Below are positions 1 through 64,000 of a stretch of DNA of 64,000 bases, in pieces. Position numbers and translations under genes: made by a program. The stretch comes from Streptomyces sp. ML-6 (GTDB lineage: Bacteria > Actinomycetota > Actinomycetes > Streptomycetales > Streptomycetaceae): positions 1,376,001 through 1,440,000 of the forward strand of contig NZ_JAOTIK010000001.1 of the NCBI RefSeq assembly GCF_030116705.1, given 5' to 3'. Positions within the stretch are counted from its first letter, which is position 1. Every line of letters starts with the position of its first letter. The notes under the pieces were generated by a model. The model worked only from the letters and a program-made list of their open reading frames with translations, made no database searches and was not told where the DNA came from.

Positions 1-818
1 GTCTCGACGACGACGAGGTCCGTCGGGGCGAGCCCCAGGGACTCGGTGAGGCTGGGGCCGCCGCTCAGCGTGGAGAGCACCGAGGAGAAGAGCCGCACCG
101 GCACCGGGCGCCCCCGCTCCTGCCAGCGGTCGAAGATCGCGAGGAGCCAGTCGGCGTAGGCGGTGGGCGAACCGTCCGGACGCGGCGGCGGGTCGTCCCA
201 GGTGGCGTGCGGGAGCAGGAAGTCGATGAGGGGCGGTTCGAGCTCGGTCAGCGCGTCGAGGACCGCGTGCGGGTCGTTGCGGATGTCGACGGTGCACAGG
301 AGGCCGAGGTCAAGGTGGCGGTAGCGCTCCTGGTGGAGCAGTTCGACGGCCTTGAGGACCAGGGGGTGGCTGCTGCGTCCGTCCGCGTAGCGGCGGTGCC
401 GGTCGTTGGCGGCCCGGTCGCCGTCGAGGGAGATGCCGACCCGGACGCCGAATTCGTCGAAGAGGTCGAGGTACCGGGGACTGAGCTGGAGCCCATTGGT
501 GTGGATGCGGAGATCGAGCTCCGCGACGCCGTCGAAGGCGGAGGTGAGTTCCTCGCAGACCCGGCGCAGTCGCGCGGGGCCCGCCAGCAGGGGCTCCCCT
601 CCGTGCAGGATCACTGACACGGAGGGCAGTGCATGTGTCTTGGCATGCTCGGCCAGGCGCTGAGCTGTCTGGAAAATGACGTCGTCAGAGATTGTTTTGG
701 GGCGGGTACGCCAGCTCTGATCTGCATGTTCGTAGACGTAGCAATGATCGCAGGCAAGATCGCACCTGCTGTGTACTTTAAGTACAATTTCGCGGAATGG
801 GACCCGGGGTCCTGTCAT
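1..818 (-). CDS. fxsB: FxsB-type radical SAM/SPASM peptide maturase, 3' end outside window
   Basis: Only the first 272 codons are in the window; the frame stays open to base 1. The protein starts MTGPRVPFREIVLKVHSRCD and has the radical SAM cluster motif CxxxCxxC at C19, C23 and C26 (CDLACDHCYVYEH), then a glycine-rich SAM-binding strand (LHGGEPLL, about residue 75) and a TNGL strand. The tyrosine after the third cysteine and the position next to an FxSxx peptide gene fit the FxsB family. Family members build three-residue cyclophanes by C-C bond formation on the precursor. The SPASM domain that would bind auxiliary clusters must lie left of base 1. The ATG follows an in-frame TAG by three codons and has GAGG just upstream. 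The gene lies 30 bases after fxsA, so they are probably co-transcribed. Confidence 0.88.
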   Translation of the reverse strand, partial: MTGPRVPFREIVLKVHSRCDLACDHCYVYEHADQSWRTRPKTISDDVIFQTAQRLAEHAKTHALPSVSVILHGGEPLLAGPARLRRVCEELTSAFDGVAELDLRIHTNGLQLSPRYLDLFDEFGVRVGISLDGDRAANDRHRRYADGRSSHPLVLKAVELLHQERYRHLDLGLLCTVDIRNDPHAVLDALTELEPPLIDFLLPHATWDDPPPRPDGSPTAYADWLLAIFDRWQERGRPVPVRLFSSVLSTLSGGPSLTESLGLAPTDLVVVE

Positions 819-848
819 TCCCTCAGTCTAGCCAGCATGCAACACGTC

Positions 849-1016
849 TCAGAGCGCGGAACTGAAGGTCGATGCCTGGGTGTGGCGGTCGGCAGGGGCC
901 GAGAGCACTCGGCCGAGCTTCCTGGTGGCTTCAGCTCCGCGAGTGTCGATCTCGGCGAGCGACACGGGGCTCTTCTTCGCAACAGCGAAGGCACGGGGGG
1001 ATTCAGAGGTCTTCAC
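849..1016 (-). CDS. fxsA: FxSxx-COOH cyclophane RiPP precursor peptide
   Basis: A 55-residue peptide, VKTSESPRAF...ASTFSSAL, whose last five residues are F-S-S-A-L followed directly by TGA. This is the FxSxx-COOH signature of FxsA precursors (Phe-x-Ser-x-x at the C-terminus). The segment SPVSLAEIDTRG resembles the conserved leader block of the family. I chose GTG at 1016 because AAGGA sits five bases upstream; the frame is open further upstream, but the longer N-terminus looks like noncoding sequence. The gene is immediately followed by the radical SAM gene. Expected chemistry is a Phe-to-Ser crosslink in the core; that it happens here is inferred from the family. The fate of the matured peptide is unknown. 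Confidence 0.85.
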   Translation of the reverse strand: MKTSESPRAFAVAKKSPVSLAEIDTRGAEATRKLGRVLSAPADRHTQASTFSSAL

Positions 1017-1093
1017 GGCCGTCCTTGAGGGAGTGTTCCGAATCTGTGGATGAATCAGCCAGTCCCTGTATGTCCACAGTGCCCGGCAGAATG

Positions 1094-1121
1094 ACTTTAC
1101 TACCCTCATCGGGCAAGGCAA
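1094..1121 (-). promoter_or_regulatory. possible fxsAB promoter
   Basis: On the minus strand TTGCCT (1116-1121) and TAAAGT (1094-1099) are separated by 16 bases, about 80 bases before the fxsA start. The match is partial. The rest of the 251-base gap 1017-1267 shows no convincing gene: the short frames there lack ribosome sites and recognisable content. Confidence 0.3.
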
Positions 1122-1267
1122 CTGCAGAGATCCACATGGCGGACGGATGACTGCGCAACCGCTCATTCTCCGTAACGGACGGCGGAACCCCGCCCGGGAG
1201 ACGGGTGGAGGGGCAGCCCGGTCCACTCCATCGAATACCCGGCACGCCCCGGGTCCGGAAATGGCCG

Positions 1268-1987
1268 TCAGTCCACCGCGGAGACGGTGCCGGACGGCTG
1301 CAGGCCCTTCATGCAGTCCATGATCCGCTCATGGGTGTCGCCCACCACGTCGGTGAACCTCGCGCGCACGTACAGCGCCTGGACCCGCTCGGTGAAGTTC
1401 TCCGAGAACGCCCCCACCAGCACGGTCTCGTGGCCCCCGCCTCCCACCAGCGGAAAGCCGGCTCCGAAGCCGATGAGCCGGAAGTCCTCGCCGACGACCA
1501 GTCCGGCCCCGGTCAGTTCGGCCACGGTGTCATGGACATCGGCCCACCTCGGGTCGCCGTCCGCGTCGTCCCCCATGCCCCTCATGACCACCCGGCAGCT
1601 CCAGGACTCGATCACGGCCAAGTGCTGGCCGCCATTGAGTATCCCGACGCGCCATGCGGGGACGTCCGGCGCCAGTTGCCCCTTCACCCAGGCCCCCCGC
1701 CAGCCGATGTGCGGCCGCATCGCCCGGGCGAACTGCGCCCGCGCCAGCACCGCTCCCGCCGCGACCGCCAACAGGCTCCCCAGGATCTGGACGTCGATCA
1801 GCTGGAGCCGCCACGGCCACTCGGCACGCGCCCCGGGCGACACGTTGACCCGGATCATCTCCCAGATCAGCACGCCGGCCAGCAGGACGAGAAGCACCAG
1901 CGGAGTGGTGAACAACAGCGGACTCCGCCGTATCCGCCGCTGGACGTCGGACGGCACGCAACCGTCCCTCCGGTCCGCTCGGCCCAT
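1268..1987 (-). CDS. two-TM membrane protein, unrecognised
   Basis: A 239-residue protein I do not recognise. A short basic N-terminus (residues 1-22, RRIRR) is followed by a hydrophobic segment at 23-42 (LLFTTPLVLLVLLAGVLIW), a second at about 64-84, and a soluble C-terminal domain of about 150 residues with alternating strand-like stretches (AVIESWSCRVV, ETVLVGAFSENF). No catalytic motif is visible. ATG 1987 is preferred over a longer frame reaching 2047 because a G-rich ribosome site precedes it and the extra residues look noncoding. It is divergent from the SLATT gene with a 251-base shared upstream region. A partner role for the SLATT protein is possible but is only inferred from position. 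Confidence 0.65.
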   Translation of the reverse strand: MGRADRRDGCVPSDVQRRIRRSPLLFTTPLVLLVLLAGVLIWEMIRVNVSPGARAEWPWRLQLIDVQILGSLLAVAAGAVLARAQFARAMRPHIGWRGAWVKGQLAPDVPAWRVGILNGGQHLAVIESWSCRVVMRGMGDDADGDPRWADVHDTVAELTGAGLVVGEDFRLIGFGAGFPLVGGGGHETVLVGAFSENFTERVQALYVRARFTDVVGDTHERIMDCMKGLQPSGTVSAVD

Positions 1988-2181
1988 CCCCGTCCCCCCG
2001 CACGCCGATGAGTGCCCATGAGTGCCGATGAGTGGATACATCAGCAACCCACCGCAGAAAATGGTCAGTTGAGAAAGATTCCCACAACCCGTCGGATCAC
2101 GCGAGAGCCCCGCACGAGGGGCCGAAAAGCATCGCTACGCCCCCGGGCGCCATTGCAGCGCCGTCGGCGCCCCCCTACGCT

Positions 2182-2213
2182 CATGCCCCGCTCGGCAGGC
2201 CGAGCGGGGCATG
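2182..2213. promoter_or_regulatory. 32-bp near-perfect palindrome before SLATT gene
   Basis: Arms 2182-2196 and 2199-2213 (CATGCCCCGCTCGGC and its exact complement) are separated by two bases. It ends 25 bases before the SLATT start codon and lies between two divergent genes, so it is not placed to terminate either. It could be a dimeric repressor operator or a 5'-UTR hairpin. No T tract follows it. Confidence 0.6.
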
Positions 2214-2238
2214 CCCTCAACCGCAGACGGGAGTGAAC

Positions 2239-3165
2239 ATGACCGCGCTTCCCGGGCCGCTCCAGAGCATGGTCTTCAGGAACGCCGACCTTCCGGCGCT
2301 CTTCCACCACACGGACGAGATCGCCATCGCGAGCCAGCGGGAGGCCGTGAACACCACCCGCGTCCAACTGATCCTGCTGGTCGTGGGCACCGCACCGGCC
2401 GCGGTTCCGTGGCACGTCACGGTCGGTGACACGTTTCAACTCATCGATGCCGCAGGCGTGTTGGCCTATCTGGGCGTCCTGATCACGACGTACCTCTCCG
2501 CCCGGCGCAAAGCAAAGTCGCAATGGCAACTCAACCGCTCGGCGGCGGAGTTCATCAAATCCATGTGCTGGCGCTACTCGGTGCACGGGGCGCCCTTCGA
2601 CACCGGCACCCAGCATCCGGAGGCGGTGTTCGCCAACCGGCTGGAGGAGGGGCTCCAGGAGCTCCGGAAGGTCGGCTGGGCCGACCCCCGCGACCTGACG
2701 GCGGATTCCGGCGGACTCATCACCGATTCCATGCGCGAGCTGCGCGGGAAGGCGTTCACCGTACGCAAGGAGACGTACGTGCGGGACCGGCTCATCGAGC
2801 AGAGGAGTTGGTACCGCAGGCGGCAGGAGGTGTCGCGGCGGGCCACCCTCGTCTGGTCGACCACCATCGCCGCGCTGACCGCGCTCGCCCTGGTCTTCGC
2901 CCTGCTGAGGATGTTCTCCGCCACCCAGTCCTTCGCCCTGACGGGGGTGCTGTCGGCGGCGGCCGCGGCCTGTCTGGCGTGGAACGAGATGCGGCGGCAC
3001 CACCCGCTGATCTCGGCGCACTCGCTGGTCGAGCAGGACCTGGAGGCGATGCAGGTGGCGATGGAGACCACGCTGACCGAACGCCAGTGGCCGCGGGCGG
3101 TCTTCGAGACCGAGCGCATCGTCTCCCCGCAGCACACCGACTGGCTGGCCCGGCACCAGATGTGA
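2239..3165 (+). CDS. SLATT (DUF4231) family membrane protein
   Basis: A 308-residue protein. Two predicted TM helices (about 42-58 and 68-86) are followed by a cytosolic helical region with the family-like strings AEFIKSMCWRY (103-113) and YVRDRLIEQRSWYRRR (180-195). Two more helices follow (204-224, 231-248), then a charged tail. Two TM helices followed by R..AE..K...WRY and Y...R..EQ..WY is the layout of DUF4231/SLATT. Such proteins are predicted membrane-perforating effectors that pair with SLOG or nucleotidyltransferase genes in conflict systems. ATG 2239 has GGGAG six bases upstream; an open extension to 2032 is ignored. A SLOG gene converges on it 96 bases downstream. No SMODS-type cyclase is seen nearby. 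Confidence 0.72.
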   Translation: MTALPGPLQSMVFRNADLPALFHHTDEIAIASQREAVNTTRVQLILLVVGTAPAAVPWHVTVGDTFQLIDAAGVLAYLGVLITTYLSARRKAKSQWQLNRSAAEFIKSMCWRYSVHGAPFDTGTQHPEAVFANRLEEGLQELRKVGWADPRDLTADSGGLITDSMRELRGKAFTVRKETYVRDRLIEQRSWYRRRQEVSRRATLVWSTTIAALTALALVFALLRMFSATQSFALTGVLSAAAAACLAWNEMRRHHPLISAHSLVEQDLEAMQVAMETTLTERQWPRAVFETERIVSPQHTDWLARHQM

Positions 3166-3261
3166 CGCGCGGCGGCACCGGACGTGACGTGTCGCGGCCC
3201 CGGATGGGCCGCGGCGCACGCATGGGGTGACGCCGGGGGCGCGGGCGGCCGCGCCCGTCGG

Positions 3262-3741
3262 TCAGCCGCGTTCCACGCCCTCGCGCCAGATCACCGTGAC
3301 GGGACGGCCCAGGCTGCGGGCGTACGTCACGATGTCGCCGGTGCCGCCGAGGCCGCGGGCGGGACGGCCGTCCCACACCGCGAGCAGCCGGTCGCAGTGG
3401 TCGGCGATGTACGCGCCCGCGGCGTAGTACGCCTCGTCGGTGGAGTGCGGGTAGTCGAGCCTGACCTCCCGGACCGCCCGGTCCTTGAGGGCCCGGTAAC
3501 GGGCGAGTTCGCCGGCGTCGGCGAAGGAGGACTCGTAGTCGCCGCTGGGGATGACCACGGTCAGCGCGGCGCCGCGGGCCAGGGCGACGTCGGCGAAGAG
3601 CTGGTCGGCCCCCACCGCCAGGCTGGAGAAGGCCTCCAGGGAGCCCTCCAGGCCGAGGAAGGCCGCCCGCAGGCCGGCGAGCACATGGGCGTGGGCCTCC
3701 TGCGGGATGCTGCGATGACCGGTCACTCCGATGCGTTTCAC
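3262..3741 (-). CDS. SLOG-domain (Rossmann-like nucleotide-binding) protein
   Basis: A 159-residue single-domain protein: an N-terminal strand and turn IGVTGHRSI (4-12), SSLAVGADQLFADVAL (39-54), strand LTVVIPSGDYE (60-70), a basic helix, then DRLLAVWDGRPARGLGGTGD (117-136) and a last strand PVTVIW. The GxTGHR start and DGxxxGGTGD loop fit the SLOG/LOG superfamily, which binds nucleotide-type ligands and is found with SLATT effectors. GTG 3741 gives the domain exactly; the frame extends to 3921 without protein-like content. It converges with the SLATT gene. A role as sensor for that effector is inferred from the known SLOG-SLATT association, not shown by the sequence. Confidence 0.7.
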   Translation of the reverse strand: MKRIGVTGHRSIPQEAHAHVLAGLRAAFLGLEGSLEAFSSLAVGADQLFADVALARGAALTVVIPSGDYESSFADAGELARYRALKDRAVREVRLDYPHSTDEAYYAAGAYIADHCDRLLAVWDGRPARGLGGTGDIVTYARSLGRPVTVIWREGVERG

Positions 3742-3872
3742 GGACCTGGAACCCCCTGAGGTGTCTGCCGGGGGCCCGGCCCGGGGTGACCCCCGGCGGT
3801 ACGACCGCCCCCGTGTGCTCCTGCGTGACCGACCTGTACCCCCACATCCTCTCAAAAGCCGCGGGGTGTGCG

Positions 3873-3906
3873 GGAGCCCCCGCCCGGGATTTCGGGCAGG
3901 GGCTCC
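3873..3906 (-). terminator. hairpin terminator after protease gene
   Basis: Arms 3873-3885 and 3893-3906 pair with one bulge (GGAGCCCC with GGGGCTCC plus GCCCG with CGGGC). It lies about 50 bases past the protease stop, in the 212-base gap before the SLOG gene. Confidence 0.6.
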
Positions 3907-3953
3907 GTCCGGGCCGACCACGCGTCCGGGGACCGGACCGGTGTGCCGGGACG

Positions 3954-4853
3954 TCAGAAGACGCTGACCCCGTACGCGCTGAGCGCCTCGGTGACCGGCT
4001 GGAAGTACGTCGTGCCGCCCGAGGAGCAGTTGCCGCTGCCGCCGGAGGTGAGGCCGATCGCCCTGGAGCCGGAGTAGAGCGGACCGCCCGAGTCGCCGGG
4101 CTCCGCGCAGACGTTGGTCTTGATCATGCCGTAGACGACGTCGCCACCGCCGTAGTTGACCGTGGCGTTGAGGCCCGTGACGGAGCCGCTGTGGGTGCCG
4201 GTGGTGGAGCCGCGGCGGGTGACGGACATGCCGACCGTGGCGTTGGCCGCGCTGGTGATGTCGACGCTGCCGACGGTGCCCGGGTGGGCGACCGAGGCGT
4301 TGTCGTAGCGGACCAGCCCGTAGTCGTTGGTCGGGAAGCTGGAGCCGACCGTCGGACCGATCTTCGTGGTCTTGGCGGAGTTGGCGTACCAGTCCGGGTA
4401 GCCGTCGGTGCAGTGGCCGGCGGTCAGGAAGTAGTAGGTGGAGCCGCTGCGGACGTTGAAGCCCAGGGAACAGCGCCAGCTGGGCGCGTAGATCGCGTCG
4501 CCGCCCGAGACCAGCTTGCTGAGCTTGCCGGGGAGGCGCTCGATCTTCAGGGCTCCCGCGTTGACCCCGGCGGTCTTCTTGATGTGGGCGATCTCGGCCT
4601 GCGAGACCGTGCTGTCGGCGGCGACCACGACCTTGCCCGTGGCCGGGTCGATGTTCCAGGCGGTGCCCGCCACGTCGGCGCCGAGGACGGCATCACTGGC
4701 GGCGGAGAGCTGCGCCGTGCTGAAGGTGGTGGCGGTGTCGGCCCGGGCGCTGGGGACGGCGAGCGCGGCGACGGAGACGAGGCCCGCCGCGACGGCCACG
4801 GCCCTGGCGCGTCTGGCGGTGCCGTGGAGGGGGGCGGTGCGCTTGATCCTCAC
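3954..4853 (-). CDS. secreted streptogrisin-type serine protease (S1, chymotrypsin fold)
   Basis: A 299-residue preproenzyme. It has a twin-basic signal peptide at about 1-38 (ending SARA), a propeptide (39-114) and a mature domain starting VSGGDAIYA at 115, very like streptogrisins A/B. The catalytic triad is visible: His147 in TAGHC, Asp177 in NDYGLV and Ser255 in [10 protein letters not shown]. Cysteine pairs 128/148 and 249/276 match the family disulfides. It should be exported, self-cleave its propeptide and degrade extracellular protein. The start is GTG 4853 with GGAGG eight bases upstream. It stands alone, with terminator-like hairpins on both sides. Clear streptogrisin homologue; assignment to a particular Spr paralogue is not attempted. 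Confidence 0.93.
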
Positions 4854-5052
4854 TTTTCATTCCTCCCAGGGGGAAATCGGGGGTCCGCCTGTGGGGTGGC
4901 CGGACCCGTGAGGCGCAGTCGTTCGCGCGGCAGGGGTCCGCGATGCGGATCTGCCGTGTTCCTGACAAGCGCTGTCCCGGAAGTATTCAAGGCGTTCAAC
5001 TTGTGGCGCAAGAGGGCCCCATGGCCCGAACCCGTCACGCCCCGTGCGGGTG

Positions 5053-5078
5053 CCCCGGTGCCGCTCGGGACACCGGGG
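5053..5078 (-). terminator. hairpin after flavin monooxygenase operon
   Basis: CCCCGGTG (5053-5060) pairs with CACCGGGG (5071-5078), 33 bases beyond the DUF1684 stop. The rest of the 257-base gap 4854-5110 is the protease upstream region. Confidence 0.5.
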
Positions 5079-5110
5079 TATCGCGCCCCGGGGCGTGCCG
5101 GCGCGGTGCG

Positions 5111-5926
5111 TCAGTGGTCGACGCGGTTGCGCTCCCCCGCCTCGACGGCGACGGAAAGGGTGTTGCCGGGCGGCGGGAAGGGGCAGATGAAGTGGTCCGC
5201 GAAGGCGCAGGGCGGCAGCAGCGCCCGGTTGAGGTCGACCGTCACGCCGCCGTCGGCGGCCGGGGCGGCGGGCCGCAGGAAGCGGAAGCGGTAGCTGCTC
5301 CGGCCGCTGGTGGCGTCGGCGAAGACGGCCCAGAGCGAGCCGTCGGCCTCGACCGCCACCTGGAGGGTGTGCTCCGTGCCGTCGAGCTCGAAGGCGATCT
5401 CGCCGGCGAGTCCGAGGCCGCGCTCGACCCCGTCGGCGTTCGCCACCCGGACCGTGCGGGAGGCGTCGTACGCGCGGAAGGTGCCCGGCCGCACCCAACG
5501 GGCGTCGTACGGGGTGGCCTCGATGGTCCGGAAGGCGCGCCGCGCGGCGGAGTCCGGGTCGAAGTCCCGTACCGCCCACAGCCCTTCGCGGCTCAGCACG
5601 ACCAGTCGCCGTGCGCCGTGCGCGACGCGGGAGCCGTCGATGGGGCCCCGGTCGGCGGTGAGGCGCACCCGGCCGGTGAAGGGTTCGCCGTCGACGGTCA
5701 GCCCGTCCCCGTCGGTGGCGTCGAGCACCACCGCGTCGCCGTCCTCCCGCCACTGACCGGGAATCCCGGGGAGGCGGCCCTCCGGGTGGTCGGAGAGCCA
5801 GTGGGTGCCGGTGAGGGAGAGGGGGCCGTACGGTCCGGCGACCGCGGCGGTGCGCTCCTCGTGCCAGTGCTTCCAGTCCTGCGCCGCCTGCTCGGGGCCG
5901 TGCGGCTGCTGTGCGTCCGTGCTCAT
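5111..5926 (-). CDS. DUF1684 domain protein
   Basis: A 271-residue cytosolic protein starting MSTDAQQPHGPEQAAQDWKH. It has the DUF1684 layout: an N-terminal W..WH..R helix, GPLSLTGTHWL, a run of beta strands with DGDAVVLDA and DSAARRAF, then TPYDARWVRPGTFRAYD and a C-terminal PPCAFADHFICPFPPPGNTL block with two cysteines. The function of the family is unknown. The start at ATG 5926 lies four bases after the upstream monooxygenase stop, so it is the last gene of the operon. The open frame continues upstream into the monooxygenase in another frame and is not used. Confidence 0.82.
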   Translation of the reverse strand: MSTDAQQPHGPEQAAQDWKHWHEERTAAVAGPYGPLSLTGTHWLSDHPEGRLPGIPGQWREDGDAVVLDATDGDGLTVDGEPFTGRVRLTADRGPIDGSRVAHGARRLVVLSREGLWAVRDFDPDSAARRAFRTIEATPYDARWVRPGTFRAYDASRTVRVANADGVERGLGLAGEIAFELDGTEHTLQVAVEADGSLWAVFADATSGRSSYRFRFLRPAAPAADGGVTVDLNRALLPPCAFADHFICPFPPPGNTLSVAVEAGERNRVDH

Positions 5927-5930
5927 GCGC

Positions 5931-7232
5931 TCAACCCTTCCACACCGGCTCGGCGAGCCCGAGGTGGGACCGCAGCGTGGGACCGCCGTACTCGGAGCGG
6001 AACGCGCCGCGTTCCTGGAGCAGCGGGACGACCCGGTCGACGAACTCGTCCAGCCCGCCCGGGGTGAGGTGCGGCACGAGGACGAACCCGTCGGCGGCGT
6101 CGGCGGCGACGAACTCGACGAGCCGCTCCGCGACCGTCCGCGGGCTGCCGACGAAGGACTGCCGGCCGGTCGCCTCGATGACGGTCTGCCGGGTGGAGAG
6201 CCCCTTCCGCTCGGACAGCGCGCGCCAGCGGGCCGCGGTCTCCAGGGGGTCGCCGTGCGCCACCCGGCCCCGGGTCGCCGAGGCGGTGGGGTCCGGGTCG
6301 ACGGCGGGGAGCGGGCCGTCGGGGTCGTGGCCGGAGAGGTCGCGGCCCCAGACCTGTTCCAGGGCCAGGATCGCGTTCTGCGGGGAGACCTGCTGGAGGC
6401 GGATCTCGGCCGCCCGCTCCTGGGCATCGGCGTCGGTGTCGCCCAGCACGAAGGTGACCCCGGGCATGATCCTCAGCTCGTCCCGTTCCCGCCCGTACTT
6501 CGCCAGCCGCGCCTTGACGTCGGCGTAGAACGCGCGGCCCGACTCCGGGGTGCCGTGCCGGGTGAAGATCACGTCGGCGGCGGACGCGGCGAACTCGCGG
6601 CCCTCCGCGGAGTCCCCCGCCTGGATGACGACCGGGTGGCCCTGCGGGGAGCGCGGGACGGTGAACTCGCCCTCGATGCCGAAGTGCCGGCCGTGGTGCG
6701 CGAAGGGGCGCGGGGTGCCGTCGGGGGTCCAGGTGTCCCACAGTTCGCGGGCGGTGGCGACGAACTCGGCGGCCCTGGTGTACCGGTGGGCGCGGTCGAG
6801 GTAGCCACCGCGCCGGAAGTTCTCCCCGGTGAAGGCGTCCGGCGAGGTGACCGCGTTCCAGGCCGCCCGGCCCCCGCTGAGGTGGTCGAGGGTGGCGAGG
6901 CGGCGGGCCAGTTCGTAGGGCTCGTTGAAGGTGGTGTTGACGGTGGCGGCGAGGCCGATCCGGTGGGTGACGGAGGCCAGCGCGGCCAGCACGGTGAGGG
7001 ATTCGGGCCGACCCACCACGTCCAGGTCGTGGATGCGGCCGTGGTGCTCGCGCAGCCGCAGCCCCTCGGCGAGGAAGAAGAAGTCGAACAGGCCGCGTTC
7101 CGCGGTGCGGGCGAGGTGTTCGAAGGAGGAGAAGTCGATCTGGCTCCCGGCCCGGGGGGCCGTCCAGACGGTGGTGTTGTTCACGCCGGGGAAGTGGGCG
7201 GCGAGGTGCATCGGCCGGGTCGTGGTGGTCAT
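5931..7232 (-). CDS. FMN-dependent monooxygenase, NtaA/SnaA/DszA type
   Basis: A 433-residue luciferase-fold (LLM) protein. It has the subfamily start MHLAAHFPGVNNTTVW, FSSFEHLARTAERGLFDFFFLAE, IGLAATVNTTFNEPYELAR, GRAAWNAVTSPD (about 120) and RSPQGHPVVIQAGDS (about 190). These blocks mark the NtaA/SnaA/DszA group, two-component oxygenases that use reduced FMN to oxidise sulfur- or nitrogen-containing organics. Its ATG overlaps the stop of the upstream LLM gene (ATGA at 7229-7232). The substrate cannot be read from sequence; a role in organosulfur use is inferred from the subfamily and from the sulfur-type leader peptide upstream of the operon. Confidence 0.88.
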   Translation of the reverse strand: MTTTTRPMHLAAHFPGVNNTTVWTAPRAGSQIDFSSFEHLARTAERGLFDFFFLAEGLRLREHHGRIHDLDVVGRPESLTVLAALASVTHRIGLAATVNTTFNEPYELARRLATLDHLSGGRAAWNAVTSPDAFTGENFRRGGYLDRAHRYTRAAEFVATARELWDTWTPDGTPRPFAHHGRHFGIEGEFTVPRSPQGHPVVIQAGDSAEGREFAASAADVIFTRHGTPESGRAFYADVKARLAKYGRERDELRIMPGVTFVLGDTDADAQERAAEIRLQQVSPQNAILALEQVWGRDLSGHDPDGPLPAVDPDPTASATRGRVAHGDPLETAARWRALSERKGLSTRQTVIEATGRQSFVGSPRTVAERLVEFVAADAADGFVLVPHLTPGGLDEFVDRVVPLLQERGAFRSEYGGPTLRSHLGLAEPVWKG

Positions 7233-8296
7233 GCGCGTCCCCTTTCCTGGGCGTACCGGTTGGCGGGGCGGGCCAGGCCCAGGTGCTCGCGCAGGGTGCC
7301 GCCGGGGTGGAAGGTGCGGAACAGGCCACGGTGCTGGAGCAGGGCCACGGTGCCGTTGACGATCCGTTCGAGGTCGCGGCCGGGGGTGATGGGCGTGAGG
7401 TGGAAGCCGTCCACCGCCCCGCCGCGGTGCCAGCGGGTGATCAGTTCGGCGAGGTCGACCGGGCCGCCCCGGTAGTACGAGCCGCCGGCCGAGAGCGGGG
7501 GGCCGCTCTCCAGGCCCGGTTCCGGAGCGGTCTCGATGTCGCCGAGGTCGACGGTGAGCGCGAGCAGCACCCGGAGTGCGCGGGGGTCGCGTCCGTGCGC
7601 CGCGGCGCGCCGGCGCAGTTCGGCGCGGAGCGCGGCAGCCCGCTCGGGCGCGGTGGCCCGTACCAGGACGACGTCGGCGTGGCGGGCCGCGACCCGTGCG
7701 GCCGGGCCGCCCGTCCCGTCGACCACGACGACCGGGTGCCCCTGCGGGGGCCGGGGCACGATCGCGGGGCCCCGGACCGAGAAGAAGGCGCCCTCGAAGT
7801 CGATGTGGTGCAGCTTGTCGCGGTCGACGAAGCGCCCGGTGGCGGCGTCCCGGATCTCGGCGTCGTCCTCCCAGCTGTCCCACAGCCGGGCGCTCGCGTC
7901 GGCGACCTCACCGGCCTCCTGCCACAGCTCGTCGGCGGGTGCCGCCGGGCGCCGGCCGAACAGCCGGGCCTCGGCCCCGGTGGTCGACACGTCGACGTAC
8001 CAGCCCGCCCGGCCCCGGCTCACCCAGTCCAGGGTGGCCACGGCGGACGACACGTGGAAGGGCTCGGTGTGGGTGGTGGTGACGGTGGGCACGAGGCCGA
8101 TCCGGTGGGTGGCGGGCGCGACCCGGGCGAGCACGGCGAGCGCGTCGAGCCCCGGCCTGAGGAAGGAGTCGCCGAGCGTGACGAAGTCGAGCGCGCCGCG
8201 CTCGGCGAGCCGGGCGAGGTCGATGTAGTGCGCCGGGTCGTAACGGGGCGGGCCGCCGATCTCGGCGGCCAGGTGCAGGGGGGCGGTCGCGGACAT
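7229..8296 (-). CDS. second LLM-class flavin-dependent oxidoreductase
   Basis: A 355-residue luciferase-fold protein, shorter than its downstream neighbour but with the same order of blocks: LHLAAEIGGPPRYDPAHYID, ALDFVTLGDSF, HRIGLVPTVTTTHTEPFHVS, VSRGRAGWYVDVS, RPPQGHPVVVVDG and a C-terminal HRGGAVDGFHLTPITPG. It is a divergent paralogue of the 5931-7232 protein; the pair may act on related substrates or as successive steps. ATG 8296 has a G-rich ribosome site (GAAAGGTCACCCCC). Flavin reductase activity would have to come from elsewhere; none is encoded beside it except the FAD protein upstream. Confidence 0.86.
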   Translation of the reverse strand: MSATAPLHLAAEIGGPPRYDPAHYIDLARLAERGALDFVTLGDSFLRPGLDALAVLARVAPATHRIGLVPTVTTTHTEPFHVSSAVATLDWVSRGRAGWYVDVSTTGAEARLFGRRPAAPADELWQEAGEVADASARLWDSWEDDAEIRDAATGRFVDRDKLHHIDFEGAFFSVRGPAIVPRPPQGHPVVVVDGTGGPAARVAARHADVVLVRATAPERAAALRAELRRRAAAHGRDPRALRVLLALTVDLGDIETAPEPGLESGPPLSAGGSYYRGGPVDLAELITRWHRGGAVDGFHLTPITPGRDLERIVNGTVALLQHRGLFRTFHPGGTLREHLGLARPANRYAQERGRA

Positions 8297-8347
8297 GGGG
8301 GTGACCTTTCGGGGAGGTGGGCCGGGCGGTTTCGGACGGGGGTCCGG

Positions 8348-10201
8348 TCAGGTGCGGGGGCCGTCGTCGCGGGCGAGGTCGCGGAGCAGGCGCAGCGCCG
8401 TGCGCGCGGTGGCGTCGTTCTGCCGGAAGGCCGGGCCGCCGGTGCGCGGCCGGGTGAACGCCGCGCCGGTGCGGGCGGAGGTGAGCGGGCCCAGTGCGAA
8501 GCGGCGCGCGTGGGGGCGGCCGTCGCGGTGCAGGACGCGGCCGTCGTCGGGGTCGACCGAGAGCAGCCCGGAGCCGGTGGCGGCGGCGCCGTCCGCGTAC
8601 AGCTCCCGGAGCAGTGTGCTGCGGACGCGTTCCGGGGCGGGGTCCGGCAGGCGGGCCTCGACCAGGGCGCGGGCCGTCGTCCGCAGCCCCGGCACGGTGG
8701 CGCTGCCCGCCACGAAGAGGCCCCTTCGCTCGTCGGTCTCGACGGTCATCCCGGCGCCGAGGAAGCGGACGAGGCCGGCCCGGGAGAGGGCGAGCAGTCC
8801 GCGCAGCCGGGGGCCCGGCGGGCCGGAGGCGAGGTGGCTGAAGAAGCCGTGCCACCAGTTCCCGGTGTCCCCGAGCCGGAGCAGCTGCCCGTAGGCGGAG
8901 AGCAGTCCGAGGAAGACGGCGAGGTCCGGGCTGTGGCCGGGGTCGTGGCGGCGTTCCAGGTCGGCGGTGATGTGGTCGCGCATCCCCTTCTGGAGCGCGT
9001 CGTACGAGGAGTGGCGCACCCCGTCCAGGGGGCGGTCGAGCGCCTCGAGGTCGAGGCGGTCCGCGGGGTCGGGCACGGCGGCCTCGACGAGGGCGCGCAG
9101 TTCGGGCCCGGCCGGGTCCGCGGCGGCGTACCGCGCCTCGAAGGCGGCCCGGTCGCCCCTGGTGCGTTCGGGGTGGGCGGTGAAGAGGCGGTGGTAGTGG
9201 GCGTGGCCGAGTTCCTTCGCCACGTGCGGCCACACGTCCCGCCGGAAGTCGACCGGTCCGTCCGCCTTCAGCAGCGCCTCGGTCCAGTCCGGGCCGAGGA
9301 AGCGCGGCAGCGGCGGGCGTTCGCCCTCCCAGGCGTAACCGATCTTGGAGTGGTGGGGGACGCCGCGGCGCGATCCGACGTACAGCACGGGTTCCCTGCC
9401 GGAGGGCACGTACTCGCCGTTCTCGTACCGGCCGCCGCGTCCCTCGGTGAGCAGCACCATGAGGTCGACGAAGGCGAGGCCGAAGCCCCGGACGAGGACC
9501 GGTTCGCCCGCGGGCAGCACGGACAGGTCGCTGTCGGCGGTGAAGTCCGGCGGCAGGTGGACGAGTCCGTGGCGGTCGGCGAATTCGGCCAGCCCGGCGT
9601 GTTCCGGCTCCGGTTCGGCGTCGAGATGGCCGATGGTGACGGCGACGGCGTCGGCGAGCAGCGGGGTGCCGTGCCCCTCCAGCCAGACGCGCTGGCGGCC
9701 CTCGCGCGGTCCGGTGATCCGCAGGACCCGGCCGCGGTGCCAGGTGACGTCGATGCCCGCCGGGAGCGCGGCCACCGCCCGCCCGTACACCCAGCGCAGG
9801 TAGACGCCCTGCAGTCGTCTGCTCGGGAAGGTGTCGCCCGTCAGCGCCTCGATCTCGGCGCGGAGTCCGGGCTCGGCGCCGGCCTCGTCGGGGAGGGGCA
9901 GGCGTCCGTCCCGGATGTCCGCCGCCCAGGTGTGCAGGGCGGGCCCCGGGCGTACCGGACCCTCCTGCCGGACCGTTTCGTCGGTGAACATCGTGACGTC
10001 CTCGGCCATGGAGTTCATCCACAGCAGCGGGGACTGGTCGTGCCGCCAGACCCGGCCGCCGCCGGGCGGGTACGGGTCGACGATCCGGATGTCCAGGGGG
10101 CGGTCCCCGTACAGTTCGGGGACGTTGGCGGCGATGCGCTCGATCAGGCCGGTGGCGCGCGGGCCCGCGCCTATGACGACGAGCACCGGGGCCCGGCTCA
10201 T
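8348..10201 (-). CDS. FAD/NAD(P)-binding protein (NAD_binding_9 type)
   Basis: A 617-residue flavoprotein. It begins with a dinucleotide-binding motif (VLVVIGAGPRATGLIERI, about 5-22), then RIVDPYPPGGGRVW and MNSMAEDVTMFTD, which are typical of the NAD_binding_9 family found with siderophore or LLM genes. A second block AVAVTIGHLDAEPEP and a glycine-rich VRGFGLAFVDLMVLLTEGRGG segment follow. Reaction unknown; it may handle hydroxylation or redox chemistry on the same substrate as the two LLM enzymes. ATG 10201 is the first start that keeps the Rossmann motif near the N-terminus; the frame runs on to 10360 with low-complexity sequence. It is the first gene of the four-gene operon, 51 bases before the next start. 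Confidence 0.83.
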   Translation of the reverse strand: MSRAPVLVVIGAGPRATGLIERIAANVPELYGDRPLDIRIVDPYPPGGGRVWRHDQSPLLWMNSMAEDVTMFTDETVRQEGPVRPGPALHTWAADIRDGRLPLPDEAGAEPGLRAEIEALTGDTFPSRRLQGVYLRWVYGRAVAALPAGIDVTWHRGRVLRITGPREGRQRVWLEGHGTPLLADAVAVTIGHLDAEPEPEHAGLAEFADRHGLVHLPPDFTADSDLSVLPAGEPVLVRGFGLAFVDLMVLLTEGRGGRYENGEYVPSGREPVLYVGSRRGVPHHSKIGYAWEGERPPLPRFLGPDWTEALLKADGPVDFRRDVWPHVAKELGHAHYHRLFTAHPERTRGDRAAFEARYAAADPAGPELRALVEAAVPDPADRLDLEALDRPLDGVRHSSYDALQKGMRDHITADLERRHDPGHSPDLAVFLGLLSAYGQLLRLGDTGNWWHGFFSHLASGPPGPRLRGLLALSRAGLVRFLGAGMTVETDERRGLFVAGSATVPGLRTTARALVEARLPDPAPERVRSTLLRELYADGAAATGSGLLSVDPDDGRVLHRDGRPHARRFALGPLTSARTGAAFTRPRTGGPAFRQNDATARTALRLLRDLARDDGPRT

Positions 10202-10418
10202 CGGAGGCCCGCGGTGCGGTGCGGGCGGGCACCGGCCGTCGGAGGGCTCCCGGCGGGAGGGCGGGGCAGGGAAAGGGGAAGGGGAAGGGGCTGCGCGGGC
10301 ATGCGAAGGCTCCGTGGATGCAGAGATCGGACACGGGGCGTGCCTTCGACGTGAACACAACGCGGACCGGGCCCCTCAGCACCGGTCCGATCCGAGACAA
10401 TCGCCGTTCACCGGGGGC

Positions 10419-10424
10419 TGTCAA
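10419..10424 (-). promoter_or_regulatory. possible -35 box of monooxygenase operon
   Basis: TTGACA on the minus strand, followed by a C/G-rich spacer and a poor -10 region. The long untranslated stretch 10202-10418 contains a strikingly purine-rich + strand run (repeated AAGGGG at 10271-10290), C/T-rich in the transcript. No good leader ORF was found on this strand. Confidence 0.3.
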
Positions 10425-10495
10425 GCCCGTCCACACTGTGAGCCGGGCGTCCGGGCCCGGTTGACGGGTCACCGGATGCCTGTTCCACTTGGGCC

Positions 10496-10567
10496 ATGCA
10501 TGCGCAGCAGTGGCTGGTCAAGCGCTCCCACATCGACTTCGGTCGCGTGTGGTCCGCCTCCTGTTGA
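10496..10567 (+). CDS. sulfur-type putative leader peptide, orphan
   Basis: A 23-residue ORF reading MHAQQWLVKRSHIDFGRVWS then ASC and stop. The LV-(R/K)R-x-H-(I/V)-D-(L/F)-x-R-V-x-S-A-x-C pattern is the widespread actinobacterial leader peptide found before sulfur-assimilation and sulfonate genes. Here it is transcribed away from the monooxygenase operon, and the next feature in its direction is a perfect hairpin at 10680-10727 and then a convergent gene. TTGACG (10461-10466) with a 17-base spacer to TCCACT is a possible promoter. It is too short for automatic gene calling. Role as an attenuation or translation sensor is inferred from the family. Confidence 0.75.
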   Translation: MHAQQWLVKRSHIDFGRVWSASC

Positions 10568-10679
10568 GCCGACCCCCTGCGTCCTCGCGTTCTTGCGCCC
10601 CGCCCCGTGCGCGGCGTCCGAGCAGTTCTCCCGCGTGCCCACGCGTGCCCAACGCCGTTTTCCCCTCCCCTCGTTCCAC

Positions 10680-10727
10680 CCCGCCCGGTTCCGGGTGATC
10701 CGGCCGGATCACCCGGAACCGGGCGGG
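10680..10727. terminator. 48-bp perfect palindrome, bidirectional terminator
   Basis: Arms 10680-10703 and 10704-10727 are exact complements with no spacer. It sits between the leader-peptide ORF (+) and the stop of the DUF5685 gene (-), five bases from that stop, so it can terminate both. Confidence 0.85.
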
Positions 10728-10731
10728 CGGT

Positions 10732-11964
10732 TCAGCAGTCGCACCCGCAGTCGCAGTTGCAGCAGCCGCCGTCCTCACCGCCGCAGTTGCTGCAGCAGTT
10801 ACAACATTCGCAGCAGTCACCGCAGTTGCCGCAGTCGCACTGGTGGCAGAGGCCCTCGCGGCGCTGATGGCTCCACGGGTCCTCGAACGTCCCGCAGCAC
10901 ATCTGGCAGGTGCAGGCCAGTCCCGCCCACACCAGGCAGCCCATGATCAGGCCGCGCCGGTCGCGCGGCGGCTCGGGCGGCTGCCCGGGACCGCCGGGGC
11001 CGCCGGGGTTCGTCGGCGCGTACGGATTGCCCGGGGGCGGGCCGTACGCCCCGGTCGGGGCGGTGGCCGTTCCGTCCAGCAGCACCGCGCCCGGCTGGTG
11101 CGAGCACGCCGTGGTGCCGAACGCCCGGTCCACCGACTGCCGCAGCTCGTGGGCCAGCAGCACGTGGGCCAGCTTGCCGTCGGTGAATTCGGCGTCGCGC
11201 AGGGCCAGCCGTACGCCGTGCAGCGCGTCGTCGCACAGCCGGCGTGCCTCGGCGCGCGAGGTGCCGGTCGCGGTGAGCGGGTTCCAGGCGCCCGACGCGG
11301 CGTCGGCCTCCTGGTCCTCCACGGCGTCCAGCAGGTGCGCCAGGCGTCCGAAGAGCCGGCCCGCCTCGGCGAGCGGTTCCGCGTTCTGCGGCCGGCCGGC
11401 GAGCACCGCGGTGTGGGCGAAGGCCGCCGCGGTGGCGGTCTCGGTGGGCTCGGTGATGGTGAGCAGCGGGGTGCCGGGCCCGGCGGCCAGTTCGATGCCG
11501 GTCTGCCGGTCGACGGCGTCGACGAGGAGCGCCGTGTCGAAGCCGAGCTGCGCGCCGGTGCGCGCCCCGGCGCGGTCCCAGCCCGCCGCGACCCGGCGGG
11601 CCGCCGCGGCGACCGGGCGGCGCCTCAACAGGCCGTCCCCGTCGGCGACGTGGTCCCGGACCTTCGCCGAGGCCAGCACCAGCGAGACGGCGGCGGCCAG
11701 TCGGGCGCCCTCGCCGCGGGCGACCGGGGCGGTCCGCATGGCGCGCAGCGGGCAGGGCCCCGCGGTGCGTCGCCGGCCGGTGGTGCGCTCGGACTGAGCC
11801 TCCGTCAGGACGGAGACGATCAGGCCGTCATAGTTCGTCACTATGCGGGCGAATTGCCCGTGGTCGGAGCGAAGGGCGAGACAGAGCCCGCAGAGATGGG
11901 CCATCCATTCGGTCCTGAGCCCCTCGGACAACCGATGGGTACAGGGCCTGACGATTCCGAACAC
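10732..11964 (-). CDS. DUF5685 family protein with cysteine-packed C-terminus
   Basis: A 410-residue protein. The N-terminal half has the DUF5685 look: FGIVRPCTHRL, WMAHLCGLCLALR (a CGLC motif near residue 25) and FARIVTNYDGLIVSVLTEAQ, then an all-helical region. A Pro/Gly-rich linker (about 305-335) leads to a hydrophobic stretch GLIMGCLVWAGLACTCQMCC. The last 39 residues contain 17 cysteines in CxC, CC and CxxC spacing, like a metallothionein or metal-cluster scaffold. Function unknown; metal binding is an inference from the tail. GTG 11964 has GGGGGA six bases upstream. The 307-base gap 11965-12271 to the divergent sepF-like gene is locally AT-rich (around 12080-12110) and presumably holds both promoters. 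Confidence 0.85.
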   Translation of the reverse strand: MFGIVRPCTHRLSEGLRTEWMAHLCGLCLALRSDHGQFARIVTNYDGLIVSVLTEAQSERTTGRRRTAGPCPLRAMRTAPVARGEGARLAAAVSLVLASAKVRDHVADGDGLLRRRPVAAAARRVAAGWDRAGARTGAQLGFDTALLVDAVDRQTGIELAAGPGTPLLTITEPTETATAAAFAHTAVLAGRPQNAEPLAEAGRLFGRLAHLLDAVEDQEADAASGAWNPLTATGTSRAEARRLCDDALHGVRLALRDAEFTDGKLAHVLLAHELRQSVDRAFGTTACSHQPGAVLLDGTATAPTGAYGPPPGNPYAPTNPGGPGGPGQPPEPPRDRRGLIMGCLVWAGLACTCQMCCGTFEDPWSHQRREGLCHQCDCGNCGDCCECCNCCSNCGGEDGGCCNCDCGCDC

Positions 11965-12271
11965 GACGATCCCCCGAGAGTTTTCCGCCTTCGCGCCGGG
12001 TCGTGCGACCGCGCGACGTGCATCGTACCGAGCACCCCGTTCACCCGTACGTCCCCCATGTCACCCGTACGGACCGGGGCATCATATTTTCTTTCTTTCA
12101 CTCCCTTTATACGGGAGGAACCCTGACGAAACGCCACATCTTCTGCACCAGTACCGTCACGAACCCCCTGCGCGCCGACTATCCACTTGGCGCACGATCC
12201 GCATCATGGACGACCATAGGGATACGAAAGAGATGCGGAACATCACGGAACCGCGGTGAGAGGAGGCGTCC

Positions 12272-12712
12272 ATGGGATCGGTGCGCAAGGCGAGTGCCTG
12301 GCTGGGCCTCGTGGAGGACAACGACGAGCGGTACTACGACGACGAGTACGCCGAGGGCCCCCAGACCGGGGCGGCCCAGGCGTGGGTGACCGACCCCCGG
12401 GTGCAGATCGCGTCCGAGACGGCCGAGGAGACGGGCCGCCGGATCGCCACCGTCACCCCGGACAGCTTCCGGGACGCGCGGGCCATCGGCGAGCTCTTCC
12501 GGGAGGGGGTTCCCGTGATCGTCAACCTCACGGCCATGGACCCCACCGACGCCAAGCGCGTCGTGGACTTCGCGGCCGGCCTCACCTTCGGCCTGCGCGG
12601 CTCGATCGAGCGCGTGGCCACCCGGGTCTTCCTGCTGACCCCGGCCGACACCCAGGTGGTCAGCGGCGAAGCCGTCGGCCGGCCGGCCGACGGCTTCTTC
12701 AACCAGAGCTGA
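12272..12712 (+). CDS. SepF-like protein (DUF552), SflA-type
   Basis: A 146-residue cytosolic protein. The N-terminus [20 protein letters not shown] is an amphipathic, acidic-following segment as in SepF; the DUF552 core is [40 protein letters not shown] and [20 protein letters not shown]. SepF anchors FtsZ at the division site; Streptomyces carries extra SepF-like paralogues (SflA, SflB) that affect filament growth. This copy lies outside the ftsZ cluster, next to an acyl-CoA dehydrogenase, which from memory matches SflA rather than true SepF. GGAGG lies five bases before the ATG. It converges with the dehydrogenase; the 109-base gap has only weak hairpins. Confidence 0.85.
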
Positions 12713-12821
12713 GCAGGGCGCTCCTCGGCCCGTTCCCGCAACCCTTCCGGCAGCCCCCCGCCGGTCGCGGTCCCGCGGCGTGTTCCGGAAGTCCCGCCCG
12801 GCCGGGAAGGCCCCGGCGGAC

Positions 12822-14033
12822 CTAGCGGAACGCGTCGAGACCCGTGAGCGCCTTGCCCAGCACCAGCTGGTGCATCTCCACGGTCCCCTCGTAGGTGAGG
12901 ACCGACTCCAGATTCGTCGCGTGGCGCATGACCGGGTACTCCAGCGAGATCCCGTTGGCGCCGAGAATCGTGCGCGCAGTGCGGCAGATGTCGATCGCCT
13001 CCCGCACGTTGTTGAGCTTCCCGAAGCTGACCTGCTCCGGGCGGAGCCTCCCCGCGTCCATCCGCCGCCCCAGATGGTGGGCGAGCAGGATGCCCTTGTG
13101 CAGCTCCACGGCCATGTCCGCGAGCTTGGCCTGGGTGAGCTGGAAGCCGCCGATCGGCCGGTCGAACTGCTCCCGCGTCCTCGCGTACTCCAGGGCCGCC
13201 TCGAAGCTGGCGCGCGCCGCGCCCATGGCCCCCCAGACGATGCCGTAACGGGCGTGGCTCAGACAGCTGAGCGGGCCGCGCAGGCCGGTGACGCCGGGGA
13301 GCACGGCGCCGGCGGGCAGCCGCACCCCGTCGAGGACCAGCTCGCTGGTGACCGAGGCCCGCAGGGACCACTTGTGCCGGATCTCGGGTGCCGAGAAGCC
13401 CGGCGCATCGGTCGGCACGACGAATCCGCGGATCCCGCGGCCCGGACCCCCCTCGTCGGTCTGCGCCCAGACGACGGCCACCCCCGCGACCGAACCGTTG
13501 GTGATCCACATCTTGCGGCCGGTGAGCACCCAGTCGTCCCCGTCCCGCCTGGCGTGGGTGCGCATCCCGGCCGGGTCGGATCCGTGGTCGGGCTCGGTGA
13601 GGCCGAAGCAGCCGATGATCTCGCCGGCCGCCATGCCCGGCAGCCACTGCCGGCGCTGCTCCTCGGAGCCGTAGCGGTGGATGGCGTACATCGCCAGCGA
13701 GCCCTGCACGGAGACCAGGGAGCGGATGCCCGAGTCCGCCGCCTCCAGCTCCAGGCACGCCAGCCCGTACTGGACGGCGGTGGCGCCCGCGCAGCCGTAG
13801 CCCTGCAGGGACATCCCGAGCGCGCCGATCGAACCGAGTTCGCGGGCCAGTTCGCGGATGCCGGGCAGTTCGCCGTTCTCGTACCACTCGGCGATGTGCG
13901 GCATTACCCGGTCGGCGGCCCAGCTCCGGACGGTGTCGCGGATCGCGAGGTCCTCGGCGCCGAGCAGGTCGTCGATGCCGAGGGGGTCGGCGGGGTCGAA
14001 GGGCGGGAGCTTCGAGGACTCGGTGGTGGACAT
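12822..14033 (-). CDS. acyl-CoA dehydrogenase, glutaryl-CoA dehydrogenase-like
   Basis: A 403-residue flavoenzyme with the complete family layout: N-terminal helices, GCFGLTEPDHGSDPAGM (about 150), RKMWITNGSVAGVAVVWAQT, FDRPIGGFQLTQAKLADM and a C-terminal YEGTVEMHQLVLGKALTG. The C-terminal YEGT segment carries the region of the catalytic glutamate in this class. The closest familiar type is glutaryl-CoA dehydrogenase (oxidation and decarboxylation of glutaryl-CoA in lysine or aromatic breakdown), but that substrate is not certain. ATG 14033 has GGAGG seven bases upstream. It follows the MFS gene by 73 bases, with a palindromic operator between. Confidence 0.9.
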   Translation of the reverse strand: MSTTESSKLPPFDPADPLGIDDLLGAEDLAIRDTVRSWAADRVMPHIAEWYENGELPGIRELARELGSIGALGMSLQGYGCAGATAVQYGLACLELEAADSGIRSLVSVQGSLAMYAIHRYGSEEQRRQWLPGMAAGEIIGCFGLTEPDHGSDPAGMRTHARRDGDDWVLTGRKMWITNGSVAGVAVVWAQTDEGGPGRGIRGFVVPTDAPGFSAPEIRHKWSLRASVTSELVLDGVRLPAGAVLPGVTGLRGPLSCLSHARYGIVWGAMGAARASFEAALEYARTREQFDRPIGGFQLTQAKLADMAVELHKGILLAHHLGRRMDAGRLRPEQVSFGKLNNVREAIDICRTARTILGANGISLEYPVMRHATNLESVLTYEGTVEMHQLVLGKALTGLDAFR

Positions 14034-14065
14034 GAGGGTGCCTCCGGCGGCTCGCACGATGCTAA

Positions 14066-14082
14066 AACTAGCGGTGTTAGTT
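14066..14082. promoter_or_regulatory. TetR-type operator candidate
   Basis: AACTA (14066-14070) and TAGTT (14078-14082) flank seven bases (AACTAGCGGTGTTAGTT). It lies 33 bases before the dehydrogenase start and after the MFS stop. The form resembles operators of TetR-family repressors. No TetR gene is in the window near it. Confidence 0.5.
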
Positions 14083-14106
14083 ATGGCGTCGCACCGACGT
14101 TACGGC

Positions 14107-15828
14107 TCAGTGCGCCGCCCGTCCAGAGCCGGTCGCCCCGGCGGGTCGGCGCCGGGCGGGGCGGGGTATCGGGTGCGGCGCGCACTCCGCGGCGGGCGCG
14201 TCGTGCGCGGTACGGGACTCGCGCGCGCCGTCCGCCTCGGCCCGCAGCGGTTCGCGCACCTCGTCCGCCGGGGAGTCCGGGGCCGGCGCCGCGTGTTCCA
14301 TGCCCCGCGGCAGGCGCAGCGCGGCGAGCGCCCCCAGCAGCAGCAGTGCCGCGCTGACCAGCAGCGTGACGCGCAGTCCGGAGACGAAGGCGTGCCGGGC
14401 GGTGGTGCGCAGCACCGGGCCCAGCGGTCCGCCCAGCCGGTCCGCCACCTGGTACGCCTCGCCCAGCGAGTGGGTGGCCGCGGTGCGGGCCCAGCCCGGG
14501 ACGCCCTTGCCGGGCAGCTCCGAGAGGCCGGGGGTGTAGGCGGCGTTCATGACGCTGCCGAGCAGGGCGATCCCCATGCCCGCACCCAGTTGGTACGAGG
14601 TCTCGCCGATCGCCGCCGCGCCGCCCGCACGGTCGGCCGGGGCCTCGCTGAGCATGGATTCGTACGCCCCGAAGAGGGTGGTCTGCAGTCCGAAGCCGAG
14701 GGCGACGAAGGCCGTGGTCAGCAGGACGGGCCGGTCGTGCTGCCCCATCGCGGTCAGGACCAGCACCGAGAGGGCGGTGAGCACGAAGCCCCAGCCGACC
14801 ATCCGGCGCGGGCCGAGCAGCCGCAGGGTGTGCGATCCGAAGGCGCCCGCGACCATGGCCGCGATGGTGAGGGGCAGCAGCCGCAGGCCGGTCTCCAGCG
14901 GGCTCAGGCCCAGGACGAGCTGGAGGTACTGCACGGCTATGAGCTCCAGCCCGACCAGGGCCAGCATCGCGATGACGATGCAGCCCACCGAGGTGGAGAA
15001 GGCGGGCCTGGAGAACAGCCCGATGTCGATCAGCGGATGTGCGCGCCGCCTCTGCCGGCGCACGAACGCGACGAGCAGCACGGCCCCGATCAGCAGCGGT
15101 ACGAGCGTGGCCGCGCCCAGCACCTCGCCGGCACCCGCGCGCTTGACCCCGAGGACCACCCCGAGCACCCCGGCCGCGGCCATCAGCGCGCCCAGCACGT
15201 CCCACGGACCGTCGTCGCCGCCGCGCGACTCGGGCAGCAGCAGCCGGCCGACCGGCAGGACCAGCGCCATCAGCGGCACGTTGATCAGGAAGACCGAGCC
15301 CCACCAGAAGTGCTCGACGAGGAAGCCGCCGACGACCGGTCCGGTGGCGGCGCCCACGGCGGCGACGGCGGTCCAGATGCCGATCGCCACGGCCCGCTCG
15401 CGCCGGTCGGGAAAGACCTGCCGGAGGATCGACAGGGTCGCGGGCATGATCATCGCGCCGCCGACGCCGAGCAGGGCCCGCGCCGCGATGAGCACCCCGG
15501 GACCGTCGGCCATGGCGGCGACCGCGGAGGCCGCCCCGAAGAGCGCGTAGCCGAGCAGCAGGATGCGGCGCCGGCCGACCCGGTCCCCGAGGGTGCCGAA
15601 GAGGACCAGCAGCGAGGCGCAGACCAGCGGATAGGCGTCGACGATCCAGAGCAGGGCGACGGCGCTGGGGCGCAGGTCCTCGGTGACGGCGGGGACGGCG
15701 ACGTGGAGCACGGTCGAGTCGAGCGCCACCAGCAGGAGGCTGAGGCAGAGAACGACGAGGACGACCCATCGGTTGGCCCCGGCGGCGGCTGGGCGCAGCC
15801 GGAATCGGGCTGTGGTCGTCCCGGACAT
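14107..15828 (-). CDS. MFS drug exporter, DHA2 (14-TM) family
   Basis: A 573-residue integral membrane protein with about 14 hydrophobic segments. Family motifs: LLVALDSTVLHVAVPAV in TM1 (motif D1), GTLGDRVGRRRILLLGY (motif A, about 75-92), and motif C-like GPVVGGFLVEHFWWGSVFLI after helix 5. This is the EmrB/QacA type that exports drugs or metabolites using the proton gradient. A hydrophilic tail (about 515-573) is rich in Ala, Pro and Arg. ATG 15828 has GGAGG seven bases upstream; the frame continues to 16008 but that part is not protein-like. No regulator is adjacent. Confidence 0.92.
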   Translation of the reverse strand: MSGTTTARFRLRPAAAGANRWVVLVVLCLSLLLVALDSTVLHVAVPAVTEDLRPSAVALLWIVDAYPLVCASLLVLFGTLGDRVGRRRILLLGYALFGAASAVAAMADGPGVLIAARALLGVGGAMIMPATLSILRQVFPDRRERAVAIGIWTAVAAVGAATGPVVGGFLVEHFWWGSVFLINVPLMALVLPVGRLLLPESRGGDDGPWDVLGALMAAAGVLGVVLGVKRAGAGEVLGAATLVPLLIGAVLLVAFVRRQRRRAHPLIDIGLFSRPAFSTSVGCIVIAMLALVGLELIAVQYLQLVLGLSPLETGLRLLPLTIAAMVAGAFGSHTLRLLGPRRMVGWGFVLTALSVLVLTAMGQHDRPVLLTTAFVALGFGLQTTLFGAYESMLSEAPADRAGGAAAIGETSYQLGAGMGIALLGSVMNAAYTPGLSELPGKGVPGWARTAATHSLGEAYQVADRLGGPLGPVLRTTARHAFVSGLRVTLLVSAALLLLGALAALRLPRGMEHAAPAPDSPADEVREPLRAEADGARESRTAHDAPAAECAPHPIPRPARRRPAGATGSGRAAH

Positions 15829-16361
15829 GCATGTACCTCCAAAGGTCCCTCGCGCTCGGCGGGCCAACCGGGGTGACAGGGGTTCGCTGTCCCTCATGGC
15901 CCGGCATCGACGGGCGAGTGATCCGTCAGCGTACGCGAGTTCGGCACCCTCACGCGTGGTCCACTCCCCGCCCCGTCGGGCCTCGCGGTGTGGCGTGCGC
16001 CACGCCACGCCGTCGCCCGGACCTGCACGGACTCACCCCGCACCCGGCACAGGACGGTACCCAAGACCCCCCGGGCGGCGTCCGGCGGGGCCCGGGGCGG
16101 GCGCGGTCGGTGACCGCACCGGCACCGTCCGTTCCGCCCTTCTCCCGTCCGGAGAAATTCATACCGGCGCCTCCTGTGCTTTTCTGTCCGGAGCCAAACA
16201 CCCTTCCGAAATGCGTGCGAAATCAATAGCGCGGAGGGCCTTCGGGACGCTTCCGCCGATCAGGAATTAAGGCCCGTCCGAGACATAGCCCACATCACAT
16301 CGTCATCACGAAGAGACCGGATCGTCCTGGTCGCTCGCTAACTCGCTGTAACGTCGATTGG
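15829..16361. other. 533-base divergent intergenic region
   Basis: Lies between the MFS gene (-) and the PAP2 gene (+). No supported gene. It becomes less GC-rich at 16190-16350. TAACGT at 16349-16354 is eight bases before the PAP2 start and looks like a -10 box for a leaderless transcript. Confidence 0.5.
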
Positions 16362-17387
16362 GTGCGTACCGACATCTTTGCCCGGCTGGACCGGGAGCCG
16401 GAGCCGCCGAAGATAGAGCCACCGCGGATGAGTCGTCACCGCATCGCTCTCTTCGGCGGGACGTTGGCGTTCTATCTCGCCATCGTCGTCGCCGTCCTGG
16501 TCTCGTCCTGGCTGGTGGCCCTGGACTGGAAGGTCATGCTCTTCAGGCCGTATCAGCAGTGGCCGGAGATCCACGCCTTCCTCGACTACTACATCGTGCT
16601 CGGCCAGCGCGGCCCCACCGCCACCATGGTCGCCTGCTGGCTCGGCTGGCGCTCCTGGCGGCAGCACACGCTGCGTCCGCTGCTGACGCTGGGCGCGGCA
16701 CTGCTGCTGCTCAACGTCTCGGTCGGCGCGGTCAAGATCGGCCTGGGGCGCCTCGGCCCGCACTACGCGACCCAGATCGGCTCCGCCGAGCTCTTCGCCG
16801 GCGGGGACATATTTCCCTCGGGTCACACCGCCAACGCGGTCGTGACCTGGGGGATTCTGGCCTATCTGGCCACCACCCCGCGCGCCCGGCGCTATCTGTC
16901 GGCCCTGTCCGCCATCGTCTCGCTCGGCGTCGGCCTCACCACTGTCTACCTCGGTACGCACTGGCTCAGCGACGTCCTGCTGGGCTGGGCCGCGGGGCTG
17001 CTGATCATGCTGGGCCTGCCCTGGGTCGAGCCGCTGATCACCCGGGCCGAGGCGTGGATCTTCGCCCAGCGCGAGAACCTGCGGGGACGTGGCCCCGTTC
17101 CGTCCGTGCCCGTCGCGGCCGGGGGGCCCCGGACCGCGGCGCTCCCGTACGCGGAGGACGAGGACGCCGTGGCGCAGGAGCCCGCGCTGGAGCCGGCCGT
17201 CGCGGCGGCGGGCGGTCCGGGCCCCTCCTGCCCGCGCTCCCACCCCGCGCACCCGTCGCACCCCTCGCAGCACCTGGTGCGTTCGGAGCGGTCCCCGGTC
17301 ACGCCGACCGGCAGCCGGCGCCCGCCGCACGCCGACCGCGCCCCGCGCGGCGGCACGAGCCCGGCCAGCCCGGTGGCGGGCGGCTGA
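16362..17387 (+). CDS. PAP2-family membrane phosphatase
   Basis: A 341-residue protein with about five or six TM helices and the three PAP2 phosphatase motifs: K-x6-R-P-like KIGLGRLGP (about 126), PSGHT (about 152-156) and the last part of the third motif in YLGTHWLSDVLLGW (about 195), which supplies the catalytic histidine. Likely substrates are lipid phosphates such as undecaprenyl pyrophosphate or phosphatidate. The C-terminal 100 residues are disordered and rich in Pro, Ala and His (HPAHPSHPSQH). The GTG start has no ribosome site but a -10-like TAACGT just upstream, suggesting a leaderless mRNA. A strong terminator follows. Confidence 0.87.
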   Translation: MRTDIFARLDREPEPPKIEPPRMSRHRIALFGGTLAFYLAIVVAVLVSSWLVALDWKVMLFRPYQQWPEIHAFLDYYIVLGQRGPTATMVACWLGWRSWRQHTLRPLLTLGAALLLLNVSVGAVKIGLGRLGPHYATQIGSAELFAGGDIFPSGHTANAVVTWGILAYLATTPRARRYLSALSAIVSLGVGLTTVYLGTHWLSDVLLGWAAGLLIMLGLPWVEPLITRAEAWIFAQRENLRGRGPVPSVPVAAGGPRTAALPYAEDEDAVAQEPALEPAVAAAGGPGPSCPRSHPAHPSHPSQHLVRSERSPVTPTGSRRPPHADRAPRGGTSPASPVAGG

Positions 17388-17434
17388 GGCCCGGACGCGG
17401 AGCCGGTACGCACCACCGCTCCCCCGCCGCACGC

Positions 17435-17468
17435 GAGAAAGGCCCCGACCGAGGTCGGGGCCTTTCTC
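17435..17468 (+). terminator. strong hairpin terminator
   Basis: GAGAAAGGCCCCGACC (17435-17450) pairs exactly with 17453-17468 around a two-base loop, 48 bases after the PAP2 stop. Confidence 0.88.
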
Positions 17469-17604
17469 ATGTCCCCGGAGCCCTCCTCGCGCCCGGGGAC
17501 CGCGCTGCGGGCAGCCGGGCGACGGGACCGCGGGGTGTCGGGGCGGCCGTGCGACGGGGCTGCGGGGCGGCAGGACGACGGGCTGCGGGCTGCGGGCTGC
17601 GGGC

Positions 17605-17820
17605 TCAGCCCACCCAGCAGCGGGTGACGACGGCGTCGTCGACCTCGAAGTTGATCCGCCCGCTCCGGAACTCCATGGTGATGATCGCGCCCGGCGGCAG
17701 GGATCTGACGGTGGCCCAGCCATGGCTGCGGGCCCGTCGTTCGGCCGCGTCGGCGGCGAGGCCGACATACGCACCGGGCGGGTCGTCGGGCTGGGCGGAG
17801 GGGGTCGGTATGGGTGCCAT
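17605..17820 (-). CDS. peptidase inhibitor I78-like small protein
   Basis: A 71-residue protein. The first 20 residues are Pro-rich (MAPIPTPSAQPDDPPGAYVG), followed by AAERRARSHGWATVRSLPPG, AIITMEFRSGRINFEVDD and VVTRCWVG at the end. The arrangement helix, R.LPPG..IT.EFR..RIN...D...V..C.. is the I78 (elastase inhibitor-like) fold. No signal peptide is seen, so any target would be cytosolic, or export is by another route. ATG 17820 has GAGAGG directly upstream. The function is inferred from fold similarity only. Confidence 0.75.
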   Translation of the reverse strand: MAPIPTPSAQPDDPPGAYVGLAADAAERRARSHGWATVRSLPPGAIITMEFRSGRINFEVDDAVVTRCWVG

Positions 17821-18240
17821 GCCTCTCACCGTAGGCGGCCGGGGACCCGGACGGAAGCCGGGGAGGCGGCCGCCGCACGGCATCCCCACGTCCCTCGCCG
17901 GTCACGCTTGTGTCACAGGATCACGACACGCGCACCCTCCGTGCCGTGAGACCCGGGCCCCCGCCCGGGGGACCCGACACACAGTAATCACACAAAGTCG
18001 GAAATGATCACACGGAAGCCGGGGAAACCAAACGGAATACCTCGTTCGCCCCGTTCACAATTTCTTTAAGAAATAACCCTGATAAATGAGAATGCCACCA
18101 GGAATTCACGCTTCCTTATGGCACCCTTATCCTTTGGTCACAATATTCGCGGCAGGGGACGGAGACGGCTGTCCGGCACTCCTATAGCGGTCGGTCATCG
18201 CCCTGCGGAGGGCGGCCGACGCCCCTCCGCGGGGAACCGG
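17821..18240. other. 420-base intergenic region with AT-rich core
   Basis: The part 17985-18150 is markedly AT-richer than anything around it (for example TTTCTTTAAGAAATAA) and carries two TCACAC repeats (17988-18020). The only frames are short and lack ribosome sites. Both neighbours read leftwards, so this is the upstream region of the I78-like gene and the downstream region of the WYL regulator. A small RNA or an old insertion remnant is possible. Confidence 0.4.
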
Positions 18241-19218
18241 TCACCCGGCGGCCGGGGCTCGGTCCAGAGCCCTGGACAGCCGGTCCCGGGCCGTCCTGAT
18301 CGCCTCCTCGAACTCCGGCGGCTCGACGACCTCGAAGTCGAAGCCCAGCATCATGACGTGGACGACCAGCACGTCCGGGCTCGCCGCTCCGGTGCGCAGC
18401 AGGCAGCTGTCGGCGTCGATCGCCTCCAGGGTCCCGGAGAACGGCGAGGTCCTCGCGGCCGCGCGCTCGATCCCCACCTTCAGCCGGACCACCGCCCGCG
18501 TGGTGTACGCGGTGGTGGAGAGCCCCTCGGAGACGTAGGCGGCCAGGTCGTCGGCCGGTGGGTCGCGGGGGACGAACCGCGGGCCGTGCGGCGGCGTGGG
18601 CGTGATCCGGTCCGCGCGGAACGTGCGCCAGGCCGCCCGGTCCAGGTCCCAGGCGACGAGGTACCAGCGGCGCTCGGCGCACACCAGCCGGTGCGGCTCG
18701 ACGGTGCGGCGCGATGCGGAACCGGCGTGGTCGCGGTACTCGAAGCGCAGCCGCTCGGCGTCCCGGCAGGCCGCGGCGAGTTCGGTCAGGACGGCCGGGT
18801 CGGCGGCGAAGGCGCCGGGGTCGCGGAACAGCGGCACGGTGAAGGCGTTCAGCGCGTTCACCCGGCGCCGGAGCCGGTTCGGCAGCACCTGTTCGAGCTT
18901 GGCCAGCGCGCGTACGGAGGTCTCGCCGATGCCCTCGACGCCGTTGCCCGCCGCCGTGCGCAGCCCGACGGCGACGGCGACGGCCTCGTCGTCGTCGAGG
19001 AGCAGCGGCGGCAACTGGGCCCCGGCACCGAGCTGGTAGCCGCCACCGGTGCCGGGGCTGGCGTCGACCGGGTAGCCGAGGCCGCGCAGCTTGTCGATGT
19101 CGCGCCGGACGGTGCGCGGGGTGACCCCGAGCCGTTCGGCGAGATCGGCGCCGGACCAGTCGCGGTGCGCCTGGAGCAGCGAGAGCAGGCGCAGCAGTCG
19201 TGCCGAGGTCTCCAACAT
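18241..19218 (-). CDS. WYL-domain transcriptional regulator (HTH_11 + WYL)
   Basis: A 325-residue regulator. The N-terminal winged helix is at about 1-60 (RLLRLLSLLQAHRDWSGADL, then GVTPRTVRRDIDKLRGLGYP). The middle segment GGGYQLGAGAQLPPLLLDDD and EAVAVAVGLR is typical of DeoR/WYL proteins. The WYL domain lies at about 160-240 (RLVCAERRWYLVAWDLDRAAWRTF), followed by a WCX-type C-terminal domain. WYL proteins sense small or nucleic-acid ligands and often control stress or defence genes. Four 17-bp tandem repeats lie 56-123 bases upstream of the start and may be its own operators. Confidence 0.9.
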   Translation of the reverse strand: MLETSARLLRLLSLLQAHRDWSGADLAERLGVTPRTVRRDIDKLRGLGYPVDASPGTGGGYQLGAGAQLPPLLLDDDEAVAVAVGLRTAAGNGVEGIGETSVRALAKLEQVLPNRLRRRVNALNAFTVPLFRDPGAFAADPAVLTELAAACRDAERLRFEYRDHAGSASRRTVEPHRLVCAERRWYLVAWDLDRAAWRTFRADRITPTPPHGPRFVPRDPPADDLAAYVSEGLSTTAYTTRAVVRLKVGIERAAARTSPFSGTLEAIDADSCLLRTGAASPDVLVVHVMMLGFDFEVVEPPEFEEAIRTARDRLSRALDRAPAAG

Positions 19219-19273
19219 GGGGCGAGTCTGCCAGGACCCCGAACGCCCCGGGCCCGCGGCCGGTCCGGGCTCT

Positions 19274-19341
19274 CGGACGATCCGGTTCCGCGGACGGGTC
19301 GGTTCCGCGGACGATCCGATTCTGCGGACGGTCCGATTCCG
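19274..19341. repeat. four 17-bp tandem repeats upstream of WYL gene
   Basis: Units at 19274-19290, 19291-19307, 19308-19324 and 19325-19341, consensus CGGACGATCCGATTCCG with one to four changes per copy, followed by a degenerate fifth. They occupy the upstream region of the WYL regulator, within the 322-base gap 19219-19540, which otherwise has no supported gene. Confidence 0.8.
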
Positions 19342-19540
19342 TGGCTGGTCCGCGCGGCGCGACGGCCGGGGCGTGACGGACGTGGAGCGGGGGCGCCTTG
19401 AAGCACGGCGGCGTCAAACACGGCCGCCGGGCCCCGGGCCCGCGCCGGGTCGCCCCACCGCACGCCGGACCGCCCGGGCCCGCGCCGGGCCACCGGCCGT
19501 ACGGCGGAACGCTACGCCGGTGAAGCGGCCGGGCGGCGGG

Positions 19541-20395
19541 CTATCCCGCGGCCGGGGACTCCGTCGGGGCCGGGTCGAGCCGTACGCAGAGGTCGTTGTC
19601 GCTCGAGTAGCAGGGGGTGGCCCGGACCCCCTCCCCGACGGGACGGGCCGGGTAGACGAAGATCTTCTTCCGGTCCCAGACGTCGTCGAGGATGCGGGAG
19701 ATCCGCACCCCGTCGGCCGGTCCGCCGGCCGCGGCCCCCGGGACCAGCCAGAGCGTCCACATCTGCTGCCCGGTGAGCGGCCCCTCGAGCAGCCCGCCGA
19801 GGGGGAGCGTGCAGGCGAAGGTGCCGTCCCGCCCGGTGACCGGTGCCCGCAGCACCCGGCCGTCCGCGCCGGGCAGCCGCGCCTCGACCCGGGCGTCGGC
19901 GCCGAGCTCCGTCCCGTACAGCGTGCCCCGGACGGTCAACGCGCCGTCCTTCAGGGTGATCGGCCCGGCCTCGGCGTGCGGTGCGCGCAGCCAGCAGCGC
20001 ACGGCGAGCCGGCCGTCGAGCGTCGGGTACGGGATGCGGACCGCGATCCGCCCGGCGGCCGGGACGCGGTCGACGAGCAGCCGCAGGTCCCTGATCCCGG
20101 GCAGGACGGCCACCGCCTCGCCGTCGTCCGCGTCCGGCTCCCGCAGACGGACGTCCCAGCGGCCCTCGGCGGATTCCGTGCAGCCCGGCAGCACCGCGCG
20201 CAGCCGTCCGTCGCGCAGCGGGCTCAGCGCCAGCCGTACGGTCCCGTCCGCGCCCTTGGCGCCGCGCCGCCGGAGCAGGAGTTCGGGCAGTTCGCCGTCC
20301 TCGTCGCGGCGGCGGTCGAGGTCGAAGGTGATCCCGCCGTCGGGGCCCACGGTGCAGTCGGCCCGGGGCGTGCGGCGGGACGTGGTGGCGGTCAT
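19541..20395 (-). CDS. conserved hypothetical protein beside glycosyltransferase
   Basis: A 284-residue soluble protein I do not recognise. It is rich in short beta-strand-like segments ending in charged turns (TVRLALSPLRDGRLRAVLPG, WDVRLREPD, DGRLAVRCWLRAPHAEAG), with a C-terminal VWDRKKIFVYPARP and a short cysteine-containing YSSDNDLCVRLDPAP. The beta-rich pattern suggests an immunoglobulin-like or carbohydrate-handling domain. The ATG overlaps the glycosyltransferase stop (ATGA at 20392-20395), so the two are translationally coupled and probably act together on a glycan. Confidence 0.75.
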   Translation of the reverse strand: MTATTSRRTPRADCTVGPDGGITFDLDRRRDEDGELPELLLRRRGAKGADGTVRLALSPLRDGRLRAVLPGCTESAEGRWDVRLREPDADDGEAVAVLPGIRDLRLLVDRVPAAGRIAVRIPYPTLDGRLAVRCWLRAPHAEAGPITLKDGALTVRGTLYGTELGADARVEARLPGADGRVLRAPVTGRDGTFACTLPLGGLLEGPLTGQQMWTLWLVPGAAAGGPADGVRISRILDDVWDRKKIFVYPARPVGEGVRATPCYSSDNDLCVRLDPAPTESPAAG

Positions 20396-21675
20396 GCGGA
20401 GTTCCCCCTGCGGATCACGGCGGCTGCCTTGTAGCGCAGGGCGTACGCCCCGTCGAGCACCGTGCCCCGGGCGCGGTGCAGGGTGGTGCGCATCGCGCCG
20501 TGCGAGCGCTCGCGCGGGCCCCGTGCGGCGAGTTCGGTGAAGAGTCTTTCGTGGCGTTCGGCGATCCGTGCCGGGTCGAACCGCTGCGAGGCGACCAGGG
20601 CGGCGCGCCCCGCCCGGTGCCGGGCCTCGTCGTCACCGATCAGCCCGAGCAGTGCCCGGGTCACCGCCGCCGGGTCGCCGACCGGCACCAGCCGCCCGTC
20701 GGTGCCGTCGTCGATGATCTCGCGGGGGCCGTGCGGGCAGTCGGTGGCGACGACCGGCAGTCCGCAGCGCATCGCCTCGACGATGGTCATGCCGAAGGAC
20801 TCGCGGTCCGAGGTGACCGCGGCGATCGACCCCTTGGGCCATTCGGCCTCCAGCGGGTTGACCGGGCCCATCAGGAACACGTGCTCGTGCAGGCCGAGTT
20901 CGTCGATGAGCGCGACCAGTGTCTCCCGCTCGTTCCCGGTGGCGTCGCCGCCGCCGTAGATGCGCAGCCGCCAGTCCGGGCGGGCGGCCACCACGTCGGC
21001 GAAGGCCCGCACGAGCAGGTCGTACCGCTTGACCCGGTGCAGCCGGCCCGCGGCGATCACCCACTTGTGGTCGCCGTCGGCGGGCGGGACCGTCGGCGCG
21101 GGCACGCTGTTGGGGATGGCCTCGATCCGTACGCCGGGCAGCTTGAGCCCGGTCCGGTAGGCGTGGGCGTCGGCCTCGGTGACGGTGGTGATCGCGTCGA
21201 GCAGGGCGTAGCGGTGCCCGATCTCGCGGCGCAGCCGGTAGCCGTGGCTGTCGAGGGTGAGGTGCTCCTGGCCGATCCGGACCGGGCCGCGCCGGGTCTG
21301 CCTGCTGATCTGCACGTTGAGCCCCGGCCTGGTCCCGACCACGACGTCCGCGTCCAGGGAGCGCAGATGCTCCGCCACCCGTGCGTCGGTCAGCCTGCTG
21401 TACTGCCGGTGCCTGCTGTCGCCGCGCGGGAACACCGTGGCGGGACGGGCGTGCTCGGGCGCGTCGCCGTCGTACGTCGGGCTCTGCTTCCGCAGGTCCA
21501 CGAGGTGGCTCATGCGCACGCCCGGGGGCGCGCCCAGGACGGGGTCGTCCCGGTGCCGGAAGACCGACACGATCTCGACGTCGTGGTGCCCGGCCAGCTC
21601 CTCCGCGAGGTTGAACGTCGTTCGGATCGTGCCTCCGACTCCGTAGGCGTTGTGGAGCAGGAAGGAAATGTGCAT
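20392..21675 (-). CDS. GT4-type glycosyltransferase
   Basis: A 427-residue GT-B glycosyltransferase. The N-terminus MHISFLLHNAYGVGGTIRTT has the glycine-rich loop of family 4. The C-terminal half has WVIAAGRLHRVKRYDLLVRA (donor-site start), RIYGGGDATGNE and an E-x7-E motif in ESFGMTIVEAMRCGLPVVAT. It should transfer a sugar from a nucleotide donor; acceptor unknown. ATG 21675 has GGGAG upstream and places the motif at residue 1; a longer frame starts at 21720. The C-terminal tail (about 375-427) is basic and may contact membrane or partner. Coupled to the hypothetical gene downstream. Confidence 0.88.
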   Translation of the reverse strand: MHISFLLHNAYGVGGTIRTTFNLAEELAGHHDVEIVSVFRHRDDPVLGAPPGVRMSHLVDLRKQSPTYDGDAPEHARPATVFPRGDSRHRQYSRLTDARVAEHLRSLDADVVVGTRPGLNVQISRQTRRGPVRIGQEHLTLDSHGYRLRREIGHRYALLDAITTVTEADAHAYRTGLKLPGVRIEAIPNSVPAPTVPPADGDHKWVIAAGRLHRVKRYDLLVRAFADVVAARPDWRLRIYGGGDATGNERETLVALIDELGLHEHVFLMGPVNPLEAEWPKGSIAAVTSDRESFGMTIVEAMRCGLPVVATDCPHGPREIIDDGTDGRLVPVGDPAAVTRALLGLIGDDEARHRAGRAALVASQRFDPARIAERHERLFTELAARGPRERSHGAMRTTLHRARGTVLDGAYALRYKAAAVIRRGNSA

Positions 21676-22032
21676 GGAACGCCGTGTCTCCCGGTTCAAC
21701 TGGTCAGTGGGCGAGTGCACTTGCCATGACGGTTCGGGGCACCCGGAGGTTCACTCCGGACGGGAACGAGTTTCGGCCGACCGCCGACCCGGCCGCTTTC
21801 CTGTTTTGTCGACGTATCTGTATGCCGGACTGTCGTCGAGTCGACCACATCGTCGTACACCCCATCGGGACGAATCGGTGACAAATCCCCCGGCGGAGAC
21901 CGGGATTCACCCTCTGTGGCGGATGGTTCGATTACGTTCCCCTTCTCGCGTGACCCCGGCCACGGATCGCCCGTTGTCATCTTCATGAGCCGGGAACCGC
22001 CCGGCGCACGCACCGAGTTCGAGGAGCCACCC
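21676..22032. other. 357-base divergent intergenic region
   Basis: Separates the glycosyltransferase (-) from the next + gene. No supported gene or strong repeat. Moderately AT-rich around 21790-21860. Confidence 0.4.
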
Positions 22033-22815
22033 GTGCCGCGCATGCTCGACGTCAGCGAGGACGTACGCGCCGAGATCGGCGATGCCGAAGCCGACCGGCT
22101 GCTCGTCGGCGACAACACCCCCGGCAGCTACGACTGCACCTCCTGCCGCACCCCGGGGGACTCCGAGCAGGAACGCACCAGCACGGTGCTGTTCGTCGGC
22201 GACGAGACCGCGGTGCTCGCCTTCGCCCACGCCAGCTGCATCCCCTCCCAGGTCGTCCAGGTCGCCGAGGAGCAGTTGCAGGGTGCCGTACGCAGCATCA
22301 CCGGCAACGAGGCCGAGCAGCCGCAGGACCTTCCCGCCGAGCAGGCCGTGCTCGGGATCACCAGCGGCCTCGTCCTGATCGACGACGAGCTCCACCCGGC
22401 CCTCGTCGTCGAGCCGACCGGCGCGATCGCCCGGCCGGGCACGGACGGCAGCCGGGGGGACGAGTTCCTCCAGCTGCTGCTGGAGCAGGGCTTCCACCCG
22501 GCCCCCCGGATGGACCGGGTCCCCGCCGTCCTGCACGGCTGGTCGATCCTGCTCGCCATGGGCAAGCTGCACGCCGTGCTCCAGCCGGGTCCCGACGGCG
22601 GCGCCCCGGTCGCCTGGTGGCAGGCGCACGCCCCGCTCCAGGTCACCGAGGGCTGGCGGACCGCGGCCAACAAGTCGCAGACCGTCCTCGTCTTCGCCGC
22701 CCCGGCGGGGGCGATCGGCCAGCAGCCCCGCGAGGACCTGCTGCGCGACGCGCTGGACAGGGCCGCGGCCGACGGGCTCCTGGTCGCCGCCGCGATGCCG
22801 CTGGCCGGGACCTGA
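22033..22815 (+). CDS. conserved hypothetical protein
   Basis: A 260-residue soluble protein of unknown function starting VPRMLDVSEDVRAEIGDAEA. It contains a CTSC pair near residue 33 within PGSYDCTSCRTPGD, a strand-rich region with FVGDETAVLAFAHASCIPSQ, and GLVLIDDELHPALVVEPTGA. The last third has VAWWQAHAPLQVTEGWRTA and TVLVFAAPAG. GTG 22033 is chosen because GAGGAG lies six bases upstream; an ATG at 21985 has no ribosome site. From memory, similar proteins lie near der in other streptomycetes. Confidence 0.7.
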   Translation: MPRMLDVSEDVRAEIGDAEADRLLVGDNTPGSYDCTSCRTPGDSEQERTSTVLFVGDETAVLAFAHASCIPSQVVQVAEEQLQGAVRSITGNEAEQPQDLPAEQAVLGITSGLVLIDDELHPALVVEPTGAIARPGTDGSRGDEFLQLLLEQGFHPAPRMDRVPAVLHGWSILLAMGKLHAVLQPGPDGGAPVAWWQAHAPLQVTEGWRTAANKSQTVLVFAAPAGAIGQQPREDLLRDALDRAAADGLLVAAAMPLAGT

Positions 22816-22904
22816 TCGTGGCCGACCGGTCCTCGCGCCCGCGGCGAACCGCTATTTCTCCGCCGCGCCCGCATCCGACGGACCCCGGGGTCGTTGGCAC
22901 GTAC

Positions 22905-23300
22905 GTGCACTCATACGACTCCTCACACCAGCGCCCGAGCCCGGTCCCCGCCATGCGCCCCACGCGGGACCCCTCGGGTGGTCAGTCCCACACCCCGATC
23001 TACGACGCGCTGTACTCCGAGTACCGCCGCTCGTTCCGGGCGCTGCCGGGCGACCGGAGCGGCGAGGAGAATCTCGGCTTCAGGTCCTTCGGCAGCGGGC
23101 TCTTCGGCAGCCGTCTTCCGCCCGGCCCCCGTCCGGGCCACGCCCCGGGCTTCTCCACCGGGCTGTCCGCGACCGGCGGGACCACCGGGAACGGCGGTAC
23201 CGCCGGCACCCGTGGCGGCACCGGTTCCTGGCAGCGGGTGGGCCGTCACTCCGGACGCACCCAGCCGGCCGCGCTGCCGCCCGGCTCGCGAGGGACCTGA
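22905..23300 (+). CDS. small basic conserved hypothetical protein
   Basis: About 131 residues, unrecognised function. The recognisable core is MRPTRDPSGGQSHTPIYDAL followed by YSEYRRSFRALPGDRSGEE and LGFRSFGSG; the C-terminal half is a Gly/Thr/Ser-rich disordered tail. The IYDALYSEYRRSFRALPGDR block is one I recall from other streptomycete proteins, so the gene is likely real despite a weak start. GTG 22905 keeps the N-terminal HSYDSSHQRPSPVPA segment; ATG 22953 is the alternative. Neither has a good ribosome site. A strong hairpin follows. Confidence 0.6.
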   Translation: MHSYDSSHQRPSPVPAMRPTRDPSGGQSHTPIYDALYSEYRRSFRALPGDRSGEENLGFRSFGSGLFGSRLPPGPRPGHAPGFSTGLSATGGTTGNGGTAGTRGGTGSWQRVGRHSGRTQPAALPPGSRGT

Positions 23301-23308
23301 CGTACGAG

Positions 23309-23350
23309 GGAGCCCCGGCCGGTCCCGGATCCGGGACCGGCCGGGGCTCC
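23309..23350. terminator. 42-bp hairpin, bidirectional terminator
   Basis: Arms 23309-23328 and 23331-23350 are exact 20-base complements around AT. It is placed between two converging genes (stops at 23300 and 23369). Confidence 0.9.
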
Positions 23351-23368
23351 GTCGTACGCCCGTGGCGG

Positions 23369-24838
23369 CTACTTGTTGCGGCCGCGCTTCTCGCGGACCC
23401 GCACCGAGATGTGGATCGGGGTGCCCTCGAAGCCGAACTCCTCGCGCAGCCGGCGCTCGACGAACCGGCGGTAGCCGTGCTCCAGGAAGCCCGAGGCGAA
23501 CAGCACGAAGCGCGGCGGCTTGGTGCCCGCCTGGGTGCCGAACAGGATGCGGGGCTGCTTGCCGCCGCGGATGGGGTGCGGGTGGGCGGCGACGATCTCG
23601 CCGAGGAAGGCGTTCAGCCGGCCGGTGGGGACGCGGGTCTCCCAGCCGGCGAGGGCCGTCTCGATCGCCGGGACCAGCTTCTCCATGTGGCGGCCGGTGA
23701 CGGCCGAGACGTTGACCCGCGGGGCCCAGGAGACCTGCGCGAGCTCCGTCTCGATCTCGCGCTCCAGGTAGTAGCGGCGCTCCTCGTCGAGGGTGTCCCA
23801 CTTGTTGTACGCGATCACCATGGCGCGCCCGGCCTCCACGGCCATGGTGATGATGCGCTGGTCCTGGACGCTGATGGACTCGCCGGCGTCGATCAGGACG
23901 ACGGCGACCTCGGCCTTCTCCACGGCGGCGGCGGTGCGCAGGGAGGCGTAGTAGTCCGCGCCCTCCTGGAGGTGGACGCGGCGGCGGATGCCGGCCGTGT
24001 CGATGAACTTCCAGGTGATGCCGCCGAGCTGGATCAGCTCGTCGACCGGGTCGCGGGTGGTGCCCGCCAGCTCGTTGACGACGACGCGGTCCTCGTTCGC
24101 CACCTTGTTCAGCAGCGAGGACTTGCCGACGTTCGGGCGGCCGATGAGCGCGATCCGGCGCGGTCCGCCGACCGGGGTGCCGAAGCGCTGCGCCGGGGCC
24201 TCGGGAAGCGCTTCGAGCACGGCGTCGAGCAGGTCGCCGGTGCCGCGGCCGTGCAGCGAGGAGACCGGGTGCGGCTCGCCGAGGCCGAGCGACCAGAGCG
24301 CGGCGGCGTCCGCCTCGCCGCTCTGCCCGTCGACCTTGTTGGCGCACAGCACGACGGGCTTGCCGGCCCGGCGCAGCAGCTTGACGACGGCCTCGTCGGT
24401 GTCGGTCGCGCCGACCGTCGAGTCGACCACGAAGACGACCGCGTCGGCGGCCTCGATGGCGTACTCGGCCTGGGCGGCGACGGAGGCGTCGATGCCCAGC
24501 ACGTCCTGCTCCCAGCCGCCGGTGTCGACGACCTTGAAGCGGCGGCCCGCCCACTCGGCCTCGTAGGTGACGCGGTCGCGGGTGACGCCGGGCTTGTCCT
24601 CGACGACCGCCTCGCGGCGGCCGATGATCCTGTTCACCAAGGTCGACTTGCCGACATTGGGTCGGCCGACGACGGCGAGCACGGGCAGCGGTCCGTGACC
24701 GGCCTCGCCGATCGCGCCCTCGACCTCCTCGAGGTCGAAGCCCTCCTCCGCGGCGAGCTCCATGAACTCCGCGTACTCGGCGTCGCCAAGCGCTCCGTGC
24801 TCGTGGTCCGAGCCGTCGGAGTGAATCTGGTCGTTCAT
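23369..24838 (-). CDS. der: ribosome biogenesis GTPase Der (EngA)
   Basis: A 489-residue tandem-GTPase protein. An acidic N-terminal extension of about 50 residues is usual in actinobacteria. GTPase domain 1 starts [19 protein letters not shown] with DTGGWEQD switch II and NKVD; domain 2 has [26 protein letters not shown] and NKWD. The C-terminal KH-like domain (from about 395) ends [10 protein letters not shown]. Der is needed for 50S subunit maturation. ATG 24838 has AGAGGA about eight bases upstream. It is last in the aroH-tyrA-cmk-plsC-der series, 64 bases after plsC. Confidence 0.97.
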
Positions 24839-24902
24839 GAAGTCCGTTCCTCTTTGCATCATCGATGGGCCGCGATCACGCGGCCCACTACTCAAGTCTT
24901 AC

Positions 24903-25571
24903 TCAGCGCCCGGTGAAACGCCGGGCCTCGTCCAGGTGGGCGGTCAGCCGGGCCTGGATCCGCACGGTCGCCTCGTCCAGCGCCTTGCGCGTACGCCGAC
25001 CGCTGCCGCCCGCCCCCTCCTGTGCCTCGAAGGCCTCGCCGAAGACGACGTCGACCCGGCTGCGCAGCGGCGGCAGTGCCGATATCAACCGTCCGCGCCG
25101 CTCGGTGCTTCCCAGGACAGCCACGGGCACGATCGGAGCCCCGCTGCGCACCGCGAAGTACGCGAGCCCGGCGCGCAGGGAGGCGAAGTCGCCCTCGCCC
25201 CTGGTGCCCTCGGGGAAGATCCCGAGCGTCCCGCCCTCCTCCAGCACGCCCAGGGCCCGGGTGATGGCGGTGCGGTCGGCGGTCGTACGGTCCACCTTCA
25301 GCTGCCCGATCCCGCGGAGGAACGGGTCGAGCGGGCCGACGAACGCCTCCTTCTTGATCAGGAAGTGGACGGGCCGGGGCGCGGTGCCCATCAGCATCGG
25401 GCCGTCGATGTTGTGGGAGTGGTTCCCCGCGAGTATGACGGGTCCGGAGGCCGGCACCCGCCACGCCCCGAGGACGCGGGGCTTCCACAGCCCGTACATC
25501 AGCCCGATGCCGATCCCGCGTCCGACCGCGGCGCCGCGCAGTGAGGGCGAGCCCGTGGTGGCTCGGGTCAC
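24903..25571 (-). CDS. 1-acylglycerol-3-phosphate O-acyltransferase family (PlsC)
   Basis: A 222-residue acyltransferase. The HX4D catalytic motif is in AGNHSHNIDGPML (about 50-55), and the substrate-binding motif is FPEGTRGEGD (about 122). LRAGLAYFAVRSGAPIVPVA is the third block. It adds an acyl chain to lysophosphatidate in phospholipid synthesis or a related lipid. The GTG start overlaps the cmk stop (GTGA, 25568-25571), so translation is coupled to cmk; this cmk-plsC-der order is common in actinobacteria. Confidence 0.92.
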   Translation of the reverse strand: MTRATTGSPSLRGAAVGRGIGIGLMYGLWKPRVLGAWRVPASGPVILAGNHSHNIDGPMLMGTAPRPVHFLIKKEAFVGPLDPFLRGIGQLKVDRTTADRTAITRALGVLEEGGTLGIFPEGTRGEGDFASLRAGLAYFAVRSGAPIVPVAVLGSTERRGRLISALPPLRSRVDVVFGEAFEAQEGAGGSGRRTRKALDEATVRIQARLTAHLDEARRFTGR

Positions 25572-26269
25572 TTCGCGGCCCGCTTCTCCTCGACGAGGGT
25601 GACGACACACTCGATGACCTGCTGGAGGGTCAGCTCGGTGGTGTCCACCTCGACCGCGTCGTCCGCCTTGGCGAGCGGGGAGGTCTTGCGGCCGGAGTCG
25701 GCCGCGTCCCGCTTGATCAGCGCCTCCTTGGTGGCGGCGAGGTCGGAGCCCTTGATCTCCCCGCTGCGCCGGGCGGCGCGCGCCTCCGGGGAGGCGGTGA
25801 GGAAGATCTTCAGGTCGGCGTCGGGCAGCACGGTGGTGCCGATGTCCCGACCCTCGACCACTATGCCCCGGTCGGCCGCGGCGGCGATGGCGCGCTGGAG
25901 CTCGGTGATCCTGGTGCGCACCTCGGGGACCGCGCTGACGGCGCTGACCCTGGAGGTGACCTCCTGGGTGCGGATCGGGCCCGAGGCGTCCTCGCCGTCG
26001 ACGGTGATCGTCGGGGCGGCCGGGTCGGTGCCGGAGACGATGACCGGCTTGGCGGCGGCGGTCGCCACCTCCTTCGCGTCCTGCACGTCGATGCCGTTGT
26101 TCAGCATCCACCAGGTGATCGCCCGGTACTGGGCACCGGTGTCCAGGTAGCTCAGGCCGAGCTGGGCCGCGACGGCCTTGGACGTGCTCGACTTGCCGGT
26201 GCCGGAGGGCCCGTCGATGGCGACGATCACTGCGGCCGGGGCCGTACGGGTTTCCACGGTGGTGGACAC
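25568..26269 (-). CDS. cmk: cytidylate kinase
   Basis: A protein of about 233 residues. The P-loop IDGPSGTGKSSTSKAVA lies near the N-terminus, followed by LSYLDTGAQYRAITWWML, the CMP-binding region ITELQRAIA and VVEGRDIGTTVLPDADLKIF, and the C-terminal DTTELTLQQVIECV. It phosphorylates CMP and dCMP. GTG 26269 has AGGAAG almost adjacent; GTG 26257 would have better spacing, so the start is uncertain by four codons. The 131-base gap to tyrA shows no feature. Confidence 0.95.
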   Translation of the reverse strand: MSTTVETRTAPAAVIVAIDGPSGTGKSSTSKAVAAQLGLSYLDTGAQYRAITWWMLNNGIDVQDAKEVATAAAKPVIVSGTDPAAPTITVDGEDASGPIRTQEVTSRVSAVSAVPEVRTRITELQRAIAAAADRGIVVEGRDIGTTVLPDADLKIFLTASPEARAARRSGEIKGSDLAATKEALIKRDAADSGRKTSPLAKADDAVEVDTTELTLQQVIECVVTLVEEKRAAK

Positions 26270-26400
26270 CTTCCTGGTACACGGGTGCGGGCGGGAGGAG
26301 GGGGGCGCGCGTGAATCCGCCCCGCACAAGGTTACCGAGTGTCGGGGCGGGGCCCCGCACCCCTGTGGACAACGCCCTCCCGCCCCCGTCCGTCCCGGGC

Positions 26401-27486
26401 CTACTGCCGTATCGACCAGCCCCGCTCACGCAGCGCCGCGCTCAGCCCGGGGGCCGCGCTCGGCTCGACCATCAGCTGGACCAGACCCGCCTGCTGTCCG
26501 GTGGCGTGCTCGATGCGGACGTCCTCGACGTTGACCCCGATCCGTTCCGCGTCGGCGAAGATCCTGGCCAGCTCGCCCGGCCGGTCGCTGATGAGCACGG
26601 ACACGATCTCGTACGCGGCGGGTGCGGTGCCGTGCTTGCCCGGCACCCTGACCTGGCCCGCGTTGCCGCGGCGCAGGACGTCCTCGATGCCCTCGGCGCC
26701 CTTCCGGCGCTCGTCGCCGTCACCGGACGCGAGGCCGCGCAGCGCCCGTACCGTCTCGTCCAGGTCGGCGGCGACCCCGGCCAGCACGTCGGCGACCGGG
26801 CCGGGGTTGGCGGAGAGGATCTCCACCCACATCCGGGGGTCGGAGGCGGCGATCCGAGTGACGTCCCTGATGCCCTGGCCGCAGAGGCGCACGGCGGACT
26901 CCTCGGCCTCCTCCAGCCGGGCGGCGACCATCGACGAGATCAGCTGCGGGGTGTGCGAGACCAGGGCGACGGCGCGGTCGTGGGCGTCGGCGTCCATCAC
27001 GACCGGTACGGCCCGGCAGAGGGCGACCAGCTCCAGGGCGAGGTTGAGGACCTCGGTGTCGGTGTCCCGGGTCGGGGTGAGGACCCAGGGACGGCCCTCG
27101 AACAGGTCCGCGGTGGCGGCGAGGGGGCCGGACCGCTCCTTGCCCGCCATGGGGTGCGTACCGATGTAGGGCGTGAGGTCGAGGCCGAGGGCCTCCAGCT
27201 CGCGGCGCGGTCCACCCTTGACGCTGGCGACGTCGAGGTAGCCGCGCGCGACGCCGTCCCGCATGGCGGCGGCCAGGACCGGGGCCACGTGGGCGGGCGG
27301 CACGGCGACGACCGCCAGGTCGACGCGGCCCTCGGGGGCCTCGTCCGTACCCGCGCCGAGCGCGGCCGCGGTGCGGGCCGATCCGGGGTCGTGGTCGGTC
27401 AGGTGGACCTGGATCCCGCGCCCGGCGAGGGCGAGCGCTGCGGAGGTGCCGACCAGGCCCGTTCCGATGACGAGGGCGGTTCTCAC
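26401..27486 (-). CDS. tyrA: prephenate dehydrogenase
   Basis: A 361-residue enzyme of tyrosine synthesis. The NAD(P)-binding N-terminus is VIGTGLVGTSAALALAGRG, followed by GTHPMAGKERSGP (about 125-137, the conserved HPMAG substrate-site region) and HTPQLISSMVAARL. A C-terminal ACT-like domain (about 285-361: YEIVSVLISDRPGELARIFA) could mediate feedback control. The GTG start overlaps the aroH stop (GTGA), coupling it to chorismate mutase, the preceding step. Confidence 0.96.
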   Translation of the reverse strand: MRTALVIGTGLVGTSAALALAGRGIQVHLTDHDPGSARTAAALGAGTDEAPEGRVDLAVVAVPPAHVAPVLAAAMRDGVARGYLDVASVKGGPRRELEALGLDLTPYIGTHPMAGKERSGPLAATADLFEGRPWVLTPTRDTDTEVLNLALELVALCRAVPVVMDADAHDRAVALVSHTPQLISSMVAARLEEAEESAVRLCGQGIRDVTRIAASDPRMWVEILSANPGPVADVLAGVAADLDETVRALRGLASGDGDERRKGAEGIEDVLRRGNAGQVRVPGKHGTAPAAYEIVSVLISDRPGELARIFADAERIGVNVEDVRIEHATGQQAGLVQLMVEPSAAPGLSAALRERGWSIRQ

Positions 27487-27845
27487 TGGGCGATGTCCTT
27501 GCGGAGTGCGGCGGTGGCGCCGAGGTACACGTGTGCGATCTCGGACTTGGAAAGGTACGTCTCCACGTGGGCCAGGACGCGCACCACCCGGGGCATGGCC
27601 CCCGTGATGTCCAGTTCCTGGGCGCAGATCAGCGGTACGTCGACGATACCCAGCCCGCGGGCGGCGGCGGCCGGGAAATCGCTGTGCAGGTCGGGGGTGG
27701 CGGTGAACCAGACGCTGATGAGGTCGTCCGCGACGAATCCGTTGCGTTCGAGGACGGCGGTGAGCAGGGCCCCGACCCGCTCCTCCATGTGCCCGGCCTC
27801 GTCCCGTTCCAGTTGGACGGCTCCGCGGACCGCTCGTACCGCCAC
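27483..27845 (-). CDS. aroH: chorismate mutase, AroH class
   Basis: A 120-residue monofunctional mutase of the Bacillus AroH type: AVRAVRGAVQLERDEAGHME at the start, ISVWFTATPDLHSDFPAAAA in the middle, and ICAQELDITGAMPRVVRVLA, which includes the active-site region. It converts chorismate to prephenate for TyrA downstream. GTG 27845 has GAGGAG six bases upstream. The 156-base gap 27846-28001 contains GC-rich partial inverted repeats around 27920-27995 but no gene. Confidence 0.95.
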   Translation of the reverse strand: MAVRAVRGAVQLERDEAGHMEERVGALLTAVLERNGFVADDLISVWFTATPDLHSDFPAAAARGLGIVDVPLICAQELDITGAMPRVVRVLAHVETYLSKSEIAHVYLGATAALRKDIAQ

Positions 27846-28001
27846 GTCGTGCTCCTCGGTTCCCTCGTGCGTGTCACGCCTGCTGTCCGCCCGCGCGACC
27901 CCTGCCCGGTCAGCCTAGAGGGGCGGCGGGGCCCTCGGCCCCGGGTGCTCTCCCAGTGAGACGGGCCGTGCGTCCTGCCGCCCCTCGCGGGCGGGGCCGG
28001 G

Positions 28002-28451
28002 TCAGAGTCGCTGCTCGCGGACCAGGTCCTCGATGGAGCGGCCTTCCGGCACCTCCCCCGACGGAGTCAATTTGTCGACGGCCGTCGGCAGCGACCGGGC
28101 GATCTCGTCGGCCGCCTCCTCCGTGGACACCCCGGCCTCCCGGGCGACCTGCCGCAGGGTCTCGTCCGGCAGCGCCTCGGCGATCTGGGCGCCGCTGACC
28201 GGCTGGTTCGCGCCGGTGCCGACCCAGGACTGGGCCTGGTCGACCAGGCCGGACCGGGTGAGCATGCCGATCAGCCCTTCGAGCACGCTGCCGCCGCCCT
28301 GGCCGCCCTGGCCCCCTTGGCCGCCCTGGCCGCCGGCGAGCGCGCCCAGCAGGGCGCCCAGGACGTTCCCCGCGCCGCCGGAGCCGCCGCCCTGTCCGCT
28401 GCCGCCGCCCAACAGTCCGCCCAGCAGGCTGCCGAGGTCGTTTCCCGCCAT
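28002..28451 (-). CDS. YidB family (DUF937) protein
   Basis: A 149-residue protein starting MAGNDLGSLLGGLLGGGSGQ. Glycine-rich N-terminal low complexity (GGQGGQGGQGGQGGG at about 48-62) is followed by the YidB core: VLEGLIGMLTRSGLVDQAQS, VGTGANQPVSGAQIAEAL and VSTEEAADEIARSLPTAVDK. The molecular role of the family is unknown. ATG 28451 follows AAGGG. It is divergent from the nucleotidyltransferase gene; the 144-base gap holds a TCGACA-A-TGTCGA palindrome (28481-28493). Confidence 0.85.
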   Translation of the reverse strand: MAGNDLGSLLGGLLGGGSGQGGGSGGAGNVLGALLGALAGGQGGQGGQGGQGGGSVLEGLIGMLTRSGLVDQAQSWVGTGANQPVSGAQIAEALPDETLRQVAREAGVSTEEAADEIARSLPTAVDKLTPSGEVPEGRSIEDLVREQRL

Positions 28452-28595
28452 GGTTCCGCCCTTTCGGAGGGGATGATTTATCGACAATGTCGACCAGAAC
28501 CGGGGCTTCTGCCACTCGGGCGGCGCGGCTCCCGCGGCCGTGCGCACCGGGAAACTCCCGGCGCGGCGCGCCTCCTCCCCCGTACCCTCGCCCGC

Positions 28596-29306
28596 ATGAT
28601 CACCCCTGACCCCGAGGCCCTCGTACGCGACCACACGGTCTACTCCTGTGTGATGGGCTCACGCGCCTTCGGGCTCGCCACGGAGGGCAGCGACACCGAC
28701 CTGCGCGGGGTCTTCCTCGCGCCGACCCCGCTGTTCTGGCGGTTCGACAAGCCGCCGACGCATGTCGAGGGACCGGCGCCGGAACAGTTCTCCTGGGAGC
28801 TGGAGCGCTTCTGCGAACTGGCCCTGCGCGCCAACCCCAACGTGCTGGAGTGCCTGCACTCGCCGCTGGTGGAGCAGGTCGACGCCGTGGGCCGCGAGCT
28901 CCTCTCGCTGCGCGAGGCGTTCCTCTCCCGGCTGGTCCATCAAAGCTTCGTGCGCTACGCGGTGGGCCAGCGCAGGAAGCTGGAGGCGGACGTCCGGCAG
29001 CACGGGGCCCCGCGCTGGAAGCACGCCATGCACCTGCTGCGGCTGCTGGCGAGCGTCCGGGACCTGCTGCGCACGGGCGAGCTCACGGTCGAGGTGGGCC
29101 CGGCCCGGGAGGAGCTGCTGGCGGTGAAGCGGGGCGAGGTGCCCTGGGCGGAGGTGGAACGCCGCATGAACCGCCTGGCCGAGGAGAGCGACGGGGCGCT
29201 GCCGGGCTCGCCCCTGCCGCCCGGACCGGACCGGGCCCGGGTGGAGGACTTCCTGGTCCGTACCCGCCGGGCCTCCGCGTCCTGGCCCGGCGGGGGCCCG
29301 GCATGA
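28596..29306 (+). CDS. nucleotidyltransferase, pol beta superfamily (first copy)
   Basis: A 236-residue protein. The active-site block VMGSRAFGLATEGSDTDLRG (about 16-35) has the GSxxxG helix turn and the D-x-D metal ligands of pol beta-type nucleotidyltransferases, followed by an all-helical C-terminal half with LRANPNVLECLHSP and RWKHAMHLLRLLASVRDLL. The family (YcgL-like predicted nucleotidyltransferases) is not biochemically settled. TACCCT sits eight bases before the ATG and there is no ribosome site, so the mRNA may be leaderless. It converges with a diverged paralogue at 29376-30164, only 69 bases away. Confidence 0.8.
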   Translation: MITPDPEALVRDHTVYSCVMGSRAFGLATEGSDTDLRGVFLAPTPLFWRFDKPPTHVEGPAPEQFSWELERFCELALRANPNVLECLHSPLVEQVDAVGRELLSLREAFLSRLVHQSFVRYAVGQRRKLEADVRQHGAPRWKHAMHLLRLLASVRDLLRTGELTVEVGPAREELLAVKRGEVPWAEVERRMNRLAEESDGALPGSPLPPGPDRARVEDFLVRTRRASASWPGGGPA

Positions 29307-29375
29307 GGGCCGGCGGGAACACACGCGGGGGCCCGGCAGGGGGAACCGCCTCGTGGGGCCCGGCGGGTACTGCGA

Positions 29376-30164
29376 CTACGGCGTCCGCCCCGCCTGCCGG
29401 ACGCGCACCACGAGGTCGTGCAGTGCGTCGAACCCGTCGGCCGCTCCGGGGAGCCGTGACGCCGCCTGCGCCTCGTCGAGCACCGCGTGCAGCGCCTCGA
29501 CCTCCCGGGCCACCTCCGTGCCGTCCACGCCCTCCGCTCCCCCGTGCTCGGCCCCGGCCTTGGCCACGATCAGCTCGGGCAGCCGGGCCGGGGCCGCCAC
29601 CTCCCCGAGGAGCGTCGGCAGATGGGCCAGCACCTCGCCGCTGCGCATCAGGTGGATGCCGGTGAGCAGCGCCCGGAACGTGTACAGCAGCGGTTTCAGC
29701 TCGCCGGTCTTCTCGAAGAGCCGCCACTGGGTGGTGGCGAATCCCCGGTAGTGGTGGGCGTGGTGACGGGTGAGCACCTTGGGGGCCAGGGCCACCAGCT
29801 CCGCGTGCGGCTCGCTGGTGTGCACGACGAGCGGGGAGAGCAGCTGCTCCAGCACGTAGCCGTTGGGCTTCAGCATCAGCTGGACGAACTTCCGCAGGTC
29901 GTGGGTGACGAGATCCATCTCGACCCCACCCCGGTCCCACATCCGCGAGCGGGTCTCCTCGGGCCTGCGCAGCCCGAGGAGGTCCTCCGCGGGCAGGAGA
30001 TGGACCCCCCGGAGGTCCACGTCCGAGTCCCGGGACGGGAACCCGTAGAGATGCGCCCCGGAGACCGTGGCGAACAGCAGCGGGTGGTGTTCCCCGGCGA
30101 GGACCGGCCCGAAGTCCGTGACCGGCAGCCCGGCCTCCTGGAGGGGCATCGTTTCCGTACGCAT
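29376..30164 (-). CDS. nucleotidyltransferase, pol beta superfamily (second copy)
   Basis: A 262-residue paralogue of the facing gene. Its active site is VSGAHLYGFPSRDSDVDLRG (about 34-53), with D-x-D retained but GS replaced by SGA. Helical blocks match the first copy (LMLKPNGYVLEQLLSPLVVH, YRGFATTQWRLFEKTG, LYTFRALLTGIHLM). The start lies three bases after the ADP-ribosylglycohydrolase stop, so it is the last gene of the pnuC-nadR-nrtR operon. That placement suggests it modifies or uses an NAD-related or ADP-ribosylated substrate; this is inference from context. Confidence 0.8.
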   Translation of the reverse strand: MRTETMPLQEAGLPVTDFGPVLAGEHHPLLFATVSGAHLYGFPSRDSDVDLRGVHLLPAEDLLGLRRPEETRSRMWDRGGVEMDLVTHDLRKFVQLMLKPNGYVLEQLLSPLVVHTSEPHAELVALAPKVLTRHHAHHYRGFATTQWRLFEKTGELKPLLYTFRALLTGIHLMRSGEVLAHLPTLLGEVAAPARLPELIVAKAGAEHGGAEGVDGTEVAREVEALHAVLDEAQAASRLPGAADGFDALHDLVVRVRQAGRTP

Positions 30165-30167
30165 GGC

Positions 30168-31190
30168 TCAAGAATCCCAGAGCGCCCCCAGCGCCAGCAG
30201 GTCGCTCCGGTACTCGATCCGCTCCGACCACTCCTTGGGCCAGGCCCCCGCCCCCAGGTGCGCCCCGGCGAACGCCCCGGTCAGGCAGGCCAGGGAGTCC
30301 GAGTCGCCCCGGGTGCAGGCGGCGCGGCGGAGGGCGGTGACGGGGTCCTCGGGGAAGAGGAGGAAGCAGTGCAGGGCGGTGGCGAGGGCCTCCTCCGCGA
30401 TCCAGCCGTCGCCGGTCCGCTCGCAGGGGTCGGTCTCCGGGGAGGGGTCGCGCAGGGCGTCCTGGACCCGGGCCAGGACGGCGAGGCACTCCTCCCAGCC
30501 GCGCCGGATGTACAGCTCGGGCGAGGCGTCGCCCGCGTACCGCCAGAGGTCGCCGAGCCAGCGCGTGAGGTAGCGGCCGCTGTTCTCGTACGCGTAGCTG
30601 CGCAGCTGCCCAATCAGTCCCATCGGCTCCACCCCCTGGGCCAGCAGGTGCACCGCGCGGGCCGTCAGGTCGGACGCGGCGAGCGCGGTGGGGTGGCCGT
30701 GGGTGAGGGCGGCCTGCAACTGGGCGGCGCCGGAGCGCTGTTCGTCGCTCAGGCCGGGCGCGAGTCCGATCGGCGCGACCCGCATGTTGGCGCCGCAGCC
30801 CTTGGAACCGGTCCGGCTGGCCTCCTGCCAGGGCCGGTCGCTGTCGAGCAGGCGGCAGGCGGTCATGCAGGTGCGGCCGGGGGCGCGGTTGTTGTCGGGC
30901 GAGTGGTACCAGTCGACGAACTCCTCGCGCACCGGCCGGGCCAGCCGCAGCGGAGTGAGCAGCCCGCGGTCCATGGCGGTGCGCAGGCCCCGCCCCAGGG
31001 CCAGGGTCATCTGGGTGTCGTCGGTGACGATCGCGGGCTTCGGCAGCCCCATCCCGCGCCACGGACCGCACTTGGCGAGGATCGAGGGCACGTTGTTGAA
31101 CTCGGTCGGGAAGCCCAGGGCGTCGCCGAGCGCGAGCCCGGTCAGCGCGCCGGTGGCGGCCTGCTTGGTGATGGTCCTGGTCACGATCAC
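30168..31190 (-). CDS. ADP-ribosylglycohydrolase (DraG/ARH family)
   Basis: A 340-residue enzyme. The N-terminal block AATGALTGLALGDALGFPTE is diagnostic. Metal-binding acidic residues are in VTDDTQMTLALGRGL (about 55-60) and in the C-terminal RGDSDSLACLTGAFAGAHLG. It should remove ADP-ribose from a protein, nucleic acid or small molecule. GTG 31190 overlaps the nrtR stop (GTGA, 31187-31190) and has AGGA eight bases upstream. Its place between an ADP-ribose-sensing regulator and a nucleotidyltransferase makes a role in recycling ADP-ribose units plausible. Confidence 0.9.
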   Translation of the reverse strand: MIVTRTITKQAATGALTGLALGDALGFPTEFNNVPSILAKCGPWRGMGLPKPAIVTDDTQMTLALGRGLRTAMDRGLLTPLRLARPVREEFVDWYHSPDNNRAPGRTCMTACRLLDSDRPWQEASRTGSKGCGANMRVAPIGLAPGLSDEQRSGAAQLQAALTHGHPTALAASDLTARAVHLLAQGVEPMGLIGQLRSYAYENSGRYLTRWLGDLWRYAGDASPELYIRRGWEECLAVLARVQDALRDPSPETDPCERTGDGWIAEEALATALHCFLLFPEDPVTALRRAACTRGDSDSLACLTGAFAGAHLGAGAWPKEWSERIEYRSDLLALGALWDS

Positions 31191-31972
31191 GTGCTTCTTC
31201 CTTCCGGTCTCAGGAGTGGAGGGTGCAGGGCGGTGGCGGCACCCGCCCGGTAGAGCGCGGCCGGTTTTCCCCGTCCGCCGGTGCGGCGCGGCGGTCCCTC
31301 CACGGCCTGGACGAAGCCGGGCGTGGCGAGGACCTTGCGCCGGAAGTTGGGCCGGTCCAGCTCGACGCCCCAGACCGTCTCGTACACCTGCTGGAGTTCC
31401 CCCAGGGTGAATTCGGGCGGGCAGAAGGCGGTGGCGAGGCAGGTGTACTCCAGCTTGGCGCCGATCCTGTCGTGGGCGTCGGCGAGGATGCGGTCGTGGT
31501 CGAAGGCGAGCGGGCCCGGGGGCCGGGGCGGGGTTCCCGCCCGGCCGGGGGTGGCGGTCGCCCTCTCCGGCAGGCCCGCGTCCCACCACCGGGCGCCCGC
31601 CGCGTCGCCCCCGCCGCGCGGTTCGGGCAGGTCGGGCACGAGCGCGGCGTACGCGATGGAGACGACCCGCATCCGGGGGTCGCGGTCCGGGTCGCTGTAG
31701 GTGCGCAGCTGTTCCAGGTGGAGGGCGCCGACGGTGGCCTCCGTCAGTCCGGTTTCCTCGGCGAGTTCCCGGCGGGCGGCGTCCTCCGCGCACTCCCGGG
31801 GCAGCACGAAGCCGCCGGGCAGCGCCCAGTGGCCCTCGTAGGGCTCCTCGCCCCGTTCGACGAGCAGGACGTGCAGCCGGCCGGCGCGGACCGTGAAGAC
31901 GGCGAGGTCCACGGTGACCGCGAAGGGTTCGAAGGCGTGCGGGTCGTAGCCCGCGGGGACGCCGGTGCTCAT
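31187..31972 (-). CDS. nrtR: NrtR-type regulator (Nudix domain plus winged helix)
   Basis: A 261-residue protein. The N-terminal Nudix-like domain has VLLVERGEEPYEGHWALPGG and CAEDAARRELAEETG (a near-complete Nudix box). The C-terminal winged helix carries AHDRIGAKLEYTCLATAF, PPEFTLGELQQVYETVWG and LDRPNFRRKVLATPG, the signature of NrtR repressors of NAD metabolism. In characterised NrtRs ADP-ribose binding to the Nudix domain releases DNA. The Nudix box keeps its REL-EE core, so hydrolase activity cannot be excluded. ATG 31972 overlaps the nadR-like stop (ATGA). A candidate operator lies before pnuC. Confidence 0.9.
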   Translation of the reverse strand: MSTGVPAGYDPHAFEPFAVTVDLAVFTVRAGRLHVLLVERGEEPYEGHWALPGGFVLPRECAEDAARRELAEETGLTEATVGALHLEQLRTYSDPDRDPRMRVVSIAYAALVPDLPEPRGGGDAAGARWWDAGLPERATATPGRAGTPPRPPGPLAFDHDRILADAHDRIGAKLEYTCLATAFCPPEFTLGELQQVYETVWGVELDRPNFRRKVLATPGFVQAVEGPPRRTGGRGKPAALYRAGAATALHPPLLRPEGRST

Positions 31973-33048
31973 CGGTTCTCCGGCAGGGGGGCGGCGAAGT
32001 CCCAGCCGTCGGCGAGCAGCCGGTCGACGGCGGCGACCGCGGTCTCCAGGCGTTCCTCGTGGGGTCCGGTCAGTTCGACGAACCGTCTTCCGGTGCGGGT
32101 GAGTTCGGCCCGGAAGCGGTCGGTCATCCAGGGGCGCAGTTCCTCGCCGTCGCGCAGTCCGTCGTCCTCGAAGGCGACGCCCTCGTGGTCGGTGAGCAGC
32201 CACAGGTGGTGAGTGACGCGGTCGGCGACCTCCTCGACGAGCGGGTTGCGTCCGCCGATGTACCGCTCGTGCCAGACGGTGGTGGCGAAGGAGTCGGTGT
32301 CGCAGAGGAGCAGCGGCGACCCGATGCGCGCGACCTTCTCCTCCGCGGCGTTCTGGGCCTCGGCGATCAGCGGGAAGTCGTCCGTGCCGAAGACGACGTC
32401 CTCCCACTGGGCGTCGGGCCACCGGGAGCGCAGATCGGCCAGTTTCCGTTCGCTGAACTCCCGGCCGTACTCGGCGACGTAGCCGGTCCGGGCCCAGATA
32501 CCGCCGCGCCGGCGGTAGTGGTCGGCCAGGGCCAGGGCCATCGTGGTGGTGCCGGTGGATTCCGCGCCGAGGACGACGACCCGGCGGGCGAGCGCGGCCC
32601 GTACCGGCGGTTCCAGGAAGTCCCAGCAGCCGACCGGGTCCTTGCGGACGGCCGTTCCGGAGACGGGGAAGACGGTGCGCCCGGGGTCGACGCAGACGGA
32701 CTCGGCGCCGAACCTGCGGGCGAGTTCGTCCCCGTACGACTCCGAGGTGAAGACGGCGTCCACCGGCTCGGGCACGGCCGCGGTGAAGACGGCCATGTGC
32801 GCGTCCCAGATCGCCGGGTCGTGGAGGTCCATGCGGGTGTCGTCGACGGCGCCGACCACCCGCGCATCCGGGTGGACCTCCCGCATCCAGGCGACCCGGT
32901 CGGCGAGCGGCACGGACTCGACGGAGGCGGCGCAGACGAGGACGGTCAGCCGTTCGCAGCGGTCCTGCGCGGTGCGGACGAGGTGGTGGTGGCCGGCGTG
33001 CGGCGGATAGAACTTGCCGAGGACCAGCCCGTGCCCGAAGCGCTTCAC
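31969..33048 (-). CDS. nadR: NadR-like NMN adenylyltransferase / ribosylnicotinamide kinase
   Basis: A 359-residue two-domain protein. The N-terminal adenylyltransferase domain has LVLGKFYPPHAGHHHLVRTA (GxFxPxHxGH) and VSGTAVRKDP (about 155). The C-terminal P-loop domain has VVVLGAESTGTTTMALALAD (about 173-192). The usual Walker A lysine is missing there: the loop reads GAESTGTTT. This may be the actinobacterial norm, but kinase activity should not be assumed. It would convert imported nicotinamide riboside to NMN and NAD. GTG 33048 overlaps the pnuC stop (GTGA). Confidence 0.9.
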   Translation of the reverse strand: MKRFGHGLVLGKFYPPHAGHHHLVRTAQDRCERLTVLVCAASVESVPLADRVAWMREVHPDARVVGAVDDTRMDLHDPAIWDAHMAVFTAAVPEPVDAVFTSESYGDELARRFGAESVCVDPGRTVFPVSGTAVRKDPVGCWDFLEPPVRAALARRVVVLGAESTGTTTMALALADHYRRRGGIWARTGYVAEYGREFSERKLADLRSRWPDAQWEDVVFGTDDFPLIAEAQNAAEEKVARIGSPLLLCDTDSFATTVWHERYIGGRNPLVEEVADRVTHHLWLLTDHEGVAFEDDGLRDGEELRPWMTDRFRAELTRTGRRFVELTGPHEERLETAVAAVDRLLADGWDFAAPLPENR

Positions 33049-33698
33049 GCCGTCGCCCCCGCCGGCTCCCGCCGCTGCCCGACGAGATCGCGCCGCCAGT
33101 TGCGCAGCCCGATCAGGCAGAGCGTCATGAACCCGATGTACAGCAGCGAGGTCAGATAGAGCCCCTTGTGCGCGTACAGCGGGATGTACACCACGTCGGC
33201 GGCGATCCAGAGCCACCACGACTCGACGAGCTTGCGGCACTGCCCGTACGTCGCCGTCAGGGACAGCGCGGTCGTCAGGGCGTCCCAGAAGGGCACGGTC
33301 GAGTCGGTGGCGCGGTCGAGCAGGACGGTGAGGGCGAGGGCCCCCACCGCCCCGGCCACGAGCAGCCCGGTCCATTCGGTGCGCGTGGTCCGCCTCACCG
33401 GCAGGTCCGGTGTTCCTGGTCCACCCCCGTGGGTCCAGGTCCACCAGCCGTAGCAGGCGAGGACGATGAAGACGATCTGCAGGCCGGCGTCGGCGTACAG
33501 ACCGGCCTGGGTGAACAGCAGGATGAAGAAGAGGTTGTTGGCGATGCCGATCGGCCAGTTGGCGAGGTGCTGGCGGGCCACGAGCCAGACGCACAGCGCA
33601 CCGCTGCCGAAGCCGAGCACCTCGGTCCAGCTGACCGGGGTGTCCAGGACCGTCACCAGGGGTTGCTGCAGGGGATCGAGGAAATCCGCGAGACTCAC
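33045..33698 (-). CDS. pnuC: nicotinamide riboside transporter PnuC
   Basis: A 217-residue membrane protein with about seven hydrophobic helices, first near WTEVLGFGSGALCVWLVARQ. PnuC signatures: WPIGIANNLFFILLFTQAGL, YGWWTWTH and the C-terminal QCRKLVESWWLWIAADVVYI with PLYAHKGLYLTS. It takes up nicotinamide riboside. I place the start at GTG 33698 rather than 33719: AAGGAGG lies five bases upstream of the former, while the latter sits inside the operator palindrome. It is the first gene of the five-gene NAD operon. Confidence 0.94.
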   Translation of the reverse strand: MSLADFLDPLQQPLVTVLDTPVSWTEVLGFGSGALCVWLVARQHLANWPIGIANNLFFILLFTQAGLYADAGLQIVFIVLACYGWWTWTHGGGPGTPDLPVRRTTRTEWTGLLVAGAVGALALTVLLDRATDSTVPFWDALTTALSLTATYGQCRKLVESWWLWIAADVVYIPLYAHKGLYLTSLLYIGFMTLCLIGLRNWRRDLVGQRREPAGATA

Positions 33699-33711
33699 GC
33701 CCGCCTCCTTA

Positions 33712-33728
33712 ATAGTCACCCTGACTAT
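33712..33728. promoter_or_regulatory. candidate NrtR operator
   Basis: ATAGTCA (33712-33718) and TGACTAT (33722-33728) form a perfect 17-bp palindrome with a 3-base centre, just upstream of the pnuC ribosome site. TATAAAG follows on the + strand. Its position, symmetry and the nrtR gene in the same operon make it the likely autoregulatory site. Confidence 0.7.
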
Positions 33729-33752
33729 AAAGGGGGAACGGGCACGGCAAAA

Positions 33753-33806
33753 GGCCCGCGGCCGGTTCCCGTCCGGAACATCGACGACGGGAACCGGCCG
33801 CGGGCC
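33753..33806 (-). terminator. hairpin terminator after pseudouridine synthase gene
   Basis: Exact 21-base arms 33753-33773 and 33786-33806 with a 12-base loop. On the minus strand it is followed by CCTTTTGCC. It separates the rsuA-like gene from the NAD operon. Confidence 0.88.
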
Positions 33807-33821
33807 GCGGGACGGGGGCCG

Positions 33822-34925
33822 CTACAGGCCGACCTCGCGCATCAGCATGCCCACCTCGGTGTTGGTGAGGCGGCGCAGCCAGCCGGACTTCTGGTCACCC
33901 AGCGGGATCGGCCCGAAGGAGGTGCGCACGAGCCGCTCGACCGGGAAACCGGCCTCGGCCAGCATCCGGCGGACGATGTGCTTGCGCCCCTCGTGGAGGG
34001 TGACCTCGACCAGGTAGTTCTTGCCGGTGTTCTCGACGACCCGGAAGTGGTCGGCGCGGGCGTACCCGTCCTCCAGCTGGATGCCGTCCTTGAGGCGCTT
34101 GCCCAGGTCGCGCGGGAGCGGTCCCTGGATGGCGGCCAGGTAGGTCTTCTTCACCCCGTACTTGGGGTGGGTCAGGCGGTGGGCCAGCTCGCCGTGGTTG
34201 GTGAGCAGGATGACGCCCTCGGTCTCGGTGTCCAGCCGGCCGACGTGGAAGAGCCGCGTCTCACGGTTGGTGACGTAGTCGCCGAGGCACTGGCGGCCTT
34301 CCGGGTCCTCCATGGAGGAGACGACACCGGCGGGCTTGTTCAGCGCGAAGAAGAGGTAGGACTGGGCGGCCACGGTCAGGCCGTCCACCTTGATCTCGTC
34401 CTTGTGCACGTCCACGCGCATGCCCTGCTCGACGACGATCTCGCCGTTCACCTCGACGCGGGCCTGCTCGATCAGCTCCTCGCACGCGCGGCGCGAGCCC
34501 ATGCCGGCCCGGGCGAGGACCTTCTGCAGCCGCTCGCCCTCCTGCTCGGCGCCGGGGTGGGTCTTGGGCGTCCTGATCTCGGGCTTGTTCGCGTACCGGT
34601 CCCGGTTGCGCTGCTCGATCTTGGCGTCGAGCTCCCGGGGGCGGGACGGGGCGCTCCGGCGGCGCTGGTCACCGCTCCTGCCGCTGCCCTGCGCGGCCTT
34701 CGGGCCGCCCTTGGCCCCGCCGCGGGCCGCGGCGCCGCGGCCCTTGCGGGGGCCGTCGCCGCTCTTCTCACCGGGGGCGCCGGCATCGTAGCGGCGCTCC
34801 TCGGGCCTGGGCCTGCGGGGGCGCTGCTCCTGCCGGCCGTCACGGCCGGCGCCGGCACCCCGGGGATTCCGGTTGCCGCCGCTCCTGCCGCCGCCGCTTC
34901 CGCTGTTCCTGCCACTGCTTCGCAT
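33822..34925 (-). CDS. RsuA/RluB-type pseudouridine synthase with disordered N-terminus
   Basis: A 367-residue protein. The first 125 residues are Arg/Gly/Lys-rich disorder (GGGRSGGNRNPRGAGAGRDG). The S4 RNA-binding domain follows (LQKVLARAGMGSRRACEELI, about 132-175), then the catalytic domain with FALNKPAGVVSS and GRLDTETEGVILLTN, which holds the catalytic aspartate. It isomerises uridine in rRNA; in this genomic position it is usually the RluB-like enzyme. The ATG overlaps the scpB stop by one base (TGATG). A TTG three bases earlier is not needed. Confidence 0.92.
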   Translation of the reverse strand: MRSSGRNSGSGGGRSGGNRNPRGAGAGRDGRQEQRPRRPRPEERRYDAGAPGEKSGDGPRKGRGAAARGGAKGGPKAAQGSGRSGDQRRRSAPSRPRELDAKIEQRNRDRYANKPEIRTPKTHPGAEQEGERLQKVLARAGMGSRRACEELIEQARVEVNGEIVVEQGMRVDVHKDEIKVDGLTVAAQSYLFFALNKPAGVVSSMEDPEGRQCLGDYVTNRETRLFHVGRLDTETEGVILLTNHGELAHRLTHPKYGVKKTYLAAIQGPLPRDLGKRLKDGIQLEDGYARADHFRVVENTGKNYLVEVTLHEGRKHIVRRMLAEAGFPVERLVRTSFGPIPLGDQKSGWLRRLTNTEVGMLMREVGL

Positions 34926-35572
34926 CAAAAGTCCGTCTTGTCGTCTGCGTGAGTATCCGGGGTGTCCGGTGCGTCCGGATCGAACGACGGCACACCCTCT
35001 GGTGTATCGGCCTCGATCGCGTCCGCCTCGGGGAGGAAGGGCGCGAGCTCCGGGAGCTCATCCAGGCCACGCAGGCCCATCCGCTCCAGAAAGTAGTTCG
35101 TCGTCCTGTACAGGATCGCACCTGTTTCGGGTTCCGTGCCCGCCTCCTCGACGAGGCCCCGCTGCAGGAGGGTGCGCATGACCCCGTCGCAGTTCACTCC
35201 GCGCACCGCCGAGACCCTCGACCGGCTGACCGGCTGGCGGTACGCGACCACGGCGAGGGTCTCCAGCGCGGCCTGGGTGAGGCGGGCCTGCTGGCCGTCC
35301 AGGACGAAGCCCTCGACCGCCTCCGCGTACTCGGGGCGGGTGTAGAAGCGCCAGCCGCCCGCCACCAGCCGCAGGTCGAAGCCCCGGCGCTGCACGGTGT
35401 ACTCGTCGGCCAGCTCGCGCAGCGCGTCGGCGACCGCCCGGCGGGGCCGCTCCAGCACCTTGGCGAGGTGCTCCTCGGTCGCGGGCTCGTCGACGACCAT
35501 GAGGACGGCCTCCAGCGCGGGCTTGAGGTCGAGATCCGCGACGGTGGAGCCGGTGGTGTCCTGCTGCCTCAT
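34925..35572 (-). CDS. scpB: segregation and condensation protein B
   Basis: A 215-residue protein of two winged-helix domains: LDLKPALEAVLMVVDEPATE near the start, ALETLAVVAYRQPVSRSRVS and VRGVNCDGVMRTLLQRGLVE in the second. The acidic C-terminus (SFDPDAPDTPDTHADD) is unstructured. ScpB dimers complete the Smc-ScpA condensin ring. Its ATG overlaps the scpA stop (ATGA, 35569-35572). Confidence 0.95.
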   Translation of the reverse strand: MRQQDTTGSTVADLDLKPALEAVLMVVDEPATEEHLAKVLERPRRAVADALRELADEYTVQRRGFDLRLVAGGWRFYTRPEYAEAVEGFVLDGQQARLTQAALETLAVVAYRQPVSRSRVSAVRGVNCDGVMRTLLQRGLVEEAGTEPETGAILYRTTNYFLERMGLRGLDELPELAPFLPEADAIEADTPEGVPSFDPDAPDTPDTHADDKTDF

Positions 35573-36639
35573 GCCTTCACATCCTCCTGGGCGTCCTGCG
35601 CCTCGGTGTCGAACTCGTCCGTGACCACGGGTTCGTCCCCCTCTCCCCCGGCCCAGCGCACCAGGAGTTCCCCGAGCGCCTCGTCCTGGTCGAGCGCGAC
35701 GGCCTTCTCCCGGTACAGCTCCAGCAGCGCGAGGAACCGGGCGACGACGGTCAGGGTGTCCGGGGCGTCCTCGGTGAGCGCCCGGAAAGTGGTCTCCCCC
35801 GCCTCGCGCAGCCGCGCCACTACGATCCCGGCCTGCTCCCGCACGCTGACCAGCGGGGCGTGGATGTGGTCGACGTACACCTGCGGCTCGGGCCTGGGCT
35901 GCATCGCCTTCGCCGCCAGCCGGGCGAATCCTTCCGCCCCGATGCTGATCACGACCTCGGGCAGCAGCTCGGCGTGGTGCGGTTCCAGGCCCACGGTCCG
36001 CGGGAAGCGGCGTCCCTCCGACTCCAGCCGTTCGCTGAAGATCTCCGCGATGTGTTTGTACGCACGGTACTGGAGCAGCCGGGCGAAGAGCAGGTCGCGC
36101 GCCTCCAGCAGGGCCAGGTCCGCCTCGTCCTCCACCTCGGCGGTGGGCAGCAGCCGGGCGGCCTTCAGGTCGAGCAGGGTCGCGGCGACGACGAGGAACT
36201 CGGTGGTCTGGTCCAGGTCCCAGTCCGGTCCCATGGCCCGGATGTGCGCCATGAACTCGTCGGTGACCTTGGACAGCGCGACTTCGGTCACGTCCAGCTT
36301 GTGCTTGGAGATGAGCTGGAGGAGCAGGTCGAAGGGCCCCTCGAAGTTCGCCAGCCGAACGGTGAACCGCCCGTCCTCGACGGCCTCGCCCTCCGCTTCG
36401 GGCGCCTCGGGCTCCCCGGAAGCCTCAGGCTCCGACGCCTCCGGTGCCTCGGCCGTCCCCGGGGCCTCTGGCGTCCCCAGTACCTCTCGCGTCTCCGGGG
36501 CCTCTGCCGACTCCGGCACATCCGGTACGCCCGGTGCTTCCGGGTCCGTCGCCGGGTGCGCGGGCGCCGCCCCCTCGGCGGGGAGGGCCGGGGCGGGCGG
36601 TTCGGCGCCGGTGTCCGGGCCGCCCGCCCGTTCCGGCAC
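35569..36639 (-). CDS. scpA: segregation and condensation protein A (kleisin)
   Basis: A 356-residue protein. The first 85 residues are a Pro/Glu/Ala-rich disordered extension with repeated PEAPGT/EAPEA units. The kleisin N-terminal domain starts FTVRLANFEGPFDLLLQLIS with HKLDVTEVALSKVTDEFMAH. A middle region follows, and the C-terminal winged helix binds the Smc head. GTG 36639 has GGGAG seven bases upstream. An ATG at 36702 (MPTTDEPARPLAAP) lies in a different frame and is not used. Forms the condensin core with ScpB. Confidence 0.93.
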   Translation of the reverse strand: MPERAGGPDTGAEPPAPALPAEGAAPAHPATDPEAPGVPDVPESAEAPETREVLGTPEAPGTAEAPEASEPEASGEPEAPEAEGEAVEDGRFTVRLANFEGPFDLLLQLISKHKLDVTEVALSKVTDEFMAHIRAMGPDWDLDQTTEFLVVAATLLDLKAARLLPTAEVEDEADLALLEARDLLFARLLQYRAYKHIAEIFSERLESEGRRFPRTVGLEPHHAELLPEVVISIGAEGFARLAAKAMQPRPEPQVYVDHIHAPLVSVREQAGIVVARLREAGETTFRALTEDAPDTLTVVARFLALLELYREKAVALDQDEALGELLVRWAGGEGDEPVVTDEFDTEAQDAQEDVKA

Positions 36640-36954
36640 GGGCCTGCTCCCGGGCCGCGCCCCAGGGGGCGGCGAGGGGGCGGGCGGGCTCGTCGGTCGT
36701 CGGCATGAGGGTCCAGGGGCTGCGGGACACGGGCGTGGCCGTACGGAAGGGGCCGGGCCGCTCGACCGGCGGCCCCTCAGCAGGCTAAGGGCTGCCCTGC
36801 GGTCCCCGGCGGCGCGGCGCGCGGCGTCGGACGCGGCGCGCCGCGGGCCGGGACGTCCGCGTACGGCCGTGCCGGGACGTCTCCGGCGTCTCGGCGGCGC
36901 CGTCGTGCGCCCGCCAGGGTACGGGACGGCGGCCCCGCCCTGCGGCTGCGCCCC
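36640..36954. other. 315-base GC-rich spacer between scpA and next gene
   Basis: No supported gene. Frames here are open because of extreme GC but carry only Arg/Pro/Ala low complexity without ribosome sites. It may hold a promoter for scpA-scpB. Confidence 0.4.
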
Positions 36955-37556
36955 TCAGCGGCCGCGCAGCCGCCGTACGAGGATGCTCGCGTCGCCCCGC
37001 GACTCCAGGTCCGCGAGGACGACGGCGACCGCCTCGCGGACGATCCGTCCGCGGTCGACGGCCAGCCCGTGCTCCCCGCGCAGCACGAGGCGGGCGTGCT
37101 CCAGGTCCATCAGTTCCTCGGCCGAGACGTAGACGGTGATCTTCTCGTCGTGGCGTTCGCGGCCGCTGGGCCTGCGGTTCGCCCCGCGTCCGCCGCGCCT
37201 GCGCTGCGGCTGGATCGCGGACGCCGCCTCCTGCGCGGCCGACGGGGCCGGCTGCGGGGACCTGCGCCCCGCCTGGGCGGCCGCCGCGACCCGGCCGCCC
37301 TCGCCGCCGCGGCTGCGCGACTCCCCGCGTCGGCGTCCGCCGCGGAGTGCTCCTCGCGCGGTGCGGCCGTGCTCTCCTGCGCGGTGTCCGTCCCGGTTCC
37401 GTCCGCCCCGGCGTCGCTCTCACCGGCGGGGCCCGGCACCCGGGCCTCGCCGTTCGCCTTGCGCCGCCGGTCCCCGGGGGAGGAGGCCTGCAGCCCCATC
37501 CCCCCGGTGGTACGGAACAGTTCGTCGGCCCCGGGCAGACTCACTCGGCGTGACAC
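36955..37556 (-). pseudogene. conserved parA-scpA spacer gene, split by apparent -1 frameshift
   Basis: The N-terminal part starts MSRRVSLPGADELFRTTGGM in one frame. The C-terminal part, from about 37326, continues one frame over: SRSRGGEGGRVAAA, then SGRERHDEKITVYVSAEELM, DLEHARLVLRGEHGLAVDRG and RIVREAVAVVLADLE, stopping at 36955. The span is 602 bases, not a multiple of three. The join fits loss of one C from the CCCC run at 37323-37326. The C-terminus looks like a ribbon-helix-helix-like DNA-binding segment. I recall intact homologues between parA and scpA in other streptomycetes. It may be a sequencing error, a true mutation or programmed slippage. It overlaps the parA end by 16 bases. 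Confidence 0.75.
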
Positions 37557-38701
37557 CGGGCGAGCACCTCCCTGGCGAGCTGGCGATAGGCGGCGGCACC
37601 GACCGAGTTGGAGGCGTACGTGGTGATGGGTTCGCCGGCGACCGTGGTCTCCGGGAAGCGCACGGTGCGCCCGATGACCGTGTGGTAGACGTGGTCGTCG
37701 AACGCCTCGACGACGCGCGCGAGGACCTCACGGCTGTGCACCGTGCGGGAGTCGTACATGGTGGCGAGGATGCCGTCGAGCTCCAGGTCGGGGTTGAGCC
37801 GCTCCTGGACCTTCTCGATGGTCTCGGTGAGCAATGCCACACCGCGCAACGCGAAGAACTCGCACTCGAGCGGCACTATGACCTTGTGGGCGGCCGTCAG
37901 GGCGTTCACGGTGAGCAGACCCAGCGAGGGCTGACAGTCGATCACGATGTAGTCGTAATCGGCCATCAGCGGCTTCAGGGCGCGCTGCAGCGTGGACTCC
38001 CGGGCGACCTCGCTCACCAGCTGCACCTCGGCGGCGGACAGGTCGATGTTGCTGGGCAGCAGGTCCATGTTGGGGACCGCGGTCTTCAGCAGGACCTCGT
38101 CGGCCGACATGCCCCGCTCCATGAGCAGGTTGTAGACCGTGAGGTCGAGTTCCATCGGGTTGACGCCGAGCCCGACCGACAGGGCTCCCTGCGGGTCGAA
38201 GTCGACGAGCAGGACCCGGCGTCCGTACTCCGCGAGCGCGGCACCCAGGTTGATGGTCGACGTGGTCTTGCCGACGCCGCCCTTCTGGTTGCACATCGCG
38301 ATGATCTTCGCGGGACCGTGGTCGGTCAGCGGGCCCGGGATCGGGAAGTAGGGCAGGGGCCGACCGGTCGGGCCGATCCGCTCGCGGCGCTGGCGGGCAG
38401 CGTCGGGCGCGAGGGTGGCCGCGTACTCCGGGTCGGGCTCGTACTCGGCGTCGGGGTCGTAGAAGTGCCCCTGGGGCACCTCGTCGAAGTCGGCGAAGCG
38501 GGCGGTCTCCCGGCCACTCTCGTTGCCGGCCATGGCGTTCACGTGTAGGCCGTCCATCATCTGGGGGGCTGTCGTCATGTGCTGTGGGGTGGAGAAGGCG
38601 CGGACAGCGACGGAGCCGACAGCCTCCAGCCCGTTCGGGCTCTGGCCCCGCGCAGGCATCCCTGGTTGTACACCCCCGGGAGTAAATGTCGACTCATTCA
38701 C
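37541..38701 (-). CDS. ParA-family chromosome partitioning ATPase (orphan copy)
   Basis: A 386-residue protein. A disordered 115-residue N-terminal extension precedes IIAMCNQKGGVGKTTSTINL (deviant Walker A KGGVGKTT, about 133-141), VLLVDFDPQGALSVGLGV (Walker A') and YDYIVIDCQPSLGLLTVNAL (Walker B). Not in the parAB-oriC locus: no parB follows. Its neighbours scpA/scpB also act in chromosome organisation, and this scp-linked ParA is conserved in actinobacteria. GTG 38701 has AAGGAGG 11 bases upstream. Confidence 0.92.
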   Translation of the reverse strand: MNESTFTPGGVQPGMPARGQSPNGLEAVGSVAVRAFSTPQHMTTAPQMMDGLHVNAMAGNESGRETARFADFDEVPQGHFYDPDAEYEPDPEYAATLAPDAARQRRERIGPTGRPLPYFPIPGPLTDHGPAKIIAMCNQKGGVGKTTSTINLGAALAEYGRRVLLVDFDPQGALSVGLGVNPMELDLTVYNLLMERGMSADEVLLKTAVPNMDLLPSNIDLSAAEVQLVSEVARESTLQRALKPLMADYDYIVIDCQPSLGLLTVNALTAAHKVIVPLECEFFALRGVALLTETIEKVQERLNPDLELDGILATMYDSRTVHSREVLARVVEAFDDHVYHTVIGRTVRFPETTVAGEPITTYASNSVGAAAYRQLAREVLARCHAE

Positions 38702-38956
38702 AAGTCGTCTTACCTCCTTGGATGTGACCAGGAAACTTATCGATAGGTCAGCGTGGCACCATGCCGACGATTGGCGACTCTATGGCGTGTCACCGCTTCG
38801 CAGCAACACAATCCGCCGGACCCGGCCCGATGTGTCGGCAATCGAACACCTCCCTGTCAAGGGCATGTGGCCATCACGGCGCACTTTTAACCGGTGTACG
38901 AATCGGTTGAAGAGTTACGTTCGAGACGAGTTGAACGCGCTCCGCGCGGGTGCCGA
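38702..38956. other. parA upstream region, no gene seen
   Basis: Part of the 360-base gap between parA and ald (both leftward). It is less GC-rich than average, with an 8-base palindrome TATCGATA at 38738-38745 and ACTTTTAACC near 38882. It probably contains the parA promoter. Confidence 0.4.
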
Positions 38957-39003
38957 CATGCGTCCGGCCGGACCTTGCTCGGCAAGGTCCGGCCGGACGC
39001 ATG
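38957..39003 (-). terminator. 47-bp hairpin terminator after ald
   Basis: Exact 22-base arms 38957-38978 and 38982-39003 around TCG, about 60 bases past the ald stop. Confidence 0.9.
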
Positions 39004-39061
39004 AGGTTGACGGGAGGTGGGGCGCCTCCCCGCCGCGACCTTTCGGGTCGCCGGAAGGACG

Positions 39062-40186
39062 TCAGCCGAGGAGCGAGCTCAGCTCGACGTGCTCCAGACC
39101 GTGGGCCTCGGCCACCTCGCGGTAGACGACCTTGCCGTCATGGGTGTTGAGGCCCTTGGCGAGCGCGGCGTCCCGGCGCAGCGCCTCGGCCCAGCCGCGG
39201 TTGGCGAGCTCCACGATGTACGGCAGCGTGGCGTTGGTGAGGGCGTACGTGGAGGTGTTCGGCACCGCGCCCGGCATGTTCGCGACGCAGTAGAAGACCG
39301 AGTTGTGGACCTTGAAGGTCGGCTCGGCGTGGGTCGTGGGGTGCGAGTCCTCGAAGCAGCCGCCCTGGTCGATCGCGATGTCGACAAGGACACTTCCGGG
39401 CTTCATCCTGGCGACGAGCTCGTTGGTGACCAGCTTCGGGGCCTTCGCACCGGGGATGAGCACGGCACCGATGACGAGGTCGGCCTCGAGGACCGCCTTC
39501 TCCAGCTCGAAGGCGTTGGAGACGACCGTCTGCACCTTGGTGCCGAAGATCTTGTCCGCCTCGCGGAGCTTGTTGATGTCCTTGTCGAGCAGCGTGACGT
39601 GGAAGCCGAGGCCGACGGCGATCTGGGTGGCGTTCCAGCCGGAGACGCCGCCGCCGATGACGACCGCCTTGCCGGCCGCCGTGCCCGGGACGCCGCCCGG
39701 CAGCACGCCGCGGCCGCCGACCGAGCGCATCAGGTGGTAGGCGCCGACCTGCGGGGCCAGCCGGCCCGCGACCTCGGACATCGGGGCGAGCAGCGGGAGC
39801 GCGCGGTTCGCGGTCTCGACCGTCTCGTAGGCGATGGCGGTGGTGCCCGACTCCAGCAGCGCGTCGGTGCACTCGCGGGAGGCGGCGAGGTGGAGGTAGG
39901 TGAAGAGGGTCTGGTCCTTGCGCAGGCGGTGGTACTCCTCGGCGACCGGCTCCTTGACCTTGAGCAGCAGGTCGGCGGTGGCCCAGACCTCGTCGGCGGT
40001 GGGCAGGATCTGCGCCCCCGCGGCCACGTACTCCTCGTCCGTGATCGAGGAGCCGGCACCGGCGTTCTGCTCGACGACGACCTGGTGGCCGTGACGGACG
40101 AGCTCGTTCACACCGGCAGGCGTGATCGCCACGCGGAACTCGTTGTTCTTGACTTCGCGGGGGATGCCGACCTTCACGTCGATCAC
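39062..40186 (-). CDS. ald: alanine dehydrogenase
   Basis: A 374-residue enzyme, full family length. The start [20 protein letters not shown] and [18 protein letters not shown] form the N-terminal catalytic lobe. NAD binding is at [20 protein letters not shown] (about 172-190). [20 protein letters not shown] and [20 protein letters not shown] are the signature regions. It interconverts L-alanine and pyruvate with ammonia. GTG 40186 is used; GTG 40177 is an equally good alternative. The 134-base upstream gap has repeated CATACCC/ATACCC elements (40213-40231), possibly regulatory. Confidence 0.96.
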
Positions 40187-40320
40187 GGTCCTTGACTCAG
40201 AGGGTTACCCGGGCATACCCATACATACCCGGATAGACACTACGTAAATGGAGATACCGCGAACACACGCGGCACAGCCAGTCTAATGAAGGGTTTCGTA
40301 CTGTCTAGCCTTACAAAGCA

Positions 40321-42387
40321 TTATTTTTCTGTCGCTGCACTACGGATTTCGCAGGTCGAGCCCTGCTGGTCCAGCAATCTGTCCGCCACGCCCCGGTGCA
40401 GGCCCGCAGCGGCCGGGTCGCCGAGCCGGTCGAGCGTGTCGGCCAGCCGGAGCTCCAGCGCCGCCTGCAGCCGCACGTCACCGGCCCGCCTGGCCCATTC
40501 CACGGCCTCCCGGCAGGTGTGCAGCGACTCGCGCGGCCGGCCCGCGTACTCCTGGACGCGGGCCGCCTCGCTCAGCGCCCGCGCCTGGGCGGGCACGTCG
40601 CCGAGCCTGCGGTACCCGGCCGCCGCGGCCCGCCAGTTCCGCAGCGCCTCGCCGTACCGCCCGGCGTAGGTGTGGACGGCGCCGAGCCGCCCGTACAGCC
40701 GTGCCTCGTCGGCCCGCTCCTCCCGGGTGAGCCGTTGCGCCAGCGCCCGGCCGTACCAGTCGGCGGCCCGCTGGTAGTCGCCCAGCTCGGCGTAGGCGCC
40801 GCCCACGGATTCCATCGCGCGGCCGGTGGCGTACGGGTCCTTCGCCTCCCGTCCGGCGTCCAGCGCGGCCCGGTACCGGGCCAGCGCCTCCCGGGTGCGG
40901 CCGGTCCCGGCGTCGAGGTCGGCGAGGTTGAGGAGCGCTGCGGCCCGCTCGCGCGGCAGGTCGCGCCGTTCGGCGACGGCCAGCACCAGGCCGTGCAGCC
41001 CGTACAGGTCGGGGGCGGCCGCCTCGGTGCCCTGGTGCGCGGCCAGCGCCCGCACCAGGGCGGCCACCAACCGCCGCGCCAGCGTGTCGAGTTCGCCGTC
41101 CTCGACGGCCATCGCAGCCGAGGCCAGCAGCGCCGGGCGGCGGGTCCGCAGCCATTCGGCGGCCGCCTCGGGGTTGGGGAAGCGCAGCGACCGCGGCAGC
41201 CCGGCGAGCTTGCGCCGGGCCGGGGAGCCCTCCGGGTCGGTGGTCGCCCGGCAGGACTGCAGCAGCCGTACGGTCCGCTCCAGCAGCCGGGCCCCGGCGA
41301 GCTGGATCTCCGCCGGGCGCTCCCGGGTCTCCAGCAGTGTCCGCAGCAACGGGGTGAGGCAGCCGGGCAGCTCGTACTGCGGCCGGCCGGCCCCGTTGCT
41401 GTGCAGCAGTCCCAGGGCCACGAAGTCGTCGAGGGTCCGCTGGGCGGCCGAGACCGAGCAGCCGGCCAGCGCGGAGGCGGTGTGGGCGTCGACGAGTCCG
41501 GCGGGGGCCAGGGCGAGCAGGCGCAGTATCCGGGCGGCGGTGGCCGGCAGGGATTCGTGGACCAGCCGGAAGACCCGGGCCAGCGGGCGGGAGCCGGCGG
41601 ACCGGTCGGTGTCCTCCTCCGGCAGCTCGCGCAGCTGTCCGGTGATGTCGGCGACCGACGCCATGGGCTGGGCGGCGAGCAGCCCGGCGACCATGACCAG
41701 GGCGGCCGGCAGCCCGCCGCACTCCTCGGCCAGGCTCTCGGCGGTCCGCGGGTCGACGGTGATCCTGACCTGTCCGATGGTGCGGGCGAGCATCTTCACG
41801 GCGGCGCCCGGGTCCAGACCGCCGATGGTGCAGGGGCGGACGTCGGGAATCCCGGTCAGCGGGCCCCCGGAGGTGGCGACGACCAGGCAGTCCGGGTTGT
41901 CGGGCAGCAGCGGGTCCACCTGTTCCGCGTCCGCCGCGTCGTCCAGGAGCAGCAGGACGCGGCGGCCGGCGAGCTCCCGGCGGAGCAGCTCGGAGAGTTC
42001 GTCGCCGTCCGCGCCGGGCGGCCCCGTCACTCCCAGTCGGCCGAGCAGTTCGCGGGCGGTGCGCTCGGTGGGGACCGGCATGCCGTCGGGGTCGGTGAGT
42101 CTGGCGCGGAGCAGTCCGTCGGGGTGGCCGCCGTCGGCGAGCAGCCCGCGGGCGAGTTCGGCGGCGAGCGCGGTGCGTCCGGAGCCGGGGCGTCCGGCGA
42201 TCAGCAGGACCCGGGCGCGGGCGGCCTTGCGGCCGGCCAGGGTGTCCAGGCCGGTCCGTTCGATGTCGGCCCGCAGCTGCTTCAACTCGCGTTCGCGGCC
42301 CAGGAGTCGGGGCGGGGCGGTGCCGGACGGCTCCTCGCTGCCCGCCGCCTCGGCCGGGCCGCTGGTGTCCACCGCCTGATCCGTCAC
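40321..42387 (-). CDS. STAND-type ATPase with TPR repeats
   Basis: A 688-residue protein. The N-terminal linker LLGRERELKQLRADI is followed by a P-loop ATPase domain: VLLIAGRPGSGRTALAAELA (about 58-78) and Walker B VLLLLDDAADAEQ. The Walker A lysine position is arginine (GRPGSGRT). A winged-helix-like region (LLALAPAGLVDAHTASALAG) precedes a C-terminal half of TPR-type repeats (RAAALLNLADLDAGTGRTRE, YATGRAMESVGGAYAELGDY). It resembles AfsR/NB-ARC ATPases without the DNA-binding domain; signal unknown. GTG 42387 follows GGAG by nine bases. It stands alone between ald and a Nudix gene. Confidence 0.85.
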   Translation of the reverse strand: MTDQAVDTSGPAEAAGSEEPSGTAPPRLLGRERELKQLRADIERTGLDTLAGRKAARARVLLIAGRPGSGRTALAAELARGLLADGGHPDGLLRARLTDPDGMPVPTERTARELLGRLGVTGPPGADGDELSELLRRELAGRRVLLLLDDAADAEQVDPLLPDNPDCLVVATSGGPLTGIPDVRPCTIGGLDPGAAVKMLARTIGQVRITVDPRTAESLAEECGGLPAALVMVAGLLAAQPMASVADITGQLRELPEEDTDRSAGSRPLARVFRLVHESLPATAARILRLLALAPAGLVDAHTASALAGCSVSAAQRTLDDFVALGLLHSNGAGRPQYELPGCLTPLLRTLLETRERPAEIQLAGARLLERTVRLLQSCRATTDPEGSPARRKLAGLPRSLRFPNPEAAAEWLRTRRPALLASAAMAVEDGELDTLARRLVAALVRALAAHQGTEAAAPDLYGLHGLVLAVAERRDLPRERAAALLNLADLDAGTGRTREALARYRAALDAGREAKDPYATGRAMESVGGAYAELGDYQRAADWYGRALAQRLTREERADEARLYGRLGAVHTYAGRYGEALRNWRAAAAGYRRLGDVPAQARALSEAARVQEYAGRPRESLHTCREAVEWARRAGDVRLQAALELRLADTLDRLGDPAAAGLHRGVADRLLDQQGSTCEIRSAATEK

Positions 42388-42621
42388 GGGCCACGCTCCA
42401 CTTCGCTGCACGCGTCGCCCGCCGGGGCTCCGGACAGGGCGTTCCGAGCGTAGTTCAGACGCGTGGGCGATTTCGGTGGAGCAGGGCGCGGAGGTCCCTC
42501 GATCGGATCATCATCTTTTCCGATCAAGGGGTTTCGTCGGCCCGTGCGGCGGAGCACCGGGGCCCGGACACCCCGGGCCCGCGATCGGCCCCGGTGGCCG
42601 CGGCCCGCTGTCCGCGCCCCG

Positions 42622-43248
42622 TCAGGCCTCGAACGGGCGGGCCGGCCACGGCGCCTCGGCCGGGCGCAGCGAGTCGATCCCGTCGCCCGCGAGCACCGCC
42701 GCGAGCGAGAGGACGCCCACGACGAGGCAGTTGTTGTGCAGCTCCCCCGCGAGCACGCCCCGCACCAGCTCCTGGAGCGGCACCCGGGCCAGCTCCATGT
42801 CCGCCTCCTCCTCGGAGACCTCGAAGCGCTCCCCGTCGGCCTCGGAGAGGTTTTGGGCCAGGAAGATCCGTACGGCCTCGTCGCAGCCGCCCGGCGTGGT
42901 GTAGACGTCGGTCAGCACCCGCCAGTCCTCGGCCTTGGCGTGCGCCTCCTCGTACAGCTCGCGCTGGGCGGCGTGCAGCGGGTTCTCGCCGGGGACGTCG
43001 AGCAGTCCGGCCGGGATCTCCCAGAGCTTGTGGCGCACCGGGTGGCGGTACTGCCGCAGGACGAGGACCCGGCCCTCCCCGTCGAGCGCGAGCACGGCGA
43101 CCGAGCCCGGGTGGACCTGGTAGTCGCGGCGCACGACCGTGCCGTCCGGCATCACCACTTCGTCGGTGCGGACGCTGGTCTTGTTGCCGGTGAAGGGTGT
43201 CTCGGTCGCGATGACCTGCCACTCCTCGGGCGTGTCCTGGAAACCCAT
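42622..43248 (-). CDS. ADP-ribose pyrophosphatase (Nudix)
   Basis: A 208-residue Nudix hydrolase with the ADPRase N-terminal strand region (VRRDYQVHPGSVAVLALD, VLVLRQYRHPVRHKLWEIPA) and the Nudix box from about 84: GLLDVPGENPLHAAQRELYEE, in which the RE-x2-EE metal site is complete (RELYEE). It cleaves ADP-ribose to AMP and ribose-5-phosphate. ATG 43248 has GGGAGG upstream. It follows pyrG, as in other actinobacteria. It may recycle products of the ADP-ribosylglycohydrolase encoded 11 kb away. The 234-base gap to the STAND gene shows no feature. Confidence 0.92.
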   Translation of the reverse strand: MGFQDTPEEWQVIATETPFTGNKTSVRTDEVVMPDGTVVRRDYQVHPGSVAVLALDGEGRVLVLRQYRHPVRHKLWEIPAGLLDVPGENPLHAAQRELYEEAHAKAEDWRVLTDVYTTPGGCDEAVRIFLAQNLSEADGERFEVSEEEADMELARVPLQELVRGVLAGELHNNCLVVGVLSLAAVLAGDGIDSLRPAEAPWPARPFEA

Positions 43249-43264
43249 CTACGTCCTCCCACGA

Positions 43265-43310
43265 AAAACAGAAACCGGGGCACGCATCCTCGGTGGATCC
43301 GTACCCCGGT
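43265..43310 (-). terminator. pyrG terminator
   Basis: ACCGGGG (43274-43280) pairs with CCCCGGT (43304-43310), and the inner bases pair imperfectly (ACG/CGT, ATCC/GGAT). The minus-strand transcript then reads TTTCTGTTTTTCG. Good intrinsic terminator between pyrG and the Nudix gene. Confidence 0.85.
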
Positions 43311-43337
43311 CAACGTTAATGCCTGTGCGGCGCCGGA

Positions 43338-44999
<1,662 letters not shown>

Positions 45000-45401
45000 A
45001 GCCAAAGGGGGCTCCCGTGGTCGCGATCGTGAGGTGCGTACCGGCGTTCTCGTCCGGAGACTCCGGAGGTGCCGTCGCTGCGGTTCGGGGGCCTCGTCTG
45101 CGGTTGCGGACGACCACCGGTCCACGGGCTACCAGGGTATCAGCGCGGCGGGGGGCCCGCTTCCGGCGTCGCCCCGACCCCCACCTCGCATGATCACCAC
45201 GAGTGTCCGCGCACACACCCGTTCGGGTCAGCCCGGTTGTCAAGACAGTCGCGCAGATCATCGGAGTGCGTCGTATCCTGCTCGGACACTTGCCCCGGGC
45301 GAGGTGACACGTTCGCAGGTTCCCACCACACCCCTTGCGACGACCTCTTGACCCGCAGTAATGCCCTACGGGGCGACATGGCCGTTCGACTGGAGACGCA
45401 C
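45000..45401. other. 402-base divergent intergenic region
   Basis: Upstream regions of pyrG and the GH15 gene. No supported gene. The segment 45180-45330 is less GC-rich and contains TATCCT (45278-45283) as a possible -10 element. Confidence 0.4.
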
Positions 45402-47204
45402 GTGGCCGGGCGCATCGAGGATTACGCACTCATCGGAGACATGCAGACCGCCGCCCTGGTCTGCCGGGACGGCACAGTGGACTGGCTGTGCCTTCCCCGC
45501 TTCGATTCACACGCCGTCTTCGCGGGACTGCTGGGTACTGAGGAGCATGGCTTCTGGCGCCTGGGTCCCGCGCGGGCGGACGGCGCCGAACCGCAGGCCG
45601 CGGACCGCCGTCGCTACCGCGGTGACTCCCTCATCCTGGAATCGGAGTGGGACACACCGCGCGGAACGGTGAAGGTGACCGATTTCATGCCGCCGCGCGA
45701 CGGAGCGCCGCAGGTGATCCGGATCGTGGAGGGGATCAGCGGCCGCGTGCCGATGCGTTCGGAGCTGCGGATGCGGTTCAGCTACGGACGGGTCACCCCC
45801 TGGGTCCACAAGGTCGACGGCCGCACGGTCGCCGTCGCGGGCCCGGACTCCGTCTGGCTGGACACCCCCGCCGACACCTACGGCGAGAACCTGACGACGT
45901 ACTCCGACTTCACCGTCGCGCCGGGCGACCGGATCGCGTTCACGATCAGCTGGCAGCTCTCGCACCGCGAGCCGCCGGGCCTGCCGGACCCGGAGGGGTC
46001 GCTGGACGCCACCGCGGACTTCTGGCGCGAGTGGGTCGAACAGTGCACGTACCACGGGCCCTACCGGGAGGCCGTGGTCCGTTCCCTGATCACCCTCAAG
46101 GCTTTGACGTACGCACCGACCGGCGGCATCGTCGCCGCGCCGACCACCTCGCTGCCGGAGGACATCGGCGGCTCCCGCAACTGGGACTACCGCTACACCT
46201 GGCTGCGCGACGCCGCGATCACCCTCTCCTCGCTGCTGCGCACCGGCTACCGGGAAGAGGCCCGTGCCTGGCGCGAGTGGCTGCTGCGGGCGGTAGCCGG
46301 AGACCCGGAGAACCTGCAGATCATGTACGGGATCGCGGGCGAGCGGGAGCTGGGCGAGGCCGAGCTGGACTGGCTGCCCGGCTACGAGAACTCGGCCCCG
46401 GTCCGGGTCGGCAACGGCGCGGCGGGCCAGCTCCAGCTGGACGTGTACGGCGAGGTCACCGAGGCGCTCCACCTCGCCCACATGACCGGGCTGACCCGCA
46501 ACGACTACGCGACCGGCCTCCAGCTCAAGCTGATCGAGTACCTGGAGAAGCACTGGGACGAGCCGGACGAGGGCATCTGGGAGGTGCGCGGCCCGCGCCG
46601 GCACTTCGTCCACTCGAAGGTGATGGCCTGGGTCGCCGTCGACCGCACCATCAAGCTGATCGAGTCCGGGGACGCGGAGGGCCCGCTGGAGCGGTTGCGG
46701 GAACTGCGCGACGAGATCCACCGGGACGTCTGCGAACGGGGTTACGACCCCGAGCGCAACACCTTCACCCAGTCCTACGGCTCGCGGGAGCTGGACGCCT
46801 CCCTGCTCCTGATCCCGCAGATGGGCTTCCTGCCGCCGGACGACAAGCGCGTGATCGGCACGATCGAGGCGATCCAGCGCGAGCTGTCCACCGAGGACGG
46901 CTTCGTGCTGCGCTACCCCACCGCGGGCGAGGACGCGGGCGTCGACGGTCTGGAGGGCGACGAGGGCGCGTTCCTGGCCTGTTCGTTCTGGCTGGCGGAC
47001 GACCTGGCGATGATCGGCCGGGTCGACGAGGCGCGCCAGCTCTTCGAGCGGCTGCTGGCCCTGCGCAACGACCTGGGCCTGCTCGCGGAGGAGTGGGATC
47101 CCCGGCTCCAGCGCCAGGTGGGCAACTTCCCCCAGGCGTTCAGCCACGTGCCGCTGATCGACACCGCGCTGCGGCTGACGGCGAGCGGGGCGTACGCCGG
47201 TTGA
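45402..47204 (+). CDS. glycoside hydrolase family 15 (glucoamylase/trehalase-like)
   Basis: A 600-residue cytosolic protein. The N-terminal beta domain starts VAGRIEDYALIGDMQTAALV with CRDGTVDWLCLPRFDSHAVF. The (alpha/alpha)6 domain starts near GGSRNWDYRYTWLRDAAITL and includes catalytic-region blocks YGIAGERELGEAELDWLPGY and a C-terminal LLAEEWDPRLQRQVGNFPQA. In actinobacteria these enzymes include trehalases and intracellular glucoamylases; the substrate is unresolved. GTG 45402 has GGAG six bases upstream; ATG 45378 would add eight residues. Confidence 0.9.
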   Translation: MAGRIEDYALIGDMQTAALVCRDGTVDWLCLPRFDSHAVFAGLLGTEEHGFWRLGPARADGAEPQAADRRRYRGDSLILESEWDTPRGTVKVTDFMPPRDGAPQVIRIVEGISGRVPMRSELRMRFSYGRVTPWVHKVDGRTVAVAGPDSVWLDTPADTYGENLTTYSDFTVAPGDRIAFTISWQLSHREPPGLPDPEGSLDATADFWREWVEQCTYHGPYREAVVRSLITLKALTYAPTGGIVAAPTTSLPEDIGGSRNWDYRYTWLRDAAITLSSLLRTGYREEARAWREWLLRAVAGDPENLQIMYGIAGERELGEAELDWLPGYENSAPVRVGNGAAGQLQLDVYGEVTEALHLAHMTGLTRNDYATGLQLKLIEYLEKHWDEPDEGIWEVRGPRRHFVHSKVMAWVAVDRTIKLIESGDAEGPLERLRELRDEIHRDVCERGYDPERNTFTQSYGSRELDASLLLIPQMGFLPPDDKRVIGTIEAIQRELSTEDGFVLRYPTAGEDAGVDGLEGDEGAFLACSFWLADDLAMIGRVDEARQLFERLLALRNDLGLLAEEWDPRLQRQVGNFPQAFSHVPLIDTALRLTASGAYAG

Positions 47205-47222
47205 ACCGGCGGTGACTGTCCG

Positions 47223-47280
47223 TACCCCCTGCCCGGTCGGCCCCGGTGACGTCCACCGCACGGCCGACGGGGCGGGGGGT
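47223..47280. terminator. possible hairpin between converging genes
   Basis: An imperfect inverted repeat (CCCCCTGCCCGGTCGGCC against GGCCGACGGGGCGGGGGG) lies between the GH15 stop and the sulfurtransferase stop. Confidence 0.5.
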
Positions 47281-47285
47281 GCGGC

Positions 47286-48176
47286 TCAGCGCAGTGGGGC
47301 GGCGTCGTCCGTCCCGGTCACGACGGGGCGTTCCGACGGCAGCCCCCATTCGCTCCAGGACCCGTCGTACACGGCCGTGTCGTCGTAGCCCGCCAGTACG
47401 GCGCCGAGCGCCACGACGCACGCGGTGACGCCCGATCCGCAGCTGAACAGCAGCCGCTCGCGCTCCCCGGCGAGGGCGGTGAACATCGCGCGCAGTTCGT
47501 CCGCCGGGCGCATCCGGCCCTCGCGCCGGACCTCGTCGAAGGGCAGGTTGACCGCGCCCGGCATGTGTCCGGCGCGCAGTCCCGGCCGGGGCTCGGGGAC
47601 CATGCCGGCGAACCGTTCCCGGGACCGGGCGTCGAGGACGGCCGCGCCGGGGTCGGACAGGGCCGCCGCCACCTGCGCGCCGTCGGCGAACAGCTCCGGG
47701 CGCGGCCGGGCGGTGAAGTCGCCGCGGGCCACCGCCGGGCCGGACCCCGCGGGCTCCGTGGCCTCCACCGGCAGTCCGGCGTCCGTCCAGGCGGGCAGGC
47801 CGCCGTCGAGCACCGCGGCCCGGTCGAAGCCCATCGCGCGCAGCATCCACCAGGCGCGGGCGCTGGAGTAGATGCCCGCGCAGTCGTAGACGACGACGGT
47901 GTCGGTGTCGTGCACGCCCAGGGAGCGCAGTTCCTCGGTGAACCGGTCGGGGGCGGGCATCGTGTGGGGCAGGGGTCCGTCGTGGTCGGACAGCGCCCCG
48001 TCGATGTCGAAGGTCCTCGCGCCCGGGATCCGCAGCTCCGATCCCCGGTGCGCGCCCACGGAGGCGTCGAGGACCACCAGTCCCGGCCGGTTCAGCCGCG
48101 GCCCCAGCCAGTCGGCTCCGACCAGGGGGCCGAAGAGCCCCGGGCCGCTCGTGCCCGCCGGTGCGTCGTCGTCCAC
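47286..48176 (-). CDS. thiosulfate/3-mercaptopyruvate sulfurtransferase
   Basis: A 296-residue two-rhodanese protein. The N-terminal domain has VVLDASVGAHRGSELRIPGA and ends ARAWWMLRAMGFDRAAVLDG. The C-terminal catalytic domain has VLDARSRERFAGMVPEPRPG, GHMPGAVNLPFDEV and the active loop LLFSCGSGVTACVVALGAV with the catalytic cysteine in CGSGVTA. The CGSGVT loop favours mercaptopyruvate over thiosulfate. GTG 48176 has GGAG five bases upstream. Cytosolic; detoxification or sulfur transfer. Confidence 0.92.
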   Translation of the reverse strand: MDDDAPAGTSGPGLFGPLVGADWLGPRLNRPGLVVLDASVGAHRGSELRIPGARTFDIDGALSDHDGPLPHTMPAPDRFTEELRSLGVHDTDTVVVYDCAGIYSSARAWWMLRAMGFDRAAVLDGGLPAWTDAGLPVEATEPAGSGPAVARGDFTARPRPELFADGAQVAAALSDPGAAVLDARSRERFAGMVPEPRPGLRAGHMPGAVNLPFDEVRREGRMRPADELRAMFTALAGERERLLFSCGSGVTACVVALGAVLAGYDDTAVYDGSWSEWGLPSERPVVTGTDDAAPLR

Positions 48177-48366
48177 GTCTGCTCCAGGTCCGCTCCCGAT
48201 GGGGCCGCTCGGCCGGAACCGGGCGGGGGTCACAAGATCGCAGCGGTGCCCGCCCCTGTCAACAGCCTCCCCGGCCTCTCCCGTCCCCCGGCCGTCCGGA
48301 ACCGGGTACCTTCCTGAGCAGGGCGATCGCCCGTCCGATCCGAGTGGAAGCGCGAGGCCAGAGGCA

Positions 48367-49992
48367 GTGGAGACGCAAGGCGGAATCACCGTGCAGCGGG
48401 CCCTGGAGCTGCCGGGGCTGCGCAGCGGGCTCCCGGAGGTGGTGGCCGGCGCGGACCGGCTGAACCGTACGGTGCGCTGGGTGCACGCGGGCGAGGTCCC
48501 CAACATCGCCTCGCTGCTCAAGGGCGGTGAGCTGCTGCTGACCACCGGCCTGGGGCTCGGTACCCGCCCCGCCGAGCAGCGCGCCTTCGTCCGCAGGCTC
48601 GCCGAGCGCAAGATCGCCGCCCTGGTGGTCGAACTCGGGCCGCGCTTCAGCAGGCTGCCCGCGTCGATAGTGGACGCCGCCCGGGCCGCGGGGCTGCCGC
48701 TGGTGCAGCTGCACCGCGAGGTGCCGTTCGTGACGGTGACCGAGGAGATCCACACCGAGATCGTCAACGGCCACTACGCCCTGCTGCGGCAGGCCGAGGA
48801 CGTGCACCGCCGGTGCACGGAGGCGCTCCTCGACGGTGGCGGGGTGCCCCAGGTGCTGGGCATCCTGGCGGACTTCACCGCCAACCCGGTCTTCCTGGAG
48901 ACGGCGGACGGCCAGCTGCTGTACGCGGCGGGCCCCGGCTCCGGCACGGTCGGCGCCGATCCGCTCCAGGTGTGGGAGGGGATGCGCGGCGACCGGGCGG
49001 CCCGGCAGACCCCGCCCACCGGTTCGGTGCTGGTGGACGTGCCGGGCGGCGGCCCCGGGACGGGTTCGGTACGGGCCCGGCTGGTGCTGCTGGCGGTGTC
49101 CGGGCCGTTGGTGACCGTGCACCGGATGGCGGCGGAGCGGGCGGCGGGGATCCTGGCCGTCGTGCTGATGCAGGCCCGTCAGGAGGAGGAGCTCGCGGCC
49201 CGCGGCCGGGGCGACTTCCTCACGGATCTCGCCGAGGGCCGGATCACCCCGGAGGACGCCCCGGCGCAGGCCCGCGTCCTGGGCTTCAAGCCGGGCAACA
49301 TACCGCTGCTGCCGGTCGTGATGCGGCTGGCGCCCGAGCTGTCCGTGTCGGGGAACTGGGCGTTGCTGGCGCGGGCGGTGCTGGAGGAGCTCGCGTCCGT
49401 GGGGGTGCCGGTGCTGCTCGGCGTGCGCCCCGTGGAGGGCCGGGTCCCGGTGCTGCTCGGGCTGCGGTCCGAGACGGAGCGCACGGCGGTCGCGGACCGG
49501 GTCGCGGCGGCACTGCGGGCGGGGGTGGAGCGGGCCGGTCTGGAGCGCGCCGGGTCGCATCCGCCGGTCGTGGTGGTGGGGGTGGCGGGCGGCTGGGCGG
49601 CGGCCGGTGCGGGGCTGCGGCACGCGGCGGAGACGGCGACGGCCGCGCACGGGCTCGGCGACCGGCCCTGGTACGACGCCCGGCGCCTGGACATCGACCT
49701 GCTGCTGTGGCGGTTGCGGGACCACCCGGACCTGGCGGCGTTCGTGGACCGGGCGATCGGTCCGCTGCGCGATCACGACCGCACCTCGCGCCCCCCGCTG
49801 CTGCCGACGCTGGAGACGTACCTGGCCCACGCGGGCCGCAAGGCGGAGACCGCGCGGGAGCTGCATCTGAACCGTCAGACGCTGTACAACCGGCTGGCCC
49901 GGATCGGCGAGCTGCTCGGCACCGATCTGGACGACCCGCAGGCGGTGCTGGCCCTGAGCCTGGCCCTGCGGGCCCGCCGCCACACCCCCTAG
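48367..49992 (+). CDS. PucR-family transcriptional regulator
   Basis: A 541-residue regulator. The N-terminal PucR sensor domain has GITVQRALELPGLRSGLPEV and AGEVPNIASLLKGGELLLTT. A GGDEF-like middle domain (about 300-420) follows, and a C-terminal helix-turn-helix ends ETARELHLNRQTLYNRLARI with GELLGTDLDDPQAVLALSLA. Such proteins often control purine, GABA or amino-acid catabolic genes; the target is not evident here. GTG 48367 keeps the full sensor domain; GTG 48391 is the alternative. It ends eight bases from the stop of the converging glycosyltransferase. Confidence 0.92.
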   Translation: METQGGITVQRALELPGLRSGLPEVVAGADRLNRTVRWVHAGEVPNIASLLKGGELLLTTGLGLGTRPAEQRAFVRRLAERKIAALVVELGPRFSRLPASIVDAARAAGLPLVQLHREVPFVTVTEEIHTEIVNGHYALLRQAEDVHRRCTEALLDGGGVPQVLGILADFTANPVFLETADGQLLYAAGPGSGTVGADPLQVWEGMRGDRAARQTPPTGSVLVDVPGGGPGTGSVRARLVLLAVSGPLVTVHRMAAERAAGILAVVLMQARQEEELAARGRGDFLTDLAEGRITPEDAPAQARVLGFKPGNIPLLPVVMRLAPELSVSGNWALLARAVLEELASVGVPVLLGVRPVEGRVPVLLGLRSETERTAVADRVAAALRAGVERAGLERAGSHPPVVVVGVAGGWAAAGAGLRHAAETATAAHGLGDRPWYDARRLDIDLLLWRLRDHPDLAAFVDRAIGPLRDHDRTSRPPLLPTLETYLAHAGRKAETARELHLNRQTLYNRLARIGELLGTDLDDPQAVLALSLALRARRHTP

Positions 49993-50000
49993 GACCGGGG

Positions 50001-51101
50001 TCATCGCCCCCGCGTCGCCAGTGGCTGGGTCAACTCGTCGTAGATGCTGAGCACTTGGGCGATGGTGTCGTCCTCGGTGGGCCAGGTCGCGGCCTGTACC
50101 GGCCCCGCCGCCGCCAGTTGCGCGCGCCGGCGCGGATCGCAGAGCAGTCCGGCCACCGCCCGCGCGAGCGCCCCGGGGTCCTCGCACGGCACGAGTTCCG
50201 CGGCGTCGCCGACGAGTTCGGGCACCCCGCCGACCGCGGTGGCGACCAGCGGCACCCCGAGCCGCAGCGCCTCCTGGGCCAGCACCGAACGCGCCTCCCA
50301 GCTGCTGGACAGCACGGCCAGGTCGGCCATGGCGAGGAGCCCGGTGGGGTCGTCGTGGTCGCCGACGATCCGGACGGACAGCTCCTCGTTCCTGATCCGG
50401 CGCTGCAGGGCGGCCCGCTCCCGCCCCTCGCCCGCGATGACCAGCAGCGGCGCGGGATCGAGGTCGCACCACAGCCGCGCGGCGTCGAGCAGGGTGCCGT
50501 ACCCGTGATGCGGTACGAGGCTCCCGTACGACACGATCAACGGCCGCTCGACCACGCCGAGTTCGGCCCTCGCCTTGTCGGCCTCCCCGGAGTTCGGCTC
50601 GGGCCGGCGGGGCGCGGGGGCGGAGACGGGGGCGAGCCTGGCGTCGCGCGCGCCCCGGCGCCGCGCCCGGTCGACCAGTTCCGACGTCGTGCCGAGCACG
50701 ACCGCGGCCGCGCGGGCGGCCCTTCGTTCCATCAGGCGCAGCAGCCGGGCGCGGGCGCCCCCGGCGAGGGCCCGGGCGTGCCAGGTGACGACCAGGGGGA
50801 TGTCCAGGCCGCCGAGCGCGAGGGAGGCGCGCACGGCGGCGTGCAGGCCGTGCGCGTGGACCACGTCCGCCGTCGCGCAGGCGGCGCGCAGGGCGGCGAC
50901 GGCGGCGGGGTCGCTGCGTCGCGGCACGGGGGCGAAGAGGGCTCCCGTGCCGGAGTAGTCGTGGGTGCGGTCCAGTTCGGAGGGGGCGCAGACGGTGACG
51001 TGCACGCCCCTCGCCACCAGTCCCGCGGTCAGCGAACCGACGTGGGCACTGCTGCCCGCGCTGCCGCCCCCCAGGACTTGGACCGTACGCAGCTGTGACA
51101 C
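50001..51101 (-). CDS. GT4-type glycosyltransferase
   Basis: A 366-residue GT-B enzyme. The N-terminus RTVQVLGGGSAGSSAHVGSL has the glycine-rich acceptor loop, followed by VVHAHGLHAAVRASLALGG. The donor domain has PLIVSYGSLVPHHGYGTLLD and an E-x7-E motif in WEARSVLAQEALRLGVPLVA. It lies next to a MraY-like gene, so the acceptor may be a polyprenyl-linked glycan; that is inference. GTG 51101 follows GGGAG by ten bases. The frame reaches 51221 without support. The 208-base gap to 51310 has no gene. Confidence 0.87.
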   Translation of the reverse strand: MSQLRTVQVLGGGSAGSSAHVGSLTAGLVARGVHVTVCAPSELDRTHDYSGTGALFAPVPRRSDPAAVAALRAACATADVVHAHGLHAAVRASLALGGLDIPLVVTWHARALAGGARARLLRLMERRAARAAAVVLGTTSELVDRARRRGARDARLAPVSAPAPRRPEPNSGEADKARAELGVVERPLIVSYGSLVPHHGYGTLLDAARLWCDLDPAPLLVIAGEGRERAALQRRIRNEELSVRIVGDHDDPTGLLAMADLAVLSSSWEARSVLAQEALRLGVPLVATAVGGVPELVGDAAELVPCEDPGALARAVAGLLCDPRRRAQLAAAGPVQAATWPTEDDTIAQVLSIYDELTQPLATRGR

Positions 51102-51309
51102 GTTGAATGGCTCCCGGGGCTCCCGAGTCGGCGGTGATTGCACCGCCAAGGATGCCAGTCCGTACGCACGTTCCGGCACGGTCGAGGCGCCGTTCCTGCC
51201 CACATCGCAACAACGGCACACGCCCTATCACCCTCACGGGCGAGAAATTGGCGCAATGTTGACCAGTGGTCAGGAGGACGGGTCCCGCCGACGGGAGAAA
51301 CCCCCTCCG

Positions 51310-52143
51310 TCAGCGGTCCGGCAGCGTCCGGGCGAGCCGGCTGATCCGGTCCCCGTGCACCGCCGCCGCGACGAGCCCGGCCGCGTGGGCGACGAGTCCG
51401 GCCCGGCCCCCGGCTGCGACGGCCGCGACCCCGAGGGCCGCCCCCAGGGCGTGGGCCCCGGCGTCCCCGATCATCGTCCGTTCTCCCAGGTCGTCGGCGA
51501 CGAGCGCCGCCACGGCCCCCAGCGGTGCGGCGGTGAGCCCGCCGCGCCACAGCCCCGGCGCGCCGAGGGCGAGCACGGTCGTGGCGGCGGCCGCGGGCCG
51601 TACGTCCGTCAGGTTGACGAGGTGTGCGCTCCCGGCGATCACGACCGCGGCGAGCACCCGGTCGACGGGCCGTTCCCGGAGCAGCGCACCGGCCGCGAGC
51701 CCGGCGGCCCCGATCCCGAGGAGTTTCACCGCGCCGCTGGTCACCTCGCCGTCGCGCAGCGCGCCCAGGTGGGCGCGGAATCCGCGGCGCGGGTCGCCCG
51801 CACCCGCGAAGTCGTCGTACGCACCACAGCCACCGGCCGCCAGTACGGCGAGCACGGCGGCGCACCGGGTGCGGGCCGGCCGGGGCAGCAGCGCCGCTCC
51901 GGCCGCGGTACCGAGCACCGCGGCGGGTCCGGCGTACAGATCGACGGTCCGGCCCGCCTGGTTGACGCGCTGCCAGCGCCCGCGCGGCCGGAGCCGCAAC
52001 GCCCGGTACACGCCCGTCGCGACGGCCGCCGAGGCCGCGCCGGACACCATGACCCCGCCGAACGCCCCTCCCCTGCGCGCCGGGCCGCGCAGGGCGACGC
52101 CGGGCCCGCGTCGGTCGTGCCCGGCACCGATGGAACCGCGCAC
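51310..52143 (-). CDS. MraY/WecA-like polyprenyl-phosphate glycosyltransferase family membrane protein
   Basis: A 277-residue protein with about eight short hydrophobic helices, smaller than true MraY (about 350). Family motifs are partly kept: GAYDDFAGAGDPRRGFRAHL (the DD of the MraY/WecA active site), LVNLTDVRPAAAAT (in place of N..DG.DG) and MIGDAGAHALGAALG. The missing DGxDG loop suggests a divergent substrate. The GTG start is eight bases after the recN stop, so it may be in the nadK/recN transcription unit, and it is followed by a GT4 gene. Confidence 0.75.
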   Translation of the reverse strand: MRGSIGAGHDRRGPGVALRGPARRGGAFGGVMVSGAASAAVATGVYRALRLRPRGRWQRVNQAGRTVDLYAGPAAVLGTAAGAALLPRPARTRCAAVLAVLAAGGCGAYDDFAGAGDPRRGFRAHLGALRDGEVTSGAVKLLGIGAAGLAAGALLRERPVDRVLAAVVIAGSAHLVNLTDVRPAAAATTVLALGAPGLWRGGLTAAPLGAVAALVADDLGERTMIGDAGAHALGAALGVAAVAAGGRAGLVAHAAGLVAAAVHGDRISRLARTLPDR

Positions 52144-52151
52144 GGGGCGCC

Positions 52152-53891
52152 TCAGCCCTCCACCCGTGCCGCGGCCAGCAGTTCCTCCGCGTGGGCCCGT
52201 GCCGTCTCGGAGTCCTCCTGGCCCGCGAGCATCCGCGACAGCTCCCGTACCCGGTCCTCGCCCTCCAGGACCTTGACCCCGCTGCTGGTCACCGCCCCGT
52301 CGACGGTCTTCTCCACCAGCAGCTGCCGGTCCGCGAACGCCGCCACCTGCGGCAGGTGCGTGACCACGACGACCTGCGCGGACCTGGCGAGCTTGGCGAG
52401 CCGCCGTCCGACCTCGACCGCGGCCTTGCCGCCGACACCCGCATCGACCTCGTCGAAGAGGTACGTGGGCACGGGGTCGGCGCCCGCGAAGACCACCTCG
52501 ACCGCCAGCATCACCCGGGACAGCTCGCCGCCCGAGGCCCCCTTGGCGATCGGCCGCGGCGGGGCCCCGGGGTGCGGGGCCAGCAGCAGTTCGACCTCGT
52601 CGGCGCCGGACGGTCCGTAGGCCACGCTCCGGCCGTCGATCTCGATGCCGGACGCCTCGTCGGGCGCCTCGATCTGCCGGATGGCGAAGGAGACCCGGGC
52701 GTGCGGCATGGCGAGCGAGGCCAGCTCCGCGGTCACGGCCTCGGCGAAGAGCGCCGCGGCACGGTTGCGCGCATCGGTCAACGACTGCCCCAGGACGGAG
52801 AGTTCGGCGCGCAGCGCGTCCCGCTCCGCCGTCAGCTCGCCGATGCGGTCGTCGTCCCCCTCCAGCTCGGTGAGCCGGGCGGCGCCCTCCCGGGCCCAGG
52901 CGAGCACGGCGGTGATGTCCTCGCCGTACTTCCGGGTGAGCGCGGTGAGCGCGGCGCGGCGCTCCTCGACTGCGGCGAGCCGCAACGGGTCCGCGTCCAA
53001 CTGGTCGGCGTAACCGGCCAGTTCGCCCGCCACGTCGGCGAGCAGGATCGAGATCTCGCCGATCCGGTCGGCGAGCGCCGCCAGGGCCGGGTCGTGGTTG
53101 CGCACCGCCTCCAGGGCCCGCCCCGCCGCCGCGACCACGGTCGTCGCGTCGATGCCCTCGGGGTCCTCGGGGTTGCCCGCGAGCGCGGTGTGCGCGAGGG
53201 ACGCCGCGGAGGCGAGCGCCTCGGCGTGACCGAGCCGCTCCGCCTCGGCCGCCAGGTCGGCGTCCTCACCGGTCAGGGGCTCGACCGCGGCGATCTCGTT
53301 CAGCCCGAAGCGCAGCAGATCCGCTTCCTGGGCGCGTTCCCGGGCCCGGGTGGTCAGCTCGTCGAGTTCGGTGACGACGGCCCGCAGCCGCCGGTACGCC
53401 GCGGCGTACTCGGCGTGCGGCACGGCGACGTCGTCGCCCGCGTACCGGTCGAGCGCCTGCCGCTGCCGGGCGGGCTTGAGCAGCCCCTGCTGGTCGGTCT
53501 GGCCGTGCACGGCGACGAGTTCGTCGGCGAGTTCGGAGAGCACCCCGACCGGCACGGACCGGCCGCCGAGATGCGCCCGGGAGCGCCCCTCCGCGGAAAC
53601 CGTGCGGCTGATCAGCAGCGCCCCGTCCTCGATCTCGGCCCCGGCCTCCTCGGCCCGCAGGGCGACGGCGTCGCCCTCGGACACCGTGATCCGGCCCTCG
53701 ACGACGGCGGCCTTGGCCCCGATCCGTACCAGGGCCGGGTCGGCGCGCCCGCCGAGCAGCAGCCCCAGACTGGTGACGACCATGGTCTTGCCCGCGCCGG
53801 TCTCACCCGTCACCGCGGTGAAGCCGGGTGACAGCTCCACCACCGCGTCGTCGATGACTCCGAGCGACCGTATCCGCATCTCCTCCAACAC
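52152..53891 (-). CDS. recN: DNA repair protein RecN
   Basis: A 579-residue SMC-like ATPase. Walker A lies in FTAVTGETGAGKTMVVTSLG (about 25-44), followed by two long coiled-coil arms (about 155-360), a C-terminal signature AKGASGGELSRVMLAVEVVF, Walker B TYLFDEVDAGVGGKAAVEVG and VVVVTHLPQVAAFADRQLLV. It acts in double-strand break repair. GTG 53891 and an ATG four codons later are both possible starts. In the tlyA-nadK-recN order that is conserved in actinobacteria. Confidence 0.96.
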   Translation of the reverse strand: MLEEMRIRSLGVIDDAVVELSPGFTAVTGETGAGKTMVVTSLGLLLGGRADPALVRIGAKAAVVEGRITVSEGDAVALRAEEAGAEIEDGALLISRTVSAEGRSRAHLGGRSVPVGVLSELADELVAVHGQTDQQGLLKPARQRQALDRYAGDDVAVPHAEYAAAYRRLRAVVTELDELTTRARERAQEADLLRFGLNEIAAVEPLTGEDADLAAEAERLGHAEALASAASLAHTALAGNPEDPEGIDATTVVAAAGRALEAVRNHDPALAALADRIGEISILLADVAGELAGYADQLDADPLRLAAVEERRAALTALTRKYGEDITAVLAWAREGAARLTELEGDDDRIGELTAERDALRAELSVLGQSLTDARNRAAALFAEAVTAELASLAMPHARVSFAIRQIEAPDEASGIEIDGRSVAYGPSGADEVELLLAPHPGAPPRPIAKGASGGELSRVMLAVEVVFAGADPVPTYLFDEVDAGVGGKAAVEVGRRLAKLARSAQVVVVTHLPQVAAFADRQLLVEKTVDGAVTSSGVKVLEGEDRVRELSRMLAGQEDSETARAHAEELLAAARVEG

Positions 53892-54005
53892 GGAGACGAC
53901 CTTACGAGGTCCGGGCCCCGATGTGCGACGGACCCCGCCCCCGTGCCCTCACTCTCCCGTGTGTACACGAAGGATTCGCAACACCTCCGGGGGAATGTCC
54001 GTCGC

Positions 54006-54928
54006 TCAGTGCGGTGCGCCCCGCCACCCGGAGACCGGCAGGGCGAACTTCGCGACCAGCCGGTCCGTGAACGAGGCGTGGTGCAGCCGGGCGAGCCGTA
54101 CGGGCACCGCGCCGCGGCGCACCTCGACCCGCGCCCCGGCGGGCAGCTCCACGGTCCTGCGCCCGTCGCACCAGAGCACCCCGTGCGGGGTGTGCTGCTG
54201 GACCTCGACGGCCAGCACCGAGGTGGGCGAGGTCACCAGCGGCTTGGCGAACAGCGCGTGGGCGCTGATCGGCACCATCAGCAGCGCCTCCACCTCGGGC
54301 CAGACGACGGGGCCGCCCGCCGAGAAGGCGTAGGCGGTCGATCCGGTCGGGGTGGCGCAGACGATCCCGTCGCAGCCGAATCCGGTCACGGGGCGGCCGT
54401 CGATCTCCAGGACGACCTCCAGCATCCGCTCGGGCGACACCTTCTGCACGGCCGCCTCGTTGAGCGCCCAGTCGGTGTGGACGAGGTCTCCGTTGCTGTG
54501 CACGAGGACGTCGAGGGTCATGCGTTCCTCGACCTGGTACGCCCGGGTGACGACCCGGTCGACGACCTTGTCCAGGTCGTCCCGCTCGGCCTCGGCGAGG
54601 AAACCGACCCGGCCGAGGTTGACCCCGAGCATCGGCACCCCGGACGCGCGGGAGAACTCGGCGCCGCGCAGCAGCGTCCCGTCCCCGCCGAGCACGATCA
54701 GCAGCTCACAGCCGTCCACGGCCCCGGGCGTGGTGTCCGTGACCGTCTCGACGGACGGCGGCAGCGGCAGATCGGCCGCCTCGGTGGCCAGCACCCGTAC
54801 GCCCAGGCCGTTGCGCAGCAGTCCCTGTACGACCAGTTCGGCACTGCGGATCGCGGCCGGACGGCCGGTGTGTGCCAGAAGAAAAACGGTTCGTGCCGTG
54901 TTCGTCGTCATTCGTGCTGCATTCGTCG

Positions 54929-54932
<4 letters not shown>
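54006..54932 (-). CDS. nadK: NAD kinase
   Basis: A 308-residue enzyme. The GGDGT motif is in LLIVLGGDGTLLRGAEFSRA (about 80-90), NE is in WALNEAAVQK, and the second signature is CDGIVCATPTGSTAYAFSAG. It phosphorylates NAD to NADP. The start is probably TTG 54932: it overlaps the tlyA stop (TTGA) and has GGAGG seven bases upstream, whereas the ATG at 54911 has no ribosome site. Translation is thus coupled to tlyA. Confidence 0.96.
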
Positions 54933-55744
<812 letters not shown>

Positions 55745-55751
55745 GTTCGGT

Positions 55752-56081
55752 TCAGCTCCTGTGGTCGTACGGGGGGACCGGCGCGGGCACGGGCCCGGCG
55801 TCCAGCGCGGTCAGCGTCTCGCGCAGTCCGCGGTGTACATCCTCGTACACCTCGACGTGTCCCTCCGTCGGGAGGTGGTCCGCGTCGGCGAGACGCTCCA
55901 GCCCCGCGTCCACCCCGGCGTCGCCGGTGGCGGTGCGCGGGACGCCGAGGGGGGCGGGCGCGGCCGGGTCGAGCGGCGCCCCCGCGCCGGGGACCGGGTC
56001 CTCGCCGGACGGGCCCCGCGCCGCTCCCCCGGACGCCGTCGGCGCTGTGGTCGTCCCCTGTTCCGGCATCGAGTCGCTCAT
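55752..56081 (-). CDS. small conserved hypothetical protein
   Basis: A 109-residue protein of unknown function. The first 55 residues are Pro/Ala/Gly-rich disorder; the C-terminal half contains DAGVDAGLERLADADHLPTE and GHVEVYEDVHRGLRETLTAL, a likely two-helix segment. It lies seven bases before tlyA and is often found there in streptomycetes as far as I recall. It is the first gene of the tlyA-nadK-recN unit. Confidence 0.75.
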   Translation of the reverse strand: MSDSMPEQGTTTAPTASGGAARGPSGEDPVPGAGAPLDPAAPAPLGVPRTATGDAGVDAGLERLADADHLPTEGHVEVYEDVHRGLRETLTALDAGPVPAPVPPYDHRS

Positions 56082-56123
56082 GCGGAAACGCTACCGCGAA
56101 GGGCTGGGGTACCGTCGGTCACG

Positions 56124-56471
56124 ATGGCGACCATGGCTGAGTGCCGCAGCGCGCTCGACAGACTTTCCGACAACCTCTCGGGGGCCGACGGCGACGTGCG
56201 CGCCGCGGCGGCCCTCGACCGCTCGCTGAGCTGCCACATCAAGGACCTCGACGTCACGTTCACCGGCCGGCTGGCCGATGGCCGGATCCAGGTCCTGGAC
56301 ACGGTGGACGGTCCGCCCCGGGAGAAGGCCGAGATCCGGCTCGCTATGACCGGGGACGACCTGGTGGCGATGGTGGACGGCGACCTGAACTTCGCCAGGG
56401 CCTGGGGCTCGGGCCGGGTCCGGCTGGAAGCCGGCTTCCGGGACCTGCTGAGGCTCAGATCCCTGCTGTAG
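56124..56471 (+). CDS. SCP2-like sterol-binding domain protein
   Basis: A 115-residue single-domain protein. The order of segments DRSLSCHIKDLDVTFTGRLA, REKAEIRLAMTGDDLVAMVD and LNFARAWGSGRVRLEAGFRD matches the SCP2 fold, which has a hydrophobic lipid tunnel. Ligand unknown. TACCGT lies eight bases upstream of the ATG and no ribosome site is present, so translation may be leaderless. It is divergent from the 55752-56081 gene and converges with the ABC gene; three 15-bp repeats lie in the gap. Confidence 0.8.
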   Translation: MATMAECRSALDRLSDNLSGADGDVRAAAALDRSLSCHIKDLDVTFTGRLADGRIQVLDTVDGPPREKAEIRLAMTGDDLVAMVDGDLNFARAWGSGRVRLEAGFRDLLRLRSLL

Positions 56472-56490
56472 CGCCTCGCTTGCGCCGACG

Positions 56491-56561
56491 GGTCACTGCT
56501 GCGGCGGCAGATCACGGCTGTGGCCACGGTCACTGCTGCGGCCGCGGGTCACTGTTGCGGC
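56491..56561. repeat. three 15-bp direct repeats
   Basis: GGTCACTGCTGCGGC at 56491-56505 and 56528-56542, and once with one change at 56547-56561, between two converging genes. Confidence 0.7.
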
Positions 56562-56637
56562 CGCTGTGACGACGGCCGGAGCCACGGCGATGGGGCGGGT
56601 GCGGTGCGAAGGGCCGGGAAGGGCCCGTGCGGGGGCC

Positions 56638-57477
56638 TCAGCCCCCGGCGACCGCCCCGGCCGGCGCTCCGGACACCTCCACCCCGCCGCCGCGCGGCCT
56701 GCGCGCGGCGGGCACGACCAGCGGGGTCCCGGTCTCCGGGTCGTCGATGACCTGGCACCGCAGCCCGAAGACCCGTTCCACCAGCTCCGCGGTGACGACC
56801 TCGCCCGGCGCCCCCTCGGCGACCACCTCGCCGTCCCGCATCGCGACGAGGTGAGTGGCGTACCGCGCGGCGTGGTTCAGGTCGTGCAGCACGGCCACCA
56901 AGGTGCGCCCCTGCGTCTCGTGCAGCTCCGCGCAGAGGTCGAGGACATCGATCTGGTGCTGGATGTCGAGGTACGTCGTCGGCTCGTCGAGCAGCAGCAA
57001 AGGTGTCTGCTGGGCGAGCGCCATGGCGATCCACACCCGCTGCCGCTGCCCGCCGGACAATTCGTCGACATAACGATCCGCCAGCGCGTCGACCCCCGTC
57101 GCGGCCATCGATTCCCCGACGATGCGTTCGTCGTCCGGCGACCACTGGCGCAACAGCCCCTGGTGCGGGTACCGGCCACGCCCGACGAGGTCGGCGACGG
57201 TGATGCCGTCCGGCGCGATGGAAGACTGCGGCAGCAGCCCCAGCGTTCTGGCGACCTTCTTCGCGGGCATCGAGTGGATCGCCTGCCCGTCCAGGAGCAC
57301 CCGCCCGCTCTCCGGCTTCAGCATCCGGGCCAGCGCCCGCAACAGGGTCGACTTGCCGCAGGCGTTGGGGCCGACGATCACCGTGAACGAGTTGTCGGGT
57401 ATTTCGACCGACAGGTTCTCCGCGATGACCCGCCGGTCGTAGCCGAGGGTCACCGAGTCCGCGGTGAGGCGCTGCAT
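56638..57477 (-). CDS. siderophore/iron ABC transporter ATPase (FecE/FepC type)
   Basis: A 279-residue ATPase. Walker A: VIVGPNACGKSTLLRALARM (about 35-50). Q loop: LGLLPQSSIAPDGITVADLV. Signature: VDELSGGQRQRVWIAMALAQ. Walker B: LLLLDEPTTYLDIQHQIDVL. H loop: AVLHDLNHAARYATHL. The RGRYPHQGLLRQW segment is typical of iron-siderophore ATPases. No permease or binding-protein gene adjoins it, so it must serve components encoded elsewhere. A DtxR/DmdR-type iron box lies 135 bases upstream. Confidence 0.93.
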   Translation of the reverse strand: MQRLTADSVTLGYDRRVIAENLSVEIPDNSFTVIVGPNACGKSTLLRALARMLKPESGRVLLDGQAIHSMPAKKVARTLGLLPQSSIAPDGITVADLVGRGRYPHQGLLRQWSPDDERIVGESMAATGVDALADRYVDELSGGQRQRVWIAMALAQQTPLLLLDEPTTYLDIQHQIDVLDLCAELHETQGRTLVAVLHDLNHAARYATHLVAMRDGEVVAEGAPGEVVTAELVERVFGLRCQVIDDPETGTPLVVPAARRPRGGGVEVSGAPAGAVAGG

Positions 57478-57611
57478 GGTCGTACTCCCGGAGTCGGAGG
57501 CGGGCGGGTGCGAGGGGGCGTCCTTCGCACCCGGGCGGCGGCCGGGCCGGACCCGGTTCCGCCCGCGCGGCGGGTCGTCGTCCGGACGAGGCCCCACCCA
57601 ACAGAGCGAAG

Positions 57612-57630
57612 TTAGGTTAGCCTACCCTCT
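57612..57630. promoter_or_regulatory. iron box (DmdR1/DtxR-type operator)
   Basis: TTAGGTTAGCCTACCCTCT matches the actinobacterial iron-box consensus TTAGGTTAGSCTNACCTAA in most positions. Placed upstream of the siderophore-type ATPase gene, so iron-repressed expression is expected. Confidence 0.8.
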
Positions 57631-57708
57631 CTCAGGTCTTGGCTCCGGGCCGCCCTCGCGCCCCGCTCCCGCTCCCGGTCCTGCTCCTGCTCTCGGGCCC
57701 GGCCCCCA

Positions 57709-58737
57709 TCACAATCCCAGCCGCGAGACCGCCTTGCCGGCATCCAGCCCGCACGAGCCGTCCCCGGCGTGCGACCAGGCCGCCCCGCAGAGCGCCCGCA
57801 GTCCGTCGAGCGCGTCCCCGTCCCCCTCCAGCACCAGCTCGTCCCCGCGCGCCGACGCCGTCCAGTCCCCGCACACGAAGCCGCGGCCGGTCTCCGTCAC
57901 CTCGGGCTGGGCGGTGAGCAGCCCCCGCAGGTCCGCGTCCACGTAGGTGGGGCGGTGCCTCGGCCCGGCGGCCACCAGCTGCGCCGCGTCCGTCACTCCG
58001 GTGAGCACCAGCAGGGAGTCCACACCGCCGTTGAAGGCACCCTCGATGTCCGTGTCCAGCCGGTCCCCGACCACCAGCGGGCGCTCGGCCCCGGTCCGCA
58101 GCACCGTTTCCCGGTGCATCGGCGGCAGCGGCTTCCCGGCCACCTGTGGTTCGGCCCCGGTGGCGATCCGTACGACCTCCACCGCCGCCCCGTTGCCCGG
58201 CGCGATGCCCCGGGCACCCGGAATCGTCAGGTCGGTGTTGGACGCGAACCACACCGCCCCGCGCGCGATCGCGTACGCGGCCTCGGCGAACCGCCCCCAG
58301 GCCATGTCCGGCCCGCCGTACCCCTGCGCCACCGCGACCGGTTCGTCGTCGGCGTACTCCACCGGCACCAGGCCCCGCTCCCGCAGCGCGACCCGCAGCC
58401 CCTCACCGCCCACCACCAACACCCTCGCCCCGGCGGGCAGTTGGTCGGCCATCAGCCGCGCCACCGCCTGCGCCGAGGTGATCACGTCGGTGGGTTCGGC
58501 GGGAATCCCCAGCTCGGTGAGGTGCTCGGCCACCGCCGCCGGGGTCCGCAGAGCGTTGTTGGTCACGTACGCCAGGTGCATCCCGCCGTCCCGCGCCGTT
58601 CCCAACGAGTCGACGGCGTGGACGATCGCCCGGCCGCCCGCGTACACCACTCCGTCGAGATCGAGCAGCGCCGTATCGTACGCCTCGTACAACGCGGTGC
58701 TGCTTCCCCTCGGTCCGCTCCTGCTCACCTGACTCAT
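57709..58737 (-). CDS. HAD-IIA family phosphatase (NagD-like)
   Basis: A 342-residue HAD hydrolase. The nucleophile motif is DTALLDLDGVVYAGGRAIVH (D-x-D, about 21-30), motif II is in HLAYVTNNALRTPAAVAEHL, and the C2-cap substrate region VWFASNTDLTIPGARG precedes motif III/IV KPLPPMHRETV and LVVGDRLDTDIEGAFNGGVD. NagD-type enzymes dephosphorylate small metabolites. An extra C-terminal part of about 70 residues carries GFVCGDWTASARGDELVLEG. ATG 58737 has GAGGAG eight bases upstream. It is divergent from the DUF1015 gene. Confidence 0.9.
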   Translation of the reverse strand: MSQVSRSGPRGSSTALYEAYDTALLDLDGVVYAGGRAIVHAVDSLGTARDGGMHLAYVTNNALRTPAAVAEHLTELGIPAEPTDVITSAQAVARLMADQLPAGARVLVVGGEGLRVALRERGLVPVEYADDEPVAVAQGYGGPDMAWGRFAEAAYAIARGAVWFASNTDLTIPGARGIAPGNGAAVEVVRIATGAEPQVAGKPLPPMHRETVLRTGAERPLVVGDRLDTDIEGAFNGGVDSLLVLTGVTDAAQLVAAGPRHRPTYVDADLRGLLTAQPEVTETGRGFVCGDWTASARGDELVLEGDGDALDGLRALCGAAWSHAGDGSCGLDAGKAVSRLGL

Positions 58738-58821
58738 CCGTCGCGCTCCTCGTTCCATGCTTCCGTCCGATCATCGCTCATCGCCCGTCGCTCACCGGAG
58801 CCGCCCGCATACGATGCAGAA

Positions 58822-60099
58822 ATGAACACACCAAGTCCGGCCGACCAGGGGCTGCGCCTGATCCCGTTCCGTGGACTGCGATACGTCCCCGAACAGGTCG
58901 GCAGCCTCTCCGCGGTGACCTCACCGCCGTACGACGTCGTCGTTCGACCCGACGGGCTGCACCACTTGGAATCGGCGGATCCGCACAACATCGTCCGGCT
59001 GATCCTGCCCCAGGCCGAAACCGCCGCCGCCCGCCACGAGCAGGCGGCCGAGACCCTGAACCGCTGGCTCGCCGAGGGTGTCCTCGCACCCGACGACGAG
59101 CCGGCCCTGTACGTCTACGAGCAGCGCGACGCGGAGATCCTGCAACGCGGCATCGTGGGCGCCCTCGAACTCTCCGTCCCCTCCGAGGGCATCGTCCTGC
59201 CGCACGAGGACGTGATGTCCGACGTCGTCGAGGACCGGGCCGACCTGATGCGCACGACGGCCGCCCACCTCGAACCGCTGCTGCTCACCTACCGCAGCGA
59301 TGACGGCGGCCCGGGCGCGACCGCCGTCATCGAGCGGACCGTGGACCGCCCTCCGCTGCTCGCCACCACCACCGAGGACGGCTTCCGCCACCGGCTCTGG
59401 GCGATCACCGACCCGGACGACCGGGCCGAGATCGACACCGATCTGGCCCGCCGCCAAGCCCTGATCGCCGACGGCCACCACCGCTGGGCCACGTATCTGC
59501 GGCTGCAGCGGGAGCACACCGGTCGCGGCCCCTGGGACTTCGGCCTGGTCCTGCTGGTCGACACCGCCCGCTACCCGCTCCGGGTGCGCGCCATCCACCG
59601 GCTGCTGCGCCGACTCCCGGTCGTCGACGCGCTCGCGGCGCTGGAAGGTCTCTTCCGCGTCCGGGAGGTGGACGGGCCGCTCCCGCAGGCCCTGGACGCA
59701 CTCGCGGAGGCCGCCGCGGAGGGCAACGCGTTCCTGCTCGCGGGCGACGGCGGTTTCCACCTCGTCGACCGTCCGGACGCCACCCTGCTGGCCCGCACGG
59801 TTCCCACCGACCGCCCGGCCGCCTGGCAGACCCTGGACGCGACGGTCCTGCACTCGGTCCTGCTCGACCACGTCTGGCGCATTCCCGACGCCCCGGGGCA
59901 CATCGCGTACATCCACGACACCGCAGCCGCCGTCGAGCAGGCCGAACGCCTCGGCGCGACAGCGGTCCTGATGCACCCGGTACGGGAGGAGGTCGTCCGC
60001 GACCTCGCCCGGCAGGGCGTCACGATGCCCCGCAAGTCGACCTCCTTCGGCCCCAAGCCGGCCACCGGCCTCGTCCTGCGCAGCCTCACCCTCGACTGA
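58822..60099 (+). CDS. DUF1015 family protein
   Basis: A 425-residue cytosolic protein with the DUF1015 order: IPFRGLRYVPEQVGSLSAVT with SPPYDVV, ADPHNIVRLILPQAE, LYVYEQ, GIVLPHEDVMSDVVEDRADL, LIADGHHRWATYLRLQRE and VLHSVLLDHVWRI. In some anaerobes it is linked to serine kinase-like activity (SerK); the role here is unknown. TACGAT (58810-58815) stands six bases before the ATG with no ribosome site, a clear leaderless arrangement. Confidence 0.9.
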   Translation: MNTPSPADQGLRLIPFRGLRYVPEQVGSLSAVTSPPYDVVVRPDGLHHLESADPHNIVRLILPQAETAAARHEQAAETLNRWLAEGVLAPDDEPALYVYEQRDAEILQRGIVGALELSVPSEGIVLPHEDVMSDVVEDRADLMRTTAAHLEPLLLTYRSDDGGPGATAVIERTVDRPPLLATTTEDGFRHRLWAITDPDDRAEIDTDLARRQALIADGHHRWATYLRLQREHTGRGPWDFGLVLLVDTARYPLRVRAIHRLLRRLPVVDALAALEGLFRVREVDGPLPQALDALAEAAAEGNAFLLAGDGGFHLVDRPDATLLARTVPTDRPAAWQTLDATVLHSVLLDHVWRIPDAPGHIAYIHDTAAAVEQAERLGATAVLMHPVREEVVRDLARQGVTMPRKSTSFGPKPATGLVLRSLTLD

Positions 60100-60115
60100 G
60101 CCGCACCAACGACAA

Positions 60116-60147
60116 AGGGCGGCACCCCTTTCCCGGGGTGCCGCCCT
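60116..60147. terminator. hairpin between converging genes
   Basis: AGGGCGGCACCCC (60116-60128) pairs exactly with 60135-60147 around a six-base loop, between the DUF1015 stop and the repeat-protein stop (60158). Confidence 0.9.
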
Positions 60148-60157
60148 CCGTCATGCC

Positions 60158-62191
60158 TCACGCCCGGGGCGTGTCGTTCTCGTCCCCGGCCCCGGTCCCG
60201 TCGGCCGCGCTGTCCGCGGCGTCGCCCTTGCCGGTGTCCTCGTCGGTCCCGTTCTTCTCGTCCTCACCCTTGTCGGCATCTGCGGCAGCGGCCGGGACGA
60301 CGGTGTCGTCCTCGTCCTCGTCGTCACCGAGAGCGTCGACGAATTCGACACCGTCCAGCTCCGCGAGCCGGTCCGAGGCGTCCGTGGAGCCGTCCTTGTC
60401 CGCCTCCAGCGCCTTGCCGAACCACTCGCGCGCCTCGTCCTCACGCCCTGCGGCCAGCAGCGCGTCGGCGTACGCGTAGCGCAGCCGCGCCGTCCACGGG
60501 TGCACGGCGCTCGACGCGAGTTCGGGACTCTGCAACGTGACGATGGCGGCGTCGAGCTGCCCCATGTCCCGGCGGGCCCCGGCGGCCACCAGCCGCATCT
60601 CGACCTGGCCGGCCTTGTCGAGCTTCTGCACCTCGGGCTCGCCGGCCATGGCCATCGCCCGCTCGGGCCGTCCGAGTCCGCGCTCGCAGTCGGCCATGAC
60701 GGGCCAGAGCTCCACGGAACCGGTCATCCGCTTCGCCGCCCGGAACTCCGCCAGCGCCTCGGAGTACCTCTGCGTCGCGTACGCGGCGAACCCGGCCGCC
60801 TCACGCACGGCGGCGACCCTGGAGGCCAGCCGGAGCGCGATCCGCGAGTACGCGTACGCCTGCTCGGGATCCTCGTCGATCAACCGGGCCACCATGACGA
60901 GGTTCCTGGAGACGTCCTCGGCCAGGGTCTTCGGCAGGCTCATCAGCTCCTGCCGCACGTCCTTGTCGATCTCGTCGCCGGTGACGTCCTCGGGAATCGG
61001 AAGCCGCTTGATGGGCTCGCGGTCCCGGTCGTCACGACGCTCGTACCCGCCGCGGTCGTCACGCCCCCGGTAGCCGCCCCGGCCACCACGGTCGTCCCGC
61101 TGCCCCCGGTAACCCCCACCGCGATTGTCGTCGCGACGCGGACCGCGGTCGTCACGGCGGTAGCCGCCGCTGCGGTTGTCGTCCTCGCGGCGAGGACCGC
61201 GCGGCCGGTCGTCACGGCGCTCGAACCCACGCCCCCCACGGTCATCGTCACGACGCGGACCACGGAACCCACCACGGTCATCATCACGACGCGGACCACG
61301 GTCCCGGTCACGGTCGTCATCACGACGGGGCCCACGGTCCCGGTCGCGGTCACGGTCGTCACGCCGGAAACCGCCACCGCGGTTGTCGTCACGCCGGTCA
61401 TCCCGACGGAACCCACCACCGTAGCCACCCCGGCTGTCATCCCGCCGCGGACCACGGTCACGGTCGTCACGCCGGAAACCGCCACCCCGGCTGTCGTCAC
61501 GGCGGTAGCCGCCCCCGCGGTTGTCGTCCTCACGGCGAGGACCACGCGGCCGGTCATCACGCCGGTCATCGCGCCGGTCATCGCGCCGCTCGAACCCACG
61601 ACCCCCCCGGTCGTCATCACGACGCGGACCACGGAACCCACCACGGTCATCATCACGACGCGGACCACGGAACCCACCACGGTCATCATCACGACGCGGA
61701 CCACGATCCCGGTCGCGGTCACGGTCGTCACGCCGGAAACCGCCACCCCGGCTGTCGTCACGGCGGTAGCCGCCCCCGCGGTTGTCGTCCTCACGGCGAG
61801 GACCACGCGGCCGGTCATCACGCCGGTCATCGCGCCGCTCGAACCCACGACCCCCCCGGTCGTCATCACGACGCGGACCACGGAACCCACCACGGTCATC
61901 ATCACGACGCGGACCACGATCCCGGTCGCGGTCACGGTCGTCGCGCCGGAAACCGCCACCGCGGTTGTCGTCACGCCGGTCATCCCGACGGAACCCACCA
62001 CCGTAGCCACCCCGGCTGTCATCCCGCCGCGGACCACGGTCACGGTCATCACGCCGGAAACCACCGCGGTCGTTGTCCCTGCGCGGCCCGCCGGCCCGGT
62101 CGTCACGGCGACCGCTGAAGCCGCCCCGGTCACCACCGTCCCGGCGACGCGGCTCGCGCTCCGAACGATCGTCGGGAGAGTTGGTGGACAT
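60158..62191 (-). CDS. RDD/RGG-repeat disordered protein with TPR-like domain
   Basis: A 677-residue protein in three parts. Residues 1 to about 390 are almost wholly Arg, Asp and Gly in repeats such as GPRRDDDRGGFRGPRRDDDR and GFERRDDRRDDRPRGPRRED, a polyampholyte with many RGG/FRG units. Residues about 391-620 form a helical TPR-like domain (SRNLVMVARLIDEDPEQAYA, RYSEALAEFRAAKRM). The last 55 residues are acidic. RGG-type tracts in other proteins bind RNA or form condensates; that is inference here. ATG 62191 has GGAG eight bases upstream. It directly follows the rRNA operon terminator, in the same direction. Confidence 0.85.
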   Translation of the reverse strand: MSTNSPDDRSEREPRRRDGGDRGGFSGRRDDRAGGPRRDNDRGGFRRDDRDRGPRRDDSRGGYGGGFRRDDRRDDNRGGGFRRDDRDRDRDRGPRRDDDRGGFRGPRRDDDRGGRGFERRDDRRDDRPRGPRREDDNRGGGYRRDDSRGGGFRRDDRDRDRDRGPRRDDDRGGFRGPRRDDDRGGFRGPRRDDDRGGRGFERRDDRRDDRRDDRPRGPRREDDNRGGGYRRDDSRGGGFRRDDRDRGPRRDDSRGGYGGGFRRDDRRDDNRGGGFRRDDRDRDRDRGPRRDDDRDRDRGPRRDDDRGGFRGPRRDDDRGGRGFERRDDRPRGPRREDDNRSGGYRRDDRGPRRDDNRGGGYRGQRDDRGGRGGYRGRDDRGGYERRDDRDREPIKRLPIPEDVTGDEIDKDVRQELMSLPKTLAEDVSRNLVMVARLIDEDPEQAYAYSRIALRLASRVAAVREAAGFAAYATQRYSEALAEFRAAKRMTGSVELWPVMADCERGLGRPERAMAMAGEPEVQKLDKAGQVEMRLVAAGARRDMGQLDAAIVTLQSPELASSAVHPWTARLRYAYADALLAAGREDEAREWFGKALEADKDGSTDASDRLAELDGVEFVDALGDDEDEDDTVVPAAAADADKGEDEKNGTDEDTGKGDAADSAADGTGAGDENDTPRA
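61020..62090 (-). repeat. tandem repeat array inside the RDD coding region
   Basis: Units of 15-60 bases encoding RDDDRGGFRGP-, RDRDRDRGP- and RRDDRPRGP-type segments recur. A larger block (roughly 61420-61760) is repeated almost exactly about 260-560 bases further on, showing nested duplication. GC is high and all frames are open, giving spurious ORFs. Confidence 0.85.
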
Positions 62192-62257
62192 CGGCGTGAC
62201 TCCTGTCATCGGGTACTACAAGACATTCTGGCGCAGTCGGACATCCAACGCGCTCCG

Positions 62258-62310
62258 GAAAAACAAAAGGACCCTTGGTCCCAGCGTGAACGCTGGGACC
62301 AAGGGTCCTT
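62258..62310 (-). terminator. rRNA operon intrinsic terminator
   Basis: Exact 20-base arms 62267-62286 and 62291-62310 around TGAA. On the minus strand the hairpin is followed by TTTTGTTTTT. This ends the 16S-23S-5S transcript just after 5S. Confidence 0.95.
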
Positions 62311-62318
62311 CAAAGATT

Positions 62319-62437
62319 GTTCGGCGGCGTCCTACTCTCCCACAGGGTCCCCCCTGCAGTACCATCGGCGCTGAAAGGCTTAGCTTCCGGGTTCGGAATG
62401 TAACCGGGCGTTTCCCTAACGCAATGACCACCGAAAC
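62319..62437 (-). rRNA. rrf: 5S ribosomal RNA
   Basis: The complement reads GTTTCGGTGGTCATTGCGTT at the 5' end and ends GGACGCCGCCGAAC; the two ends pair. The internal CCGAACCCGGAAGCTAAGCC block is the conserved loop region of actinobacterial 5S. Ends are accurate to a base or two. Confidence 0.96.
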
Positions 62438-62570
62438 TCTATCGGGCCACCCCGCAAAATGGGGTATCGGCGCTTAGCGAACAAGCACACTTTTCAATTA
62501 AGTAGTGAAACTGTTCAACCGGTGCGACTGTTCGCAGCCCGGGAACAACACAGTGGACGCGAGCAACTGA
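62438..62570 (-). other. 23S-5S spacer
   Basis: About 133 bases of processed spacer, less GC-rich than the genome (for example AAGTGTGCTTGTTCGC). No tRNA is seen in it. Confidence 0.8.

Positions 62571-64000
<1,430 letters not shown>

Follow-up and report, generated by a model that had tools for sequence, protein, structure and literature searches.

A convergent SLATT-SLOG gene pair beside an FxsABCT locus in Streptomyces, a possible effector arm of a conflict or signalling system

The locus considered here raises the question of whether a predicted membrane effector (SLATT), a predicted nucleotide-binding protein (SLOG) and the genes for making a modified peptide (fxsAB), found together in one patch, form a single system. 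To our knowledge, the function of FxSxx cyclophane peptides and of their TIR/STAND partners is not experimentally settled. The tentative answer given here, for which we would put the chances a little short of even, is that SLATT and SLOG serve a complete FxsABCT conflict (or signalling) system as its effector arm, in which FxsT would sense, FxsC signal, SLOG relay and SLATT permeabilise.

Gene content of the locus

The window, the whole stretch of DNA analysed, comprises 64,000 nucleotides from Streptomyces sp. ML-6. The preliminary description had placed fxsAB, a gene for a protein with two transmembrane segments (two-TM), a SLATT gene and a SLOG gene in one patch, and had the last two facing each other. 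Both observations were confirmed: SLATT and SLOG are convergent with a gap of 96 bp, and fxsB lies only in part inside the window. The features are as follows.

1 to 818, minus strand: N-terminal part of fxsB (FxsBH), over the TIGR04269 and NF040587 cut-offs, running past the window start
849 to 1016, minus strand: fxsA, a 55-aa precursor ending FSSAL, with a GTG start (TIGR04268, 28.6 bits, cut-off 28)
1017 to 1026, minus strand: AAGGACGGCC, a conserved ribosome-binding-site block preceding fxsA (fxsA upstream alignment)
1077 to 1110, minus strand: conserved element upstream of fxsA with a AGTAAAGT core, a probable promoter (same alignment)
1268 to 1987, minus strand: two-TM protein of 239 aa, without a family, an optional passenger (hydrophobicity, family searches, locus counts)
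2182 to 2213, no strand assigned: inverted repeat shortly before SLATT, with perfect 15-nt arms around a 2-nt loop, a candidate operator or terminator
2239 to 3165, plus strand: SLATT gene of 308 aa, tandem SLATT_3 and SLATT_1, a predicted membrane effector (PF18184 and PF18181 over cut-off; hydrophobic segments)
3262 to 3741, minus strand: SLOG-fold protein of 159 aa, soluble, a predicted nucleotide-binding partner (AlphaFold2 model and Foldseek)

The complete fxsB encodes 744 aa and scores 585 bits against TIGR04269 (FxsB; cut-off 370), with its extension scoring 409 bits against NF040587 (FxsBH; cut-off 225). Judged from these profile matches, FxsB is a peptide maturase of the radical SAM/SPASM kind whose extension belongs to the inactivated-hydroxylase type. 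This copy has no HExxH motif, and the motif is found in 0 of 32 SLATT-linked FxsB sequences, several of which are cut or lack the extension. A general loss of the HExxH hydroxylase site from SLATT-linked systems is contradicted by L244, the third of the Fxs lineages with the pair, in which HESAH occurs in a separate gene after fxsB. The FxsA match is barely above its cut-off, and related loci have F-x-S-x-x precursors at the corresponding place; the upstream element was aligned in ten compact loci and is visible in six others displayed. Just outside the window, in the same genome, are fxsC (TIR) and fxsT (MinD-like/TIR/NB-ARC/TPR), with models TIGR04276, NF040588 and NF040586 all over cut-off and TIR_2, NB-ARC and TPR domains found in the products. 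With an FxsA bearing a C-terminal FxSxx, an FxsB maturase, FxsC and FxsT all present, the locus thus holds a full FxsABCT system together with the SLATT-SLOG pair.

The SLATT protein matches SLATT_3 (128 bits), SLATT_1 (120 bits) and DUF4231 (76 bits), all above cut-off, and has three to four hydrophobic segments; the two SLATT matches together with these segments indicate a tandem SLATT rather than a single 2TM domain. The SLATT_1 region also has a weak, sub-threshold match to 8xMP.

The SLOG label is right by predicted fold. The AlphaFold2 model (pLDDT 95.4), compared with the PDB by Foldseek, best matches YpsA (E 3e-8), followed by ShosA, DprA and LOG, pointing to a SLOG Rossmannoid fold. 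At the level of sequence the label gained no curated family over threshold: no match was found in Pfam, NCBIfam or PADLOC at E<=1, or in a sequence search of the PDB. Among 33 relatives, weak family matches were to the DprA family in seven, YAcAr in three and YpsA in one, and the best single E value (0.0015) was that of one member to an unrelated VWA family. A profile search of the PDB returned EF-P and DprA with E values of 0.1-0.2, and a profile comparison with 20 DprA sequences gave no match, a result that is uninformative because it had no positive control and a low-diversity alignment (Neff 2.4). The structure of ThsA ranks only 49th among the fold matches (TM 0.46), so a cADPR-type pocket in SLOG stays putative.

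The two-TM gene, described earlier as part of the set, did not hold up as a conserved partner and was ruled out as a core part. It adjoins SLATT in 6 of 34 same-genus loci (7 counting a diverged ORF in L089) and occurs in 20 of the 80 best of 172 named loci; its relatives are also found away from SLATT (e.g., G056, G115). The protein has two strong hydrophobic peaks and no Pfam, NCBIfam or PADLOC match at E<=1. An S1 protease was rejected as a local flank only, adjoining SLOG in 24 of 27 main-group loci and in none of eight others. An AAA gene and a VWA-like gene beyond fxsT, considered as candidates for a VMAP ternary system (MoxR, vWA and VMAP), are not conserved, their protein clusters occurring in just 3 of 47 loci. 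Ten neighbour proteins chosen from SLATT-less FxsBH loci included no common replacement effector; they belonged to metabolic, transport or regulatory families or to none, and one was a two-TM relative.

Conservation of the linkage

A SLATT orthologue was found in 34 of 121 same-genus genomes and this SLOG in those same 34, more than chance would give. In all 34 the two are separate genes with SLOG convergent and 3' of SLATT, within 201 bp in 31, and in some loci the spacing is 1.5 to 10.7 kb. The pair is likewise present in all 80 named loci (the 80 best out of 172, overlapping with the 34 genomes), and FxsB lies within 8 kb of it in 33 of the 34, one being a fragment at a contig end, and is present in 78 of the 80. 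A separate draw of same-genus genomes over the SLATT_3 cut-off had SLOG no farther than about 1 kb away in 8/8, two of these genomes being shared with the first set. The preliminary description had named SLATT and SLOG never co-occurring elsewhere as evidence against it, and this is clearly not the case. SLATT and SLOG are thus supported as a conserved pair that goes with fxsAB, in genomes of one genus, so that the counts are not independent events. Further afield, eight distant SLATT_3/1 homologues had neither SLOG (0/8) nor FxsB (0/8) nearby. At class level SLATT_3 matches were found in 18 of 246 genomes, and four loci examined outside the genus (G725, G631, G671, G617) had no SLOG or FxsB near. 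A phylum-wide SLATT search gave 3 of 246 genomes, two of them of the same genus (our own included), and was insensitive, as just nine first-look candidates were scored per genome.

Genes in the compared loci were called by a codon-composition script that set some starts wrongly and missed the SLATT genes of L093 and L094, which were found by tblastn; alignments (MAFFT) and trees used 45 FxsB, 41 FxsT and 41 FxsC sequences as called in 47 loci. The locus table holds every SLATT match except a second, 37-bit piece of that in G022, 48 SLOG matches (those below about 93 bits omitted, except five), all 15 two-TM matches and 61 FxsB matches. FxsB matches below 441 bits were omitted, except the G028 fragment, which places the frequency of SLATT-less loci among the weaker FxsB matches outside the scope of these counts.

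Most toxin-antitoxin operons are neither convergent nor split by kilobases. The arrangement and spacing of SLATT and SLOG therefore speak against a reading in which SLOG is an antitoxin-like restrainer that keeps a SLATT toxin closed, with the Fxs set as a trigger or as an independent neighbour kept by addiction. We consider this reading unlikely, although the SLATT-SLOG link is the tightest of all and persists in three loci (G057, L190, L211) with no fxs genes in the stretch examined, so that the pair is not strictly Fxs-dependent. ShosA, which ranks second among the fold matches of SLOG, acts according to PMC12593503 as the antitoxin in ShosTA; it is also described there as binding DNA, which was counted against this reading. 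SLOG relatives, carried by 138 of 200 genomes sampled from the taxonomic family, are moreover common in genomes without this SLATT.

A second alternative, to which we would also give a small chance, is that SLATT and SLOG handle the FxsA product with no nucleotide signal, the matured peptide acting on, being exported through or being sensed by SLATT in self-immunity or developmental peptide signalling. The divergent arrangement of fxsA and SLATT in ten loci, with 200 to 244 bp between them, is in keeping with this, as is the suggestion that the processed FxSxx peptide is a toxin or signal (FxSxx section of Kaur et al. 2020, PMC7159879). It nevertheless leaves SLOG without an obvious role. In eight loci, furthermore, the fxs operon is inverted, with SLATT following fxsT and all parts kept, and fxsB is 7.4 to 7.7 kb from SLATT. 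The fxs genes also occur without the pair: among the 46 FxsB matches that score above 540 bits, 15 lack a SLATT gene within 30 kb, and one locus (G040) has group II flanks and fxs with the SLATT-SLOG pair missing.

Neighbourhood by descent, with no common function, is very improbable: although the genomes are of one genus and most loci have common chromosomal flanks, SLATT and SLOG occur in exactly the same set of genomes, the inversion kept adjacency, the eight loci without the S1 protease flank keep SLATT, SLOG and fxs, and the same pair is found beside three diverged Fxs lineages. FxsT of L105 and L244 is 39-42% identical to the main SLATT-linked lineage and 37% to each other, and FxsC is 26-32% to the main lineage with no match between the two, but their SLATT is 51-74% and their SLOG 60-76% identical to group II copies. 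In the FxsB tree L105 sits on a long branch. In G005 a deletion scar fuses the FxsT C-terminus to SLOG at about residue 81, and fxsC, fxsB, fxsA and SLATT are missing, so that one deletion apparently removed most of the whole set. Another genome, G054, has neither SLATT nor SLOG, and its 19 kb examined contain neither fxsC nor fxsT. For the favoured reading of SLATT-SLOG and FxsABCT as one system, the occurrence of SLATT and SLOG in the same genomes, the nearness of FxsB, the inversion, differing flanks, three Fxs lineages, joint loss in G005 and homologue specificity were counted in favour. Counted against were the convergent orientation of SLATT and SLOG, which are not co-transcribed, the three loci that have the pair without fxs, the loci that have fxs without the pair, the low rank of ThsA, the marginal FxsA score, the sampling of one genus and the long branch of L105.

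A proposed mechanism

The usual SMODS cyclase had been described as absent, and a search of the whole genome for the SMODS nucleotidyltransferase (PF18144) gave no match. With their TIR, NB-ARC and TPR domains, fxsC and fxsT provide a candidate enzyme for the missing signal step. The TIR glutamate is kept in 40 of 41 FxsC sequences, whereas the aligned position of FxsT is V, L, T or I in 40 of 41, making FxsC the best candidate for the signal maker. This glutamate, the lack of SMODS in the genome and the SLOG fold were counted for a chain from FxsT through FxsC and SLOG to SLATT.

The functional steps, which we infer from gene content, predicted fold, conserved linkage and joint loss, would be these. 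FxsT, an NLR-like STAND protein (MinD-like, TIR, NB-ARC, TPR), probably acts as sensor and switch. FxsB would put a cyclophane into the C-terminal FxSxx peptide of FxsA, and this peptide is likely to license, co-activate or report the response. The FxsC TIR, with its catalytic-type glutamate, is the likely enzyme turning NAD+ into an ADP-ribose-type signal; SLOG may bind that signal (or the matured peptide, or process a nucleotide) and then switch SLATT, and the tandem SLATT would permeabilise the membrane, so that the hypha is stopped or killed. The near-constant pairing beside peptide-making, immune-receptor-like genes hints at a single system, for defence by self-sacrifice or for signalling, that has a membrane arm.

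A more specific and rather doubtful version is a two-key death switch, in which the FxsA/FxsB cyclophane peptide and an NAD-derived nucleotide from FxsC would both be needed under the NLR-like FxsT, with a split SLOG sensor and tandem SLATT pore as executioner. If true, a single immune-like circuit would link TIR nucleotide signalling with a peptide of ribosomal origin; we know of no described system that does so.

Comparison with known systems

Burroughs and colleagues are said to have described, in 2015, SLATT effectors of nucleotide-signalled systems with a 2TM SLATT domain and a SLOG partner. The present locus resembles such SMODS-SLATT or CBASS-like systems in having SLATT domains of the 2TM type and a SLOG partner, but it differs in its tandem SLATT_3 and SLATT_1, its convergent SLOG with no Pfam family over threshold, and a genome without SMODS. 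The 8xMP membrane protein (PF24838) offers a parallel: two SLOG relatives, in G118 and G060, follow an 8xMP gene at match-to-match distances of about 80 and 110 bp. Just 2 of the 18 8xMP matches have such a neighbour, however, and the 13 kb examined around the G118 case yielded no Fxs gene. In ShosTA, the partner of ShosA is ShosT, according to PMC12593503 a phosphoribosyltransferase and not a membrane protein.

Like Thoeris, which according to PMC11204291 comprises a TIR protein plus SLOG and has a TM-macro form with a two-helix membrane effector, this locus has both a TIR protein and SLOG. It differs in that SLOG is not fused to an effector, that the locus has a STAND protein and a peptide maturase in addition, and that ThsA is a weak fold match; of a putative cyclic ADP-ribose signal made by TIR and bound by SLOG, as in Thoeris, what is seen here is the conserved TIR glutamate. 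A further comparison is with the FxSxx conflict systems, which, in the section devoted to them by Kaur et al. 2020 (PMC7159879), have an FxSxx peptide, a radical SAM/SPASM maturase and a TIR/AP-ATPase with TPRs, the standalone actinobacterial form having an inactive MinD/ParA-like domain. The peptide, the maturase and the TIR/STAND-TPR parts are common to the present locus. That section names no SLATT or SLOG partner, and the three mentions of SLATT in the main text all concern GAP1 GTPase systems, whereas here the pair is near-constant in one clade. With the near-constant membrane effector and SLOG, the Fxs system gains a predicted output and an initial chain open to testing, from TIR through nucleotide and SLOG to the membrane, and a family of unassigned SLOG-fold proteins gains a strong functional neighbour.

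Layout and gene content

The window begins inside fxsB, and the locus was completed with the adjoining stretch of the same genome.

Genes of the completed locus, from its left end to its right (window positions)
Alpha/beta hydrolase gene: beyond fxsT, convergent
fxsT: next after fxsC, leftward, minus strand; 1314 aa; NCBIfam FxsT over cut-off; Pfam TIR, NB-ARC and TPR
fxsC: next after fxsB, leftward, minus strand; 474 aa; NCBIfam FxsC over cut-off; Pfam TIR
fxsB: next after fxsA, leftward, minus strand; 744 aa; NCBIfam FxsB and inactivated-hydroxylase extension FxsBH, over cut-offs
fxsA: from 1016 leftward, minus strand; 55 aa
Two-TM gene: 1268-1987, minus strand
SLATT: 2239-3165, plus strand
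SLOG: 3262-3741, minus strand
Trypsin-type protease gene: beyond SLOG

The protease, which carries an alpha-lytic prodomain in the Pfam scan, is a flank of the locus. The alpha/beta hydrolase cluster was found in 40 of 47 loci, including Fxs loci lacking SLATT, and so goes with Fxs in general. An Antibiotic_NAT-family gene is present in 22 loci, between fxsB and fxsC in 19 of these, and scores below the cut-offs of aminoglycoside acetyltransferase models. In loci L096-L103, L104, L106, L108 and L109 this acetyltransferase-type gene lies inside the fxs operon, in the fxsB-fxsC gap; its product may be a modifier of the peptide. A conserved element and a ribosome-binding block lie upstream of fxsA. 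Most of ten compact loci (e.g., L078, L090, L095) have a GGAAT-N-GTTCC-like palindrome some tens of bases 5' of SLATT, a possible operator; the perfect 15-nt inverted repeat at window 2182-2213 differs from it. At the far end of the window, the drop in G+C to 0.58 is due to minus-strand rRNA genes at 62319-62435 and 62569-64000, a 5S gene and a 23S gene of which the 3' part lies in the window.

Of 45 aligned FxsB rows, 4 have HExxH in the extension, and none of the 4 is SLATT-linked. In the SLATT-linked locus L244 (genome G434), a separate gene after fxsB (L244:6352-7971, minus strand) encodes HESAH and aligns weakly (26%) to the FxsBH extension, apparently an unfused, possibly active version of the hydroxylase; loss of the site is thus restricted to the main clade.

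Linkage of SLATT, SLOG and FxsB

The preliminary description had placed SLATT and SLOG with fxsAB in one candidate conflict system, and the genes do go together elsewhere. SLATT matches were found in 39 of 121 same-genus genomes, 34 at 240 bits or more and the other five at 113 bits or less; these 34 are exactly the genomes with a SLOG match of at least 144 bits (next score 110). The chance of an identical set, were presence random, is about 8e-31, a figure that is only descriptive because the genomes are related. SLOG was 3' of SLATT and convergent with it in 34/34, within 201 bp in 31; the three wider gaps were 1.5, 4.0 and 10.7 kb. In one locus (L110:3569-13894, genome G079) nine called genes, some ten kilobases, separate the two, and both remain open. 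FxsB lay within 8 kb on the 5' side of SLATT in 33/34, one being a fragment at a contig end. In a set of 80 named Streptomyces loci, the best of 172 relatives, SLOG was convergent in 80/80 and FxsB present in 78/80. As a control, eight distant tandem SLATT homologues, each with at least 14 kb of sequence, had neither SLOG nor FxsB nearby, with partial FxsT-like matches near two.

Such linkage might be passive synteny, but four results speak for function over mere descent: inversion, changed flanks, further lineages, and joint losses. Eight loci have an fxs operon inverted with respect to the SLATT-SLOG pair and keep every part. The protease adjoins SLOG in 24 of 27 main-group loci (this one counted) versus none of eight more distant loci. 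The pair also occurs in two further Fxs lineages, L105 (genome G007) and L244. Compared with the SLATT-linked main lineage, their FxsT proteins have 39-42% identity and their FxsC proteins 26-32%; compared with each other, FxsT has 37% and FxsC no match. Their SLATT and SLOG, by contrast, are 51-74% and 60-76% identical to the group II copies. The FxsB tree (45 rows, without L244), in which L105 is a long branch, needs four changes of SLATT label, forced by starred branches. In genome G005 the last 42 FxsT residues abut, at a scar (L280:9142-9475), a SLOG remnant that reaches to about residue 81; the intervening locus is gone and the SLOG gene broken, which is best read as one deletion. Genome G054 lacks SLATT and SLOG entirely, and fxsC and fxsT are absent from the 19 kb stretch at the locus; fxsB, the two-TM gene and the hydrolase are retained. 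On the other side, SLATT-SLOG occurs without fxs in the available stretch of G057 (which has a different FxsB elsewhere), L190 and L211, and no SLATT lies within 30 kb of 15 among the 46 FxsB matches that exceed 540 bits. Thirteen of these 15 loci were examined, with no SLATT or SLOG profile match in any; one of the 15, G040, has group II flanks.

SLOG fold and a proposed signalling chain

The SLOG label stood on fold and not on sequence family. The protein matched no Pfam, NCBIfam or PADLOC family at E<=1 and, by sequence, no solved structure; a profile of 33 relatives reached only EF-P and DprA in the PDB (E 0.1-0.2). Individual relatives gave weak matches to DprA (n=7), YspA-type SLOG (n=3), nucleoside deoxyribosyltransferase (n=2) and YpsA (n=1), and also to unrelated families (best E = 0.0015, VWA family, one member). 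TGH, G-x-D and GGT are invariant across the alignment. The AlphaFold2 model (mean pLDDT 95.4) most closely matched solved structures of YpsA, ShosA, DprA and LOG, with Thoeris ThsA at rank 49. Together, the library searches and the model matches make this a SLOG protein by fold, unassigned to a sequence family.

The usual SMODS cyclase, which the preliminary description had called absent, indeed had no match in this genome. In 40 of 41 FxsC copies the TIR domain has a glutamate at the position of the catalytic one in active TIRs, whereas the FxsT TIR, at the aligned position, shows V, L, T or I in 40 of 41. Kaur et al. (2020, PMC7159879) predict that SLATT proteins form pores as effectors answering nucleotide signals. 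In Thoeris, an effector that either bears SLOG or is a two-helix membrane protein is switched by a TIR product (PMC11204291). Beyond the gene content, fold and linkage documented here, we propose, from the predicted SLATT role, the missing cyclase, the FxsC-FxsT glutamate difference and the Thoeris precedent, that FxsT would be the sensor, FxsC the signal maker, SLOG the relay and SLATT the membrane effector; the FxsA cyclophane would act as a co-signal. Rival readings would make SLOG an antitoxin, or SLATT the target or exporter of the peptide.

Comparison with known systems

In two genomes, G118 (L125:6432-7504) and G060 (G060:C1:234835-235833), a SLOG relative follows an 8xMP-family (two-TM membrane) gene at distances of about 80 and 110 bp, a possible second pairing of SLOG with a membrane effector. 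Among the papers listed in searches of an open-access library, none linked FxsA, FxsB or FxSxx systems with SLATT-SLOG, and SLATT and radical SAM appeared together only in Kaur et al. (2020); given that scope, the novelty of the link is provisional. FxSxx peptide systems were described by Kaur et al. (2020, PMC7159879), where section 24 names neither SLATT nor SLOG, whereas here the pair adjoins fxs.
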